From Betaproteobacteria bacterium (lineage in GTDB: Bacteria; Acidobacteriota; Terriglobia; Acidiferrales; UBA7541): DNA of 64,000 nt. Made by a program: the position numbers and the translations under genes. The notes beneath the pieces were generated by a model. That model searched no databases and was not told where the DNA came from. It saw nothing but the letters and a program-made list of their open reading frames with translations. The stretch spans positions 1 through 64,000 of the forward strand of contig CAJCHZ010000077.1 in assembly GCA_903970165.1 (NCBI GenBank), given 5' to 3'. Of the stretch, positions 1 through 64,000 are shown in pieces (positions within the stretch are counted from its first letter, which is position 1; each line of letters begins with the position of its first letter).

Positions 1-2
1 AC

Positions 3-41
3 GGTGGCGGTGGGTTCCATGGCGGCGGTGGACACCGGTAA
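3..41 (+). CDS. C-terminal tail of a Gly/His-rich protein (partial)
   Basis: Only the last twelve codons fall inside the window. Frame 3 reads GGGGFHGGGGHR and then a TAA stop at 39-41. Such Gly/His-rich tails occur on small secreted proteins, but nothing more can be said. The call rests on this frame giving a coherent low-complexity tail and on a strong terminator 30 bases downstream. The other two plus-strand frames are also open for most of this short stretch, so the frame is uncertain. Confidence 0.35.
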   Translation, partial: GGGGFHGGGGHR

Positions 42-70
42 TTTGAACTAGCTCAACTCCTAGAAAATCG

Positions 71-105
71 AACGGCTGGCGGCTCTTCCTGCCAGCCGTT
101 TTTTT
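71..105 (+). terminator. Rho-independent terminator
   Basis: AACGGCTGGC (71-80) pairs perfectly with GCCAGCCGTT (91-100) around a 10-base loop, and a run of seven T covers 99-105. This is a textbook intrinsic terminator for the gene ending at 41. The following stretch 106-337 shows no convincing gene. Confidence 0.9.
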
Positions 106-337
106 GTTTCAGGCGTGAAAAAAAGCGAAGAACAGCCTTATGACGAAAGAATTGGCCCCTCGAAGCTCGGGGTAAACGAGTGGCGAGTGACGAGTGGCTC
201 ATCGCGAGGCGCTCCTCGCTTTTGGTTGGGCGAACTTGAGTCCGGGTGAGGTCTGTCGTATTGTACGGCGCGTGATGCGAACGAAAAATTCTGGAATACG
301 GGACGGCCTGGTGAACGCCTTCCCGGGGCAAAGTTAG

Positions 338-1144
338 GTGCCCCATCTCGAACTGGTTCACTCCCCCCATGCGCCTGGGCATAGTCCTCTAACGATTCAT
401 TACCGGGAGTTTGGGAAGGGGATGCCGCTGCTTTTTCTACATGGCGGCTGGGGATACGGTGTCTATCCATTTGACAACCAGATTGAGCAATTGCAGGGGG
501 AATACCGGATCCTGATTCCGGACCGCTCGGGGTATGGGCGGTCGACGCGGGTGCCGGAAGAGATGCCGCTGGATTTTCATAACCGGGCGGCGGCGGAGAC
601 GGTCGCGGTTCTGGATAAACTGGGGATTGAGAAGGCTGTTGTTTGGGGACATAGCGATGGTTCGGTCATCGCAGCGAAGATGGGATTGATCGCGCCGCAG
701 AGATGTAAATGTTTGATTCTGGAGGCGTTTCATCTGCTGAAGCGAAAGCCGGGTTCGCGCGGATTTTTCGAGCGGTTTGCGGCACGGCCTGAAGAATTGG
801 GCGATGAGACGAAGAAGTTGCTGGCTGCGGATCATGGAGAAGATCACTGGACGTCCGTTTTGCGGCGGAATTGCCGCGTGTGGTTCGAGCTTGCGGATCA
901 GGTGAAACAGGCAGATGAGGATTTATATGAGGAGCGGCTGGGGGAGCTGAGCGTGCCGACGTTGTTTTTACATGGGAGGCTGGATCCGCGGACTGAACCT
1001 GGGGAGATGGCGCGTGTGCGGAACTCCGTGCCACAGGCGACGATGAGCTTCGTCGAGAATGGGAAGCATTGCCCTCATAGCGAGGAAGAGGCTTGGAGAG
1101 AGACGAATCGGATGGCCACGGAGTTTTTGCGAACCCAGCGGTAG
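338..1144 (+). CDS. alpha/beta-fold hydrolase
   Basis: A 268-residue single-domain alpha/beta hydrolase, probably cytoplasmic because no signal peptide is visible. The oxyanion-hole motif LHGG lies at 34-37. The nucleophile elbow GHSDG places Ser106. The acid is probably Asp216 in HGRLDPRTEP, and the base is His244 or His247 in NGKHCPH. Length fits the family. The GTG start at 338 is the first possible one because a TAG stop sits immediately upstream (335-337); no clear ribosome site is visible, so a later start is possible. The substrate cannot be told from sequence; esterase, peptidase and haloalkane-dehalogenase-like roles all share these motifs. It is convergent with xerC. Confidence 0.85.
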   Translation: MPHLELVHSPHAPGHSPLTIHYREFGKGMPLLFLHGGWGYGVYPFDNQIEQLQGEYRILIPDRSGYGRSTRVPEEMPLDFHNRAAAETVAVLDKLGIEKAVVWGHSDGSVIAAKMGLIAPQRCKCLILEAFHLLKRKPGSRGFFERFAARPEELGDETKKLLAADHGEDHWTSVLRRNCRVWFELADQVKQADEDLYEERLGELSVPTLFLHGRLDPRTEPGEMARVRNSVPQATMSFVENGKHCPHSEEEAWRETNRMATEFLRTQR

Positions 1145-1189
1145 CAAACGAAAAGAACCACGGCCTTGCTTAGTCGTACATCGCAAAAG

Positions 1190-1216
1190 CGGGAGCAGGG
1201 CTCCCCTGCACTCCGC
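1190..1216. repeat. Imperfect palindromic GC-rich element, possible dispersed repeat
   Basis: The intergenic sequence around GGGAGCAGGGCTCCCCTGCA followed by CTCCGCAT contains GGGAG and CTCCC arms. It resembles the element at 27415-27451, which also has a GGGAG/CTCCC hairpin followed by GCACTCCACAT. It lies between the convergent hydrolase gene and xerC. It could be a dispersed repeat or a terminator-like hairpin; there is no T tract. Confidence 0.4.
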
Positions 1217-1257
1217 ATAGAACCGCAAAAGCCAACAAGCCTTTTTGAATTGCGGGA

Positions 1258-2280
1258 TCAGGCGTGAGGGTGAGATTTGTCGTAGATGTCCATGAGCTGG
1301 CGGATGGAGGCGTGGGTGTATTTTTGCGTGGTGGAAAGGGATTGGTGACCAAGGAGTTCCTGAATAGCGCGGAGGTCGGCGCCGTCGGCGAGGAGATGAG
1401 TGGCGAAAGCGTGGCGCAGGGAGTGGGGATGCAGGTCCCAGTTGACGTTGACGAGGCGAATGTATTTTTTGACGATTCGACCGACAGAGCGGGTGGTCAG
1501 ACGGCGCCCGGCGTAATTGAGGAACACGGCTTCGGTGTGCGGAGCGTTGCGATGACGACTGCGGCGGTGTTTGGAGGTGTGCAGGAGCAGTTCGTCGCGT
1601 AGCGGCCAGTATTTGTCGAGCGCTTCCTGAGCTTTTGAGCCATACGGGACGATGCGTTCCTTGTCGCCTTTGCCGCGGACGCGGAGGATGCGATCCTTCT
1701 GGTCCATGTCGGAGAGATTGAGGCCGGTGAGTTCGCTAACGCGAAGGCCGGCGGCGTAGAGCAATTCGAGAAGCGCGCGGTCACGACGGAGCAGAAGAGT
1801 CTCGTCGGTTACTTTGGCCGGTTTGCCGGGCGAAGCGTTTGGAGCCATGCGCAGAGGCTTGTGGGGGGGCGCGCCTCCCGCACTCGCGGAGGGCCCCATT
1901 TCGGCGAGTTGATTCAGGAAGCCATTCATCTCTTCGGCGGTGAGGACGGAAGGGATACGTTTGGGAAGCTTGGGAGTGGGAACGAGGCGGGCGGGATTTT
2001 CCTTCAGCAGGCCTTCGCGGACGCAGTATTTGAAAAAGGAACGGAGAGCGGCGAGCTTGCGCGCGATGGAGCTTTTCTGGAGGCCGTGGTCGTGGAGATG
2101 GGCGACAAATTCGCGGATGGTGGAGTGGGAGACCGCGGCGAGAGCAGGCGGCGCAAGGCCAGGAGGAGAGAGATAGGCTACAAATTGGCCGAGGTCTTTG
2201 CCGTAATTGGAGATGGTGTGCGGCGAGGAGTTCTTTACTGCGTGCAGATATTCGAGAAACTTGGTGATGGCCGTTTTCAT
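1258..2280 (-). CDS. xerC: tyrosine recombinase XerC
   Basis: A site-specific tyrosine recombinase of the XerC/XerD type, which resolves chromosome dimers at dif together with FtsK. Counted from the ATG at 2280 (340 residues), the N-terminal SAM-like core-binding domain covers about 1-100. All catalytic residues are visible: Arg180 in AGLRVSEL, Lys204 in RGKGDKER, His286 and Arg289 in HPHSLRHAF, His312 in LLGHQSLSTT, and nucleophile Tyr321 in TQKYTH. The reading frame extends 11 codons further upstream, but MKTAITKFLEYL is the natural family start. The odd part is an insert of about 30 residues (roughly 128-158, rich in Ala, Pro, Gly and Ser) between the two domains, which makes the protein about 40 residues longer than usual. 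topA lies upstream on the same strand, a common pairing. A second Xer protein may exist elsewhere. Confidence 0.93.
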   Translation of the reverse strand: MKTAITKFLEYLHAVKNSSPHTISNYGKDLGQFVAYLSPPGLAPPALAAVSHSTIREFVAHLHDHGLQKSSIARKLAALRSFFKYCVREGLLKENPARLVPTPKLPKRIPSVLTAEEMNGFLNQLAEMGPSASAGGAPPHKPLRMAPNASPGKPAKVTDETLLLRRDRALLELLYAAGLRVSELTGLNLSDMDQKDRILRVRGKGDKERIVPYGSKAQEALDKYWPLRDELLLHTSKHRRSRHRNAPHTEAVFLNYAGRRLTTRSVGRIVKKYIRLVNVNWDLHPHSLRHAFATHLLADGADLRAIQELLGHQSLSTTQKYTHASIRQLMDIYDKSHPHA

Positions 2281-2423
2281 TTTGTGCCGGGGACTAGCCG
2301 GATTGCAGCTCAATGATTATAGGACAGCGGATTGCCGCGGGTGCGAGCAAACTACGAAGTGCCAGTGGCAAAGCCGGTGACGACGATGAACTGACGCGTC
2401 GTCTCAAGATCAAAATTAATAGA

Positions 2424-5135
<2,712 letters not shown>

Positions 5136-5293
5136 CTTGTCTTTGTAACCCCGTAATGTTCAGCTGAGTGAGCCGGAGAGCGCGGCGTGTGTCCTTCTCG
5201 CTACTTACGTGTAGATGCGGGGATGCGCCGCTGCGATACTCTCCACCCTTAGATGCAGGACCAGTCGCCAGTGATTCGAGTCCGTATCCGCTT

Positions 5294-6369
5294 TCAAAGC
5301 AACACTTTGCTGAACCGCTTGCCGGGCGACTGCCGGACAATGCCTTTCATCTCCAGATTAAAAAGCGTAGCGAGAACCTCCGAAGAGTTCAAGCCGGAAC
5401 GTTCGACGATGTCATCAATGTGTGTGATTCGTCGGGGCTGAGGAAGTCGTAAAGCTTTTCTCGGATGAATTCAGGCTGGCGGAGACGATGAGGTTGCGCT
5501 GCTCGGCTTCCGGCTTTTCGGCTTTGACCGGGGCGGCACGGACAGGGGTGGGGAGCTCTTCGATTACGTCCTCGGCGTGGGTTACAAACTTCGCGCCTTG
5601 TTTGATGAGCTGATTGGGAGCGAAGCTGACCGGCGGCGTTACGTTGCCGGGGACGCCAAAGACTTCGCCGCCGAATTCCATGGCGAGACGCGCGGTAATG
5701 AGCGAACCGCTGTACTGGGCACCTTCGACGATGATCACACCAAGAGGCATTCCCGCGACGATACGGTTGCCGATGGGAAAATTTTCCGGGGCGGGGTGAG
5801 TGCGAAGGGGGAATTCGCTCATGATGGCGCCGCGTTCCAGAACTTTTTCTTAAAGCTTTCTGTTTTCCTTTGGGTAGCAGACGTCAAGGCCGGTGCCGAG
5901 GACGCCGATAGCGCGGCCTTTGGCGGCCCTGGCGCCTTGATAACCATGCCGCGCGCCGCCATCTGCGTGCCCTAGAGGGTGGGTTTCCTGGTGCCGACGA
6001 TGCTGAGCGCCGGAAAGTTGAGGACTTGCGGATCGCCGCGGACATAGAGCAGGACGGGCGGATCGTAGATTTGCAGCAGCGTTTGTGGATATTCGGGGTC
6101 CGTCCAGTTGATCAGGCAGCGGTCGATGTTGCGCGTGGCGGTTAGCTCTTTTTCGGCACGTTTGAAGGATTTTTTCTTGAAGACGGACTGCGCGACGGGA
6201 GCGGGCAGGCCTCAAGGTCGGTGAGCGGAGCGCGGAAGACGGCGTCTGGAGAGCCGAAACGCTTCAAGAGGCGAGCGGACAGACGGGAAGCGAGGCCGGG
6301 CGTCAGCGCCAGCCAGGAGAGGGAGTCTGGCTCCATTGCGGGAGGAGCGGATGCGAAAGATAACTGCAT
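5294..6369 (-). pseudogene. dprA: dprA (DNA processing protein A), multiply disrupted
   Basis: DprA loads RecA on incoming single-stranded DNA during natural transformation. Recognisable pieces appear in order on the minus strand but in different frames. An N-terminal part (from 6369) contains LLKRFGSPDAVFRAPL; after a frameshift near 6205 come VAQSVFKKKSF, DPEYPQTLLQIYDPPVL and LSIVGTRKPTL. An amber TAG at 5972-5974 replaces the usual Tyr. The segment that should carry the SGxARGID motif is missing, then AIGVLGTGLDVCYPKEN follows. An ochre TAA at 5850-5852 interrupts KLxEKVLERGAI, and SEFPLRTHPAPENFPIGNR continues. Two more single-base shifts near 5456 and 5430 put the winged-helix end (THIDDIVERSGLNSSE) in another frame, ending at TCA 5294-5296. 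At least six lesions mean no functional DprA from this locus. Confidence 0.92.
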
Positions 6370-6415
6370 TGTTAAATAGTATTGCAGGAATATAAATGAG
6401 CTTAGACAGGTGGCG

Positions 6416-9400
6416 CTATGCGGGCTGAGCGGCCTCTTCGTTAAGGACTTTGTCCAAAGTTGTGACGAAGAGATCGGCGTCGGCTTGGGAAAAGATTAGA
6501 GGAGGGCGGAGTTTGAGGACGTTGTGGTACGGGCCGTCGGTGCCGGTGAGGATGCCGCAGTCGCGCAGGCGATTCACGACGTAGGAGGCTTGCATTGGGG
6601 CTGGGGCGCGCGTTGTGCGGTCAAGGACCAGATCGATGCCGAGGAAAAGGCCGGAGCCGCGAACGTCGCCGAGGAGTGCGTGTTTCGATGGCAAGGATTT
6701 CAAGCTCGCGAGGAAATAGTTTCCTACCGTGAGCGCGTTTTCCTGGAGGTGTTCCTCTTCGAGGACGTCGAGAACGGCCAAGCCCGCGGCGCATGCAACG
6801 GGATTGCCTCCGAAAGTGCTGAAGAATTCCATGCCGTTGTCGAAACTGGCGGCGATTTCTGGAGTCGTGATGACGGCTGCTAGAGGGAACGCGTTTCCGA
6901 TCGGCTTGCCGAGGACTACGATGTCTGGGACGACGCCTTGGGTCTCGAATCCCCAGAAGTCCGTGCCGAGGCGGCCAAAGCCAACTTGTACTTCGTCGGC
7001 GATGCAAACGCCGCCGGCTGCGCGGACGTGCTGGTAGGTTTCGGCAAGGTAGTTCGGTGGAAAAACGATTTGGCCGGCGACGCTGGGAAGGGTTTCGGCG
7101 ATGTATGCTGCCACGCTGCGGCCTTCATCGGCCATGTTTTCCATGATTTGGGCGACGTGCCGGGCGTATTTTGGGCCGGCTTCGGGATCGTCGCGGCGGT
7201 AGGGGCCGCGATAATCATCCGGAATGGGTGCGACGTGGACCCACGGTTTGCGGCCACTGCCGCCGGGGCGGTCGAATTTATAGGGACTGATGTCAATGAG
7301 CGTATTTGTGTGGCCGTGGTAAGCGTGCTCCAGAACGATCATGTCCTCACGGCCGGTGTGGGTGCGCGCGAGGCGCAGCGCCAGCTCGTTCGCCTCGCTG
7401 CCGGAGTTCACGAAATAACAGATGCGGAGCGGTGATGGCAGAAGACGGGTGAGACGTTCGGCGTAGCCATTGACGTTATCGTGAAGATAGCGCGTGTTGG
7501 TATTGAGAAGGGCAATTTGCTCTTGAACGGCGCGCACGACACGCGGGTGGCTGTGGCCGACCAGCGGGACATTGTTGTAGACATCGAGGAAGGCGCGGCC
7601 GGTGTCGTCGTAAAGGTATTGCTTCCAGCCACGGACTATTTTCAGCGGCTGCCGATACGAAAGGCTGAGATTTTTTCCCAGCAACTCACGGCGGGCGGAG
7701 AGAGTCTCTACAAGAGCTGGCTCTGAGGGTGGAAAACGATCGTTGGGGATTCCCAGAAGCAGATTCGGATCAGGCGAAAGAGAAGTCCACACGTTGCGTT
7801 GGGATGCGCGAGCCACTCCGGGAAAATCGGTGGCGTGATGAAGCAAGTCAACGATGACCTGAAAGTGAAGGTGAGGAGTCCATCCGCCGTTTTCGTGGAC
7901 GTCGCCGATGCTGGCGAAATGCTGTCCACGCGGAATGCGCTGCCCAACTTGAAGCGCGTTTAGTGACATTCGATTCAGGTGACCGTAGAGCGTGAAGAAT
8001 TCCTGGCCTTCTCCAGTCGCGTGCCGAAGTATCACAAGCGGACCGTAGTCGAGCGGGGCGGTGTTGTTTGCGGCAGCATGAACGATGCCGTCGAGCGGCG
8101 CATGGACGGGGGTACCGGCGGAGGCGAATAAATCGATTCCCAGATGAATGGTCCGACGTTCTTCGGTCGGATTTTCGCCGGCACCAAAAAGCGGAGACGT
8201 GTAGAGCAGGCGCGCCTCGTCGTATCGGCCAACGCCGAAGGCTGCACTTGCTTTCTTCATTTCGCGGAAGATGGCTTCGGCGAGGTTGGGCGCTTCCGAG
8301 GCGCGGGGATCGGCGCCGAGAAATTTGCTGCCGGCGCTCAAATCAAAAACGACGCATGGCGCTGCCCGTAAATCCCTATTGAGGATGGGAGCTGCGGCGC
8401 CCGCGTTGGAGGCGAGCCATTGCCGGACTTTTTCGTTTTCTGGAACAGCAGGCAGGCCACAGGCATCGCGAAACGTGAAATGCGCGAATCGCGGATGAAT
8501 CTCGGCGAGCTTTTCGAGGGCATCCCATGCCAGGGCTTCGCTAATGGTCACGTAAGGATCATGGGGCACGACGGATTTGCGATGTGCCGCGTTCGTCACG
8601 CTGACGGCGAGGCGCAAGCCGATGAGTGCGTAAAGCGTGCTGATCTCCGCTTCCTTGAGTGGAAAGACGCTGTGGTAACCCGCGACGACCGCCGCTGCGG
8701 TGGGCAAAGGGTCTTTCTCTCCCAGCACGGCATACGCAGCCGCGATGGCGACTTCGGAGACGGTGAGTCCGTAATGCATGTCGCCGAAATCGATGACGCT
8801 GACTACTTTTCGCGGCTGGGGCCACGCCGGGCTAACCAATACGTTGTAATCGTTGGCGTCACCATAAATGACGCTTCGGCGCAACGACGCCAGATTTGGA
8901 ACAACTTCGGATTCGTACAAGGCAAGAAAGCGCTTGACGAACGCGCGCCTGACAGGATCCCGGATGTAATGGAGATAGCCGCGAATCCATCCAGACTTGG
9001 ACAGGTCCCATTTCAATTCGCGATGAGCGGCTGGATGAGAAAAATCCGTCAGGGCAGCGTCCATTTCGCCTAGAAATTGACCGAGGCTGCCTAACAACTC
9101 CGGACTGTGTGGATTTACTTTGGCTAAGACCGTGCCGGGAACATACGTGATCAGCCAGAGGAGCCGCTTCGTTCCATCCGAAAGAGGACTAAACGGAAAT
9201 GCTTCTCCGTCTGGGGCCGAGAAGACGCGAGGAAGAGCGAGCTGTGGCACACGTTTCGCCAGGTGCTGCAGCGCCTGGCACTGCATTTCCACGAAGGATG
9301 GTTGCCTCGCGGGATGCATGATTTTCAGGACAAATTCGCGGCCGTCGTCACCGGTCAAATAAAAATTGTCGTCGTATTCACCGGGAAGCGATTTGGCGGA

Positions 9401-9484
9401 GATTTCTAGACGGAAGATTTCGCGCGCCAGCCGAACCGCTTCCGATTCGGTGACCGGCTGGGTCACGCGGGCTTCGGGCATCAT
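6416..9484 (-). CDS. APH-like kinase / M23 peptidase / class III aminotransferase fusion
   Basis: One 1022-residue protein with three enzyme modules. Residues 1-340 form an aminoglycoside-phosphotransferase-like kinase of the hydroxylysine or choline kinase type, with YGDANDYN (Asp209, Asn214) and IDFGD (Asp232). Residues about 420-560 form an M23 (LytM) metallopeptidase domain with HLGID (His447, Asp451) and HLHF (His538, His540). Residues about 600-1022 form a PLP-dependent class III aminotransferase with [19 protein letters not shown] and the PLP lysine Lys860 in [10 protein letters not shown]. The C-terminal module resembles the ethanolamine-phosphate/phosphohydroxylysine phospho-lyases, and a kinase plus a phospho-lyase would make a coherent two-step route. 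The role of the peptidase module is unclear. No signal peptide is visible, so it is probably cytoplasmic. The start is one of two adjacent ATG codons (9484 or 9481), with no strong ribosome site. It appears to be a single-gene unit. Confidence 0.9.
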
Positions 9485-9600
9485 GCGGTGAATCTTATCC
9501 GCAAGCGATGGAGCGCGTCCAATGGTGTGTAGTGGGGCGCCTCGGCCCTCACGCTACCGGAGACACCGCAGCATTCGACACGCGCAGTGAACTTAAGTCC

Positions 9601-9685
9601 TTTCGATGCAACACTTACGCCGACCCTCAAGGGTTGATTCTAGGAGACTTACAAAATGCCTAACTCTTTTCGGTGCAACACTTAC
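9601..9685. repeat. Two 18-base direct repeats in the intergenic region
   Basis: TTTCGATGCAACACTTAC (9601-9618) recurs as TTTCGGTGCAACACTTAC (9668-9685) with one mismatch, 67 bases apart. They lie between the kinase-peptidase-aminotransferase gene and the end of the DUF4097-like gene. A small ACCCT/AGGGT inverted repeat sits between the copies. The function is unknown; protein binding sites or remnants of a mobile element are possible. Confidence 0.55.
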
Positions 9686-9760
9686 CGATTTGCACGAGGG
9701 GCTTTTTGACACTTTCCCCGATGGCCTATCTGGCTTCTGCGCTGCGCCGAACAGATCGAA

Positions 9761-10885
9761 TCACATTTCTCCCCGCGGCGACTGCACGGAAACAGGTCCA
9801 TTCACCGTCGAAAGCCGGATCATTGCCGGCGAGCCGCCGAATTCGATGCGGCGGTTGTTGTCGTCCCAGGTCTTGTGCGCGTTATCGCAGATGCTGGCCT
9901 TGCAGCTCATCGGCGAATCGTTGCGCGATTCCACGCTGAAACTGGACTTGTAGTCCGAAGGGACAGAAAGCGTCATAGGGCCGTTATTCGCGTCGGCCTC
10001 CAGACCCGCGCCGGTCCAACTGGTCCCTTTCAGATCGATGGAAATCGGGCCATTGCCCGTGTGGATGCGGACGTTGCCGCTGCTCCCTGAAATGGTGACA
10101 GGGCCATTCTGCGCCCGGACATCGGCATCGCCGGAAAAATCGCGCAGTGTGATCGGTCCGTTGGTGGCCCGGGCGGTCAGCTTCCCGTCTACGCCGTAGA
10201 GAGAAATCGGGCCGTTGGCGGTCTCCATGTCAATGACGGACGCTTTCGGCGCGCGAATGAGAAGATGGACCGTCCACTGGTCTTCGTCGTTGGGCCCGTT
10301 TGTCGAAACTTCGCCGTTCTTGATGGAAAGCGTTATTTGGGGCAGAAGCCGCTCGGCGCGGCTATCGTAATCTGCAGCGAACTTGCAGGCCGTCACGGAG
10401 TAGGTGTCTTTCTCCCAGCCCTGTATCTGGACGCCGCCATTCTGATGCGGACGAACGCGCAGTGTTGGCGCATCGGCTTTTGTTACGGTGCGCTCCTCAG
10501 ACTGCATTTTAGCTTCCGCATCCTCAAAGCGAACGTGGAGGTCGGAGCAATCCGTGGCGGGTTCATGATGGCGATTGAAACTCATGGAATGGTTCAGCTG
10601 CCCATCGGGCGGCGCAGGCGGTGCTTCCGGAGCGGCGGGAAGATCCGGCATAGGAGATAGGGCAGCCATTGCCGGACTTGCCGCCGCACCAGGCTCGGCT
10701 GGTGCTGGAGCATGAATCGGAGTAGTGGGAGGCGCTAAAGGAGCTGGCGACGTGATTGCCGAGGATGGCGGGGTCGCGGGACTTGGAGGCAACAGATCGT
10801 TCTGGGCGCTCACAGTGGCATTAAACGCATAAAATCCGGAGCCGACGGTTACGGCCAATAAGAAAAGTTCAAAGCGCGATTTCAT
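9761..10885 (-). CDS. secreted DUF4097-like adhesin/beta-repeat protein
   Basis: A 374-residue exported protein counted from the ATG at 10885, which has a good ribosome site (GGGAGGG about 9 bases upstream); the open frame extends 25 codons further but without such support. An N-terminal signal peptide (MKSRFELFLLAVTVGSGF) is followed by a Pro/Ala-rich linker (about 30-95) and then a DUF4097-type repeat domain. That domain has six NGP-containing strands: ANGPISLYG, TNGPITLRD, QNGPVTISG, GNGPISIDL, NNGPMTLSV and VNGPVSVQS. These evenly spaced repeats suggest a beta-solenoid. Two Cys near MSCKASICD may form a disulfide. Such proteins are often encoded near anti-sigma factors, but no partner is seen here. 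The biochemical role is unknown. Confidence 0.8.
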   Translation of the reverse strand: MKSRFELFLLAVTVGSGFYAFNATVSAQNDLLPPSPATPPSSAITSPAPLAPPTTPIHAPAPAEPGAAASPAMAALSPMPDLPAAPEAPPAPPDGQLNHSMSFNRHHEPATDCSDLHVRFEDAEAKMQSEERTVTKADAPTLRVRPHQNGGVQIQGWEKDTYSVTACKFAADYDSRAERLLPQITLSIKNGEVSTNGPNDEDQWTVHLLIRAPKASVIDMETANGPISLYGVDGKLTARATNGPITLRDFSGDADVRAQNGPVTISGSSGNVRIHTGNGPISIDLKGTSWTGAGLEADANNGPMTLSVPSDYKSSFSVESRNDSPMSCKASICDNAHKTWDDNNRRIEFGGSPAMIRLSTVNGPVSVQSPRGEM

Positions 10886-11039
10886 GGAACATACCCTCCC
10901 ATGGCTACATAGACGAACGAAACTCGCCTCGGTCTGGTCGGTTCGGTAAGTAATTGGCATAACGAGACGAGCAGGGCAATCGGCCGCCCCTCCCTGACGC
11001 AGATGCGGTTCTTTCTGATTTAAAAGGAGTTGTTGTTTT

Positions 11040-11438
11040 TTACGGGTTCGTCAGCGGGTGCAGGCGCAGAGCGGTTATGCGGGCGATTTGAGAAAAATCC
11101 TTGTTTAGAGTGAAGACTCTGGCTTGGTTTTCCAGCGCCATGGCGGCAATCAAAGCATCGGTGGTGGTTGGTGTAATGCCTCTCGAACGCGCAAGCCTAA
11201 AAATACTCGCGGCCTCCCGGGGAGTCGAAAGGCCCTGGGGCTCGAGGATTTCCCACATGGAAAGGAACTCCTCCACCTTAGTTATATTCCGGGTAAGCCC
11301 CTCGAGAACTTCTGTGACCATAAGGCCAGCCAGAGCAAAAGGCTCGGCGTCAATAATCATTCGCCGAAGCTGAACCCCGGCCGATCCAGGAGAAGAACTG
11401 AAAAAATCGATCCATACCGAACTGTCGACAATGATCAA
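11040..11438 (-). CDS. vapC: PIN-domain toxin, VapC family
   Basis: A 132-residue PIN-domain ribonuclease of the VapC type, which cleaves RNA and is normally held inactive by VapB. Acidic residues expected for the Mg2+ site are Asp5 (MIIVDSSVW), Glu43 (VTEVLEG), Asp94 (TTTDALIA) and Asp114 (NKDFSQI). The start is TTG at 11438; its TTGA overlaps the TGA stop of the upstream antitoxin frame by four bases, as in many vapBC operons. The antitoxin frame lacks a usable start, so expression and control of this toxin are in doubt. Confidence 0.88.
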   Translation of the reverse strand: MIIVDSSVWIDFFSSSPGSAGVQLRRMIIDAEPFALAGLMVTEVLEGLTRNITKVEEFLSMWEILEPQGLSTPREAASIFRLARSRGITPTTTDALIAAMALENQARVFTLNKDFSQIARITALRLHPLTNP

Positions 11439-11626
11439 GCACGATTCCTGCGCATGGCCTTCCGATCACCCTTCCAAATGCCTGTACCATAATCGCGAAG
11501 GATACCCTTCCGGGTTTCGGAGCTCACGAGCAGGTGCAAGGCTCTATCCACAATGGCTCGCTTGGTTTTGAGCCGGGTAAGCTTGCGGGCCTTGCGGACC
11601 AGTTCCTCGTCAATTTCACACCCTTT
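11435..11626 (-). pseudogene. vapB: VapB-type antitoxin reading frame lacking a start codon
   Basis: Reading the minus strand, an open frame encodes IDEELVRKARKLTRLKTK and then RAIVDRALHLLV and RKGILRDYGTGIWKGD, ending NRA-stop. This matches short VapB antitoxins of the type with an IDEEL N-terminal strand. A TGA at 11627-11629 bounds the frame, and no ATG, GTG or TTG lies before the conserved IDEEL. A GTG just upstream (GTGAAATTGACGAG) would fit if one base had been lost. So the gene is either frameshifted near its 5' end or uses an unusual start. The stop overlaps vapC. Confidence 0.65.
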
Positions 11627-11674
11627 TCAGAGAACTTGGTGTAAAGGTTCAGGGGCGGCCTTAATCTAAAAAAA

Positions 11675-14170
11675 TTACGGCTGCCAGTCGCAATCGAGCA
11701 TCCCCATACTCCCTATCGGCGGGCCATCGGGCGGCTCGACGGGCGGCGTCAGATCCATGCGCTTGGGATCTTTTTCAAACAGCTCAATTTGCCTGGCCGC
11801 GAAGTAGACGTGCGCCCGATCGGAAATTACGCCTGAGGGTGAATTGAGCCAATCCTGTAGCTCTTTGAGTTTGAAGGAGGCGATGGCGCGAACTTCGTCA
11901 GTTGCGTGGTCATTGGCGGAGAGGGCCATCAAATCGTATAGGGCGACATTGTCGATGGTGTTGGCGATTTCCGCGTTGTAGTCTTTCCCGTGCGGCGCTT
12001 TCCACGTCGCGCTGAGCACGGCGTCGAGGATTTCGTCGAGGCCGGGGTTTTCTTGATTGCGCGCGTGGAATTCGACGAGGCGCGCGGCGCGCTCCGGATT
12101 GAAGAGAAATTGCAGGACGTGCTGCGCTGCGGATTCCGCGGGAGCGAGCGCGTCAAAAGCCGGGCTGGTGTGAATCTTGAAGTCCTCGCGGTCACGCGGG
12201 TATTCCGGCGGACGCGGGGGAATCATTTTTAGCAGCGGCTCGGGCAGGGCGAGCACCTCCGGTTTCAGCGTAGCCAGAACGGCGGCAAGTGCGCGGCGCT
12301 GCTCGGCGGGAGCGACGATTTGCGTGGGAATCTCGCCATCCCCGCGCAATGCAAAGGTGTAGTCCATTCCTCCGACGAGCTTGCTGGCGGCTTCGACCTG
12401 GTAGCGATGCAACATGTAGATGGGTGCGAGAGTGTCTTCCATGGTCGCGAGTGGCGCGCCTTCGCGAATATTGTTTTCGCCGAAGCGTTTTAGGGCGCCG
12501 CCGCGGACCTGCATCAGCCGGTTCAATTCGTCCACAGGATTCGAGCCGCTATCCCAAAGATGCGCGACGCTGCTGGAAGAGCCTGGGGGACGCGCATCCT
12601 GGTCCGTGAGGTAACGGAGGCCACGGCCGAAAGCGTCGGTAAGTATTTTATTGAGAGCGGCGCGCTCGTCGGTACCCGGCGCGAAGTCGCGGTAACCCCA
12701 TGTGATGGAGACTTTGTCCCATTCGCCGATGCCCGTGGCATAGGCGTCGGAGAGATCGGGAGTTCCGTCGGCGGCGAGGTTCACCAGCGGTGGCGGATAA
12801 TCCATCACCGAGGAACGGTTGACCGTGCTGGCGGAATAGTTGTGCATTAGCCCGAGAGTGTGGCCAACTTCGTGGGCCGCGAGTTGGCGAAGGCGCGCAA
12901 GGGCCATGTCCATCATTTTTTGTGAGACAGGTTTTCCTTTTTCGTAGGGGGCGAGCAGCCCTTCGGCAATCAGGTAGTCCTGGCGCACGCGCAGCGAGCC
13001 AAGCGTGACGTGTCCCTTAATGATTTCGCCGGTGCGCGGGTCAATGACCGCCGCGCCGTAGGACCACCCGCGCGTCGCGCGGTGCACCCACTGGATCACG
13101 TTGTAGCGGAGATCCATCAGGTCAGCATCTTCGGGCATTAGTTCCACGCGGAAGGCGTTTTTGTATCCGGCGGCTTCAAACGCCTGGTTCCACCAGCGCG
13201 CGCCTTCGAGAAGCGCGGAACGGATCGGTTCCGGCGCACCGCGATCGAGGTAATAAACGATGGGCTGAACCGGCTCGCTGAGCGCGGCTTTCGGATCTTT
13301 TTTCTCGAGGCGGTGGCGAGCCGTAAAACGTTTGACGATGGGTTCGCTGACCGCCGTCGCGTAATCCATGTAGGCGATTCCGAAGAAGCTGCTGCGTGGA
13401 TCATAGATGCGGGGCTTGTAACCCGGCGGGGGAAGCTGGACGAAGGAGTGATGCTCGCGAACGGTGATGGATTCAGGGGACGGAGTGACCTGGCGCACCC
13501 AGCCGCCTGGTTCGTCACCTGCGAATGTCAGCGTGGCTTCGACTTCCGTGTTGAGCGGAAAATTTTTGGTGTGGGAATTTTCCGCCAAGGGAGGAAAAAT
13601 CGCGCAGCGCGAGGCATCGAGGTGGTAGGAACCCTGCTTCGTGCGTCGAAGCGTCGCCGGAATGCCGTGAGCGTCTCGCAGGAAGAAGTCCGTCGCATCC
13701 ACCAGCGCGTGGCCATTTTCTTCGGCGCCAACGGTGAAACCCCAGAGCGCGGATTCCGCGAAAGAATCACGGACCGCGCGGCGCTCATCGGCGTCGTTCG
13801 AAACAGCGCGATATTCCAGGTTTTCTTGGATGAGCAGAATTTTTGGGCCGCTGCGCTCGAACCGAACGATGCCCGTAATGCCCAGCTGGCCGCGGTCGAG
13901 CCCAATGTCGTTCGAACCGATGCCCGCGGGGAGACCGCTCTGATACAGGAATTCCGTGCTCCACTTATCAATTTCGAGCCACAGCTTGCCCTGCTTTGCG
14001 TCCCAATAAAGATTGAAATATCCGGGGAGCTTTTGCATCCCCGCCGTTTTGTCGGCGATGGTCGGCGTCTGTGCTGCGTCGGGAAGTGCTCTATCGCGAG
14101 GTGCCGCGAAAGCCAGCGCGGGCACGGCCAGCACGCAAAGCAAAAAAAGACACCTGCAACGTTTCAGCAT
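11675..14170 (-). CDS. secreted zinc-dependent metalloprotease (DUF5117/DUF5118 type)
   Basis: An 831-residue exported metalloprotease. Counted from ATG 14170, the N-terminus MLKRCRCLFLLCVLAVP is a signal peptide ending near AFAAPRD. The zinc site is HEVGHTLGLMH (His433, His437, His443, with catalytic Glu434), an extended metzincin-type motif followed by SVMDYPPP, a likely Met-turn. The regions before the protease core (KLPGYFNLYWD, LYQSGLPAGIGSNDIGL) are typical of large acidobacterial and Bacteroidetes metalloproteases with DUF5117/5118 domains. The open frame extends 17 codons upstream, but the chosen Met begins the signal peptide. It is divergent from mqnA with about 100 bases between starts. 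It probably acts in the periplasm or outside the cell; the substrate is unknown. Confidence 0.88.
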   Translation of the reverse strand: MLKRCRCLFLLCVLAVPALAFAAPRDRALPDAAQTPTIADKTAGMQKLPGYFNLYWDAKQGKLWLEIDKWSTEFLYQSGLPAGIGSNDIGLDRGQLGITGIVRFERSGPKILLIQENLEYRAVSNDADERRAVRDSFAESALWGFTVGAEENGHALVDATDFFLRDAHGIPATLRRTKQGSYHLDASRCAIFPPLAENSHTKNFPLNTEVEATLTFAGDEPGGWVRQVTPSPESITVREHHSFVQLPPPGYKPRIYDPRSSFFGIAYMDYATAVSEPIVKRFTARHRLEKKDPKAALSEPVQPIVYYLDRGAPEPIRSALLEGARWWNQAFEAAGYKNAFRVELMPEDADLMDLRYNVIQWVHRATRGWSYGAAVIDPRTGEIIKGHVTLGSLRVRQDYLIAEGLLAPYEKGKPVSQKMMDMALARLRQLAAHEVGHTLGLMHNYSASTVNRSSVMDYPPPLVNLAADGTPDLSDAYATGIGEWDKVSITWGYRDFAPGTDERAALNKILTDAFGRGLRYLTDQDARPPGSSSSVAHLWDSGSNPVDELNRLMQVRGGALKRFGENNIREGAPLATMEDTLAPIYMLHRYQVEAASKLVGGMDYTFALRGDGEIPTQIVAPAEQRRALAAVLATLKPEVLALPEPLLKMIPPRPPEYPRDREDFKIHTSPAFDALAPAESAAQHVLQFLFNPERAARLVEFHARNQENPGLDEILDAVLSATWKAPHGKDYNAEIANTIDNVALYDLMALSANDHATDEVRAIASFKLKELQDWLNSPSGVISDRAHVYFAARQIELFEKDPKRMDLTPPVEPPDGPPIGSMGMLDCDWQP

Positions 14171-14240
14171 TTTCAAAGCCTCCGAATGGAAAGAACGTTT
14201 TACAACAAAGACGGCTCGCACGGGGGAAAATCCGGTCTGC

Positions 14241-14246
14241 TATACT
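14241..14246 (+). promoter_or_regulatory. Candidate -10 element for mqnA
   Basis: TATACT lies 27 bases before the proposed TTG start of mqnA. No good -35 hexamer is visible 16-18 bases upstream, so this is tentative. The interval 14171-14272 also has to hold the promoter of the divergent metalloprotease gene. Confidence 0.3.
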
Positions 14247-14272
14247 TGGTTGAAATCGCGAGCATCCCGAAC

Positions 14273-15181
14273 TTGAACAAACTTCGCATCTCCATCGTGC
14301 AATACCTGAATACGGCGCCACTGGTTCGTGGTTTTACGCACGGCCCGCTGGAAGGCAAGTACGACCTGTCGTTTACCGTCCCCTCGCAATGCGCGGAAGC
14401 CCTGCGCACCGGAGCAGCCGACATCGCGATTATTCCAGCGATTGAGTATCAGCGAATCCCGGATTTGGAAGTTCTGCCGGGGATGGCCATCGCCTCGCAG
14501 AATCGCGTACGCAGCCTTTTGATCGTCTCGAAGAAACCAATCGAACAAGTGAAGAGCCTTGCGCTCGACCGCAGCTCGCGCAGCACGCAAGCTCTAACGC
14601 GAATTCTCGCCGACGAGTACTGGAAAATCTCTCCTGAGTTTTTTGAAGCCGATCCTAATCTGCCCGCCATGCTAGAAAAAGCCGACGCAGTTTTGCTCAT
14701 CGGCGATCCCGCTCTGCGCCTTTCGATCGCCATCGAGAAAAAGTGCGCCGTCGGGCCGGAAGGACGTGCTACATGCCAAGCCGCAACTCTGGGCCTTACG
14801 AACTCCGGCATTTTCCGCGTGTACGACGTGGTCGGTGAATGGCGCAAATGGACGGCGCTTCCTGCGGTTATGGCAGTGTGGGCGGCAAAGCGCGGAGTGA
14901 TCACGCCAGAAGTGCTCGCTGACTTCACTCTGTCGCGTGATTTCGGTCTGATCAGCATCGGCGAAATTTGCAAAGAAGCCTCACTCGAACTCGAGCTGCC
15001 GCAATCTGAACTCGAGTCTTACCTGCGGAACAACATTGACTTTCATCTCGGAGAAGACAATCGCCGCGGACTCGAAAAATATTTTCAGGAAGCCGACAAA
15101 CTGCTGCTGATTCCCGAAAACAAGAAAATTGCATGGGCGAGCGCAACAAAAGACGAGGTCCGTGCCTCTGCGAAGCTCTAG
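14273..15181 (+). CDS. mqnA: chorismate dehydratase MqnA (futalosine pathway)
   Basis: A 302-residue MqnA-type protein that converts chorismate to 3-[(1-carboxyvinyl)oxy]benzoate, the first step of futalosine menaquinone synthesis. Family signatures are RISIVQYLNTAPLVRGF at the N-terminus, a periplasmic-binding-protein-like fold with TVPSQCAEAL and AADIAIIPAIEYQ, and DRSSRSTQALTRIL in the middle. The frame is open far upstream only because it runs antisense to the metalloprotease. The start is taken as TTG 14273 (NKLRISIV), which matches family N-termini; TTG 14246 is an alternative. mqnC follows 110 bases downstream on the same strand. Confidence 0.9.
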   Translation: MNKLRISIVQYLNTAPLVRGFTHGPLEGKYDLSFTVPSQCAEALRTGAADIAIIPAIEYQRIPDLEVLPGMAIASQNRVRSLLIVSKKPIEQVKSLALDRSSRSTQALTRILADEYWKISPEFFEADPNLPAMLEKADAVLLIGDPALRLSIAIEKKCAVGPEGRATCQAATLGLTNSGIFRVYDVVGEWRKWTALPAVMAVWAAKRGVITPEVLADFTLSRDFGLISIGEICKEASLELELPQSELESYLRNNIDFHLGEDNRRGLEKYFQEADKLLLIPENKKIAWASATKDEVRASAKL

Positions 15182-15291
15182 GGGCATGGCACTTTCACCC
15201 GAGCCTCGCAGGGCCCTGCCGTCCGGCGAGGCGATTAGAGTTTGCATGCGGCATTCGATAGAATGAAAAGACATCGAAAAGAAGGAAAACC

Positions 15292-16326
15292 GTGGGATTA
15301 ACCAAGCAAGAAGCCCTGGACATGCTGCAATCCGACGACCTCGTGGGCGTCGGTATGGCCGCGCACCAATTGCGCTTGAAGAAAAACGATCCGCGCGTCG
15401 CGACCTACCAGATCGACCGCAACATCAATTACACGAATTTCTGCACCGAGTACTGCTCGTTTTGCGCCTTCTACCGCCCACTCGGCGCAAAAGACGGCTA
15501 CATCCTTTCCTTTGAAACCATCTACGAAAAAATCGAGGAGATGCTGACGCTCGGCGGTACCGGCGTACTGCTCCAAGGCGGCCTGCACCCCGATCTGCAA
15601 ATCGGCTATTACGAAAATCTTCTCCGCTCGCTGAAAGCCCGTTTCCCGCAAGTGCACTTGCACTGTTTTTCCGCTCCGGAGATTCTTTGCATCGCGGAAG
15701 TCAGCGAACTCAGCGTCGAGGACACCATCAAACGCCTGATGGACGCTGGTTTGCAATCCATCCCCGGCGGCGGCGCGGAAATCCTGGACGACGAAATCCG
15801 CGGCAAAATTGCCCGCCTGAAGTGCACCAGCGATGATTGGGAGCAGGTCCACCGCGTCGCTCACAAGCTCGGACTACGCACCACGGCGACGATGATGTTC
15901 GGCTGCGGCGAAGAGCTGCGCCACCGTGTGAATCACCTCGAACGCCTCCGCCGCATTCAGGAAGACACCGGCGGCTTCACGGCATTCATTCCGTGGATCT
16001 TCGCGGCGGAAAACACCGCTCTCGGGAAAAAAGTGCAGGAAACGACAGCCGTCGATTATCTGAAAACGCTTGCGGTCAGCCGCCTCTATCTCGACAATAT
16101 TGACCACATCCAATCGAGTTGGCTCACGCCCGGCATAAAAGTCTGCCAGGTGGGTCTGCAATTCGGCGCCGACGACGTCGGCAGCATCCTGATTGAAGAA
16201 AACGTCGTCTTCGCCGCTGGCGTAAAAAACCGCACCAATGAAAACGAGCTGCGCCGCATCATCTCCGACGCGGGCTTCATCCCCGCACAGCGCGATACGC
16301 TCTATCGTTCCTACGCTCTGAAATAA
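15292..16326 (+). CDS. mqnC: cyclic dehypoxanthine futalosine synthase MqnC (radical SAM)
   Basis: A 344-residue radical-SAM enzyme that cyclises dehypoxanthine futalosine in menaquinone synthesis. The 4Fe-4S cluster cysteines are Cys51, Cys55 and Cys58 in NFCTEYCSFCAFY. The motif LLQGGLHPDLQIGYYE and the late SSWLTPGIKVCQVGLQFGAD match the MqnC/MqnE/CofH family; the length and the adjacent mqnA favour MqnC. The GTG start at 15292 has GAAGGA a suitable distance upstream. The other pathway genes (mqnB, mqnD, mqnE) are not in this window. Confidence 0.92.
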   Translation: MGLTKQEALDMLQSDDLVGVGMAAHQLRLKKNDPRVATYQIDRNINYTNFCTEYCSFCAFYRPLGAKDGYILSFETIYEKIEEMLTLGGTGVLLQGGLHPDLQIGYYENLLRSLKARFPQVHLHCFSAPEILCIAEVSELSVEDTIKRLMDAGLQSIPGGGAEILDDEIRGKIARLKCTSDDWEQVHRVAHKLGLRTTATMMFGCGEELRHRVNHLERLRRIQEDTGGFTAFIPWIFAAENTALGKKVQETTAVDYLKTLAVSRLYLDNIDHIQSSWLTPGIKVCQVGLQFGADDVGSILIEENVVFAAGVKNRTNENELRRIISDAGFIPAQRDTLYRSYALK

Positions 16327-16350
16327 CCGGAAATAATCGCGAAAAGTTGT

Positions 16351-17007
16351 CTACTTGGCGGGTTTTCGAAGGGGTCGAAGCACAAACTCCACCTCAGTCC
16401 CATCCGGCAAATCAATATCTTCCAGGGGGTACATGATTCCGCTACGGAACCGCGCCTTGATCCACCGGGGCCCCGGTTTGGTTTCGCTGACCTCTGCCTT
16501 TACAGGCGCTCCCGGCCGGGGCGGCGCTTCCGCCGTCTCATCGAGCGCCTCATTCGCCAGCGCATCCGCTTCCCGGTTCTGCTCGCGGTAAACATGGTTG
16601 ATGTGGAACGATTCGAATCCCATCGACATTTTCTTCGCCCGCTCGAACAGCGGCCGCAAATCCTCGCTTTTCACCTTGTACTGCCCCTGCATCTGCTTGA
16701 CCATCAATTCCGAATCGCTCTCGACTCGCAAAGCCCGGATGTTATGCGTTTGCGCATAGTCCAGCGCCGCAATCAATCCGTAATATTCCGCGACATTGTT
16801 GGTCATCCGCCCGATGTATTTTTTCAGCTTGGCAACAAGCTCGCCCTTGCCATCACGAATCACCACACCATAAGACGCGGGCCCGGGATTTCCACGCGCC
16901 GCGCCATCAATGTTGGCTTGGTGCGCAGGCATTGCGGGCTTGTCCTCGGCAGGCGCGCCGGGGAACAGTCCACCGGCGGCTTTCGTTGGTTTTGGCAGTC
17001 GTGGCAT
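16351..17007 (-). CDS. RNase HI-like protein with DUF104-like C-terminal tail
   Basis: A 218-residue protein with an RNase HI fold that should cleave RNA in RNA-DNA hybrids. Metal-binding acids are Asp34 (NIDGAARGNPGP), Glu74 (NNVAEYYGL), Asp98 (VESDSELMV) and Asp148 (NREADALAN). After a Pro-rich linker, the last 35 residues (RFRSGIMYPLEDIDLPDGTE and beyond) resemble DUF104, a small domain found in AF2212-like antitoxins. The start at 17007 is set by overlap: the upstream gene's TGA and this ATG share one base (TGATG), pointing to translational coupling. A longer frame to 17070 lies inside the upstream gene. The tail's role is unknown. Confidence 0.85.
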   Translation of the reverse strand: MPRLPKPTKAAGGLFPGAPAEDKPAMPAHQANIDGAARGNPGPASYGVVIRDGKGELVAKLKKYIGRMTNNVAEYYGLIAALDYAQTHNIRALRVESDSELMVKQMQGQYKVKSEDLRPLFERAKKMSMGFESFHINHVYREQNREADALANEALDETAEAPPRPGAPVKAEVSETKPGPRWIKARFRSGIMYPLEDIDLPDGTEVEFVLRPLRKPAK

Positions 17008-17741
17008 CAGGAGTGGGTAGCCAGCGGAATCGGCTCCAAAGTATACAAAATCAAACCGCAAGACTCGCATCGGTAAATCTCTTCATTCGGCTCACGGCGA
17101 AGTTCCTGCAAAGTATGCGGCAAGACGCGCATCCCGCAACCGCGGCATTGGCCATCGCGCGCCTCCGCAACCCCGGAGCCATGGTGCCTCTTGGCGATGC
17201 GGTCGTAAAGGTCGCGCACATCCTGCGGTATCGGAGCCAAAGCCCGTTCGCGTTCGGCCAGTAGAGACTCCACCTGTTTCTTCTTTTCCGTTTGCAGAGC
17301 CTCAATTTCTTTTTTCTCTTTTGCGACAGCCTGCTCGTCTTCCTTCAGGTTCGCTTCCGCGTGCCGCACGCGCCGCTCTGCCTCTTCGCTGGCCATCATC
17401 ACTTCCAATTGCGCGTCTTCCGCCTTGGCGACTTCCGCCTCTGCATTCGCAATCTCATGCTGCAGCGCTTTGTAAGCTTCGTTGGTCTTCACCGCCCCGC
17501 TCTGGTCACGATACTTCTTCGCGCGGTCTTTCCACTGCTGCACGTCCAGCTCGAATTTCTTCCGTTCCTTCTGGCTGTTGAGCAGTCCCTCTTTCGCTGC
17601 GACTACGGAGGCCTTCGCCCCGCTCAGTTTCGTGTCGGCTTCGCGCACGCGCTTCGGAAACGTCTCCAACTCCGTGCGCAGCGCGGCAATCAGGTGGTCC
17701 ACCCGCTGAAGCTCAATAAGATGAGGAATGGCGGAATGCAT
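17007..17741 (-). CDS. coiled-coil zinc-ribbon protein (DUF164/CdsZ type)
   Basis: A 244-residue protein with a long charged coiled coil (about 15-180, rich in Glu, Lys, Ala and Arg) followed by a C4 zinc ribbon: CRGC near 200 and CESC near 226, inside DGQCRGCGMRVLP and YRCESCGLILY. This matches the widespread DUF164/zf-RING_7 family, which is often annotated as a nucleic-acid-binding C4 zinc-ribbon protein. The stop overlaps the RNase HI-like start by one base, so the two products may work together. The exact function is unknown. Confidence 0.88.
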   Translation of the reverse strand: MHSAIPHLIELQRVDHLIAALRTELETFPKRVREADTKLSGAKASVVAAKEGLLNSQKERKKFELDVQQWKDRAKKYRDQSGAVKTNEAYKALQHEIANAEAEVAKAEDAQLEVMMASEEAERRVRHAEANLKEDEQAVAKEKKEIEALQTEKKKQVESLLAERERALAPIPQDVRDLYDRIAKRHHGSGVAEARDGQCRGCGMRVLPHTLQELRREPNEEIYRCESCGLILYTLEPIPLATHS

Positions 17742-17813
17742 GGGCCTGTAATACTAGCACAGCACGAGCTATGCTTTGCCGGAGCGGAGCTTTGGTGCGC
17801 TGCTGGCAGGAAG

Positions 17814-17844
17814 GTGCCCTAAGGAAAGTGCAAGTCTTGGGCAC
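17814..17844. other. Hairpin in the upstream region of the tautomerase gene
   Basis: GTGCCC-T-AAG (17814-17823) pairs with CTTGGGCAC (17836-17844) with one bulged base and a 12-base loop. It lies in the 161-base interval between the divergent zinc-ribbon and tautomerase genes. There is no T tract. It may be part of a 5' leader or a small RNA. Confidence 0.3.
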
Positions 17845-17902
17845 GCAACCATTCCCGGCCGCTTCGAGCCTGCTTGGAGCCCCGTTCAGAGGAGGATGAG
17901 AA

Positions 17903-18100
17903 ATGCCGCATGTGCAAATCACCTGGGTCGAAGGCCGGACTCCGGAAATGAAACGCAAAATTGCCGAGCGCATCACGGCCGTTTTAATCGAAGATGGCAA
18001 GGCCAAGCGCCAAAACATCCACGTTTCGTTCCACGACGTCCCGGCAACAAACTACGCCGAAGCAGGCGTGCTGGTGGCAGACCAGAAGCGAAACCCGTAA
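17903..18100 (+). CDS. 4-oxalocrotonate tautomerase family protein
   Basis: A 65-residue tautomerase-fold subunit. After removal of Met the chain starts with Pro (MPHVQITWVEGR), the catalytic base of this superfamily. The pattern EGRTPEMKRKIAERIT and the late HVSFHDVPATNYAEAG match short 4-OT-like proteins that assemble as hexamers. A strong ribosome site, AGGAGGATGAGAA, precedes the ATG. The substrate is unknown. It is monocistronic as far as can be seen. Confidence 0.88.
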   Translation: MPHVQITWVEGRTPEMKRKIAERITAVLIEDGKAKRQNIHVSFHDVPATNYAEAGVLVADQKRNP

Positions 18101-18156
18101 GAACACGAAACTCGGCGCCCGAAGGCTGTCAGAATGGCCATTCACTTTTTGAGTGG

Positions 18157-18546
18157 TCAGTTGATTTCTCGGACTTCCATGCTCTGGTCCATCGCAAGCG
18201 TGGGGTATCGTATGGGCGAACCCGCAGGCGCCGGAGCGTGTCGCGCCGTCACGCTGAAGTTGCCATCGGAGCATGCGACAGAATACGTGTAACCATCGCG
18301 CTCGGGGCGCGACATCGAAAGGGCATTGGAAGAAATCATCTCCTCCAGCGTCGCGCAATGCCCGTTCTGCGCGATAGCCGCGCGTTCAGCCTGCGCAATC
18401 TGCAGCAGATCGGCGCGCACCCCGGTCAGGCTGATCGCCTGTGTGGGAGCCGTGCCTTGATCCGTCACCGGCATGCGCTTCAAAGTCACTTCATACACCA
18501 CGGCCCCCACCGCGCAAGCAACGAGGATCGCAATAAAGGCTTTCAT
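18157..18546 (-). CDS. membrane-anchored pilin-like hypothetical protein
   Basis: A 129-residue protein from ATG 18546 with an N-terminal hydrophobic helix (MKAFIAILVACAVGAVVYEV) and a small globular part. The globular part has two Cys (GHCATLEEM and YSVACSDGN) that could form a disulfide, and a beta-rich GYTYSVACSDGNFSVTAR segment like type IV pilin-like proteins. It lacks a clear prepilin-peptidase G-x-x-x-x-E site, so true pilin processing is doubtful. The frame runs 23 codons further upstream, but the chosen Met begins the membrane segment. The function is unknown. Confidence 0.6.
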   Translation of the reverse strand: MKAFIAILVACAVGAVVYEVTLKRMPVTDQGTAPTQAISLTGVRADLLQIAQAERAAIAQNGHCATLEEMISSNALSMSRPERDGYTYSVACSDGNFSVTARHAPAPAGSPIRYPTLAMDQSMEVREIN

Positions 18547-18682
18547 AAACTCAATTCTCCATCCGTCCCCGACGCCCAGCAAGAAACTTATGCAGTCTAG
18601 TGCAGTAGCAGGCACCCAGCCACATATCCCTCGAGCGCTCTGTCCGGGATAGCGGACTGCGCAAGTTTCTTCCGCTTTCTAA

Positions 18683-18718
18683 TTGACACTCGAACCCCAC
18701 TCCAGTAACAACTATAGT
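18683..18718 (+). promoter_or_regulatory. Possible promoter of the FecR-domain gene
   Basis: TTGACA at 18683-18688 is a perfect -35 hexamer. TAACAA at 18706-18711 has the ideal 17-base spacing but is a weak -10; TATAGT at 18713-18718 is a better -10 but 24 bases away. The start codon is 28 bases downstream of the latter. Confidence 0.35.
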
Positions 18719-18745
18719 ACCCAAAGTTTCTCTAGGAGATTTCTG

Positions 18746-19558
18746 ATGAAAACCAAGTCCCCTCTCGCCCTAGGGCTGGCACTGTTCCTCTCGGTCATCA
18801 TTGCCGTCCCGGCGGATCTTTCCGCAGATCCGCAAGCCGCTGGACAGGTCGCCGGCCATGTGGATCGCGTGATTCCATCGGCTAGTATCGCGCGCGGTTC
18901 CAAGACCATCAACGCAGCCGCGAAAACGCCGGTGGACTGGCAGGATCTCGTGAACACGCAGGCCAGCGGCCGCGCACGCGTTGCCCTAGACGACGGCTCG
19001 GTCCTCAACGTGGGCTCCGATTCCTCGGTCAAAGTGGAGAAAGTAGACGCAGGCGCGCAGCAAACGTCCCTTGAGCTCGCTTACGGCAAGCTGCGCACGC
19101 AAGCGCAAAAAATTGCCAAGCCCGACGGCAAGTTTGAAGTGAAAACCGCCGCTGGTGTGGCCGGCGTCGTGGGCACGGACTTTTACGTCGGCTTTGCAAA
19201 CGATGTGATGAATGTGGTCGTCTATGAAGGCCTTGTTCGCGTTTGCAATAACGCCGGCGTTTGCGTGATCGTGAAAGCCGGCCAGATGACCAACGTGCGC
19301 CACGGCGACAATTCGGCTCCCGAACCTCCCACACAGGCGCCCCTCGACCTGCTTGTTTCGCTGACCAAGGATACCGAGGTTGGCCCGCGTCCGGGCGCTG
19401 GCCTCGAAACAGCGGGTGGAATCGGCAAAGGCATGGGCATCCTGATTGGTGTTCTTGCGGTGGTCCCGATCGTGGTTTTTTCCGTTCTCGCCACTCACAA
19501 ATCTACTCCGCCGGCTCCGGTCAATCCTTGCGTACTCAATCCCAGCCAGTGCGGTTAA
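18746..19558 (+). CDS. FecR-domain exported protein
   Basis: A 270-residue protein starting at ATG 18746, which follows a TAGGAGA ribosome site. Signal peptide: MKTKSPLALGLALFLSVI and onward. The FecR domain covers about 40-165: it has DWQDLVNTQASGRARVALDDG, LNVGSDSSVKVEK and FEVKTAAGVAGVVGTDFYV. A second hydrophobic segment lies near the C-terminus (GMGILIGVLAVVPIVVFSVL), followed by a Pro/Cys tail ending NPSQCG. Classic FecR proteins relay signals to ECF sigma factors; no sigma gene is adjacent, so this is one of the orphan FecR-domain proteins common in Acidobacteriota. It probably sits in the envelope; its ligand is unknown. Confidence 0.82.
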   Translation: MKTKSPLALGLALFLSVIIAVPADLSADPQAAGQVAGHVDRVIPSASIARGSKTINAAAKTPVDWQDLVNTQASGRARVALDDGSVLNVGSDSSVKVEKVDAGAQQTSLELAYGKLRTQAQKIAKPDGKFEVKTAAGVAGVVGTDFYVGFANDVMNVVVYEGLVRVCNNAGVCVIVKAGQMTNVRHGDNSAPEPPTQAPLDLLVSLTKDTEVGPRPGAGLETAGGIGKGMGILIGVLAVVPIVVFSVLATHKSTPPAPVNPCVLNPSQCG

Positions 19559-19595
19559 CAGCTGGAACGGGAGCGTAACACCTTCGCATGATTGG

Positions 19596-19625
19596 GCCCC
19601 GACTGCCTGGCGCAGCCGGGGCTTT
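19596..19625 (+). terminator. Probable intrinsic terminator of the FecR-domain gene
   Basis: GCCCCGACTGC (19596-19606) pairs with GCAGCCGGGGC (19612-19622) with one A-C mismatch, followed by TTTCCCTTTCCC. The T stretch is short, so efficiency is uncertain. The rest of 19559-19777 shows no gene. Confidence 0.55.
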
Positions 19626-19777
19626 CCCTTTCCCGCGCTATGCAACTCCCGGGAGCTAATAGCCGTCCAACCAATGTGACGAATAAGACGCCGCTGACTC
19701 CCTCATTTTGTGCCGTTACCCGCGGTAGCGTACACTGGATGTTTCGTGGTCCCGTCTAACTCTAAGTGAGGCAATCC

Positions 19778-21532
19778 TTGACCATCTCTGCTCGTTTTCA
19801 ACCGAGTTTCATTCGCCGTGCTTTGTGTTTCTGCATGGCGCTGGCGCCGTTCACCGCAATCCTGACGCATGCGGCGCCCCCACCCGATGCGCAAGCAAAG
19901 AAGTCTCCTTTGCTGGCCGCGCTTCAGGCCGAGTTGGATCGCTCTTTAAAAACTTTCAAGTCGCAGGACCCTCCTGCCTATTTCATCGGCTACACCGTCA
20001 CAGATACGCAGCGCGCGGACGTTTCCGGCTCGAATGGCGCGCTTTTGAACAGCAACGAATCCCGCAACCGCTGGCTCGAGGTTTCCGTACGCACCGGTGG
20101 CTACGACGTGGATGACACGCACAAGGTCGGCGAGCGTACGCAGACCAGCGCGGGGCCGGGCACATCGGTCCCGGTAGACGACGACGCTGATATTTTGCGC
20201 CGCGCCGTTTGGCTCGAAACCGACCAGGAATACCGCGCCGCTGCCGAGGCCTACATCAAGATCAAGACGGGCAAGGAAGTGAAGGTCGATTCCGTCGAAA
20301 ACCGCGCACCCGATTTTTCTCACGAGCAGCCGCACACCTTTATCGGCCCGCAGGTCTCGTTCACACTGGACCGCAAGCCCTGGGAAGAAAAGGTTCGCGC
20401 TTACACGAGGGCTTTTCGCGAATCCCCCGCGATCATCAATTCGATTGTGACCTTCACCGCGCAGGCCCAGAACGTTTTCCAGGTCAACAGCGAGGGAACA
20501 CAGCTCCAGTTTGGCCAGATCCGCTACCGCCTAGAGCTGTTCATCCAGGGCAAGGCGTCCGATGGTATGGATATCGACCGCTACTACAACTTTGACTGGG
20601 TGAATCCGTCCGACGCGCCGGACGACAAGGCCGTCTCGGCCGCGCAAGCCACGATGCGCAAGGAACTCGAGGGCCTCGTCGTTGCCCCAATTAATGAGCC
20701 TTCCGTTGGACCAGCGCTTTTAACCGGGCGCGCTGCCGCCGTGTTTTTCCATGAAGTCTTCGGTCACCGCGCCGAAGGTCATCGCCAGAAGGACGCTGCC
20801 GAGGGTCAGACTTTTGCGAAGAAAGTCGGTGAACCGATTCTCCCGAGCTTCTTGAGCATCGTGGACGACACCACCATGAAAAAACTGGGCTCGGAGGATC
20901 TTCTCGGATACTACCAGTTCGATGACGAAGGCGTCCCCGCGCAGCGCGTGACTCTGGTGGATCACGGCGTCTTGAAAGCTTTCGAGATGTCGCGCTCCCC
21001 GCTTGTCGGCTTCCCCAATTCGAATGGGCATGGACGCCGTCAGCTAGGCGCCACGCCGGTCTCTAGGCAAGGTAACCTGATCGTCGAAAGCAGCAAGACG
21101 GTTACGAACGCACAACTGCGTGCGAAACTGATTGAGCTCATCAAGGCCCAGGGAAAACCGTTTGGCCTTTTGATTGATGACATCGCGGGTGGCTTTACCT
21201 TTACCGGTCGCGGCCAGCCACAAGCCTTTCAGGTGCTTCCGCTGGTCGTCTACAAGGTGTTTCCTGACGGCCGTCCCGATGAATTGGTCCGCGGCGTCGA
21301 TATCGTCGGAACCCCGCTCGCAGCGCTCACAAAAATCGTGGCTACCGGCGACACTCCGGAAGTTTTTAACGGTTACTGTGGCGCAGAGTCCGGTTCCGTC
21401 CCGGTTTCCGCTGCCTCGCCCGCCATTCTGACCTCGGAATTGGAAGTCCAGAAGAAGGAAAGCTCCACGGATCGTCCTCCCATTCTTCCGCCTCCCGCGC
21501 ACGACACCGTCAAGACCGGAGGCCAACAGTGA
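19778..21532 (+). CDS. exported TldD-family metalloprotease
   Basis: A 584-residue TldD/PmbA-family protease with the TldD-type zinc motif HEVFGH (His325, Glu326, His330), inside RAAAVFFHEVFGHRAEGH. Other family features are SRSPLVGFPNSNGHGR and IDDIAGGFTFTGRGQPQAF. Unlike cytosolic E. coli TldD (about 480 residues), it has an N-terminal signal-like segment (RRALCFCMALAPFTAILTHA) and about 100 extra residues, implying export. TTG 19778 is preferred because AAGTGAGG lies 7 bases before it; GTG 19766 is an alternative. It overlaps the next family member by four bases (GTGA). TldD/TldE pairs process peptides such as microcins and CcdA; the substrate here is unknown. Confidence 0.9.
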   Translation: MTISARFQPSFIRRALCFCMALAPFTAILTHAAPPPDAQAKKSPLLAALQAELDRSLKTFKSQDPPAYFIGYTVTDTQRADVSGSNGALLNSNESRNRWLEVSVRTGGYDVDDTHKVGERTQTSAGPGTSVPVDDDADILRRAVWLETDQEYRAAAEAYIKIKTGKEVKVDSVENRAPDFSHEQPHTFIGPQVSFTLDRKPWEEKVRAYTRAFRESPAIINSIVTFTAQAQNVFQVNSEGTQLQFGQIRYRLELFIQGKASDGMDIDRYYNFDWVNPSDAPDDKAVSAAQATMRKELEGLVVAPINEPSVGPALLTGRAAAVFFHEVFGHRAEGHRQKDAAEGQTFAKKVGEPILPSFLSIVDDTTMKKLGSEDLLGYYQFDDEGVPAQRVTLVDHGVLKAFEMSRSPLVGFPNSNGHGRRQLGATPVSRQGNLIVESSKTVTNAQLRAKLIELIKAQGKPFGLLIDDIAGGFTFTGRGQPQAFQVLPLVVYKVFPDGRPDELVRGVDIVGTPLAALTKIVATGDTPEVFNGYCGAESGSVPVSAASPAILTSELEVQKKESSTDRPPILPPPAHDTVKTGGQQ

Positions 21533-23373
21533 AGCGCGTAAACGGGATTGCTCGTCTCGCTCTTTTCGCCGCAGCTTGGAGTTGCGCAATCGTGACCCCG
21601 GCCCAAACTTCTCAAACGCCGAAGGATAACGACCACACTCTTCAGGCCATGCGCGACGAGATGGCTCGCTCCAAAACCCGTCTCGAGTTGCAAATTCCCG
21701 GCTCCGCGCAGCCTCAGCGTCCTTATTACCTTGAATACCGCCTCCTGGACCTCGACGTCCGCGAAGTCGTCGCCGAATTTGGCGCGTTGCTTTCCACCTC
21801 GCACACGCGCAATCGCTTCATGGATGTTGCGGCCCGTGTCGGCGATTACAAGCTGGACAGCTCCAATTTCATAAGCGATGACGGTTTCCGCGGTTTCATC
21901 GGCCCCACCGGCTCCGTCGGCATTGACCGCGATTACGATTCGCTCCGCCAGGATCTCTGGATTGCCACCGACCAGGCTTTCAAGGAAGCCGTCGAGACAT
22001 ATTCCAGAAAGCAGGCTTATCTAAGCAGCCTCGCTCGCCAATCGGATATCGACGACTTTCAAAAAGTAGACCCCATCCAGATGATTGATCCGCTTGTTAC
22101 TCCGGACTGGAGCAACCGCAATTGGGAACAGGAAGCGCGCGAGACTTCTGGCGCCCTGCGCGCTTTTCCGCAAATCTACGAAGCGCGCGTGACCTATTAC
22201 CTGGTTTACGCCACCGAGTATCTGCTCACCAGCGAAGGTACCGAGATTCGTACCACCCATTCCTATGCCGCCATTGAATCGGGAATGAACACGCTCGCCG
22301 ACGACGGCATGCAGATTAACCACATGTACGCCACCTACGCTCCAAAGCCGGCCGATCTTCCCAGTGCGGACGCGGTGCGCAAGTCCCTGAACGTAACGGG
22401 AAGTGAATTGATGGCCATGCGCGCTTCACAGCCCGCGCAGGACTATACCGGTCCCGTGCTCTTTGAAGCCCGCGCCGCCGCTCCTTTGCTCGCCCAGGTT
22501 CTGACTCCCGCGATCAACGGTGCTCGTCCGCCGGTCTCTTTCACTCCGGTGATGGAGCAACTGCTTAGCGGACTGGGGGGCCGAAGCGATTGGGTCGGCC
22601 GAATGGGTGCGCGTGTTCTTCCCGGGACTGTTTCCCTGGTGGACGATCCCAACGCCAGAGAGTTTCACGGAACGCCCTTGATCGGAAGCTATTCGGTGGA
22701 CGACGAAGGTGTTCGCGCGCAGAAAGTGACGATCGTGGATAACGGCACCGTAAAGGAACTGCTGATGTCCCGCCGTCCCGGTCCGGATTCCGACCAGTCC
22801 AACGGCCACGGCCGCTCCGCCTTCATCAACGACGCCAAGCCCACCATGAGCAACCTCTTTTTCAATGCCACGGAAACGCAATCGCCCGCCGAGCTGAAGA
22901 AAAAATTCCTCGATGAGTGCCGCTCCGAAAAACTGCCCTATTGCCTTGTCGTCCGCGAGATGGACAATCCCTCCATCAGCCTTCTTCACCAGGATGATTT
23001 CTCGGAGCTCCTCGCGAGCTTCGGAGGCGGAGCTGGGACGGGAGATCGCTTGCCGCTCATCGTCTACAAGGTTTATCCCGATGACGGCCGCGAAGAGATG
23101 GTTCGCGGCGCTCGCATCATTGGTCTGAACACGCGCATGCTGCGCAACCTCGGTGGCATCGGCAACGACAATTTCGTCTATAACTACATGCAAAGCCAGG
23201 TTTCCGGTTTCGCCGGAACCGCACTCGGCGCCTTCGGCTCAGCCCAGAGCGGCTTGCCCGCCTCCCTAGTGGCCCCGTCGCTTCTCTTCGACGACCTGGA
23301 AGTCCGCGGCGCCCGCGGCGAGCCCAAACGCCTGCCTTTGCTGCCAGCACCGCAAATGACAGCTGGCAATTAG
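21529..23373 (+). CDS. exported TldE/PmbA-like partner lacking metal ligands
   Basis: A 614-residue TldD/PmbA-family protein. The N-terminus MKRVNGIARLALFAAAWSCA is a signal peptide. The alignable block FEARAAAPLLAQVLTPAING replaces HEVFGH of its neighbour with AQVLTP, so it cannot bind zinc there. This matches TldE (PmbA), the non-catalytic-ligand subunit of the TldD/TldE heterodimer. Conserved parts include GTVSLVDDPNAREFHGTPLI, RRPGPDSDQSNGHGRSAF and LPLIVYKVYPDDGREEMVRG. The GTG start overlaps the upstream stop by GTGA, so equimolar production is likely. Both products are probably periplasmic. Confidence 0.88.
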   Translation: MKRVNGIARLALFAAAWSCAIVTPAQTSQTPKDNDHTLQAMRDEMARSKTRLELQIPGSAQPQRPYYLEYRLLDLDVREVVAEFGALLSTSHTRNRFMDVAARVGDYKLDSSNFISDDGFRGFIGPTGSVGIDRDYDSLRQDLWIATDQAFKEAVETYSRKQAYLSSLARQSDIDDFQKVDPIQMIDPLVTPDWSNRNWEQEARETSGALRAFPQIYEARVTYYLVYATEYLLTSEGTEIRTTHSYAAIESGMNTLADDGMQINHMYATYAPKPADLPSADAVRKSLNVTGSELMAMRASQPAQDYTGPVLFEARAAAPLLAQVLTPAINGARPPVSFTPVMEQLLSGLGGRSDWVGRMGARVLPGTVSLVDDPNAREFHGTPLIGSYSVDDEGVRAQKVTIVDNGTVKELLMSRRPGPDSDQSNGHGRSAFINDAKPTMSNLFFNATETQSPAELKKKFLDECRSEKLPYCLVVREMDNPSISLLHQDDFSELLASFGGGAGTGDRLPLIVYKVYPDDGREEMVRGARIIGLNTRMLRNLGGIGNDNFVYNYMQSQVSGFAGTALGAFGSAQSGLPASLVAPSLLFDDLEVRGARGEPKRLPLLPAPQMTAGN

Positions 23374-23479
23374 GCGCAAAAGCAGCGCGCACAATGCGAA
23401 CGATAAGTTGTTTGCTTTGAATAAATCGGAATCTGGTCCAAATTTAAGTGCTTTAATTTCACCAGTACGAATATTCCTC

Positions 23480-23501
23480 TATTTAACCATACGGTTAAAT
23501 A
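23480..23501. promoter_or_regulatory. Perfect inverted repeat upstream of msrB
   Basis: TATTTAACC (23480-23488) and GGTTAAATA (23493-23501) form a perfect 9-base inverted repeat with ATAC between. CCTC just before and GAGG shortly after extend the symmetry with a bulge. The surrounding stretch 23400-23573 is AT-rich. It may be an operator for msrB or a hairpin ending the tld operon. No T tract follows. Confidence 0.45.
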
Positions 23502-23573
23502 AAAGAGGCATTAAAATCCGTACCACGGGTGCTATGTTTAAACCGATCGTTTCCTTTTAACGTAGATCTAGAT

Positions 23574-24161
23574 ATGAACGACCTCACTCGCCGCGGTTTT
23601 ATTTTCAGCGCCGCTACTCTTGCGGCTTACGGATTGTTGGTGGGTGTGCAGCGTGCGTGCCGCTCCGCCCTCGCGAGTGACAAGTCGTCGAAAGCAAATT
23701 CAGGTCCCGTGCAAATCGAAACTTTTTCGGATGACGGTACGCGCATTGGGTTGCAAACGGAAAACAAAATAGTGAAGAGCGATTCCGAATGGCGCAAACT
23801 TTTGAGTTCCGATGAATTCGACGTCACGCGCAAAGCGGACACGGAGCGCCCTTACACCGGAGCGTATTTCAACAACCACGACCCGGGGCTTTACCGCTGC
23901 ATCTGCTGCGGCAACGCGCTTTTCAGTTCGGATACCAAGTTTGATTCCGGCACAGGCTGGCCGAGTTTCTGGGCGCCCATCGCCAAGGAAAATGTTTCGA
24001 CCAGCCTTGACTTGAGTTTTGGGATGCGCCGCGACGAAGTGACTTGCACGCTATGCGACGCACATCTCGGCCACGTCTTCGACGACGGCCCGAAACCCAC
24101 CGGCTTGCGTTATTGCATGAACTCGCTGGCGCTGCGTTTTATGCCGCGCGCAAAATCCTGA
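23574..24161 (+). CDS. msrB: Tat-exported peptide methionine (R)-S-oxide reductase MsrB
   Basis: A 195-residue methionine-R-sulfoxide reductase. The N-terminus MNDLTRRGFIFSAATL is a twin-arginine signal (Arg6, Arg7) and predicts export in folded form. Zinc cysteines are Cys109/Cys112 (CICC) and Cys158/Cys161 (CTLC). The catalytic Cys181 lies in LRYCMNSLAL. Motifs SGTGWPSFW and DAHLGHVFDDGPKPTG are diagnostic. ATG 23574 is chosen because it starts the Tat signal; the frame extends 15 codons upstream. It probably repairs oxidised envelope proteins. It is preceded by an inverted repeat that could be an operator. Confidence 0.93.
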   Translation: MNDLTRRGFIFSAATLAAYGLLVGVQRACRSALASDKSSKANSGPVQIETFSDDGTRIGLQTENKIVKSDSEWRKLLSSDEFDVTRKADTERPYTGAYFNNHDPGLYRCICCGNALFSSDTKFDSGTGWPSFWAPIAKENVSTSLDLSFGMRRDEVTCTLCDAHLGHVFDDGPKPTGLRYCMNSLALRFMPRAKS

Positions 24162-24292
24162 AATTCCTTTCAATCTATCCGCAGTGCACGTTTTCTTTGC
24201 GTTCGCGGCCATTGCTTCGCTCCAAACAATGGAAAAGCCTATTCCAGAAAAGCCATGCTTTCTCGCCTTCACCACAGCGAAAACGAACGGCG

Positions 24293-26947
24293 CTAATCCT
24301 GGCGCAAGGCTGTGACCGGGTCAAGGCGGCTCGCGCGCCGCGCCGGGAGGAAGCTGGCGAACATCGCCGCGAAAACCAGGATGGGGATCGTTACGGCAAA
24401 GGCTACTGCTGAGGTGGACTGCATTCCCTGAACCAGGTTGCGCAAGACTTGCGCCGCTCCTAAAGCGGCTGCGCTCCCCAATGCAACGCCCACGAGAATC
24501 ATTCCGAGACTTTGGCGCAGCACCAGCCAGATGACGTCGGCTGGGCGTGCTCCCAGCGCAATGCGAACGCCAATTTCAGGAATGCGCCGGTTCGTCAAAT
24601 AGGCCAGCACGCCGTAAATGCCGATGCACGCGAGCCCCAGCGCCAATGCCGCGAATATTCCGAAAAGCAGCAGAAGAAATCGCTGCTGCGCCAGAGAATC
24701 GTCCGCGAGCTGTTCCATGGTGTGCACTTCGTAAAGAACCTGGTCGTTCGAAGCACCTTTCAATTCACCACGCAAAGGAGCAACGAGGCTCAACGGAGAA
24801 GTTCCGGTCCGTACGGCAATGGACATGAGTTCGGACCAGCGGCGTACAAGGCTGTCCGGGAGCTGCGAAAACGGATAGTAGATTTGCGCGCGGACTTTGG
24901 CTTGATCGTCTCCGCCAAGACCCCACTGACGGACGTGGCCGACGACGCCAATGATTTCGAAAACGTTCGAGGCATAGCCCATCTCCGGGATCCAAAGACG
25001 CTTTCCGACGGGATCCTCCTTTCCAAAAGCGTTTTGCGCCAGGACTTCATCAATCACGACAACTTGTGTATTTGTGAGATCGTCGTGATCGTCAAAGAAT
25101 CGTCCCCGGCGCAAAGGAATTCCCATGACCTTTAGATAGTCGGGCGACGCGTTTGTCAGCAAAGCGAACGGGAGTTTATTCGCCGGCGGCATGTCCGCCG
25201 TGGTCGAGTAGGCCTCTTCATTGTCGCCCTCGCGCATGGGAAAGGTGTCCACGGTGGCGATGGACTGCACGCCCGGCAGGCGGCGGGCGCGACCGAGGAC
25301 GTCCTTCCACGCAGCGCGCGTCTTTGCAGGATCCGCGAGTGTCGCCGGCGAAAGAGCCATGCGCGTCACCAGCACGTTGTGAATATCCACTCCGGGATCA
25401 AGCGAGGATAGATAGAGAAGAGTACGCCCGAGCATGCCCGCCGAGACCAAGAGGATGATCGCCAGCGCGATTTCCGAAATGACAAAAATGCCGTGCAGGC
25501 GGCGCGAGCCTCCGGCAATGCTACGCATTCCGGCGCGAAGAGTCTGCTGCAGATTCTTGAATGGAGCGCGCAAAGCCGGAGCAAGGCCAAAAAACAGACC
25601 GCTCAAAATCGAAACCGCGCCTGCAAACAGGAGAACATGCCAATCGAACTGAACTTCTTCCGCGCGCGGTAAAGCGCCCGGCCAAAAGGTTACAAAGGGT
25701 CGAACTCCAAAACTCGCAACAAAAACTCCGAGCGCACCTCCGGCCAAGCCCAGCACCGCGCTTTCGGTCAGGCATTGCCTCACGAGCCGGCCGCGCGTCG
25801 CGCCTAGCGCCACGCGCATGGCAAGTTCTCTTTCGCGTGATACGGCGCGGGCGAGAAGCAGGCTGGCGACGTTTGCGCAAGCGATCAACAATACGAGGCC
25901 AACGGCTCCCAGCAGCAGCCAGAGTATTGGCCGCACATCTCCAACATCCGGGCGAAACGACTGCACGACGAAGGTTCGCCCCGCGTTACTGTCTTTGTAG
26001 GCCTCGGCAAGCTGCCGGCCAAGCAAAGAAAACTCGGCCTGCGCTTGCGCCAAAGTAGAACCAGGCCTGAGGCGCGCTACAACGCGCATTGGATGCGCGA
26101 CACGGTTGCGCAAAAAGCGAGCACTGTCCTGGCCCACCGGCGTGTAGAGATCGGCTTCCTGCCCAAAGAGCAGAAAGCCTTCTTTTGCAATACCAACAAT
26201 GGAATAGCGCTTTCCATCGAGTGTGAGAGACGAGCCGAGGGCGTCGGTGCTGCCAGCGAAATGACGCTGCCAAAAGCCGTAGCCCAAAATGGCAACAGGT
26301 GAGCCGCCGATCTTGTCTTCTTCCGGCGTGAAAGCACGCCCATGCAAGAGAGGAATGCGAAGCACGGAGAAGAGTTCCGGCGAAATTTCGCGAAAGTCCA
26401 CGTACTCGGGTTCACCGGGCTCGCTGAGCGTTCCGCCATTGAATAGAACCGCGGCCACGTCGAGAGAGCGACTGGCGCGCTGGCAATCCAGAAAATCTGC
26501 ATAAGCGACGTTCTGGGCGCCGAAGAGTTCAGCATTCCATTCGGCAGTCTTGCCGTGCACTACGACGAGTTGATCAGGCTCGGGATAAGGCAAAGGCTTC
26601 AGTAAAACGCCATTGACGAGCGTGAACATCAGAGTTGTCGCGCCGATTCCTAGCCCGAGGGTCAGGAGTGCGACTGCTGCAAATCCCGGCTTTTGCCGCA
26701 AGGTTCTGAGGGCGTAGCGCAAGTCCTGCCAGGCGTCTTCGATCCAGAGTGTGCCGCGGGCGCCGCGGCATTCTTCTTTCACTTGTTCAGGTCCGCCTAG
26801 CGTCAGCCGTGCGCGCCGGCGTGCTTCTGCTGGACTGGCCCCCGCGGAGATCAGCTCCGCTTCGTGATGCTCGAGATGAAATTGGAGTTCTTTGTCGAGC
26901 TGCTCTTCCATCTTGTTGCGGTGCAAGAGACGGTGCCACCAGTTCAC
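24293..26947 (-). CDS. orphan ABC permease of the acidobacterial duplicated type (ADOP/MacB-like)
   Basis: An 884-residue permease with two MacB/FtsX halves. An N-terminal prefix domain (HRLLHRNKMEEQLDKELQFH and the ARRRARLTLGG motif) is followed by a first transmembrane helix near 90-115 (FAAVALLTLGLGIGATTLM), a periplasmic domain, three helices around 330-440, a second periplasmic domain, and a final helix set (LALGLACIGIYGVLAYL to LVFAAMFASFLPARRAS). No ATPase domain is present or adjacent. This matches the large acidobacterial orphan permease family. The GTG start at 26947 overlaps the PadR gene's stop by GTGA. The transported substrate is unknown; antimicrobial efflux or lipoprotein-type mechanics are possible. 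Confidence 0.92.
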   Translation of the reverse strand: MNWWHRLLHRNKMEEQLDKELQFHLEHHEAELISAGASPAEARRRARLTLGGPEQVKEECRGARGTLWIEDAWQDLRYALRTLRQKPGFAAVALLTLGLGIGATTLMFTLVNGVLLKPLPYPEPDQLVVVHGKTAEWNAELFGAQNVAYADFLDCQRASRSLDVAAVLFNGGTLSEPGEPEYVDFREISPELFSVLRIPLLHGRAFTPEEDKIGGSPVAILGYGFWQRHFAGSTDALGSSLTLDGKRYSIVGIAKEGFLLFGQEADLYTPVGQDSARFLRNRVAHPMRVVARLRPGSTLAQAQAEFSLLGRQLAEAYKDSNAGRTFVVQSFRPDVGDVRPILWLLLGAVGLVLLIACANVASLLLARAVSRERELAMRVALGATRGRLVRQCLTESAVLGLAGGALGVFVASFGVRPFVTFWPGALPRAEEVQFDWHVLLFAGAVSILSGLFFGLAPALRAPFKNLQQTLRAGMRSIAGGSRRLHGIFVISEIALAIILLVSAGMLGRTLLYLSSLDPGVDIHNVLVTRMALSPATLADPAKTRAAWKDVLGRARRLPGVQSIATVDTFPMREGDNEEAYSTTADMPPANKLPFALLTNASPDYLKVMGIPLRRGRFFDDHDDLTNTQVVVIDEVLAQNAFGKEDPVGKRLWIPEMGYASNVFEIIGVVGHVRQWGLGGDDQAKVRAQIYYPFSQLPDSLVRRWSELMSIAVRTGTSPLSLVAPLRGELKGASNDQVLYEVHTMEQLADDSLAQQRFLLLLFGIFAALALGLACIGIYGVLAYLTNRRIPEIGVRIALGARPADVIWLVLRQSLGMILVGVALGSAAALGAAQVLRNLVQGMQSTSAVAFAVTIPILVFAAMFASFLPARRASRLDPVTALRQD

Positions 26948-27288
26948 TCCGCACCCCCGTCGGACAAGCCCAGGATCAGGCCGATTGCTTGCGTCAGCCG
27001 CTCCCAGCTTGCGGCCTCGGTTTCCAGTTCCGCGCGCCCCTTGCGCGTCAGGCGATAGAACTTGGCTTCGCGTCCCGTCTCGGTTTCTTTCCAGTCCCCG
27101 GCGAGGAGGCCGCGATTTTCGAGGCGGTGCAAGGCGGGGTAAAGCGAGCCTTGCGGAACCTGCACAACGTACTTTGACACCTGTTCCAAGCGCTGGGCGA
27201 TGGCGTATCCGTGGACAGGACCGAGAGCGGCAATCTTGAGGATGAGGAGGTCCAGCGTGCCCTGGGGGAGATCGGTTTTTTGATTCAT
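26944..27288 (-). CDS. PadR-family transcriptional regulator
   Basis: A 114-residue winged-helix PadR-type repressor: TLDLLILKIAALGPVHGYAI, VPQGSLYPALHRLENRGLL and GREAKFYRLTRKGRAELE are the family signature. The second of two nearby ATG codons (27288) is chosen because GGAGG lies 7 bases before it; the frame is open much further upstream without support. It is translationally coupled to the orphan permease gene through a GTGA overlap, and in Acidobacteriota such PadR-permease pairs recur, so it most likely controls this operon. The inducer is unknown. Confidence 0.92.
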   Translation of the reverse strand: MNQKTDLPQGTLDLLILKIAALGPVHGYAIAQRLEQVSKYVVQVPQGSLYPALHRLENRGLLAGDWKETETGREAKFYRLTRKGRAELETEAASWERLTQAIGLILGLSDGGAE

Positions 27289-27414
27289 ACCCATACCTCC
27301 AGCTTCTGCATATTCATTCCTTAGGACGTTTAGAAGGTCGAGGCGTTTCGCACAAAATTTCCCTTTTTTGAGACGCCGCCAAGTTCTTCTGAAACCACTG
27401 CCGGGTAGTAGCCT

Positions 27415-27451
27415 CCTAATCGGGAGTAAAGCTCCCGCACTCCACATTAGG
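27415..27451. repeat. Nested inverted repeat, possible dispersed element
   Basis: CGGGAG (27421-27426) and CTCCCG (27432-27437) form an inner hairpin with a five-base loop. CCTAAT (27415-27420) and ATTAGG (27446-27451) form an outer pair. The GCTCCCGCACTCC core resembles the element at 1190-1216. It lies in the 241-base interval 27289-27529 between the divergent PadR and CDF genes, which otherwise shows no gene. Confidence 0.5.
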
Positions 27452-27529
27452 AATCCACACCTTGGGACTCTAGCAGCCCTCGCGAGCTGCGGAATCGCAG
27501 CAGACTTAAGGTAGTCTAGGCAGACAGCT

Positions 27530-28951
27530 ATGGCGGCCCGGCACAACGAAGAAGCACATGAAAAGCGCAAGGCGGCATTCCTGAGTGTTGGGTCCGCTTT
27601 GCTGCTGCTTTCGCTCAAGACATTTCTCGTGGTGCGCACGAGCAGTTTGGGCGTTTTGTCGGAAGCCCTGCATTCCGGCCTGGACCTCGTAGCCGCGGTC
27701 ATCACGTTTCTTTCAGTGCGTGTATCGGATGAGCCCGCCGATGAGCGGCATCCCTACGGCCACGGCAAGTTCGAAAATTTCTCAGCATTTGTCGAGACCG
27801 CGCTTCTTTTGCTCACGGCGCTCTTCATCATTTATGAGGCGTTCGATCGGCTTTTCTTCCACCACGTGCATATTCAGCCGAGCGTCATGGCGGTCGTCAT
27901 TCTTCTCGTGGCGCTGGCTATTGACGTGACGCGGGCGCGGGCCCTGAAACATGTGGCGAACAAATACTCGAGCGAAGCGCTCGAAGCAGATGCGCTACAT
28001 TTTTCAACGGATGTGTGGAGCACGGTCATGGTCATCGCAGGCATTGGGCTGGTCTGGGCCGGCGAGACCTGGAACGTGCCCTGGCTTGTCTATGCTGACG
28101 CGCTCGCGGGGCTTGCTGTGGCGGCGGTGATTATCTGGGTTGGTTCGCAGCTAGGCCGGCGAACTTTGGATGCGCTGCTGGATGTCGCTCCCAAAGGATT
28201 GCAGCAGGAAATTGCCAAAGCAGTCGGGGACATGGATGGCGTGCTGGATGTAGACCGCGTACGCGTGCGGCGGGCGGGCAACCGGCATTTTGTGGACGCA
28301 ACCGTGAGCGTGGCGCGCACCGCGAGTCTGGAACAGGTACATGCTCTAAGCGACGCAATCGAAAAAAGAATCGGAGAAATAGTTCCATCCGACGTCATGG
28401 TACACGCGGAGCCGCGCGCGCCGCAGGGCGAGCATTTATTTGAAGCGATTCGCGCAGTGGCCCAACGCAAGGGGCTGGCCATTCACGATGTGACCGCGCT
28501 GCAGCACTCCGGCCAGCTTTTCGTCGAGCTGCATCTGGAAGTGGATGAGAATTTGAACCTGAGGGAAGCTCACCGGCAAGCATCCGAACTGGAGGATGAA
28601 ATTCTCAAGTTGCGCAACGGGTCAACTCAGGTGAATATTCACATCGAACCGCTGGGCCGGCACATCGCCACGCCCGACGAGGAAGCCGCTGAGATGAAAC
28701 TGCTCTCGAAGGCGATCGAAACGCTTCTGAATACGCTGCCTTCTGAATTTGACGAGCTCGTGAATTGCCACAATGTGAGCGTGCGGCAGGTGGAGCATCA
28801 CATTCTGGCGTCATGCCATTGCGCGATGCAGGGAGCGTTGCCGATTACACGGGTGCATGATGTAACTGCGGCGCTGGAAGACCGCGTGAAGGAAAAATTT
28901 CCGCAAATCTATCGGGTTACCATTCATCCCGAGCCTGTTGAAGACAAGTAA
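27530..28951 (+). CDS. cation diffusion facilitator with three C-terminal domains
   Basis: A 473-residue CDF-family metal/proton antiporter. Membrane metal site residues are His48/Asp52 (HSGLD) and His157/Asp161 (HFSTD), a zinc-type HD-HD site; HPYGHGKFEN (74-83) is also typical. Six helices occupy about 15-205. Ordinary CDF proteins end near 300 residues with one dimerisation domain; here three similar domains follow (about 205-290, 301-376 and 392-470), each ending in an HxEP motif (VMVHAEP, VNIHIEP, VTIHPEP). The last has extra Cys and His (NCHNVSV, ASCHCAM), which could sense metal. Its 3' end overlaps the convergent glycosyltransferase gene by 28 bases. Confidence 0.92.
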   Translation: MAARHNEEAHEKRKAAFLSVGSALLLLSLKTFLVVRTSSLGVLSEALHSGLDLVAAVITFLSVRVSDEPADERHPYGHGKFENFSAFVETALLLLTALFIIYEAFDRLFFHHVHIQPSVMAVVILLVALAIDVTRARALKHVANKYSSEALEADALHFSTDVWSTVMVIAGIGLVWAGETWNVPWLVYADALAGLAVAAVIIWVGSQLGRRTLDALLDVAPKGLQQEIAKAVGDMDGVLDVDRVRVRRAGNRHFVDATVSVARTASLEQVHALSDAIEKRIGEIVPSDVMVHAEPRAPQGEHLFEAIRAVAQRKGLAIHDVTALQHSGQLFVELHLEVDENLNLREAHRQASELEDEILKLRNGSTQVNIHIEPLGRHIATPDEEAAEMKLLSKAIETLLNTLPSEFDELVNCHNVSVRQVEHHILASCHCAMQGALPITRVHDVTAALEDRVKEKFPQIYRVTIHPEPVEDK

Positions 28952-30435
28952 CCGGAGAGGCCGGAGCGCTTCTCCTCCGGCTCGGGCTTCGAACACCGCG
29001 CGAAAAACTGTCCTGCCAGCGCCAGCAACGCCGGGAAACATTCGAGCACATAGCGAGGCTCGGGCGTCTCGAGCGTGGTGAGGAACGCCGTGCGCAGCAG
29101 GATAAACGCAAGCAGCAAACCGGTAGCGGGCCATAGAACGGAACTTTCCCGACCTAATCGCCACACGCCACAAATAGCAAGCGCTGCACACAAAACATTC
29201 AAAACAAAAAACCCGATCGTGACGGATAGATCGACCGGATCTTCCCGCCATGATTCTTTTAGAGGAAACACCTGGCCCGAAAATGGGAGCAGCTCGATGC
29301 GCGGCGTAAACCACATGGTGAAGCCTCGCGCCACGGGGAGCCAGAGATAAGTCCGCAGCGGATGGCGCGTTGTACGCTCGCGCGCCAGTTCTCCGAAGGC
29401 CACGTCCTCCTCGGGATTCAGCGTAACGTCATTGTTGTATTGCTCCAGCAGCGCGCCGACCCGCTCCTTCTCCTCCGGCGTGTCAAACGCCCGCTGCGGA
29501 ATATCCTCGACGTTGATCACTTCTCCGTTCAACTTCCACGGCACGAGATAACAATCGCTGAAGCGATAGAGCCACGTCTTCTCCCAGGCCATGAAACCCA
29601 GAGGAACGAACTCGCCGGGCAAGTTCAAGTATTTGGGGGCGAGAAATTGCACCTCGTGCAGCGTCTTCGCGTTACGAAGCACCCAAGGCGACAAAGCCAC
29701 GGCGCACCCGGCGGCGGTAAGTGCGAGCAGTTGGAGTCCAAAAAGGAGTCGCCGCTTCCGCAGCCAGAGCAAAGCCAGCAAAATCCAAGCTACAACGAGG
29801 AGCAGTGGCGTTTCGGGGCGAAACAATGTTCCCATGCCGATGAGAAATCCCGCCGCCAGCGCGAGGAGGGATTCCGCGTGACGCGAGGCCCACCCTTTTG
29901 CCAAGGGCACCGATTGGCCTCCGACGGCGTGCCAAATTAACGCGAGAAGCGCCACCAACGCGGCCGCGGTAAAAAATCCAGCGAACACTTCTGTCAGAGG
30001 AGTTGCCGTATAGTTAGCCGTAAAGGGGCAGAGCGCCGCGAGCCAAAGCGTCACAATAAACACGCGCCGCCAGCACTGCGGATTCGGCCTCAGCAATCCT
30101 AATAGCGCAGCCAGGCTGGCTGTTAACAGACAGCTGCACAAATCCACGGCCGCTTGCGCCAGCATCACAAAAAAACGGGCATCCGCGCCTACCCGCCGCG
30201 TCACGGCGTAAACAATCGCCAGAAACGCGGGGTAACCCGGCATGCGCACGTCCACGGGCGTAAGTGCGTCATCAATTGTTATCGCGTAAAGATGATGTTG
30301 CAGCCAGTTCGTAGCCAGCTGCTCGTAAAGGGGGATGTCCCCGGAATTGCTGGCGGGATACTTAAGTATGAAAAAGAGACGCAGGCCGAGGCCAGCTGCT
30401 AATGCGAGGATGGAGTGCGATAAAATTCGCTTCAT
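28924..30435 (-). CDS. ArnT/PMT-like membrane glycosyltransferase
   Basis: A 503-residue polytopic protein from ATG 30435 with about 10-11 hydrophobic helices. The first luminal loop holds NSGDIPLYEQLATNW and the second VDVRMPGYPAFL, which resembles the acidic and R-x-PGYP motifs of dolichyl/undecaprenyl-phosphate-sugar glycosyltransferases (GT39/GT83, ArnT-like). These move a sugar from a polyprenyl carrier to lipid or protein on the outer side of the inner membrane. The frame extends 93 codons upstream but that part is antisense to the next gene's start. It is divergent from the 1150-residue glycan enzyme (99 bases between starts). The acceptor is unknown. Confidence 0.82.
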   Translation of the reverse strand: MKRILSHSILALAAGLGLRLFFILKYPASNSGDIPLYEQLATNWLQHHLYAITIDDALTPVDVRMPGYPAFLAIVYAVTRRVGADARFFVMLAQAAVDLCSCLLTASLAALLGLLRPNPQCWRRVFIVTLWLAALCPFTANYTATPLTEVFAGFFTAAALVALLALIWHAVGGQSVPLAKGWASRHAESLLALAAGFLIGMGTLFRPETPLLLVVAWILLALLWLRKRRLLFGLQLLALTAAGCAVALSPWVLRNAKTLHEVQFLAPKYLNLPGEFVPLGFMAWEKTWLYRFSDCYLVPWKLNGEVINVEDIPQRAFDTPEEKERVGALLEQYNNDVTLNPEEDVAFGELARERTTRHPLRTYLWLPVARGFTMWFTPRIELLPFSGQVFPLKESWREDPVDLSVTIGFFVLNVLCAALAICGVWRLGRESSVLWPATGLLLAFILLRTAFLTTLETPEPRYVLECFPALLALAGQFFARCSKPEPEEKRSGLSGYLSSTGSG

Positions 30436-30534
30436 GAACGCCACGCATCTTACAATAGAGAGGACGGAATCGCGCAGACGGATCGGGCCAGCCCACAGCC
30501 CGTTGCCGGCCATGCGCCAGGTCTCTAGGCATTC

Positions 30535-33500
30535 ATGAAAGAACGCGGCCCTATATTTTACGACGCGCAGCGCGCCCGATGGAGGCGCACGCGCCGGACT
30601 ATGGAAATCACCGGCGCGCTGCTGACGCTGTTGCTCGCCTATTTCTTTGTGACGATCGTCGTAACAGTCGAGCTTCCCGGCGGACTTCTGCCGGACGTGA
30701 AATCTCCTTTTCACGCGCTTAAGGTGGCAAAGAAGAAACCTGTGGCCCTACGCGAGGGCCGGCGCAAACGCGTTGCGGACATTGGCACAGTGCCGGCAAG
30801 CTACGACCCGCTGCGGGCAGCTTTTTATGTGAGCTGGGATGCCAACAGCCTGGCCTCGCTCAGAAAACACTACAAAGACATCGACTTGCTGATCCCCGAG
30901 CAGTTGCACGGCGTGACGCCCGACGGCGCGATCACCATTGTGGACTATACGCACAACCAAACTCGTCCCGTGAAAGCCACGCCGGCCGAGGCGATTGCTT
31001 TGTTGAAGGGGGATGAACTGCATCAGTGGATGCACTCCCTAAATCCGCCAATCGAATTGCCGATGATGGGGATGCTGGATAATTACGACGGAACCGTTTG
31101 GCGCATTGAAGAGATGGCCGCAATGCTTGCGAATCCGGCCGCGCGGCATGGTCTCATCCAAAGTGTGACGCAATATGCGGTACTGGCGCATCAAGCGGGT
31201 ATCGTCGTGGATTTCGAGGAAGTGCCTGACGCGAGCCAGGTGCACTTCCGGGAGTTTGCCGCGGAACTTGCGGCGTCTCTGCACGCGGCTGGTCTGAAGC
31301 TGATGATTTCGCTCCCGGCGCGCGACGACGATTACGATTACGAATTTTTCGGCAAGCAATGCGACGCCATCATTCTGATGAATTACGATCAGCACTGGCT
31401 TACTTCGCCGCCTGGGCCGATCGCCGCGCAGGACTGGTATGTAGAGAATCTGCGACAGTTGCTCGAAGTTGTGCCGGCGCAGAAACTTGTCGTGGGTATC
31501 GCCAACTATGCTTACGACTGGGGCGAGACGAAGAAGAAGGGCGTCTGGTCGGGCGCGGAGTTCAGCGTTCAAGAAGCGCTCTTGCACGCATACGAATCGG
31601 AAACCGACGTTGAGTTCGATGAAGCTTCGTTGAATCCGCACTACTCCTATTCTGACGAGCAGAATCAGACTCATCACGTGTGGTTGCTCGATGCCGTGAC
31701 GGCGTACAACCAACTTCGCGCGAGTGAGCGGATGGGTGTGCAAGGGACGGCACTTTGGCGAATGGGTTCCTCGGACTCTTCCATTTGGCCGATCTGGGAT
31801 GCCACGCGGCCGGACGATGCGGCTCGTCAAAAAATCAAGGACATTCCGCCGGGGCCGGATCTGACGTTGGAAGGGAATGGAGACATCTGGCATTTTGCCG
31901 ACACTCCAAAACCGGGGCGGCGCAGTTTCGTGTACGAAGCTTCCACGGATTTGTTCATCGACGAAACTTACGAACAGTATCCGCTGTCCTACGACATTGA
32001 CCAGATGGGCGGGACGAAAGAGAAGAAGCTGGTGCTGTCTTTCGATGACGGGCCCGACCCGCGGTGGACTCCGAAAATTCTCGACGTACTGAAAGAAAAA
32101 CAGGCCCCGGCGGTTTTTTTTATTGTCGGCGAAGTGGCCAACGAGCATCCTGAGATTCTCAAGCGCGAATATGCGGAAGGCCATGAAATCGGAAACCATA
32201 CCTTCACGCATCCGCAGTTCGATCAAATTTCGCATACCGAAATCAAGTGGCAGTTGAACCTTACGCAGCGGCTGATTGAAAGCACCCTTGGAGTGAAGTC
32301 CATTCTCTTCCGTCCGCCATACGGAATTGATCATCAGCCGGAATATGCAGAAGAAGTCGCTCAGCTGCCGCTAGTGCAGGACATGGGTTACCTGATTGTC
32401 GGCCAGCGCATTGATCCCGACGATTGGAGCGAGCCGGACGGAAAGAATCAGATGCCCGCCGCGGACATCCTGCAAAACGTTTTGCGCCAGGTGGACAAGG
32501 GCAACATCATCCTGATGCATGATGGCGGTGGCGAACGAGCACAGACTGTGGCGGCTCTGCCGATGGTTATCGATGCGCTAAGAGCGCGCGGTTATCAATT
32601 TGTTTCCGTTGCGGATCTGATCGGCAGAACGCGGGCGGGCGTGATGCTGCCGCTTTCTCCGCAGGAGCGATTCGAAGCGCGCGCGGACGGCTTGATTTTC
32701 ACCATTTTCCAGGCGTTTCGGTTTGGCATCGCCACGATTTTCATTGTCGGCATCATTCTTGTCAGCGGCCGGGCGATTGTCATCGGTGTTCTTGCTTTGA
32801 TTGAAAAGCTGCGCGCCGATAATGCCGTGATGCCGGTCCCGGAGCCCGCCGTCACCGTGCTGATCCCCGCGCACAATGAAGAGAACGTCGTCGTCCAGAC
32901 AGTTACTTCCGTGCTCGCGTCGGATGTGAAATCACTGCGCGTTATTGTCGTGAACGATGGGTCGACGGACAGCACCGGTCCCAAGCTTGACGTTTCGTTT
33001 GGGAATGATCCTCGCGTTCGAATCATTCACCAGGTCAATCGCGGCAAAGCGGCCTCGCTGCATCGCGCGCTGGGCGAAGTGAAGACGGAGATTGTTGTCA
33101 CTATCGACGCGGATACAGAGATCGAGCCGGACGCCATCAGCAAACTGCTTCGCCATTTTTCCGACCCGAAAGTCGGTGCCGTGGCTGGCAACGTCAAAGT
33201 TGGCAACCGCTCGCGGTGGCTCACGCGCTGGCAGGCGCTCGAATACATCACCAGCCAAAACATGGAAAAGCGCGCATTTGATTTGCTGAATTGCATTACC
33301 GTCGTGCCGGGCGCGCTCGGGGCGTGGCGAAAGGAAGCCATCGAAGCCGCTGGCGGAATCACGGCGGACACCGTTGCGGAAGACGCGGACCTGACCATCG
33401 GCATTCGGCGTCTCGGCTGGCGCATCAGTTATGATGAGGAAGCTATCGCCTGGACCGAAGCTCCCGAAACTCCCGGCGCCTTGATTCGCCAGCGATTCCG

Positions 33501-33987
33501 CTGGACCTTTGGCACGTTGCAATCGTTCTGGAAGCACAGCGACACCTTATTTCGCCCCAAGTACGGCACGCTCGGCTGGATTGCTCTGCCGAACATCTTT
33601 GTGTTTCAGCTTGTTCTGCCGCTGATCTCTCCGGTCATTGACCTGATGTTCTTCGGCTCGCTGTTCCTGTGGGGGCTGGCCCAGTTCCGTATTACAAAGC
33701 TGCCGCAGCTCTGGACGGCGGCGGACGTCGAGAAGTCCGTCATTTTCTTCCTGGGTTTCCTGCTGATTGATATCCTGACGTGCGTCGTGGCGTTTGCTCT
33801 CGAAAGAAAAGAAGATTGGACTCTACTTGTGCCGGTTCTTCTCCAGCGCTTTTACTACCGCCAGCTGATGTACGTCGTGCTGTTCCGTTCCGTGAAAGAA
33901 GCGGTGAGCGGACGCCCTGTGGGCTGGCGTGGCGTGGAACCCGAAGCGCCGCGTTCGGCTGAACCTGTTTTGCATGGCCAAAACTGA
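30535..33987 (+). CDS. GH18-like / NodB deacetylase / GT2 synthase fusion
   Basis: A 1150-residue membrane protein with three glycan domains. A first helix (about 24-45) anchors it. Residues about 90-430 form a GH18-like barrel with VVDFEEVPD (Asp226, Glu228 or Glu229) where the catalytic acid sits. Residues about 495-700 form a NodB polysaccharide deacetylase with SFDDGPDP (Asp504, Asp505), GNHTFTH (His555, His559) and LFRPPYG. Helices near 728-755 lead to a family 2 processive glycosyltransferase with IPAHNEE, TIDADTE (858-860), AEDADLT (949-952) and QRFRW (986-990), then C-terminal helices. This combination resembles PgaB and PgaC of PNAG synthesis joined in one chain: make, deacetylate and trim an amino-sugar polymer during export. 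That role is inferred. Confidence 0.9.
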   Translation: MKERGPIFYDAQRARWRRTRRTMEITGALLTLLLAYFFVTIVVTVELPGGLLPDVKSPFHALKVAKKKPVALREGRRKRVADIGTVPASYDPLRAAFYVSWDANSLASLRKHYKDIDLLIPEQLHGVTPDGAITIVDYTHNQTRPVKATPAEAIALLKGDELHQWMHSLNPPIELPMMGMLDNYDGTVWRIEEMAAMLANPAARHGLIQSVTQYAVLAHQAGIVVDFEEVPDASQVHFREFAAELAASLHAAGLKLMISLPARDDDYDYEFFGKQCDAIILMNYDQHWLTSPPGPIAAQDWYVENLRQLLEVVPAQKLVVGIANYAYDWGETKKKGVWSGAEFSVQEALLHAYESETDVEFDEASLNPHYSYSDEQNQTHHVWLLDAVTAYNQLRASERMGVQGTALWRMGSSDSSIWPIWDATRPDDAARQKIKDIPPGPDLTLEGNGDIWHFADTPKPGRRSFVYEASTDLFIDETYEQYPLSYDIDQMGGTKEKKLVLSFDDGPDPRWTPKILDVLKEKQAPAVFFIVGEVANEHPEILKREYAEGHEIGNHTFTHPQFDQISHTEIKWQLNLTQRLIESTLGVKSILFRPPYGIDHQPEYAEEVAQLPLVQDMGYLIVGQRIDPDDWSEPDGKNQMPAADILQNVLRQVDKGNIILMHDGGGERAQTVAALPMVIDALRARGYQFVSVADLIGRTRAGVMLPLSPQERFEARADGLIFTIFQAFRFGIATIFIVGIILVSGRAIVIGVLALIEKLRADNAVMPVPEPAVTVLIPAHNEENVVVQTVTSVLASDVKSLRVIVVNDGSTDSTGPKLDVSFGNDPRVRIIHQVNRGKAASLHRALGEVKTEIVVTIDADTEIEPDAISKLLRHFSDPKVGAVAGNVKVGNRSRWLTRWQALEYITSQNMEKRAFDLLNCITVVPGALGAWRKEAIEAAGGITADTVAEDADLTIGIRRLGWRISYDEEAIAWTEAPETPGALIRQRFRWTFGTLQSFWKHSDTLFRPKYGTLGWIALPNIFVFQLVLPLISPVIDLMFFGSLFLWGLAQFRITKLPQLWTAADVEKSVIFFLGFLLIDILTCVVAFALERKEDWTLLVPVLLQRFYYRQLMYVVLFRSVKEAVSGRPVGWRGVEPEAPRSAEPVLHGQN

Positions 33988-34062
33988 CTGCTCCCGCTCC
34001 TCGGCTCCGCGTGGCTCTGCCCACGGCACATCTCAGCTCACTGATACACTGATTCGCGTGAG

Positions 34063-35271
34063 ATGACGACAATTTTCCATGTCTATGCGACCGGAATCCT
34101 AGGAATCATAACGCTGGGGATCTGGCTGCATTTGTTTTTCGGCCGTGGCTGGTTTTGGAATGTCAAAAAAGTGGACGCCGACGGCGAGAAAGTCCCGGCC
34201 ATGGATGACTGGCCCGGCGTGATCGCGGTGATTGCTGCGCGGAATGAGGCTGAAACGATCGGGCACGTGGTCACGAATTTGATCCAGCAGGATTACTTGG
34301 GAAAATGTTCCGTTGTGATTGTGGATGATCACAGCGAGGACGAGACCGCAAGTATCGCAAAGAAAGTTGCGATCGAGAGTGGCGCCGAAGCGCGAGTGCG
34401 GGTCATCCATGCTTCCAACTTGCCGGACGGTTGGACGGGAAAGATGTGGGCGCTTAACGAAGGTGTCGCCAGCACACAAGTTTCGGGCGTGCAAACAGAA
34501 GCGCCAGGGTTTTTATGGTTCACGGATGCAGACGTGGCGCATGCGCCGGATACACTGCGGAGGCTCGTAGCATGGGCGCAGCGAGATAAACTAGACCTCG
34601 GGTCGCTGATGGTGCTCCTGCGAGCAAATAATTTTCCTGAGCGAGCGCTAATTCCCGCGTTTCTCTATTTTTTTCTGATGCTGTATCCGCCGCGGTGGAT
34701 TGCCGACGAAGAGCTGGGCACTGCGGGCGCCGCGGGTGGCTGCATACTTTTGAAGCGCGAGGCCTTGGAGCGTATCGGAGGCTTAGCCGCAATTCGCCGC
34801 GAAGTAATTGATGACTGCGCGCTGGCGCGAGCCGTTAAGAGCATGGGCGGTCGCGTCTCGATGCGGCTCACAAGAAAAAGCACAAGTTTGCGACCGTACG
34901 GAACATTCGCCGAAATTCGAGATCTCATCGCCAGAACGGCTTTCACGCAACTGCGCTATTCGTCACTTCAGTTGGCGGGCACGCTTGTGGGGATGTTTTT
35001 GACCTACATCGCGCCAGTTGCACTACTTTTCGCGCACGATTCCTCTGCAAAAATTCTCGGTCTCATCGCGTGTTTTCTGATGTTCGTTTCATTCCTTCCA
35101 ACGGTGCGCTTTTACCGGCTGACGCCGTTTTGGGCGCCGCTGCTGCCGCTTGTTGCTGCGTTCTATTCTTATGCGACCTGGCTTTCCGCCTTGCGTTACT
35201 GGCGCGGCCATGGCGGCCAATGGAAAGGCCGCGCGCAAGCACCCGAAAAGCCCCAGCGTTCCGTATACTAA
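34063..35271 (+). CDS. hpnB: HpnB-like hopene-associated glycosyltransferase
   Basis: A 402-residue family 2 glycosyltransferase with an N-terminal helix (GILGIITLGIWLHLFF), a GT-A core with AVIAARNEAETI, VDDHSEDET, LPDGWTGKMWALNEG and FTDADVAHAP, then C-terminal helices (about 300-375). The LPDGWTGKxWA motif and layout fit HpnB, associated with hopanoid biosynthesis. No other hopanoid genes (shc, hpnC/D/E) are in the window, so the lipid role is by homology only. It lies 75 bases downstream of the GH18/NodB/GT2 fusion on the same strand and could share its transcript. Confidence 0.85.
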   Translation: MTTIFHVYATGILGIITLGIWLHLFFGRGWFWNVKKVDADGEKVPAMDDWPGVIAVIAARNEAETIGHVVTNLIQQDYLGKCSVVIVDDHSEDETASIAKKVAIESGAEARVRVIHASNLPDGWTGKMWALNEGVASTQVSGVQTEAPGFLWFTDADVAHAPDTLRRLVAWAQRDKLDLGSLMVLLRANNFPERALIPAFLYFFLMLYPPRWIADEELGTAGAAGGCILLKREALERIGGLAAIRREVIDDCALARAVKSMGGRVSMRLTRKSTSLRPYGTFAEIRDLIARTAFTQLRYSSLQLAGTLVGMFLTYIAPVALLFAHDSSAKILGLIACFLMFVSFLPTVRFYRLTPFWAPLLPLVAAFYSYATWLSALRYWRGHGGQWKGRAQAPEKPQRSVY

Positions 35272-35316
35272 AGCGGATTTGCTGTCCGGAAGATTGCAGA
35301 TCATCGCAGATAAGAG

Positions 35317-35814
35317 ATGGCTACCATCAAATTCGCCTACGACGTTCCGCTCGAACAAACGATGGAATTTGATTCCATTTATCCTGAAGGCCTACAATTC
35401 GCGCTCGACGACAAACAAACGCTTCGCAATATGCCCGGAGGGATTTTTGTCTGGATGCGGGTGGATGGCGCGCTTGCCGGCGAAGCCTACGGCATTCCCA
35501 TTTCGGAGTACGACGAACCGATCGAAGGGCTCGCCGATCTCACCGACGAGGAAAAGCATGGCGCGATCTACTGCTATTCCAACACGATCCTTCCGGCCTT
35601 TCAGCGGCGCGGATTCGGAGACATCCTTAAATCGCACTGGCTCGGACTTGTTGTGAGCAAAGGATTCAAGACCGTTTACGGGCACGCGCGTCCCGGGGCA
35701 AGCCAGGCGTTAAACGCAAAGTTTGGCGCGGTCTTTCTGGCGGAGTTTCCCGATTGGTATGGCACCGGCGAGACCTACAAAATGTACCGTTTGGCACTCG
35801 ATGGGACTTCCTGA
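35317..35814 (+). CDS. GNAT-family N-acetyltransferase
   Basis: A 165-residue GNAT enzyme. The acetyl-CoA-binding loop is LPAFQRRGFGDILKSHWL (Q/R-x-x-G-x-G pattern), followed by the typical beta-strand segment VVSKGFKTVYGHARPGAS and the FGAVFLAEFPDWYGTGE end. The ATG start follows a 45-base gap after hpnB, so the two may be co-transcribed. The acceptor is not predictable. Confidence 0.82.
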   Translation: MATIKFAYDVPLEQTMEFDSIYPEGLQFALDDKQTLRNMPGGIFVWMRVDGALAGEAYGIPISEYDEPIEGLADLTDEEKHGAIYCYSNTILPAFQRRGFGDILKSHWLGLVVSKGFKTVYGHARPGASQALNAKFGAVFLAEFPDWYGTGETYKMYRLALDGTS

Positions 35815-35866
35815 AAGCGTTTCGGTGAGGTTCTGCGGGGTCGCTGCCATTCTCTCCAGCTTTCGA

Positions 35867-36637
35867 TCACTTTCTTAGCAACAAAAACGAGTAGCCGAAT
35901 CCGAAGTACGTTTTGGGTGCTGCCGAAGAAAGGCCGATGCCGATGTGGAAATCAATCTGGTGGCGGGATGTCAATTTGTAAGCAGTTCCAAAGTGAATCT
36001 GTTGTCGAGAACCGACGCGCTGAGGAAAGTCGCCTGCGTATTCGACAAATGCATCCCACGGAGTGGTCAGTTGGCGGTCGGCGAAGAAAGTGGTCTCCCC
36101 GGTGAAATCTCGTTTACCCTCCACCGTCGGCCAATAGAAGGCTACTTGACCACCGGCCGTCCACTTCTTCGTGACCGCGCGAGACCAGGGCACCTGAAGG
36201 CCGGGGTCGTACCCATGACTCGAAATTTGTTTGGCGCCTGTCGGAAAGCTGAGAAAGAAGATGGCGGAGACATCGAATCCCGCCAAGGGACCAAGCTGCT
36301 GCTTCACCCCGGCCGAGATGTCGCCAAATCCAGAAATTCCCCCAGTCCCAGAGGTGACTGTGTCGAAGTAATCCGGAGCACTCAGCCGCAACTCGGTTTT
36401 CTGGAACAGCCCAGAGCGAAAATTGGATTCCGGAATGTCGAAAACGTATCGGCCCAGCGTGTCGGTGAACAGAAAGCCGTTTTCCATCTGAAATCCACCC
36501 TGGGGAACGACGACGCTGGAATTAGCGACGGCTGGCCTATCCGTTGAAATGATCACTTCGGATGAAGAATCCGCTTGCGCAAAAACAGGCGCTGCGGCCA
36601 GCAAGACAGCCAAAAGAAGCAGGTGGATGCGCAGCAT
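35867..36637 (-). CDS. putative outer-membrane beta-barrel protein (MetA-pathway transporter-like)
   Basis: A 256-residue exported protein from ATG 36637 with signal peptide MLRIHLLLLAVLLAAAPVFA. The mature part alternates hydrophobic and polar residues with many Gly and aromatic residues and ends in GFGYSFLLLRK, typical of outer-membrane barrels. ISTDRPAVANSSVVVPQGGF and FGDISAGVKQQLG resemble the Phenol_MetA_deg-like family of barrels annotated as transporters. The frame extends 21 codons upstream without a better start. It is divergent from the Mo-domain gene. No transport substrate is indicated. Confidence 0.7.
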   Translation of the reverse strand: MLRIHLLLLAVLLAAAPVFAQADSSSEVIISTDRPAVANSSVVVPQGGFQMENGFLFTDTLGRYVFDIPESNFRSGLFQKTELRLSAPDYFDTVTSGTGGISGFGDISAGVKQQLGPLAGFDVSAIFFLSFPTGAKQISSHGYDPGLQVPWSRAVTKKWTAGGQVAFYWPTVEGKRDFTGETTFFADRQLTTPWDAFVEYAGDFPQRVGSRQQIHFGTAYKLTSRHQIDFHIGIGLSSAAPKTYFGFGYSFLLLRK

Positions 36638-36714
36638 AGGAAGCGCAAAACACATTAACGGAACCAAAGAAAAACTTCCAGAACTCCAATTGAAAAACAA
36701 TTTCCAGCGAAGAC

Positions 36715-37320
36715 GTGTCCCTGAAGGCCATACTCATGCTGATTTGTTGCGCGATCCGCGGTATGCTCTCGTTTGTGATTTTGCGCAGGCACAAACTTGA
36801 TTTGATCCCAATCGCACTTTTTGCGACCGTTTGCTTTGCATGCACCGTGCAGGCGCAGCAGCCCGCTGCGCCCCCCGCCGTGGCCGCGCCCTCGGACCAA
36901 CTGCGAATTTCTGCGTACACAAAGCATGAAGACCTGGTGCTGAAGGCAGCCGACTTCAAGGCCCTTCCGCACATTAGCATCACAGTGCACAACGAGCATG
37001 CCAACGCGGACGAAACGTACTCAGGAGTGCGAGTCTCCGATTTGCTTGCGAAATTGGGAGCCCCGTTGGGACGCGATTTGCGAGGAGCCGCTCTCGGCGG
37101 CTACATCGTCGCGACCGGTTCGGACGGATACGTCGCGGTGTTTGCCCTCGCCGAAGTGGATACGACTTTCCATTCCGGCGAGGTGATCGTCGCGGATAGC
37201 ATGAACGGCCAGCCGCTTGACCCAAAGACGGGCGCGTTCCGGCTTGTGGTGAGTGAAGACAAGCGCCCCGCCCGCTGGGTGCGCAATCTTGTTAGCATCG
37301 AACTGAAATCCGCAAAATAG
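36715..37320 (+). CDS. secreted molybdopterin-oxidoreductase-like domain protein
   Basis: A 201-residue exported protein. The GTG start at 36715 is the longest; an internal Met before LSFVILRRHKLDLIPIALFA may be the true start of the signal peptide, which ends near CTVQAQQ. The mature domain (about 60-200), with HISITVHNEHANADETYSG, VRVSDLLAKLGAP and VAVFALAEVD, resembles the small stand-alone sulfite-oxidase-type molybdopterin-binding domain. The mature part has no Cys, so the usual Mo-thiolate ligand is absent and redox activity is doubtful. It is likely periplasmic. A ligand-binding role is possible. Confidence 0.65.
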   Translation: MSLKAILMLICCAIRGMLSFVILRRHKLDLIPIALFATVCFACTVQAQQPAAPPAVAAPSDQLRISAYTKHEDLVLKAADFKALPHISITVHNEHANADETYSGVRVSDLLAKLGAPLGRDLRGAALGGYIVATGSDGYVAVFALAEVDTTFHSGEVIVADSMNGQPLDPKTGAFRLVVSEDKRPARWVRNLVSIELKSAK

Positions 37321-37467
37321 TTCTCGCAGCGAACGCCGGATCTTTAGCACTTCATGGAGCCCGTGCATTGCCTGACGGGTCGCACCAGCGTATATTGGCG
37401 TCTCGCAAAGCCGATTGCAGACGTGTAGCTTCCGTGAAATTTCATTCCAGGGTGTGGTGGAGGGACT

Positions 37468-39222
37468 GTGAAAAGACTGTGCGGCAGTGTGCTGTTTCTG
37501 ATTTTTCTGGCTGCGATGCCGTCCCCGGCAAAGTCTCCGGGGCTTTCCGAGATGTACGCGCAAATCCGCGCGGAAGAGACCAACAATTCCAAAATCATGT
37601 GGATTATCCATGAGATTGCCGACGTCTACGGCCCGCGCGTGACCGGTACCCCAAATTTGAAGGCCGCCGACGACTGGGCGGTCACCACGATGACCTCCTG
37701 GGGACTCGCGAACGCGCATCTCGAACCGTGGACTTTCCAGCCGCCGAGCGCGGCGACACCTGTACCGGGCTGGGAAAATATGGAGCTGTTCGCGGAAGCA
37801 GTCGCTCCTTTTCACGGCCAGCTCATGGTCCAGCCGCTAGCATGGACACCGAGCACGAATGGAGTCGTCACGTCAAAGGTGGTCATGATCCAACCGCCAG
37901 GACTGGCGCCGCCGACAGGCGCCGGATTTAATTTCTTCGGAGGCGCGCCGCCTCCAGCGGAACCGAAGTGGGCCGCTCCGCCGATGCCGCCGGCGGCAAA
38001 GCCTGCGGAAGCGAAGCAGCCCACGCAAGCGGAGCTCGATTCGTATTTGAATTCTGTGAAGGACTGGGTACATGGAGCGATCGTGTTGGTTGGGAAACAT
38101 GTGGAAGTGCCCGAGGACATGAATCCCGCGCCCATGCGGCGCCCCGAAGACGAGTGGAAATCACGCTTTGATTCCAAGAATCCGCGGCCCTTCCGCTTTC
38201 CCGAACAGCCGAAGTTGCCGGAAGGGCAATTGACGCGGCAGGAAGTCTCGCGCCAAGTGGACCAGTTTCTTGTCGACAACGGGGCCCTGGTGCGCATCAA
38301 CGACGGCGGTCGCGCGCACGGCATCATCATCGCGCAGCAAAACGGCACCTACGATTGGACACGCGCTGTGCCAACGCTGGTGATGCGCAACGAGGACTAC
38401 GGACGTATTTCGCGCGCTCTCAATGACGGGACGCAGGTCACGCTGCGCGTCAACATCCAGAACAAGGAATATCCTGAAGGCACTACCGCTTACAACGCCA
38501 TCGGCGAAATACCCGGTACAGACAAGAAAGATGAAATCGTCATGCTCGGCGGCCACTACGATTCCTGGCACGACGCCACGGGAGCCACCGACAACGGTAT
38601 CGGTTCTTCCATGATGCTGGAAGCGGTGCGCATTCTCACCGCCCTCCATGTGAAGCCGCGGAGAACGATTCGCGTCGCGCTCTGGAGCGGAGAAGAAGAA
38701 GGCCTCCTCGGCTCCCTGGCTTACGTGCAGCAGCACTTTGGCAGCTTTGAAAACCCCAAGCCGGAATTCGCCAAGCTGGACGCGTATTTCAATATCGATT
38801 CCGGTACTGGAAAGCCGCGTGGCGCCGGAGTGTTTGGACCGGCGGCCTCGGCCGATTTGATTCGCGAGGCGATGATGCCGTTCGAGGACTGGGGATTCAT
38901 GGGAGTCACGGTCAGCGACAGCCGCCGCACCGGAGGCACGGACAGCACTTCTTTCAACAACGCTGGGTTGCCCGGCATTGGACTCGCGCAAGATCCCTTT
39001 GACTACGGATCATTCACCCATCACACGAATCTCGATACCTACGAGCGCATTTACGAAGAAGACGTGCGAGAAGGCGCAGTGGAAATTGCCTCGGCGGTCT
39101 ACGCACTCGCGATGGCCGAGGAAATGGTGCCGCGTTTCAAAGCGGAGGAAATGCCAAAGCCCGCGCCGGAGCCGGCCCCGGGGTCGCTAGCCACACAAGT
39201 GCGTCACGTCCCAGCGAACTGA
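37468..39222 (+). CDS. secreted M28-family peptidase
   Basis: A 584-residue exported zinc aminopeptidase-like protein. The GTG start at 37468 has GGAGGG just upstream, and MKRLCGSVLFLIFLAAMPSP is the signal peptide. The peptidase core begins near 340 with GGHYDSWHDATGATDNG (His363, Asp375), then WSGEEEGLLGS (Glu409-411), GTDSTSFNNAGLPGIG and a late HHTNLDTYER. A Pro/Ala-rich low-complexity stretch at about 144-186 splits a PA-like insertion domain. Such enzymes remove N-terminal residues or carboxypeptidate glutamate in the periplasm. It is convergent with bglX, with a perfect hairpin between them. Confidence 0.9.
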   Translation: MKRLCGSVLFLIFLAAMPSPAKSPGLSEMYAQIRAEETNNSKIMWIIHEIADVYGPRVTGTPNLKAADDWAVTTMTSWGLANAHLEPWTFQPPSAATPVPGWENMELFAEAVAPFHGQLMVQPLAWTPSTNGVVTSKVVMIQPPGLAPPTGAGFNFFGGAPPPAEPKWAAPPMPPAAKPAEAKQPTQAELDSYLNSVKDWVHGAIVLVGKHVEVPEDMNPAPMRRPEDEWKSRFDSKNPRPFRFPEQPKLPEGQLTRQEVSRQVDQFLVDNGALVRINDGGRAHGIIIAQQNGTYDWTRAVPTLVMRNEDYGRISRALNDGTQVTLRVNIQNKEYPEGTTAYNAIGEIPGTDKKDEIVMLGGHYDSWHDATGATDNGIGSSMMLEAVRILTALHVKPRRTIRVALWSGEEEGLLGSLAYVQQHFGSFENPKPEFAKLDAYFNIDSGTGKPRGAGVFGPAASADLIREAMMPFEDWGFMGVTVSDSRRTGGTDSTSFNNAGLPGIGLAQDPFDYGSFTHHTNLDTYERIYEEDVREGAVEIASAVYALAMAEEMVPRFKAEEMPKPAPEPAPGSLATQVRHVPAN

Positions 39223-39237
39223 GAAAAGCGAACCAGT

Positions 39238-39269
39238 GTAGTGGCCAACCTTCCACGGTTGGCCACTAC
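39238..39269. terminator. Perfect 13-base inverted repeat between convergent genes
   Basis: GTAGTGGCCAACC (39238-39250) pairs exactly with GGTTGGCCACTAC (39257-39269) around a 6-base loop. It lies between the 3' ends of the M28 peptidase and bglX genes and is symmetric, so it could stop transcription from both sides. It lacks a T tract on either strand. A dispersed palindromic repeat is the alternative. Confidence 0.6.
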
Positions 39270-39308
39270 CAGCTCCACGGCTCCAGCTTGTGGACGTTCA
39301 CCCCACCT

Positions 39309-41627
39309 CTATTGCGTGACAACAAAGTCGCCGTGCAAAGTCGCATTCGAATTGCCGCCAACCCAGACGTCAAACTTCGACGCTTCTTCGACCCAGGCTT
39401 TTTTCGCTGTGCTCCAATAGGTCAACTCTTCTTTTCCAATCGAAAAATGCACGGTCTTTTTTTCGTCGGCGGCCAGTGTAAAGCGCTGGAATCCCTTAAG
39501 CTCGCGTACCGGCCGCGAAGTGCTGCCATATTGTTGATGAATGTAAAGCTGAGCGACTTCATCCGCGGTGGAAGCACCGGTGTTTTCGACGTCGACGCTG
39601 ACATCCATGCTGTCTCCAGACTTGAGCTGCGTCTGGCTCAATTTCAAATTGGAAAACTGGAATGTGGAATAGCTTAGGCCGTAGCCAAATGGATAAAGAG
39701 GCGTGCTTTCTTCGTCCCAGTAGCGCTTGCCCTGACTTTCCGGAGCCTGGGTTGTGTTGTGGGCATAATAGGTGGAAACCTGGCCGACATCTCGCACCCA
39801 TGTAAAGGGCAACTTGCCTCCGGGAACGGCGTCGCCGAAGAGGAGATTGGCGATTGCATTGCCGCCTTGGGTGCCCGGATACCAGGCGTCCAGAATCGCG
39901 GGAATATGTTCAGAGGCCCATTTGATGTCGAGTGGACGGCCATTGAGAAGGACGAGCACAACTGGTTTTCCGGTGGCGGCGACGGCTTCGAGAAGTTCTT
40001 CTTCGCGCCCCGGAAGGTCGAGCGATTCGCGTGAAGCGGATTCTCCGCTCATGTTTTGTGCTTCACCAAGGACAAGAATGGCGAGATCAGAAGAGTTTGC
40101 GAGGTGTGTGGCGTTGGAGAATTCCTCAGTGGATTGCTGATCGGTCCAGACAGGTGCTGGCTTCAGGCCCAGGATGGGGTCGAGCATGGAGGGAGTCTTG
40201 CGTCTAATCTGGACGCCTTGTGCAAAGGAGACCTCGGCCTGGGAACCGAGCTTGCTTTTCAAGCCTTCGAGAACTGTGACGGTTTCGGCAAGGTCGTGTC
40301 GGAAAGCCCACGATCCAAGAGTGTCTATCTTGGAGTCTGCAAGAGGGCCAATGACGGCAATTTTCTTGTAGGCGGTCTTGCTGAGGGGAAGAAGTTCGTG
40401 CTCATTGCGAAGCAGCACCGCAGTCCGTTCCGCGGCCAGCCGCGAAGCGACCCGATGTTCGGGCATCGCCAGAATCTGCTTTGAGCGCGCCTCGTCCACG
40501 TAGGGATGCTCGAAGAGGCCGAGGCGGATTTTCATTTCCAGGATTGGCCGCGCCGCTTCCTCAATTTCCTGCGCAGTGATTTCCCCGCGTTCGACAGCCG
40601 TGGCGAGGCTCTTTGAATAGGCCGTGAAACCGAGAGCCATTTCCATATTAACGCCCGCCTTGAAAGCATAAACCCCAGCCTGGTAGGTGTCTTTGGCAAA
40701 CCGATGAATCTCAAGGCTCTTCACAGAGTTCGCGTCGCTGACCACGAAACCGCTGAATTTCCATTGCTCGCGGAGAACGTCGTGCAGCAGCCAGCGATTG
40801 CCAGTGGCGGGCACATCGTTCAAGTCCAGATAGGCGCTCATCGCGGTGCCGATGCCCGCTTTCACGGCAGCGTGAAACGGCGCAAGGTAGACGTTGTACA
40901 ACAAAGTGTCGGGAATGTAGGCCTCGTCGTAATCGCGGCCGCCGATCGCGGCGCCGTAGCCTGCGAAATGTTTCATGCACGCGAGGATGTGATCCGGTGC
41001 GCCGATGTAGTCGCCCTGAAATCCGCGCACCTGTGCAGCGGCCATTGCCGAGCCTAGATAGGGATCTTCACCGGCACCTTCGACGATGCGGCCCCACCGC
41101 GGATCACGCGCGATGTCCAACATGGGCGCAAAAGCCCAATGGATCCCGACAGAGCGGGCTTCTTTTGCGGCGATAGTCTGCGCTTTGGTGGCAGCGGAAG
41201 GATCCCACGATGCGGCCATGGCAATCGGCACTGGAAAAATGGTGCGGAATCCGTGGATGACGTCGAATCCAAAGAGGAGAGGTATGTGCATGCGGGTCTG
41301 GTCTACGGCTAGGTGCTGAAGGCGGTTGGTTTCCGCCGGATCGGTAACAAAGAGTACCGAACCCAGCTGTCCTTTGGAGACGGCGTCATCAACCGTTTTA
41401 GCGGGGCCGAAATTGAAGAGCTGGCTGAGCTGCCCGATTTTTTCGTCAAGCGTCATTTTCTGAAGCAAGGCGTCGGCACGCTGGCGCACGGTTTGCTCGT
41501 CCGGCGGCGTATCGCCCGGGCTTTGCGAGAAGGCAAACGGAGCGCAGGCAACAACGATAAGCATCGAGCGCAAAAAGATTTTCCGTGCGTTCATTCGTGA
41601 AGAACCAGGGGCTATTGCGGTTTTCAT
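39309..41627 (-). CDS. bglX: periplasmic beta-glucosidase, GH3 family
   Basis: A 772-residue exported GH3 enzyme that releases glucose or xylose from beta-linked oligosaccharides. The start is ATG 41627, five bases after GGAGGG; a GTG six bases earlier is too close to that site. The signal peptide covers about 15-35. The GH3 N-terminal barrel has FGFDVIHGFRTIFP, MLDIARDPRWGRIVEGAGED, CMKHFAGYG and the nucleophile Asp298 in GFVVSDANSV. The C-terminal half has AVIGPLADSKIDTLGSWAF, WYPGTQGGNAIANLLFG, YPFGYGLSYSTF and a fibronectin-III-like end. Length and order match BglX. It runs convergent with the M28 gene, and an unrelated hydrolase lies upstream. Confidence 0.93.
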   Translation of the reverse strand: MKTAIAPGSSRMNARKIFLRSMLIVVACAPFAFSQSPGDTPPDEQTVRQRADALLQKMTLDEKIGQLSQLFNFGPAKTVDDAVSKGQLGSVLFVTDPAETNRLQHLAVDQTRMHIPLLFGFDVIHGFRTIFPVPIAMAASWDPSAATKAQTIAAKEARSVGIHWAFAPMLDIARDPRWGRIVEGAGEDPYLGSAMAAAQVRGFQGDYIGAPDHILACMKHFAGYGAAIGGRDYDEAYIPDTLLYNVYLAPFHAAVKAGIGTAMSAYLDLNDVPATGNRWLLHDVLREQWKFSGFVVSDANSVKSLEIHRFAKDTYQAGVYAFKAGVNMEMALGFTAYSKSLATAVERGEITAQEIEEAARPILEMKIRLGLFEHPYVDEARSKQILAMPEHRVASRLAAERTAVLLRNEHELLPLSKTAYKKIAVIGPLADSKIDTLGSWAFRHDLAETVTVLEGLKSKLGSQAEVSFAQGVQIRRKTPSMLDPILGLKPAPVWTDQQSTEEFSNATHLANSSDLAILVLGEAQNMSGESASRESLDLPGREEELLEAVAATGKPVVLVLLNGRPLDIKWASEHIPAILDAWYPGTQGGNAIANLLFGDAVPGGKLPFTWVRDVGQVSTYYAHNTTQAPESQGKRYWDEESTPLYPFGYGLSYSTFQFSNLKLSQTQLKSGDSMDVSVDVENTGASTADEVAQLYIHQQYGSTSRPVRELKGFQRFTLAADEKKTVHFSIGKEELTYWSTAKKAWVEEASKFDVWVGGNSNATLHGDFVVTQ

Positions 41628-41709
41628 TCGCACCCTCCAAAAGAACGCGCCATCCTATCGGAATTGTGTCCTGCGAAGCTAGCCGAAAAAATCTCAGGGC
41701 AGAAAAAGA

Positions 41710-43755
41710 TTACTTCTGTCCGGTGACTTCGTTCCACTCGCGTTTGCCGCGTTCGAGCAAGGTGGGCAAATCTTCGCGCAGCAGGAAGCGCTCATGGACC
41801 AGCTTCATGGCCGCTTCCGCGAACTTTCCCATGTATTCGTCGCGCGAAGCGTAGCGCTCCGCAACGGAAAGCCGCGGATCGCCGGATGGGCCGCGCTCCG
41901 CAGCCGTTTTCGCGAAGGGAATGAACGAGCCGTAAAAGCTGAGACGCAAATCAGAGAGCCCTATACTGGGATCACGCAGATTCCAGCCGGTATAGGTGGC
42001 GAGCGGAACCTGCAACTCCGGAAGGCGCACGCCGCCGGAGTCGTTTCCGTCAGCGTCCGATTGCGGCACCAGCACAGCAAACGGCTTTCCAACCTTAGGA
42101 GGCTCGATCGTGAAGATTCCGTTCTTCCATTGCGGGCCAAAATCCAGGTGATACGCAAGACTCGCTTCATGCGGTTTGTTGACGCCCGGAATTTTCGGGA
42201 AATTCCATTTTGCCAGCGGCACGAGCGTCCCATCAGCAATCTTCGGATACGTGGAAGGCGGCGGCTCGGCGCCGTCTTTCACCCACTGGTCCATATCTGT
42301 AATCAGAGCCCGCCAGTACCACTGGACCGGATTTGGGTTGTGGAGTTGCTGGGCGGAGGAATCGGGCGAGCCGGGATAGGACTTTTTGGGTGGGAATTGC
42401 GCGGTGAAATGCTGCAGCCCGGCAAGCAAATAGACGCGGACATTTTCCCCGAGTTTCGCGTCGGCCGTGCCATCGGGAGAAGTATGAATCAAGGAGGCAG
42501 CGCGACCCCAATATTCGTAGGAAGTGTTGGTCAAAAAAAGCTTTGGCGTTTTGCGGGATTTGTTCGAAGCGTCGAGGAGGCCGGCTGTTTCGCCGGTTTC
42601 GGGGTCGGTTTCGGGGAGATCGGTGAAAGGGAAGAGATCGGTGGGGAAGTAGAGGCTGGAGAGCGGCTGCGCGTCGCGCGAAGGTTGCGCAAAACGGTGA
42701 TTAAAACTGCCGCGGCCGCCGCCGGCAACGTGGGCGATGACGCCATCCATTACCTGGCGATCTTGTTCGTCGGCATTGAAATCCTGATAAAGAAAATCAC
42801 GCAGAAAGCGGCCGCTTTGCGAAATGCCGACGGCGTAAACGCGATGAACCGGGGCAGTAGATTGCGGGTCGTATTTCAAATAGGAAAGAAAATCGCGGAC
42901 GGAGGCGAAGCCCAAACCGACAACGGAGGGATCTTTTGCTTCGTAAACGACCTCATAAATCTTTCCAGCAAGAAATCCACCCTCCAGATGAATGAAATGA
43001 GAATTGGGGGCGAGTTTGCCGTCCACCGTGCGAGCAAAACTCCATTGCGCGCGAGGAATCGTCTGGCGGGCGCTTTCCGGAGTGTCGCGCACGGTCAAAA
43101 TATTTTTCGCGCTGGCCGCGTCGGCTACGGGATAGCTTTTGCCGCCGGTAGGCCCGAGCAAGGAATGGCCGAGCGGCATGTCCTCCGTTTTTTGCGCGGG
43201 AGTAAAATCCGAGCGCACCAGGCCGCGAATTTCTTTTCCGCCGGGATCGTGGGCAATAGGAGCAAGAAGTTTGAGCCGGTCCCCTTCATCGGGGATATCG
43301 AATTCCCAGCCGACCCAGGCAACCGTGTAGCCTTGGCGCATCAGAAAGCCGTCGCCAACTTCCGCTTCGACAGGATAATCTCCACGGCCGTCCACGATGT
43401 AATGGATTCCTTTTCCACCGCGGTTGGAAACTTCGAAGAGCACGGAGCCGTTTCCTTTGTTCATGTCTTTCGGCTTCAGAAGATAGAGGTCGGCGGAAAA
43501 TTCAACTTCGCCCTGCGCGTTGCGCGGCGCTTTATCGAGATCGACGATCCGCGCGTTGTGAATGTTCTTTGGATCGACCCCAAAATAGACCCGACCGACG
43601 ATTTTTTCGTAAGCTCCGGCGAGCCCGAATGGTTTTCCTTCCTGGATGTCCATGCGGGAAATAATCTCGACGCGAGTGACGTGAGCGCCGGCAGGAGAGC
43701 AAACAATCGCAGCTGTCAAAAACAAACAAAGGAAATACGAGCATACGCGACGCAT
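41710..43755 (-). CDS. secreted alpha/beta hydrolase-domain protein (Abhydrolase_10-like)
   Basis: A 681-residue exported protein. The signal peptide is MRRVCSYFLCLFLTAAIVCS. Family features are VEIISRMDIQEGKPFGLAGA at the N-terminus, LFEVSNRGGKG, WVGWEFDIPDEGDRLKLLAP and the nucleophile region VYAVGISQSGRFLRDFLYQD (Ser312 likely). ATG 43755 follows a GGAGGT ribosome site. It lies 30 bases after the 801-residue hydrolase on the same strand, so they probably form a two-gene unit. Substrate unknown; esters of carbohydrates or lipids are plausible. A long antisense open frame covers it but looks like a codon-usage shadow. Confidence 0.82.
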   Translation of the reverse strand: MRRVCSYFLCLFLTAAIVCSPAGAHVTRVEIISRMDIQEGKPFGLAGAYEKIVGRVYFGVDPKNIHNARIVDLDKAPRNAQGEVEFSADLYLLKPKDMNKGNGSVLFEVSNRGGKGIHYIVDGRGDYPVEAEVGDGFLMRQGYTVAWVGWEFDIPDEGDRLKLLAPIAHDPGGKEIRGLVRSDFTPAQKTEDMPLGHSLLGPTGGKSYPVADAASAKNILTVRDTPESARQTIPRAQWSFARTVDGKLAPNSHFIHLEGGFLAGKIYEVVYEAKDPSVVGLGFASVRDFLSYLKYDPQSTAPVHRVYAVGISQSGRFLRDFLYQDFNADEQDRQVMDGVIAHVAGGGRGSFNHRFAQPSRDAQPLSSLYFPTDLFPFTDLPETDPETGETAGLLDASNKSRKTPKLFLTNTSYEYWGRAASLIHTSPDGTADAKLGENVRVYLLAGLQHFTAQFPPKKSYPGSPDSSAQQLHNPNPVQWYWRALITDMDQWVKDGAEPPPSTYPKIADGTLVPLAKWNFPKIPGVNKPHEASLAYHLDFGPQWKNGIFTIEPPKVGKPFAVLVPQSDADGNDSGGVRLPELQVPLATYTGWNLRDPSIGLSDLRLSFYGSFIPFAKTAAERGPSGDPRLSVAERYASRDEYMGKFAEAAMKLVHERFLLREDLPTLLERGKREWNEVTGQK

Positions 43756-43785
43756 AAGCGACCTCCGAAGATGCCTCAGCCTATA

Positions 43786-46191
43786 TCACTGTTTGCCGAA
43801 GCCAACCTGGCTGATGCAGATTTTGTACATTGCCGTACGATCGAACTTCAGCCGAACAATGCTGAGTTTTGTCGGGTCGAATTTTCTGGAATTGTCAGCG
43901 GCCGGAAACTCGGAGAGCGGCGCGCGCACGGTCTGAAATTCTGTTTCCCAGTCCTGATCAAACCCTTTTTCGTCGAGAATAGCGAGCTTTGTGAATTTCT
44001 CCTTGAACGGAGGAGGAATCGTCATGAAGCGGCTTAGGGCCGCGCTTGCCCTTGCACCGTCGCTGGTTACGAGTTCAATGGTGAAATCGGGAGAGCCGCG
44101 TTCTTTTTTCTTGTCTTTGTCGTCGCCTTTTTCTTTCTTCTTATCTTTGTCTTTTTTGCCGTCTTTTTCGTCGTCTTTTTTCTTTCCGGGCGGGTCTACG
44201 TCTTCGTCCATGGGCGCGATCGAAAGTTCCAAGGTGGAGTCCGGCCCCAGTTGCCAGTCTGCGGCTGCTGTCGCCGGCAAAGTGATGGTGTAAGTAGGCG
44301 CGGGAGCGTCCTTCACGCGGTTCCATCCGAGAAAGACGCCGTTGTAGCCGCGATCGCCCGAGCGCCAAGGAATGGGAGCCTCGTTCCAGACAGTTAAATT
44401 TTGCCCTTCGATGTGGCCGCCCGGAGCGGTAGTCGTGGTGAGGTCCGCGTCTTCGTCGAAAGAAGCGAGGGGAATGTAGTTCGTGTCCTGATAGCGATTC
44501 ATGTAGAGCGTGTCCGGCAGCCAGTCGCGTGCAACGCGCCAATCTTCAAAGAGCGGGACGTATTCGCGATGATCTTTCAGAGTGGCTTCGAGGAAGGCGG
44601 AAATATAGGTTTTCGAAATGCGGCGCTGCTCTTCTCCCGGCATGAGCGGCTTCAGATTCAGGAGCCAACCGAGAGGTTTTCCGGCGTCATCGTTGCCCCA
44701 GACGGTGTTGAATTGGCCATGATTCGCGCGATAGGCGTAGATTTCAGCTTTGAACCAGGGGCCAGGTTGCGTGTAACGGACGTGGTCCCACTGCCGACTG
44801 CCGTGGAAAGAAGAGACGTCCATGTCATGAGCGCCTTGCAGGGTCAAATAGCTGACATCTTCAATCCAACGGTATTGGCCGGCGGGCTTGTATTGGCCAT
44901 CAACGGGGGCGATGGCGACGACGGCCTTGATCGAAAAGTTGTAATCGAATTTGATGTTGGCGTCATCGGGATCGTACTTCATGCGATTGAAGGCCGCGGC
45001 GGTGGCGGCAGCTTCGCCGCCGCGAGAATGGCCCATCACCGCGATGCGCGACATATCCACTTTTCCCTGAAATGGATTGCCGGCGGTTTTGTTCCATTCC
45101 TGCCAGAGTTTCAAATGTTCAAGTAGCATCCAGCCGCGAACCGCTTGCTGCTTTGGCGGGTCGTTGAAAAGCCCGCTGTTCAGGAAATTTTCATCGATGG
45201 AAGCCAGGAGGATGCCGCGGCTGGCTAACAATTCGCCAAGATAGGCGTAGCCCGGATCGGAAAACGCGGCCATGTTGTGATTTCCGTGGACAATGAGGGC
45301 GAGGGGAAAGGGTCCGGGCCCCTCGGGATACCAGACGCGTGCGTTCAACGGCAGCTTGTCCATGTCGAAGCCCCAGTATTTCTTGCGTGACCAGCGCTTC
45401 CAGCCTTCGAAATCCTTGAAAAAGTCGGACGCGTCCACCGTGTGGGTCTTGATGGCCACACGGGAGCCGTATTCGGGGCGACGAATGTCGTTGCCGACTC
45501 CGTAGAATAGCTCTTGAACGTGGAACGGGCCCATCGCCGAAGGATCTGGCGCGGCCAGTTTCGCGGGCATAGAGGCGGCGGGAGGTTTCCAGGTGATGAG
45601 CTTATCCAGGGTGCCGGCGTGAGCAAGAAGCCAGACGAAATAAATATTGGCTGCGAGGGAGAGAAGGAAGAGAACAGAGACAAGGATTTTTTTGCTAGGC
45701 GCGGATGGAGCGAAATTGCCAAAGAAAAATGTGGCAATCGTGGCGCCGAGAATTCCCGTGGCGAGGCCGACAACGATGGCTATTGTAAGGCCTAGATCCG
45801 GTGGCCCCCAAAGGGCCATCACAATCGTGCAGGAACCGATGATCACCCCGGTGGCGAAGCGAGGCAGGTGTCGCGCGATGCTGAGAACCAAAATGACGAG
45901 GGCAGTGACCAGCGGAATCAATATAACGGCGACGAGGATGCAAAAAGTGAAATCGAAGAGATAACCAAAGCCGGTCTCGATATACAAGCCGCCGATGATG
46001 ACGCACACGGCCGCTGCAACAAGCGTTCCCCATACCGCGCCGCGACGTGCTTCGGGGCCGGGACGAATCACGGCCCACTGTTTGGAACTCCATTCGCGAA
46101 CTTTTCGCCAGCGAGATTTTCCGACAGGCGGCAGCGAAGCGCTCGTCGTTACAGGTGCGGTGATATCGGCGGAAATTTCTTCGGTCGCCAT
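43786..46191 (-). CDS. membrane-anchored alpha/beta hydrolase with Lys/Asp-rich linker
   Basis: An 801-residue protein with about five N-terminal helices (53-72, 78-105, 113-130, 134-157, 169-190), then an alpha/beta hydrolase domain with LIVHGNHN (299-306) and the nucleophile elbow MGHSRGGE (Ser389). Near 669-698 lies a low-complexity Lys/Asp/Glu run, followed by a final beta-rich domain of about 100 residues (FTIELVTSDGARASAALSRF onward). The hydrolase most resembles chlorophyllase/dienelactone-hydrolase-like enzymes. The charged run probably acts as a flexible linker outside the membrane. It lies just upstream of the secreted hydrolase gene, 30 bases apart. Substrate unknown. Confidence 0.8.
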   Translation of the reverse strand: MATEEISADITAPVTTSASLPPVGKSRWRKVREWSSKQWAVIRPGPEARRGAVWGTLVAAAVCVIIGGLYIETGFGYLFDFTFCILVAVILIPLVTALVILVLSIARHLPRFATGVIIGSCTIVMALWGPPDLGLTIAIVVGLATGILGATIATFFFGNFAPSAPSKKILVSVLFLLSLAANIYFVWLLAHAGTLDKLITWKPPAASMPAKLAAPDPSAMGPFHVQELFYGVGNDIRRPEYGSRVAIKTHTVDASDFFKDFEGWKRWSRKKYWGFDMDKLPLNARVWYPEGPGPFPLALIVHGNHNMAAFSDPGYAYLGELLASRGILLASIDENFLNSGLFNDPPKQQAVRGWMLLEHLKLWQEWNKTAGNPFQGKVDMSRIAVMGHSRGGEAAATAAAFNRMKYDPDDANIKFDYNFSIKAVVAIAPVDGQYKPAGQYRWIEDVSYLTLQGAHDMDVSSFHGSRQWDHVRYTQPGPWFKAEIYAYRANHGQFNTVWGNDDAGKPLGWLLNLKPLMPGEEQRRISKTYISAFLEATLKDHREYVPLFEDWRVARDWLPDTLYMNRYQDTNYIPLASFDEDADLTTTTAPGGHIEGQNLTVWNEAPIPWRSGDRGYNGVFLGWNRVKDAPAPTYTITLPATAAADWQLGPDSTLELSIAPMDEDVDPPGKKKDDEKDGKKDKDKKKEKGDDKDKKKERGSPDFTIELVTSDGARASAALSRFMTIPPPFKEKFTKLAILDEKGFDQDWETEFQTVRAPLSEFPAADNSRKFDPTKLSIVRLKFDRTAMYKICISQVGFGKQ

Positions 46192-46382
46192 CGGTTTTAC
46201 CCAAGCTTTCGGTTTGCAGCGTCACGACGACGGCATTGTACACGGAGTCTCGCGCTACGTTCGCAGGATTGCCACCCACGCGGACGATTCAGATTCTTTT
46301 GGAGCTGAGGTTATTCATAGTGAGTCATTTCGGCCAGGAAAGAATGCGCCCACGCGAGACTTGGGACTGCTTCTCGAGACTT

Positions 46383-46721
46383 CTAACGGAAAGAAGCGAC
46401 GGCGAGTTGGGGGTCTTCAAAGACTTCAAAAAGAGAGAGAACGCGCACCAATTGGAGAGTCTGCACGGCGAATTTGGAGGGATTAAGGAGTTTTAAGGAG
46501 CCGCCGCGCTGCTTGACGTTGGTGAGGAAACGAACGAGCAGCCCGATTCCGCTGGAGTCAAGTGTAGGAACTTCTTGAAGGTCCAGAAGGAAGCGTGAGT
46601 GGCCTTCATTGAGCAAGTCGGTCACGGTCGCGTTAAGCCGATCAAGGGGCTCACCAAGGTTGAGGCGGCCGCGGAGCGTTATGATTTTCACATTGGATTG
46701 AGTGCGGACTTCGATCTCCAA
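46383..46721 (-). CDS. STAS-domain anti-sigma factor antagonist-like protein
   Basis: A 112-residue STAS-domain protein. The probable phosphorylation site is Ser in VPTLDSSGIGLLVRFL, as in SpoIIAA/RsbV. LEIEVRTQSNVKIITLRGRL begins the domain. The TTG at 46721 is preferred because GGAGG lies exactly 7 bases before it; the longer frame to 46805 starts with an unrelated Arg-rich tail. Such proteins are switched by serine kinases and PP2C phosphatases in partner-switching circuits. No kinase or sigma gene is adjacent, so the partners lie elsewhere. The interval 46192-46382 shows nothing recognisable. Confidence 0.85.
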   Translation of the reverse strand: MEIEVRTQSNVKIITLRGRLNLGEPLDRLNATVTDLLNEGHSRFLLDLQEVPTLDSSGIGLLVRFLTNVKQRGGSLKLLNPSKFAVQTLQLVRVLSLFEVFEDPQLAVASFR

Positions 46722-47061
46722 GAAGACGCCTCCAGGGCCCGCGGCAGGCATGCAGAGATGCGAGCGCGCCCGCGGCACAGAACGGTAGTTGCTACGGTCT
46801 CGCACAACTTAGAAGAACCGCCGAAAATTTGCAAGCAAGTGGAACGTGGGAAGCTTGATTTGAGTTTTCGGCGGGTTCTGACTTGGGCGCCGGACAAACC
46901 CGGGCTACAAGGGCAAAACGAATTAGGAAGCTACCGAGCGAGGACGAGATTTGTGCCGTTTTTAGCTGGGCAGGGCACTCGTTGCTTCCCAACTTCAGCA
47001 GCGAGTGCCGGGCTAGGTAGTCCTTATCTTTGGTTAGTTGGCGTTTAGGTTGGCCTTCGGG
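46722..47061. other. Intergenic region with a hairpin
   Basis: No convincing gene in this 340-base stretch. GCACTCGTTGC (46975-46985) pairs with GCAGCGAGTGC (46998-47008) with one G-T pair, forming a stem near the 3' end of the subtilase gene. It may help end that transcript, but a T tract is missing. Confidence 0.4.
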
Positions 47062-49107
47062 TTAGTTCGCGTTGGCGAGGGTTGGGCTAGCGTTACCCCA
47101 GACGACGGAGTTGCCCCAAACGACGGAGTTACCCCAGACCACCGAATTGCCCCAAACGACCGAGTTACCCCAAACGACGGAGTTACCCCAAACCACCGAA
47201 TTACCCCAAACGACCGAGTTACCCCAGACCACAGAGTTATTCCAGATCGTACCGGGGGCTCCCGAAATGGTAATCGCGTTATTGTTCGCGTTGTATACGG
47301 CCGTCGGGGAAAGGGCGGAGCCCACCGTAGCGGGCGCCAGGTCTGTGCTGGACAGCGCCGCCTCGGCGTCAACTGCGCCGGCTCCTACTGAGAATATGTC
47401 CTGTTCAATCGTATAGGTTATGCCGGTGCCGAGGTCGGTCGCCGTCGTATATTGCCCAAAACCCTTCCAAGCAGACTTCATCAAGCGGGCTTTCACCTGA
47501 TCCGGTGTCAGCGACGGACTCTTTTGCAGCATAAGAGCTGAGACGCCACTGACTACCGCCGTGGACATGCTGGTGCCACTCAGGCGGACGTAAAACGAAC
47601 CGCCGTATTGCGAACTACAAACCGTAAGGGCAGAGTTGCAAGGGTAGACGAGAATCGAAGGAAATTCGGAAACCAGTGTGGGTGTCCCGTTCGGCTTCCT
47701 CGAAACCACTTGATTGCCTGGAGCAACGAGGTCGGGCTTGACGATGTGGTCCAGCGCGGTAGGACCCTTCGAGCTGTAGCTGGTCATCGTCTGCGAAGTT
47801 TGTGCGCCCGTTCCGTGTGTATTCGTTGCGCCGACGGTGATCACATAAGGATCGTTCCCGGGAGCGCCGATCGTGGCATATCCGTCCACGCCGCCGACAC
47901 TGTATTCGCCCATGTTGCCGGCAGAGACAACGACCACGATTCCGGCATTCCATGCTGCTTCCACGGCCTGGCAAAGAGGATCCTGCTTGTAGCTCTCGTA
48001 GATGCCGCGGCCGAGCGAAAGGTTCAGCACGCGAATGTTGTAAGTGCTTTGTAGAGAGATCGCTTCCTGGATGGCGGCGATAATGCCGCTATCGGTGCCC
48101 ATGCCGTTCTGATCCAGGGCGCGAAGATTGACGAGATTGACTTCCGGCGCGAGTCCTTTATAGACGCCTGGGTAGTTGTAATACAGAGACATGTGGCCGT
48201 TACCGCCAACGATGCCTGCGACGTGTGTGCCGTGACCGTACTGGTCCGCACTGCCAGAACTCGTGGTGACGAAATTCTGATTGTAGACGACGCGCGCTTG
48301 GTTATTCGCGTCGTTGTTCAGGTCCGAGGCGGGCCCGATGCCGCTATCCACGACCGCGACGCCGATGCCCGTACCATTCCAACCATTGGACGCGGCGATG
48401 TCGCCGTTAACCGCCGTCACAACCTTATCCAGCTGGCCTTTCACCGGGCGATCCGGAGAAATGTACGCAACGTTGGCATTCGATGCCAGGCTCTGCAGGT
48501 TCGAACCCCTTACCGTTACCAGCTCTGCCTTTACCACCGGTAGATCCGCTTTCGTGGCAACTACGTTGTCGGCGAGATCGGAGGCCGTCGGCGCCTGGTG
48601 AAACTGAACGATCACGTCCATCTGAGCTTGCGGATCCACAGCCTTGAGGTCAGGGGAGATCTTGGCGGCCACCAACGCAGCCTGAGCTTCCTGCAATTGC
48701 GGTGTCCCGAGCGCCGCATTCCTGTTGCCGCTTGGCGACCCGGAGGGAGAGCTCGCCGATTTTGCCGCGTAGGCTGAAGCAACAAACGGGGCTGACACGG
48801 GTGAGGCAGCTTCCGTGGCGTTGTTTTTCTCAATGCTGAACGCAGAACTTACCTGAGACTGAGATGTCTGCAACTGGCTTGGAGAGGCGGTGCCCGATGC
48901 AGATCGAGCGTCACGCAGCGAAGAACCCTGAGCGGGCGCAAACGCGAGCAGGCTGTCAGTCTCCTGCCTTCCCCCGGTCCCATGAGAAAGGCCGGAGATA
49001 CCCCAGGCCGCCAGGGCGAGCGAGAAGGCAATCAGCGTTCCCCAGGTGGTCGTCTTGAGGTACCCACCTTCTTGATTCTTTCGATCTTGGTGCGAATCGG
49101 CGTTCAT
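47062..49107 (-). CDS. subtilisin-like serine protease with NSVVWG-repeat tail
   Basis: A 681-residue S8 peptidase. A short cytosolic N-terminus precedes a helix (TLIAFSLALAAWGISGL, about 24-40), then a Ser/Ala-rich spacer, a propeptide-like segment (about 155-220, MDVIVQFHQAP) and the catalytic domain: Asp254 in VVDSGIGP, His292 in YGHGTHVAGIVGG, Ser513 in GTSMSTAVVSG. Cys490 and Cys497 may pair. The C-terminus has eight exact NSVVWG repeats (624-671) and ends NASPTLANAN. The hexapeptide repeat suggests a beta-solenoid or adhesion tail, perhaps for surface retention. The ATG follows a GAGGAG site. It is divergent from the c-di-GMP gene with 429 bases between. Confidence 0.92.
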   Translation of the reverse strand: MNADSHQDRKNQEGGYLKTTTWGTLIAFSLALAAWGISGLSHGTGGRQETDSLLAFAPAQGSSLRDARSASGTASPSQLQTSQSQVSSAFSIEKNNATEAASPVSAPFVASAYAAKSASSPSGSPSGNRNAALGTPQLQEAQAALVAAKISPDLKAVDPQAQMDVIVQFHQAPTASDLADNVVATKADLPVVKAELVTVRGSNLQSLASNANVAYISPDRPVKGQLDKVVTAVNGDIAASNGWNGTGIGVAVVDSGIGPASDLNNDANNQARVVYNQNFVTTSSGSADQYGHGTHVAGIVGGNGHMSLYYNYPGVYKGLAPEVNLVNLRALDQNGMGTDSGIIAAIQEAISLQSTYNIRVLNLSLGRGIYESYKQDPLCQAVEAAWNAGIVVVVSAGNMGEYSVGGVDGYATIGAPGNDPYVITVGATNTHGTGAQTSQTMTSYSSKGPTALDHIVKPDLVAPGNQVVSRKPNGTPTLVSEFPSILVYPCNSALTVCSSQYGGSFYVRLSGTSMSTAVVSGVSALMLQKSPSLTPDQVKARLMKSAWKGFGQYTTATDLGTGITYTIEQDIFSVGAGAVDAEAALSSTDLAPATVGSALSPTAVYNANNNAITISGAPGTIWNNSVVWGNSVVWGNSVVWGNSVVWGNSVVWGNSVVWGNSVVWGNSVVWGNASPTLANAN
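47095..47238 (-). repeat. Eight 18-base tandem repeats encoding NSVVWG
   Basis: Eight consecutive 18-base units sit in frame at the 3' end of the subtilase gene, plus a degenerate IWN unit before them. Units differ at third codon positions (AAC/AAT, TCC/TCG/TCT, GTC/GTG, GTC/GTT, GGT/GGC), yet every unit encodes the same six residues. Confidence 0.95.
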
Positions 49108-49536
49108 GTCTTGAGGTTCTCCTCGGTCGATTGCGAACCAGATACTCTGAGCACAAATCCTCTCTGTGTTGACCGGAACAGTGTGCGGGAGGGGGCAATG
49201 CCCGTCGATGGTACAGGGGTATGTAAGGACTAGTACTAAGGGTTTGCTGGTTTTGGAACACCCGCCGGCGTGGGGATCTTCCTATACATATGTTGCCAAT
49301 CGATTACCGTGGGTTCCCTCGCGAGCCCCTCGTGTTAAGAGTTTATCTTGGGACAAATCCTGCCGACAGTACTATTCGCAATCTCGCCTGAAACCTTCAT
49401 TCTGACAACAACGGAGGCATGGTGTGCTCCCTTTCGGGAATTAGCCCGTCTGTAAACGCGGAAGAAGATTTGGCGAAAGTCGAATGGTGCCCACTCGACC
49501 TATGCGCAGGCTCCTCTCGCAAACGATTGTTTGGGA
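49108..49536. other. Divergent regulatory region, no gene assigned
   Basis: This 429-base region separates the starts of the subtilase and the c-di-GMP enzyme, so it must hold both promoters. A GGAGG followed directly by ATG at 49419 opens a 48-codon frame ending at 49565, too weakly supported to call. No riboswitch consensus was recognised. Confidence 0.5.
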
Positions 49537-52047
49537 ATGCGACTCGGAGCCTGCACACAAGATGAACGATCGCGCGTATCGGTGAACGGTTTGAAAAAAA
49601 TCTTCAACAATCCCGGCAAAGACGGCCAGTTCCTTGGATGGCCTGCAGTTAGCTTTATAACCATCCAAATATTGATCGGCATTCCGCTCTTGCCTTACGC
49701 GATTTGGCACTGGAAATCGGAAAGCCTGCTGCGCCTGGCCTGCTTCATGGCTGTCGCGCTTGGCGCGTCCCTTTTAAAGGTCCGCCTACCGGGTATTCAC
49801 GCCACCATGTCCGCGAATTTCCTGTTCATTCTGGTCGGCATCCTTGATCTTTCTTATCCGGAAACGCTGCTGGTTGGTTGTCTCGGCGGACTCGTGCAAT
49901 CGCTCTGGCAAGCCAAGCCTCGCCCGAAACTGATTCAGCTGCTCTTCAATCTCGCAAATCTCGCCATTTCGATTACCGCTGCCAACGCGGTCTTCCACAG
50001 CCAGTCAGCCCTTGCGCTCGGTTTGCGCTGGCCGCTCCTGCTGGCCGCGGCTTCCACGACCTATTTTGCCGTCAACACCATGTCGGTTTCCGCGGTCATC
50101 GCCATCACTGGCCGCCGCAGTCCGGTGCAGGTCTGGCGCGAATGTTATCTGTGGTCCTTCCCCTATTACCTGTTGGGCGCAGTCATCGCCGGCGGAATAA
50201 GCATCGTTAACCGTGCTCTGGGATGGCAGGTTTCCATCCTGGCAGTGCCCATCGTTTACTGGATTTATCGCTCTTACCGTACCTACCTGGACCGTCTCGA
50301 AGGAGAGAAAAAACATACCGAAGAGATCGCCGAGCTGCACTTGCGCACCATAGAAGCGCTGTCCCTTGCCATCGAAGCCAAGGATCACACCACGCACGAT
50401 CACCTGAAGCGTGTGCAGACATACGCCGTCGAGATCGGGAAAGACCTGGGCATCAGTGACTCCGAACTGAACGCCGTGCGCGCCGCCTCTCTCCTTCATG
50501 ACATTGGCAAGCTCGCGGTGCCCGAACACATCCTTTCCAAACCGGGCCGCCTGACGCCGGAAGAGTTCGAAAAAATGCAGATTCACCCCGTCGTGGGTGC
50601 CGAAATTCTCAATCGCGTTCAATTTCCATATCCGGTCGTTCCGATCGTGCGCTCTCATCATGAGAAGTGGAATGGCAAAGGCTATCCCGATGGGTTGTCG
50701 GGCGATGCGATTCCCATTGGCGCTCGGATTCTCGCCGTGGTGGATTGCTTTGATGCGCTCACTTCCGAACGGCCTTATCGCCGTGCGATGTCGCCCCCGG
50801 AAGCTATGGGTGTCTTGCGGGCCGAGAGCGGCGAAAGCTATGACCCGCGCGTCGTCGAGTGCATTGAGCGGCGTTACAACGAACTGGAAGCGGCCGTGAA
50901 ACTCTCCGAAGGGCGCGAAAATGTCCTTCAGTCGCTGTCCGTTCCAAAGCGCGAAGTGGTCCCTATGGCCGGATTCTCCACCCTTCCCAACAAAGCCGAG
51001 TTGCGTGCCACTTCCTTCCTGGCTTCCATCGTTTCCGCCCGGCAAGAGGCGCAACTGCTTTTTGAGTTGGCGCAAACCCTCGGAAATTCACTCAGTTTGC
51101 GGGAAACCCTCTCCGTCGTTGCGGTTCGCCTGAAGGAGATGATTCCCCACAATTCCATCGTGTTTTTCGTATGCCAGGAAGACAAGCTCGTGCCCAAATA
51201 TGCTCACGGCATCGACTACGACCTGTTCAAGTCTCTGGAAATACCTTTGGGCCAGGGCATCTCCGGCTGGGTCGCGGCAAACCAGAAGCCGATCCTTAAT
51301 GGCGATCCCGCAGCTGAGTCCAAATATCTTGGCGATCCGAAGCTCGTGTCCTGCATGCGATCGGCGCTTTCCGTGCCTCTCCAGGGCCGCGAAAATGTTG
51401 CCGGTGTTTTGACGCTTTATCTGGCGGAATCGCAGGGATTCACGAACGATCATCTTCGCCTGCTGCTGGCCGTCAGTTCCAAACTGGGCCTTTCCGTCGA
51501 AAATGCCATGCAGTTCGAACATGCCGAAGATACCGCCAGCACCGACTTCCTCACCGGGCTGCCGAATGCGCGCTCCATCTGCGCCCACCTCGAACGCGAA
51601 CTGGCGCGATGCAAGCGCAGCGGCACTCAGCTGGCCGTTCTGCTCTGCGATTTGAACGGCTTCAAGAGCGTGAACGACAGTTTTGGCCACATAATTGGCA
51701 ATAAGCTTTTGACCGAAGTCGGTAGGAACTTGAAGACCGCGTGCAGGGAATGCGACCAGGTCGGCCGCCTGGGCGGTGACGAATTCGTGGTGGTGTTGCC
51801 GGATTGCCTGCCTGAAGGCCTGGCAGTAGTCAAAAGCCGCCTGGACGTTGCCGTGAGAACCGCCGCTAAAGCTGTTTGTGGAGAAAGTGTGGTGACGGTC
51901 AGCATCGGCACCGCTTTCCACCCCAAGGATGGTTCGACCGTCGAAGAACTCCTCGCCGAAGCCGATCAAAACATGTATTTGTCCAAGGCATCCCATTACA
52001 AGAACGTGGACGAACAAAGCCGTCTGCAGGCCATCGACAGGCGGTGA
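49537..52047 (+). CDS. membrane HD-GYP / GAF / GGDEF signalling protein
   Basis: About 836 residues from ATG 49537 (TTG 49531 and GTG 49582 are alternatives; none has a strong ribosome site). Seven or so N-terminal helices (about 35-245) form a sensor-like membrane domain. An HD-GYP domain follows with LLHDIGK (His321, Asp322), SHHEKWNGKGYPDGL (GYP intact) and RPYRRAMSPPEAM, expected to hydrolyse c-di-GMP. A GAF domain covers about 500-660. A GGDEF domain with the intact motif RLGGDEFVV (746-750) and DFLTGLPNARS should make c-di-GMP. So both synthesis and breakdown are encoded. Seven bases separate it from the peptide-permease genes, implying one operon. Confidence 0.92.
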   Translation: MRLGACTQDERSRVSVNGLKKIFNNPGKDGQFLGWPAVSFITIQILIGIPLLPYAIWHWKSESLLRLACFMAVALGASLLKVRLPGIHATMSANFLFILVGILDLSYPETLLVGCLGGLVQSLWQAKPRPKLIQLLFNLANLAISITAANAVFHSQSALALGLRWPLLLAAASTTYFAVNTMSVSAVIAITGRRSPVQVWRECYLWSFPYYLLGAVIAGGISIVNRALGWQVSILAVPIVYWIYRSYRTYLDRLEGEKKHTEEIAELHLRTIEALSLAIEAKDHTTHDHLKRVQTYAVEIGKDLGISDSELNAVRAASLLHDIGKLAVPEHILSKPGRLTPEEFEKMQIHPVVGAEILNRVQFPYPVVPIVRSHHEKWNGKGYPDGLSGDAIPIGARILAVVDCFDALTSERPYRRAMSPPEAMGVLRAESGESYDPRVVECIERRYNELEAAVKLSEGRENVLQSLSVPKREVVPMAGFSTLPNKAELRATSFLASIVSARQEAQLLFELAQTLGNSLSLRETLSVVAVRLKEMIPHNSIVFFVCQEDKLVPKYAHGIDYDLFKSLEIPLGQGISGWVAANQKPILNGDPAAESKYLGDPKLVSCMRSALSVPLQGRENVAGVLTLYLAESQGFTNDHLRLLLAVSSKLGLSVENAMQFEHAEDTASTDFLTGLPNARSICAHLERELARCKRSGTQLAVLLCDLNGFKSVNDSFGHIIGNKLLTEVGRNLKTACRECDQVGRLGGDEFVVVLPDCLPEGLAVVKSRLDVAVRTAAKAVCGESVVTVSIGTAFHPKDGSTVEELLAEADQNMYLSKASHYKNVDEQSRLQAIDRR

Positions 52048-52054
52048 GCGCAAC

Positions 52055-52960
52055 ATGAGCAGAGGCACCTTGCCCCCATTCAGCGTCCCGTGGAAGAAAG
52101 TGATGCGCTTGTTTTTGCGCAGAGCCGTCTGGCTCATGGCCGTGATTCTTGCAGGCGGTCTGCTTGGCGCTACCCTGGTGCGTTATGCGCCGGGATACGG
52201 CGTTGACGAACGCGAACTCGATCCGCGTTTGAGCCAGGCCAGCGTCGAAGCCCTTCGCGTCCAGCATCATCCGAATGCAAATCTTCTCGGCTACTATGCG
52301 AAGTATCTGACCAATGCCGTGCGCGGCGATTTGGGGATTTCTGAATCCACGCAACGTCCCGTCTCCGAACTCATCCGCGAGCGTTTCCCGGTAACGGCCA
52401 AAGCCGTACTTCTGGGAATGCTCAGCGCCTGGTCTTTGGCGTTTTTCCTCGCCATGCTTGGGCAATATTTTCGAGGCTGGGTTTTCGAGGTTTCCAGCAC
52501 TCTGCTAACCGGGTTTCTGCTGGCTTTGCCTTCCACCGTCATTGCACTGCTCTTTGTTTATTTTCGAGCGCCCGTCTACCTGGCCATTGCGTGCGTTACC
52601 TTTCCAAAGCTGTTCCGCTTCATCCACAACCTTCTGGTGCAGGCCTACGAACAGCCGCATGTGTTGGCAGCGCGCGCTCGCGGTATCGGGCCGGTTCGCA
52701 TCTTTCTTCGCCACGTTTTGGCATTTGCCTCTCCCGCTTTATTCGCGCTGCTGGGGGTTTCGCTTAGCCTCGCGTTCGGTGCTGCTATTCCCATCGAAGC
52801 GCTCACGGATTCTCCCGGTATTGGCCAACTGGCCTGGTTCGCGGCTATCAATCGAGATTTGCCCCTAGTCGTGAACTTAACCTTGCTGGTCACCCTGATC
52901 ACCGTTGCCGGCAATTCCCTGGCAGATTATTCGGGCCATCTCGCCACGAGGGCGTCATGA
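52055..52960 (+). CDS. peptide/nickel ABC permease, DppB/OppB-like
   Basis: A 301-residue inner-membrane permease with about six helices. ATG 52055 follows a GGTGAG-like ribosome site, seven bases after the signalling gene. The N-terminal RAVWLMAVILAGGLLGATLVRYAPG and the region GDLGISESTQRPVSELI are typical of DppB-type permeases; the EAA-like loop is ARARGIGPVRIFLRHVLAFA. The stop overlaps the next permease start by ATGA. It probably forms the channel for oligopeptide uptake with its neighbours. It is longer frame-wise upstream, but that part lies inside the signalling gene. Confidence 0.88.
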   Translation: MSRGTLPPFSVPWKKVMRLFLRRAVWLMAVILAGGLLGATLVRYAPGYGVDERELDPRLSQASVEALRVQHHPNANLLGYYAKYLTNAVRGDLGISESTQRPVSELIRERFPVTAKAVLLGMLSAWSLAFFLAMLGQYFRGWVFEVSSTLLTGFLLALPSTVIALLFVYFRAPVYLAIACVTFPKLFRFIHNLLVQAYEQPHVLAARARGIGPVRIFLRHVLAFASPALFALLGVSLSLAFGAAIPIEALTDSPGIGQLAWFAAINRDLPLVVNLTLLVTLITVAGNSLADYSGHLATRAS

Positions 52961-53772
52961 GCTCCTCAAAAAGTTTGCGGTTGGTTGCGGGATTGCTTCT
53001 CAGTGCAATTTTCCTGCTGGCGCTCGGCGCGAATTTCGTCGCTCCCTATTCCTACGCAAAACAATTTCGCAATGCGCCGTCAGCCGCTCCTTCCGCAGTA
53101 CACCTCTTTGGCACGGACGCTCTCGGCCGCGATGAATTTTCCCGCCTTTTGTTTGGCACGCGCGTGTCCTTGCTGCTGGCTCCCGCGGCCGCGCTATTAT
53201 CCACGTTCATCGCTGGAATTCTTGGCGGCCTCGCGGCGTTTCTCGGTGGCTGGTGGGAACGTGCCATCCTCGCGAGCGCGGATTTATTGATGGCCCTGCC
53301 ACTGCTCTTCGTTCTCCTGGCCTTACGTGCAACGCTTCCGCTGGACGTTGCACCGCTGATCTCCGCGATGGCTACTTTCCTGATTCTCAGTTTATTGGGC
53401 TGGCCTTCTTCACTGCGCGTGGTCTGGGCCGCTGCTCGCAACATCCGCGAATCGGATTTTCTCTTGCTGGCGCGTTCTAGCGGCAGCAGCCCGCTGCGCG
53501 TTATCGTTCGCCAGATCCTTCCAAGCTTGAGCCCCGTTCTGGCCGCGCAATTCTGGGTAACGATTCCAGTTTTTATCCTCGCCGAAGCCACCCTCAGCAT
53601 GCTGGGCCTTGGCGTCATGGAGCCTCTTCCATCTTGGGGGAATCTTCTGCGCGGACTGGAAAACCCTTCCGCGTTTCAAGCCAACCCCTGGACCATCGCG
53701 CCTCTGATTCTTCTGATCATTGTCGTCTTCTGTTTTCAATTTATTTTGCCTTCGCGGGGGGACTTGGACTGA
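52957..53772 (+). CDS. peptide ABC permease, DppC/OppC-like
   Basis: A 271-residue permease with about six helices. The N-terminal helix is followed by HLFGTDALGRDEFSRLLFG, the standard DppC motif, and an EAA loop, LLARSSGSSPLRVIVRQILP. ILAEATLSMLGLGVMEPLPS and WGNLLR near the end are also diagnostic. The ATG overlaps the upstream gene by ATGA, and its TGA shares one base with the binding-protein ATG (TGATG), giving tight translational coupling. It pairs with the upstream permease. Confidence 0.9.
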   Translation: MSSSKSLRLVAGLLLSAIFLLALGANFVAPYSYAKQFRNAPSAAPSAVHLFGTDALGRDEFSRLLFGTRVSLLLAPAAALLSTFIAGILGGLAAFLGGWWERAILASADLLMALPLLFVLLALRATLPLDVAPLISAMATFLILSLLGWPSSLRVVWAAARNIRESDFLLLARSSGSSPLRVIVRQILPSLSPVLAAQFWVTIPVFILAEATLSMLGLGVMEPLPSWGNLLRGLENPSAFQANPWTIAPLILLIIVVFCFQFILPSRGDLD

Positions 53773-55406
53773 TGCTCCGCAGACTTCGTGTTTTCGCAAG
53801 TTTGATACTCTTCGCCGCCGCTGCCTGCGCGCGGGCGCAAACCGGTGGCGTACTCCATTTCTGTTTGCACGGCGAGCCAAAAACGTTTAACCCGAATCTT
53901 GTGGACGACGAAGCAGCCGAAAACGTTCGCTATCTCACTGGCGGCGTCCTGATTCGCCTCAACCGTCAAACGCAAGTCCTCGAACCGGCGCTTGCCTCTT
54001 CCTGGCAGGTCTCCAAAGACGGCCGCAAAATCACCTTCCAACTGCGCAAAAGCCTCTATTTTTCCGACGGCACTCCCTTTACCTCGGAAGACGTCGCCTA
54101 CACGATGAAATCATTGATGGATCCCCAGCTGCATTCACCAACCGGAGACTCCTTCCGCTCGGGTGAAGGAACTGTCGAAATTCAGACCCCAACTATCGGC
54201 ACAATTTCGATCACCTTCCCGGCCCCGATCGCGGGTCTCGAGCGCCTCTTCGATCAAGTCGCCATAATGTCCGCTCACTCGCCCAAGAAAGAGATGGCCG
54301 TTCTGGGACCTTTCTACGTTTCTGACTACAAGGCCGGCTCTTACGTCGAACTCGCGCGGAATCCGAATTATTGGAAACACGACGCGCAGGGCCACGCCCT
54401 CCCTTATCTTGACGGCATACATCTGGATATTCAAAGAAACCGCGATATTGAGCTCCTTCGTTTCGAGCGCGGCGATTTGCAACTTATCAACCGTCTCGAT
54501 GCCGAGTCCTACAAACGCCTTTCGAAAGAAAACTCCAGCGCTCCAAGGAATGCTGGTACCGGCCTGGATTCGGATTTTCTGTGGTTCAATGAGAGTCCCA
54601 ACGCTCCGATGGCGGAGTCCAAAAAATCCTGGTTTCGCACGACGGAATTCCGACGCGCCATTTCTGCCGCGATTAATCGCGATGACATATCTCGCATGGT
54701 CTTCGACGGCCACGCGAAGCCAGCTTACGGTCCAATCTCTCCCGCGAACCATTTCTGGTTCAATGCCGCGATTCCAGCTCCCAAATACGATCCCCAAAGT
54801 GCCCTAAAACTTCTGGGGCAAGCCGGATTTCGTTTCGCCAACGACGAACTCCGCGACAAATCGGGCAATCGCGTCGAGTTCACGCTGGTCACCAATTCCG
54901 GCAACGCCATCCGCGAAAAAATGGCCAGCATGATTCAGCAGGATCTTTCGGAAATTGGAATCAAGGTCTCCGTCGTCACGCTCGATTTTCCTTCCTTGTT
55001 GGAACGCATGACGCGCACGTTCGATTACGACGCCTGCTTGCTCGGTTTGGTCAACACCGACCTCGACCCGAACGGCCAGATGACGGTCTGGCTCAGCTCC
55101 GGAGAAAATCATCAGTGGAATCCCAGCCAGAAAACTCCCGCCACTCCGTGGGAAGCCGAGCTGGATAAACTCATGCATCAGCAAGCCACGGCCTTAAACG
55201 ACACGGAACGCAAGAAAGCCTTCGATCAGGCGCAGCAAATTATTTATGAGCAACAGCCTCTCATCTACATCGTGAATCGCGATGTGCTCACGGCTTTTTC
55301 TCCCGCCGTCCATGGCGCGTCACCCACGGTACTGACTCCTCCGGCCTTTTGGAATGCCGAAGTCCTGCAACTCGCAGCGTCCTCTCAACAGGGAGCCGAG
55401 AGGTGA
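53772..55406 (+). CDS. peptide ABC substrate-binding protein (SBP family 5)
   Basis: A 544-residue exported solute-binding protein. MLRRLRVFASLILFAAAACA is a signal peptide; no clear lipobox Cys is at its end, so it may be a soluble periplasmic protein. Family motifs are EPKTFNPNLVDDEAAEN, LEPALASSWQVSKDGRKITF, LRKSLYFSDGTPFTSEDVAY and ELARNPNYWK. The start at 53772 is set by the one-base overlap with the permease stop. It should bind oligopeptides or similar ligands and deliver them to the permease pair. Its position between permeases and ATPase is unusual compared with the common A-B-C-D-F order. Confidence 0.92.
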   Translation: MLRRLRVFASLILFAAAACARAQTGGVLHFCLHGEPKTFNPNLVDDEAAENVRYLTGGVLIRLNRQTQVLEPALASSWQVSKDGRKITFQLRKSLYFSDGTPFTSEDVAYTMKSLMDPQLHSPTGDSFRSGEGTVEIQTPTIGTISITFPAPIAGLERLFDQVAIMSAHSPKKEMAVLGPFYVSDYKAGSYVELARNPNYWKHDAQGHALPYLDGIHLDIQRNRDIELLRFERGDLQLINRLDAESYKRLSKENSSAPRNAGTGLDSDFLWFNESPNAPMAESKKSWFRTTEFRRAISAAINRDDISRMVFDGHAKPAYGPISPANHFWFNAAIPAPKYDPQSALKLLGQAGFRFANDELRDKSGNRVEFTLVTNSGNAIREKMASMIQQDLSEIGIKVSVVTLDFPSLLERMTRTFDYDACLLGLVNTDLDPNGQMTVWLSSGENHQWNPSQKTPATPWEAELDKLMHQQATALNDTERKKAFDQAQQIIYEQQPLIYIVNRDVLTAFSPAVHGASPTVLTPPAFWNAEVLQLAASSQQGAER

Positions 55407-56290
55407 TGGAACAGTCGCCCTTGCTGCGTCTGCATTTGTCCGTTGACTACCGCCACAAACCGGGAGTCTTGCGTGACATCTCGCTCGAACTGCAGCGCGG
55501 CGAAATTCTCGGCCTGGTCGGCCACAGCGGCTCTGGCAAAAGCACTCTGGCTCTAGCCATCCTCCAGCTTCTTCACTTGAAAGGCGGCAAGGTCGAGGGA
55601 GAAGTCCTCTTCAAAGGCCAGAACCTCCTACCGTTGAAGGAAAGGCAACTACGCACTTTGCGTGGCCGTGAGATCAGCATCGTTCTGCAAAGCCCTCTGG
55701 CCGCGCTGAACCCGGCGCTCTCTATTGGCGCGCAACTTCGCGAAGCCTGGCGCGCCCACGCAAACTCTTCAGCCAAAGACTGCCTCGACGCCATGCAACG
55801 ATCTCTCGAAAGCGTAAGCCTGCCTTCGGACGAGGAATTCCTGAAGCGCCGCTCTTCCCAGCTCAGTGTCGGCCAGGCCCAACGCGTCGTCATCGCCATG
55901 GCCATCCTCCACCGTCCATCGCTGCTCATCGCCGATGAGGCCACCAGCGCGCTCGATCCCATCACGCAGTCCGAAATACTCAATCTTTTCGCGCGCCTCA
56001 ATCGCGAACTTAAAATGGCCATCTTTTATATTTCCCACGATCTTCTTTCCGTAGCCGCCCTCTGCCATCGCATCGCCATTCTGCACCACGGACAAATCGT
56101 CGAGACGGGATCGCCGCAAATGATCTTCGGCGCGCCTTCTCACGAGTACACTCAAAAACTGGTTGCCGCCTTACCCAAGTCCCCGCTTCAGGAATCTCTC
56201 CATAGGGAAGACGTCCTTCTAAAGAATGAAACAACCGCACAAGCTGCTAAAGAGAGATGCGCGGCTCTAGAAAGTGTTCTAAATAGCTGA
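55406..56290 (+). CDS. peptide ABC ATPase, DppD-like
   Basis: A 294-residue ATPase with Walker A GHSGSGKST (39-47), Q-loop Gln95 (VLQSPLAALNP), signature LSVGQ (153-157, with Val replacing the usual Gly), Walker B LLIADE (173-178) and H-loop His211 in ISHDLLS. It starts at 55406 with a one-base overlap (TGATG). Only one ATPase gene is present, so it must act as a homodimer or pair with a subunit encoded elsewhere. It closes the operon; a 230-base AT-rich interval follows. Confidence 0.9.
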   Translation: MEQSPLLRLHLSVDYRHKPGVLRDISLELQRGEILGLVGHSGSGKSTLALAILQLLHLKGGKVEGEVLFKGQNLLPLKERQLRTLRGREISIVLQSPLAALNPALSIGAQLREAWRAHANSSAKDCLDAMQRSLESVSLPSDEEFLKRRSSQLSVGQAQRVVIAMAILHRPSLLIADEATSALDPITQSEILNLFARLNRELKMAIFYISHDLLSVAALCHRIAILHHGQIVETGSPQMIFGAPSHEYTQKLVAALPKSPLQESLHREDVLLKNETTAQAAKERCAALESVLNS

Positions 56291-56520
56291 ACCGCATCGT
56301 AAGCATTGTGCTCTGCTTTCACGATCACCACACCTCGCTTACCTCCCGAAATGCCCTTTCTTAAGTCTTCCACTCTGCCGCAAGAATGGCCCTACATCTT
56401 CTCGACGAAAGAGGAAAAAGGTTCATGCCCGGGGCCCGAGCCAGCAACTAAAAAAGAAATACAACAAATTGTTATAACCGTTTCCTCGGGCGTCTGAATC
56501 GAATGCTGGGAGTCAGGGCA
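56291..56520. other. AT-rich interval before the glycerol operon
   Basis: No gene seen. AACAA-A-TTGTT at 56463-56473 is a short palindrome and TATAAC at 56473-56478 a possible -10 sequence without a matching -35. Another TATAAT occurs at 56554-56559 just inside the porin frame. These could mark the operon promoter, but support is weak. Confidence 0.35.
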
Positions 56521-57867
56521 ATGAAAACGGAATCAGCATTTCCTCAAATGCTATATAATAGAGGTGTACATAAAAAGTATGTATTAACCAGTGTATATAC
56601 ATTGGCACTGCTGTTCTTGTGTTCCGCGAGCAGGCTCTGCGCGCAAGGCCAAGTAACCTTGGATGCTTTGTATGCCGGCGACGATTCCTCCGCGCCCCAT
56701 CCGGCCAGGGACTATTTGTTCGGTGATTGGGGTGGCAAAAGAAGTGAACTGGCGTCGAAAGGAGTTGTCTTCGACTTCTTCTACGTCGCGGACCTGCAGG
56801 GGAATCCCGTAGGCGGTCTTCAGCAAACTCAGGCCGGATGGGGACGCATCCGCGGCACCATGGACGTTGACTTGGGAAGACTGGCTGGCTGGGATGGCTG
56901 GACTTTCCACGCCACAGGGCTGTGGCAGTTCGGGGGCAACCTCGGTGCCGATATGGGAACCCTCGCAAATCCCAGCGGCCTCGTCAGCGCGCATACCACG
57001 CGGCTGGACTCCTTCTGGGTGCAAAAGTCACTCGATCACAATCGTTTCTACATTCGCGTAGGCCAACTGGCCGGACTTGATTTTTACGGCAATCAGGAAT
57101 ATGGAGCTTCCTACCTGATCGAACCATTCGACTATGCCTTCGGAAATCTTTTCACCGACTACGAATCGTTCAATCCTGCCGGCACACCTGGCGCACAGAT
57201 TCAGCTCTTTCTCTGGCGCACCCTATACCTTAAAACGGCCGTTCTTTCCGGCAACCGCGACCCCTATGAGCAAGATCCCACTGGTTTCCATTTCGCGATC
57301 CGGGATTCACCCGTGTTCGCGGACGAAATTGGTTTCACGCGCGACAAGGCCAACGAAGTCCAGGTGCATCGAAAAACCTATCCCGGCATCTACAAGTTCG
57401 GTTCAACGTACAACGCAGGCAAATTCACAAACGCGGCAGGAATTCGTAGCAGCGGCAACTACCTGATCTACGCCATGGCGAATCAAGCGTTATACAGGTC
57501 CGAAGCCGGTGCCAACAGCGGCCTGGATGCAACTGTCGGCTTTGACTGGGGCCCCGGAGACCTCAACCGTGAAAACAGCCAGACCATCGCGGGTATTCGA
57601 TACAACGGCCCCATTCCAAGCCGGCCGCAGGATGGAGTTGCTTTTGCGTTCGTATATACGAAAATAGGCGATCCGTTTCAGGCCGTAGGAATTCCTCCAG
57701 GCTTGCCTCTTCTCGGATCGGAAAAGGCCTTTGAGACAAACTATGCGCTCCAGGTCAAACCTTACTTTCTCGTTCAGCCAGTGTTTCAATACTACGTGGA
57801 CGTCGGCGCGAACTCGCATATTCCTAACGCCGCCGTATTAGGCTTCCGCGTAAAAGTGACCTTTTGA
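56521..57867 (+). CDS. oprB: OprB-type carbohydrate-selective porin
   Basis: A 448-residue outer-membrane porin from ATG 56521. The signal peptide region YVLTSVYTLALLFLCSASRL ends near CAQGQ. The mature chain starts with YLFGDWGGKRSELASKGV, the hallmark of OprB porins, then alternates in beta-barrel fashion and ends AVLGFRVKVTF with a terminal Phe as expected. ATG 56548 is an alternative start. It precedes glpD by 18 bases, so it probably delivers glycerol or related polyols across the outer membrane in this operon; OprB classically carries glucose. Confidence 0.88.
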   Translation: MKTESAFPQMLYNRGVHKKYVLTSVYTLALLFLCSASRLCAQGQVTLDALYAGDDSSAPHPARDYLFGDWGGKRSELASKGVVFDFFYVADLQGNPVGGLQQTQAGWGRIRGTMDVDLGRLAGWDGWTFHATGLWQFGGNLGADMGTLANPSGLVSAHTTRLDSFWVQKSLDHNRFYIRVGQLAGLDFYGNQEYGASYLIEPFDYAFGNLFTDYESFNPAGTPGAQIQLFLWRTLYLKTAVLSGNRDPYEQDPTGFHFAIRDSPVFADEIGFTRDKANEVQVHRKTYPGIYKFGSTYNAGKFTNAAGIRSSGNYLIYAMANQALYRSEAGANSGLDATVGFDWGPGDLNRENSQTIAGIRYNGPIPSRPQDGVAFAFVYTKIGDPFQAVGIPPGLPLLGSEKAFETNYALQVKPYFLVQPVFQYYVDVGANSHIPNAAVLGFRVKVTF

Positions 57868-57885
57868 AGGAGGTTGGGCGCACTT

Positions 57886-59568
57886 ATGAGACCACGGGAT
57901 CAGCAGCTCCAGGGCATAGCGGGCAAATCGTTTGATGTTTGCGTGATCGGTGGTGGAGCGACTGGCGCGGCGTGCTCACTTGACGCCCAGCTGCGCGGGC
58001 TGCGAACGGTAATGCTCGACGCCGGCGATTTCGCCGGGGCGACTTCGAGCGCCGCCACCAAAATTGTACACGGCGGCGTGCGTTACCTCGAAGAAGCCAT
58101 CAAAGACGTTGATCCGAAGGAATACCATGTGGTTGTGCGCGCCCTTCACGAACGGGTTCGCATGCTGAACAACGCGCCGCACCTCACCCGGCAACTGGCG
58201 TTTGTGGTGCCGAGCTACCATTGGCTGAATGCTGCCTACCTGGACATTGGCCTAAAAATCTACGATTGGCTGGCCGGCTCTGCCCGCATCGCGCCAAGCA
58301 AGTATGTCTCCCGCGAAGAAACACTGGAGCGCATGCCGAACTTGAAGCAGGAAGGCCTGATCGGCTCCGTGCAGTATGCAGACGGGCAATTCGACGACGC
58401 GAGGTACTGCCTTGCGCTAGCCCAGACGTTTTCCGAGGCAGGCGGGAATGCCCTCAATTACGCTCGCGTAACGGAATTTGGCCGCAACTCGGCCGGGCGT
58501 CTTTCCAGCGTCCACGTTACCGAGAATCGAGCCGGTAAGCAGTTCGTCGTGAATGCCAAAGTTTTCATCAATGCCACCGGGCCTTTCACGGATGCCATTC
58601 GAACCCTTGCTACGCCCACCGTGCACAAGCGCATGCGTCTCAGCAAGGGAGCCCACATCCTGTTTCCGCGCGACGTTTTCCCTTGCAAGGATGCGATGTT
58701 GATTCCGAAGACGGATGATGGGCGCGTCCTTTTTGTTGTTCCCTGGCGTGGTCGGCTTCTCGTCGGTACGACCGAACAGGAAGTTACACCCGATGAAGAA
58801 TATTTTGTGAGCCGCGAAGATGTCGACTTCATGCTCGGCCAGCTGAACAAATATCTCGAACATCCGGTGAAGGCTTCTCAAATCGTTAGCGGTTTCGCCG
58901 GAGCGCGTCCTTTGGTCAGCGCGGGAGAGAACGAGAGCACACAAAAGATCGCACGCGACGACGTGATCGAAGTGGACGCCAAGAGCGGCTTAATCAGCAT
59001 CATGGGCGGGAAGTGGACGACGCATCGCGCCATGGCAGAGGATACCGTCGCTGCCGCTCAAAAGGCGCTGGGCGTTCCCGTCACGGAAAGTCCAACTCGG
59101 TCGCACGTCCTTCATGGCGGAGAAGGATTTAGCAATGACCTTTCGGAAAAGCTCACGGCCGCATTCCCTATTTCCAAGGAAACAGCCCGTCACCTGGCGG
59201 CCAAGTTCGGCACCGCCGCATGGAAAGTGCTGGAACTCACCAAGGGAGGCGCCAATCTTGGCCAACCTATCCTTTCTGGCTCTCCGCAAATTCAAGCCGA
59301 GGTTGTCTACTGCGTGCGCGAGGAACTCGCTGCCACGATCGAAGACATTCTCGCGCGCAGGATCGGTGTGCAGTTTTATTCCTGGCGGGACGCCATTCGC
59401 TGCGCGCCACCTGTCGGCAAGCTGATGGCACAAGAGCTCCAATGGTCAAATGATCAAACACAGGCAGCCGTGGAAGCTTATGTTGGCAAGATAAATCACT
59501 ACTTGGAGAAAGCAGGTTTGGAACAGGAGACGCCTTCCGGTGCCGCGGGGCGCGCATCGGCCGATTGA
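57886..59568 (+). CDS. glpD: FAD-dependent glycerol-3-phosphate dehydrogenase
   Basis: A 560-residue flavoenzyme that oxidises sn-glycerol 3-phosphate to dihydroxyacetone phosphate and feeds electrons to quinone at the inner membrane. The FAD-binding motif VCVIGGGATGAACSLDA lies at about 18-34, and GATSSAATKIVHGGVRYLEE is diagnostic of GlpD. Also visible are VPWRGRLLVGTTEQEV and SIMGGKWTTHRAMAEDTV. AAGGAGG at 57867-57873 lies 12 bases before ATG 57886; TTG 57874 would be too close. It sits between the porin and glpK in one operon, 19 bases from glpK. Confidence 0.94.
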   Translation: MRPRDQQLQGIAGKSFDVCVIGGGATGAACSLDAQLRGLRTVMLDAGDFAGATSSAATKIVHGGVRYLEEAIKDVDPKEYHVVVRALHERVRMLNNAPHLTRQLAFVVPSYHWLNAAYLDIGLKIYDWLAGSARIAPSKYVSREETLERMPNLKQEGLIGSVQYADGQFDDARYCLALAQTFSEAGGNALNYARVTEFGRNSAGRLSSVHVTENRAGKQFVVNAKVFINATGPFTDAIRTLATPTVHKRMRLSKGAHILFPRDVFPCKDAMLIPKTDDGRVLFVVPWRGRLLVGTTEQEVTPDEEYFVSREDVDFMLGQLNKYLEHPVKASQIVSGFAGARPLVSAGENESTQKIARDDVIEVDAKSGLISIMGGKWTTHRAMAEDTVAAAQKALGVPVTESPTRSHVLHGGEGFSNDLSEKLTAAFPISKETARHLAAKFGTAAWKVLELTKGGANLGQPILSGSPQIQAEVVYCVREELAATIEDILARRIGVQFYSWRDAIRCAPPVGKLMAQELQWSNDQTQAAVEAYVGKINHYLEKAGLEQETPSGAAGRASAD

Positions 59569-59587
59569 TTTCTAAAGGAGAAACGCT

Positions 59588-61123
59588 ATGTCCAACTATT
59601 TGGGCGCCATCGATCAGGGGACGACAAGCACGAGGTTCATTGTCTTCGACCGAACGGGAAGAATTGTTTCGGTGGCACAGAAAGAACACGAGCAGATCTA
59701 TCCGAAACCCGGATGGGTCGAGCATGATCCGGAAGAGATTTGGCGCCGCACGCAGGAAGTAATTGCCGATGCCATGCAACAGCGGGTTTTCCGGCCCAAG
59801 GATCTTGCCGCCATTGGAATTACAAATCAGCGCGAAACGACGATTCTCTGGAATCGCAAAACCGGAAAAGCCGTATACAACGCCATCGTCTGGCAGGACA
59901 CGCGCGTCGAGGATTACGTGGCAGAACTATCTCGTGATGGCGGCCAGGACCGTTTCCGGCAGCAGACTGGATTGCCTCTCGCAACATATTTCAGCGGCCT
60001 CAAGATTCGCTGGATCTTGAACAATGTCCGCGGCGCTCGCGAACTTGCCGAAGCTGGTGATTTGTATTTCGGCAACATCGATTCCTACATGGTCTGGAAA
60101 CTTACCGGCGGAACGAACGGCGGCGTTCACGTTACGGATGTCACCAACGCCAGCCGCACTCAGTTGATGGATCTTCGTACCCTTGCCTGGGATAAAAACC
60201 AATTGAAGATTTTCGGTATTCCCGAAGCAGTCTTGCCAAAGATTGTTTCGAGCAGCGAGGTCTATGGACCTGCAAAGCTCACGTCCGTTGAAGGAGTGCC
60301 GGTGGCGGGAATTCTGGGTGACCAGCAAGCGGCGCTTGTAGGCCAAACGTGCTTCGAGTCGGGGCAGGCAAAGAATACCTATGGAACAGGCTGCTTCCTG
60401 CTGATGAATACGGGAACTGAGGCCGTGTTGTCCAAATTCGGACTGATTACAACGGTCGCTTTCAAATTCGGCCAGAAGCCTGCTCAGTACGCTCTCGAAG
60501 GCAGCATTGCGATCACCGGCGCACTGGTCCAGTGGGTTCGCGACAATCTCGGCCTCATCGAAAAGAGCTCGGATATCGAAACTCTCGCGCGCACCGTGAA
60601 GGACAACGGCGGTGTCTATTTCGTCCCCGCCTTCTCCGGTCTATACGCTCCGTACTGGCAGGCGAGTGCGCGCGGCGTGATCGCCGGCCTCACGCGTTAC
60701 GCCAACAAAGGACACATCGCCCGCTCCGTTCTCGAGGCAACGGCTTTCCAGACGCGCGAGGTCGTCGAGGCCATGGAGAAGGACTCAAAAATTAATCTCG
60801 ACGTCCTTCGCACCGACGGTGGAATGGTCGTAAACGAGCTCTTGATGCAGTTTCAATCCGACATTCTCGATCGCCCAGTGGTTCGTCCTCTGATTAAAGA
60901 AACCACTGCCCTCGGCTCGGCTTATGCCGCTGGTCTCGCGGTCGGTTATTACAAAGATCTCGACGAACTCCGCGCCAACTGGGGAGTGGATCATACCTGG
61001 AAGCCTCAGATGGAGAACGGCACCCGGGAAAATCTTTACAGCGAATGGAAGAAGGCCGTAACCCGTTCGTTTAACTGGGCGGATACTCCTGGCGTTGGCA
61101 CGGCAGCAAAAAGCGGCTCTTAA
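59588..61123 (+). CDS. glpK: glycerol kinase
   Basis: A 511-residue FGGY-family kinase that phosphorylates glycerol at C3 using ATP. The N-terminus has [19 protein letters not shown]; the substrate and catalytic region shows [22 protein letters not shown] and [17 protein letters not shown] (catalytic Asp in GDQQ). [14 protein letters not shown] and [17 protein letters not shown] are also typical. A strong AAAGGAGAAACGCT ribosome site precedes ATG. It is nearly full-length relative to E. coli GlpK (502). It acts with the adjacent facilitator and dehydrogenase. Confidence 0.97.
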
Positions 61124-61162
61124 TCTTACGCAAGATAAATCTCGAAGAGAGGATTGTCCGAC

Positions 61163-61891
61163 ATGCTTTCACCATTTTTCGGAGAGTTCATGGGAACTCT
61201 GGTGTTGATTCTGCTCGGCGACGGCGTTGTGGCCGGCGTGCTGTTGAAGCGCTCGAAAGCAGAAAACGCCGGCTGGATGGTTATTACGACCGGTTGGGCG
61301 TTTGCCGTTATGGCAGGAGTGTACGTTTCGATAGCCTGCGGCAGTAAGGACGCCTTTCTCAATCCGGCCTTCACACTCGGAGTTGCGATCACCTCACACG
61401 ACTATTCAAAACTCGTTCCTCTAATCGGAGCGCAAATGCTTGGCGCATTTGTCGGCGCTGCTCTTGTTTGGCTGCAGTACTTGCCTCATTGGAAGGAAAC
61501 TCCAGACACCTCTCTGAAGCTGGCGGTTTTTTGTACCGCGCCTGCAATTCGCAACATCGCGGCAAATCTTATCAGCGAGATCATCGGCACATTCGCTCTT
61601 GTATTTATAGCCGCGACTATTTTCTCGAAAGCGGTTGCGAAGGATGGCATTGCCGCTGGTCTTGGGCCTTACCTCGTAGGTTGTCTTGTCTGGGCAATTG
61701 GTCTTTCGCTCGGCGGCACGACCGGCTACGCGATCAATCCAGCCCGCGACCTCGGTCCTCGCATCGCTCACGCGGTTCTTCCCATTGCAGGCAAGGGGAA
61801 CTCGGACTGGGGATATGCGACCATCCCCGTGGTTGGCCCCCTTATCGGCGCCAGCCTCGCAGGACTTCTTATCCGCGTCCTAAGTTTTTGA
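61163..61891 (+). CDS. glpF: glycerol facilitator (MIP family)
   Basis: A 242-residue aquaglyceroporin with six helices and two half-helices. Both NPA boxes are present: LNPAFTLGVA and INPARDLGPR; the Asp after the second NPAR is typical of glycerol-conducting rather than water-only channels. ATG 61163 is chosen because AGAGAGGA lies 9 bases upstream; TTG 61154 has no room for a ribosome site. It completes the porin-glpD-glpK-glpF operon: outer-membrane entry, inner-membrane entry, phosphorylation and oxidation. Confidence 0.94.
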   Translation: MLSPFFGEFMGTLVLILLGDGVVAGVLLKRSKAENAGWMVITTGWAFAVMAGVYVSIACGSKDAFLNPAFTLGVAITSHDYSKLVPLIGAQMLGAFVGAALVWLQYLPHWKETPDTSLKLAVFCTAPAIRNIAANLISEIIGTFALVFIAATIFSKAVAKDGIAAGLGPYLVGCLVWAIGLSLGGTTGYAINPARDLGPRIAHAVLPIAGKGNSDWGYATIPVVGPLIGASLAGLLIRVLSF

Positions 61892-61979
61892 TGCTCCCTG
61901 CAAATCGGTTGGTACCAAGTTGGTCCCAACAAATCGATGCAAACGACGCCCTATGCTAAAATTACAAAGTCGTTTGCGT

Positions 61980-62055
61980 GGGCGTGTAGCTCAGCTGGGA
62001 GAGCGCGTGCTTTGCAAGCATGAGGTCGCAGGTTCGATCCCTGTCACGTCCACCA
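61980..62055 (+). tRNA. tRNA-Ala (anticodon TGC)
   Basis: A 76-base cloverleaf. Acceptor arm GGGCGTG pairs with CACGTCC (one G-T), followed by A73 and an encoded CCA at 62053-62055. The D arm has AGCTCAGCTGGGAGAGC, the anticodon stem CGTGC/GCATG encloses TTTGCAA with anticodon TGC, and the T arm has GGTTCGATCC. No integrated element is seen downstream. Confidence 0.97.
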
Positions 62056-62088
62056 TTCCTTGCTTTTTAGTCAGGCCTGCCACGCTGC

Positions 62089-64000
62089 TTAGGAGAGGGT
62101 GCTTTGCAGGACTTCCTGCAGCAGCTCTTGCTTTTGCTGGCTGAGTTTTTTTCCGCGTTCCGTCAAATAAAAAACGTCGATAGCTTTTTGCCCTTCTGTG
62201 TCAATCAGTGCCACATCAATGTTGCAGCCGAGCCGAGCGAGCGCTGAACCCACGTCGTACAACAATCCCGGACGATCCTGCGCCATGATCTCCAGCAAAG
62301 TGCTGTGTACCGAGGACGCGTCGTCGTAGCCGATTTGCGTTTCCACCGCCACTTTGGGGGGCTTCGCCTTGCTCGCGATTTCGCGTGCTTTCAGAAGCGG
62401 ATCGAGCGGTGCCTTTCCCATGGCTACATCGGCGAGGCTCTTGCGGAACCGCTCGATTTCCGTCGGATTCAACTCGAGCGTGTGGTGCAAATCGACGAAA
62501 TGAAACGTGTCCAGCACGACGCCCGCGGCGTTGGCGAAAGCATCGGCCTTCACGATGTTCATCCCCCATCCGGCCAGCACACCGGAGATGGTGGCGAAAA
62601 GGGCGGGACGATCAGCGGTCAGAATCGTCAGTGAGAAGGAATGGTGGCGCGCTTTCAGCTCGGTCTGTACCGGCTCCGCGCCCAGCTTCTGATACAACTG
62701 GAAGTGCGCGGCGATCTCCGCCGGCGTGTGCACCGCACGATAGCGGCGAGGGAAGCCTTCGAGGAACCGTTCGACTTCCGTTTTGTTCGCCCCTCCGGCC
62801 TGGCTGCTGACTTGTTCGAGAAGAGAAAGTTCGTCGGAAGCATGCAGACGATCGCGGTCGAGTGTGCGGCTGAAATAGTTAGAAGTCGCGGCAAAGAGCT
62901 GCCAAAGCATTTCCGCTTTCCAGGGCGTAAGCGCTTCCGGATTGACGGCATGAATGTCGCCATACGTCATCAGGCACAATCGCTGCAATCGCTCTTGCGT
63001 GGCCACCGCGTCCGCAAACGCAGAAACAGTCCCGGGATCGAAGATATCGCGTCGCTGCATCGTGGCGGACATGTCGAGGTGATGCTCGATCAGAAAGTGC
63101 ACTTCGGCAGCGTCGTATTCGGAAAGGCGAAAGCGGGCCGCTGCAGTTTCGAGGGCCCCGAGACTTCCGGTGACGTGGTTTTCAACCGCCATACCTTTAC
63201 CCACATCATGCAGAAGCAGCGCCAGAATCAACAGATCGCGGCGCTCGACGGTTTTCCAAAGCTGGCGAAAATGTGTCGCGCGCTCGTCGCAAGAATCAGG
63301 CAACTCCTGGAGGTGCTCGATCGTCCGCAGCGAGTGCTCGTCCACCGTATATCGGTGATAAAAGTCGCGCACCACGAGCGAGTCGATCGCCCTGAATTCT
63401 GGCAAGACTTCCATGAGCATAGAAAGGCGCTGCATCGGCCGCAAAGCCATGCTGGGGTAATCGGCCCCGAGAATCTCGCGCAGCGTCGTCCAATTCACTT
63501 CCGTATTTTTCTGCGGAAGTTCCGGATGCTTCAGAATGTAGAAAATAGCTCGTTCGGCTTCGCGGCTAAGAGGTATCCCGGTACGGGCGGCCTCGGCAAA
63601 AAGTGCAAAGGTGACTGTACGGTCGGAGAGGGCCTGTTCATCCACTACTTCGAGCATGCCGTCGCGGACGGCAAATGATCTTCCTTTCCGCATGTCGCCG
63701 CGTGCACCGCGAGCGGCATTGAGCAGTCGCGCGCGGAGTGAAAGCTGCACGGCAGGCTTTTGTTCGATGTAGCGGAGAAGCAGCCGGTTCAGAACGCGAG
63801 CCTGACGGAAATACAGGCGCATCCATTCTTCGGGGCTGCGCCGAAGGTCGCGGGCCGGGCCTTTCGGAATACCCAGAGAACGCTCCGCGGCGGCGCTCTG
63901 CAATTCGTAGGTCAGCGTGTTGTCGTTGCGAGCGTTGCTGTAGTGCAGGAAGCAGCGAATCGCGCATAGGAAGTCCACCGCCGTGGCCGACAATTCCTCT
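62089..64000 (-). CDS. glnD: PII uridylyltransferase/uridylyl-removing enzyme, C-terminal part
   Basis: The last 637 codons of a GlnD-type enzyme; the frame is open to the window edge, so the N-terminal nucleotidyltransferase part lies outside. GlnD adds UMP to PII protein and removes it according to glutamine level. Visible parts are the GlnD linker (RSPEEWMRLYFRQARVLNRL), the HD domain (DFYHRYTVDEHSLRTIEHL, LLLHDVGKGM and HFLIEHHLDMSATMQRRD) and two C-terminal ACT domains beginning at SFSLTILTADRPALFATISG and STLLEIMAQDRPGLLYDVGS. The 3' end is convergent with tRNA-Ala, 33 bases away. Confidence 0.93.
   Translation of the reverse strand, partial: EELSATAVDFLCAIRCFLHYSNARNDNTLTYELQSAAAERSLGIPKGPARDLRRSPEEWMRLYFRQARVLNRLLLRYIEQKPAVQLSLRARLLNAARGARGDMRKGRSFAVRDGMLEVVDEQALSDRTVTFALFAEAARTGIPLSREAERAIFYILKHPELPQKNTEVNWTTLREILGADYPSMALRPMQRLSMLMEVLPEFRAIDSLVVRDFYHRYTVDEHSLRTIEHLQELPDSCDERATHFRQLWKTVERRDLLILALLLHDVGKGMAVENHVTGSLGALETAAARFRLSEYDAAEVHFLIEHHLDMSATMQRRDIFDPGTVSAFADAVATQERLQRLCLMTYGDIHAVNPEALTPWKAEMLWQLFAATSNYFSRTLDRDRLHASDELSLLEQVSSQAGGANKTEVERFLEGFPRRYRAVHTPAEIAAHFQLYQKLGAEPVQTELKARHHSFSLTILTADRPALFATISGVLAGWGMNIVKADAFANAAGVVLDTFHFVDLHHTLELNPTEIERFRKSLADVAMGKAPLDPLLKAREIASKAKPPKVAVETQIGYDDASSVHSTLLEIMAQDRPGLLYDVGSALARLGCNIDVALIDTEGQKAIDVFYLTERGKKLSQQKQELLQEVLQSTLS

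Follow-up and report, generated by a model that had tools for sequence, protein, structure and literature searches.

Why a gene for a membrane protein of c-di-GMP turnover should be followed directly by the genes of an ABC importer is the question raised by a run of five forward-strand genes at 49531–56290 of the 64,000-nucleotide stretch of DNA analyzed here (the window). Our preferred answer, to which we assign a probability of roughly 55%, is that these genes belong to a protein-scavenging module in which a sensor in the membrane links the turnover of c-di-GMP with proteolysis and peptide uptake. Soil nitrogen supply is limited by protein breakdown, about whose signals little is known in Acidobacteriota. 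A conserved cluster of protease, peptide-type importer and c-di-GMP enzyme offers a testable hypothesis for the coupling of feeding to attachment.

Gene organization and the predicted importer

The first gene of the operon ends at 52047 and has candidate starts at 49531 (TTG), 49537 (ATG) and 49582 (GTG), the choice among which is uncertain since in most close orthologues the alignment begins only around residue 6–24. It is followed by open reading frames at 52055–52960, 52957–53772, 53772–55406 and 55406–56290, with spacings of +7, -4, -1 and -1 nt in that order. The gene positions of the initial annotation and its 7-nt gap and 4-, 1- and 1-nt overlaps were exact to the base. The genes are presumably co-transcribed. 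A scan of 52040–52060, where the initial annotation had held that a promoter or terminator would speak against coupling, returned no candidate for either, this type of scan being weak evidence for this phylum.

An S8 subtilase of 681 aa is encoded on the reverse strand, divergent from the operon (47062–49107; Peptidase_S8 4.3e-51), and its catalytic triad of D254, H292 and S513 is invariant across 9 homologues. An 18-bp tandem array in the same gene (47092–47246, reverse strand; 8.2 copies in TRF) codes for C-terminal VVWGNS hexapeptide repeats. Such WG-type repeat tails were found in most S8 homologues at loci with permease B or HD-GYP genes, and the repeat sequence differs progressively between copies. 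A solenoid fold was considered for the tail and set aside, as the S8 structure model was poor (mean pLDDT 52), did not resolve the tail and supports no inference. The gap between the divergent open reading frames (49108–49530) is presumed to hold both promoters; no sigma-70 consensus match was found there by promoter scan and no match in Rfam. Riboswitch control was rejected, the Rfam matches in the window amounting to one tRNA.

The four remaining operon genes, all on the forward strand, encode permease B (301 aa, 52055–52960) and permease C (271 aa, 52957–53772), both matching BPD_transp_1, a family-5 solute-binding protein (544 aa, 53772–55406; SBP_bac_5 2.8e-74) and an ABC ATPase (294 aa, 55406–56290; ABC_tran 1.5e-27), the sole ATPase of the block. 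By Pfam this is the composition of a family-5 ABC importer, as in Opp, Dpp, App and Nik, and the closest solved relative of the binding protein is the oligopeptide-binding AppA (1xoc). It differs from those systems in that a c-di-GMP enzyme and a subtilase are encoded alongside it and in its single ATPase, since each complete block is adjoined by one ATPase whereas Dpp and Opp usually have a D and F pair; a second ATPase match at locus L059 is a separate 625-aa gene, and a partner ATPase may be encoded elsewhere in the genome. In addition, none of the importer proteins reached the NCBIfam equivalog cut-offs for Dpp, Opp or Nik (45 bits against 590 for DppB, 180 against 350 for Opp4C and 97 against 1005 for DppA). 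The DppB and DppC labels of the initial annotation were accordingly right in that both proteins are BPD_transp_1 permeases, but were too specific in light of the missed cut-offs and the single ATPase. Judged by these matches the importer is of family-5 type, not provably Dpp. Nickel, opines, sugars and haem are also among the cargoes of family-5 binding proteins; here the imported substrate is probably a peptide.

The membrane c-di-GMP protein and its sensor domain

The protein encoded at 49531–52047 (forward strand) was assigned from its open reading frame, Pfam matches, motifs and structure model as a membrane MASE9-like/HD-GYP/GAF/GGDEF protein. The MASE9 match (PF20972) is marginal, at 25.0 bits against a curated cut-off of 24.3, and is followed by an HD-GYP domain at residues 279–441 (50365–50853; HD_5 2.6e-44), a GAF domain at residues 521–654 (51091–51492; GAF_2 2.7e-12) and a GGDEF domain with an RxxD I-site at residues 669–822 (51535–51996; GGDEF 7.5e-39). 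The motifs HDIGK, HHEKWNGKGYP and GGDEF are all present, which bears out the HD-GYP and GGDEF catalytic motifs read in the initial annotation. The predicted structure had a mean pLDDT of 81.5 and a pTM of 0.41 and matched PmGH (4mcw, Z 24.7), the HD-GYP domain of DvhD (Z 24.2) and a Thermotoga GGDEF domain (4urs, Z 23.6). As to the fold of the membrane domain, structure searches with the whole protein returned HD-GYP and GGDEF chains throughout. Pfam gave no match to a periplasmic LapD/MoxY or dCache domain, and the whole-protein model shows a helical N-terminal domain.

Catalytic residues were judged from an alignment of 57 homologues. In PmGH the metal ligands are H189, E185, H221, D222, H250, H276, H277 and D305 and the catalytic residues D183 and K225 (PMC4159591). 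Seven of the eight ligands are kept, H189, H221, D222, H250, H276, H277 and D305 corresponding to H291, H323, D324, H352, H376, H377 and D405, while D183 and K225 correspond to D285 and K327; all of these residues are kept in 56–57 of the 57 homologues. The bridging carboxylate of E185, found in the trinuclear E/D-T-G subgroup, is absent, the position being T287 here and mostly T, S or N in the homologues. As the E185A variant of PmGH has reduced activity that is not lost (PMC4159591), a weaker or differently specific HD-GYP enzyme is possible. In the GGDEF domain the I-site residues R739 and D742 and the GGDEF motif at 748–752 are retained in most homologues, and N724 occupies the position of PleD D344, as placed by eye from the motif with no computed alignment. 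Given T287 and N724, activity or nucleotide specificity may differ. The protein is predicted to both make and break c-di-GMP, which is probably its output in preference to another cyclic dinucleotide; N724 leaves room for a Hypr/cGAMP output, for which a literature search on such proteins gave no match.

Stand-alone homologues of the membrane domain, of about 250 aa, adjoin S8 genes in many loci. At locus L130 (3247–5124) the domain is instead joined to a HisKA-HATPase-receiver output and is encoded directly upstream of the importer, an output swap in which the MASE9 match scored 22.0 bits, below the cut-off of 24.3. Because of this kinase version and the stand-alone copies beside S8, the membrane domain is likely the common sensor, and the module may have this domain, not HD-GYP output in itself, as its invariant element. 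The domain would respond to proteolysis products or to transport. The module draws attention to a sensor domain in the membrane for which a ligand could be identified. Examples of the stand-alone proteins lie at 13514–14281 of L041 and 16426–17163 of L151, none is present beside S8 in the window, and at L137 (3680–5095) two such membrane domains occur in tandem.

Linkage of the genes across the class

Of 61 relatives, 24 have the HD-GYP homologue and 16 that of permease B. The 399 genomes of the window's class gave 79 permease-B matches, in 76 genomes, and an HD-GYP gene lay directly upstream on the same strand within 300 nt in 50 of the 79. Genomes with permease B also held the HD-GYP family in 70 of 76 cases and the S8 family in 74 of 76, as against 47 and 25 of the 323 other genomes, these being counts over related genomes that are not phylogenetically independent. 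The co-occurrence is strong, but its p-values should not be read literally, given this relatedness and the selection of loci for HD-GYP or permease B. The search for the same gene order that had been proposed as a check by the initial annotation thus found it conserved across families of the class. Chance adjacency was rejected by the class-wide linkage of HD-GYP, S8 and importer genes.

About 70 loci, selected because they contain HD-GYP or permease B, were fetched; 57 carry permease B, and L057 and L058 were set apart. A homologue of the HD-GYP protein was encoded in 51 of the 57, in several arrangements, a count that includes L130, with its histidine kinase and only the membrane domain in common, and L135, where only GAF-GGDEF is found at a contig edge. 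The order was non-standard in 11 loci, the HD-GYP gene being downstream of the ATPase in 4, divergent in 4 and convergent in 3. No HD-GYP gene was nearby in 6 of the 57, several of these on short contigs, and genome G001 encodes a 79% identical HD-GYP protein at a locus that has neither transporter nor S8, so parts of the module can exist apart. An S8 homologue was found in 37 of the 57 permease-B loci. The claim that peptide uptake and c-di-GMP signalling form one functional unit is consequently strongly supported as regards the association of HD-GYP protein and transporter, but it was incomplete, as the recurrent subtilase had been missed.

Clustering of 902 open reading frames from the roughly 70 loci returned as recurrent families the HD-GYP/membrane domain, the binding protein, permease B, the ATPase, S8, permease C and a sigma-54 activator. 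No other family recurred, the next one being found in 6 loci. Downstream of the operon, positions 56503–61891 of the window read as a glycerol uptake cluster of OprB-like porin, GlpD, GlpK and GlpF-like proteins (names from reading the sequence); OprB and GlpD had no match near other copies of the module and GlpK had one weak match. The HD-GYP homologue of genome G043, at L059 (6552–8986, reversed), is split into two overlapping open reading frames, by a frameshift or an assembly error.

The sigma-54 activator was present in 28 of the 57 permease-B loci and absent from the window's copy and its close relatives. Sites of TGGCA-N6-TTGC type preceded 8 of the 29 HD-GYP genes at activator loci, against 9 of 300 genes taken as background. 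They were concentrated in one subclade, with none in the window, and are only suggestive of sigma-54 promoters upstream of HD-GYP genes. Near-consensus sites lie upstream of HD-GYP genes beside the activator at L050–L053, L063 and L065.

S8/HD-GYP pairs with no transporter were also found, all in metagenome assemblies: in one MAG of Pyrinomonadaceae, in further acidobacterial MAGs and in one of Armatimonadota. As its range extends beyond that of the transporter, the pair may be the older core of the module. On a FastTree tree a minimum of 16 changes was needed to explain the linkage of the transporter, and likewise 16 for that of S8; the order of gains and losses is unsure, since FastTree alone was employed and long branches were flagged.

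Proposed role and competing explanations

In the proposed protein-scavenging module the secreted subtilase would cut extracellular protein, and the resulting peptides would be captured by the binding protein and enter through two permeases driven by one ATPase, presumably as a homodimer. The MASE9-like sensor/HD-GYP/GAF/GGDEF protein would set c-di-GMP by the state of feeding, such that the cell keeps attached to the protein source during feeding and departs once the source is exhausted. Gene content, operon-like spacing, linkage across families and mostly intact motifs are observed, whereas the enzyme activities, the substrate and the direction of control are inferred. The tight operon, the co-occurrence in genomes, the linkage kept through rearrangement and the absence of another recurrent neighbor among the clustered families argue for this reading, as do the relation of the binding protein to AppA, a second subtilase/HD-GYP pair (see below) and loci L057 and L058, where S8 and HD-GYP stand with other permeases. 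It is weakened by the non-peptide cargoes of family-5 binding proteins, the missed NCBIfam peptide-transporter cut-offs, T287 and N724, and the separability of the parts. If it holds, protein feeding and staying attached would be controlled as one unit in soil Acidobacteria.

Solute-binding proteins are known to work with membrane c-di-GMP enzymes in Vibrio cholerae, where NspS acts with MbaA by docking on its periplasmic sensory domain. Here, in contrast, no comparable periplasmic domain was found and the binding protein belongs to a complete importer. The closest physiological parallel is keratin feeding by Fervidobacterium islandicum, in which c-di-GMP enzymes increase in step with proteolysis and the release of peptides, and c-di-GMP itself increases (PMC13157175). 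That increase favors the protein-scavenging reading, although the evidence there is a physiological correlation and here a conserved gene cluster.

The same genes could merely be co-regulated, protease, importer and c-di-GMP enzyme being useful under the same conditions with no direct coupling of sensor and transporter. The shuffled gene order and the parts that exist apart fit this view; we nonetheless consider it unlikely, as the linkage survives rearrangement and spans families and L130 has the same sensor domain next to the block but joined to another output. Rather improbable, too, is a system in which the HD-GYP/GGDEF protein controls at the envelope whether the subtilase is active or released, surface proteins are cut and the importer recovers the fragments, as in LapD-LapG and DvhD-DvhG, where a membrane protein with c-di-GMP domains is encoded beside an extracytoplasmic protease. 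DvhD also has an HD-GYP domain, matched by the structure model, and is proposed to control the protease DvhG (PMC13090378), and both the S8/HD-GYP pairs lacking a transporter and the stand-alone membrane domains adjoining S8 are compatible with such gating. DvhD/DvhG is the closest functional parallel for a protease with an HD-GYP membrane protein. The protease class differs, however, the partner here being a subtilase and not a BTLCP protease; a predicted membrane sensor apparently takes the place of a periplasmic dCache/LapD domain, a GGDEF domain is present, most catalytic residues are kept, an importer is in the operon and the clustering found no recurrent adhesin gene.

A peptide-signal circuit, in which the subtilase frees a peptide, possibly part of its WG tail, that acts as a signal once imported and is read either by the GAF domain in the cytosol or by the sigma-54 activator, appears a distinctly poor prospect. 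The recurrent hexapeptide tails, the oligopeptide-type binding protein, the cytosolic GAF domain and the activator at about half of the loci speak for it, while the activator is missing from the window's copy and close relatives and the repeats drift between copies as expected of a structural tail. Import of cell-wall (muro)peptides for murein recycling is very improbable. It was suggested by L057 and L058 (family f10), in which S8, HD-GYP and a permease pair are followed by genes for a SIS-domain protein, a BadF-type kinase, an SSF symporter, a MurQ-like SIS protein and an amidohydrolase, an assortment reminiscent of amino-sugar or murein recycling; that permease pair is different and distant (27–38% identity to the window's) and such genes do not recur at other loci.

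An extension of the protein-scavenging reading is a closed loop, in which the sensor domain, joined to HD-GYP/GGDEF, to a histidine kinase or alone, reads the products of the subtilase, possibly via the importer, and sets attachment, making proteolysis, import and c-di-GMP one circuit not described before. We consider this extension less likely than not. A search of open-access full text found no description of a protease/c-di-GMP enzyme/importer module.

The second, different subtilase/HD-GYP pair is found in the window's own genome, at 1374–3449 of contig C49, where a soluble 233-aa HD-GYP protein begins 9 nt after a different S8. This second architecture was adjacent in 20 of 20 fetched loci, the window's genome included. 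On the same strand after the C49 pair follow a zf-like gene of 215 aa, another of 1016 aa, and a separate family-5 transporter of peptide type with two ATPases.
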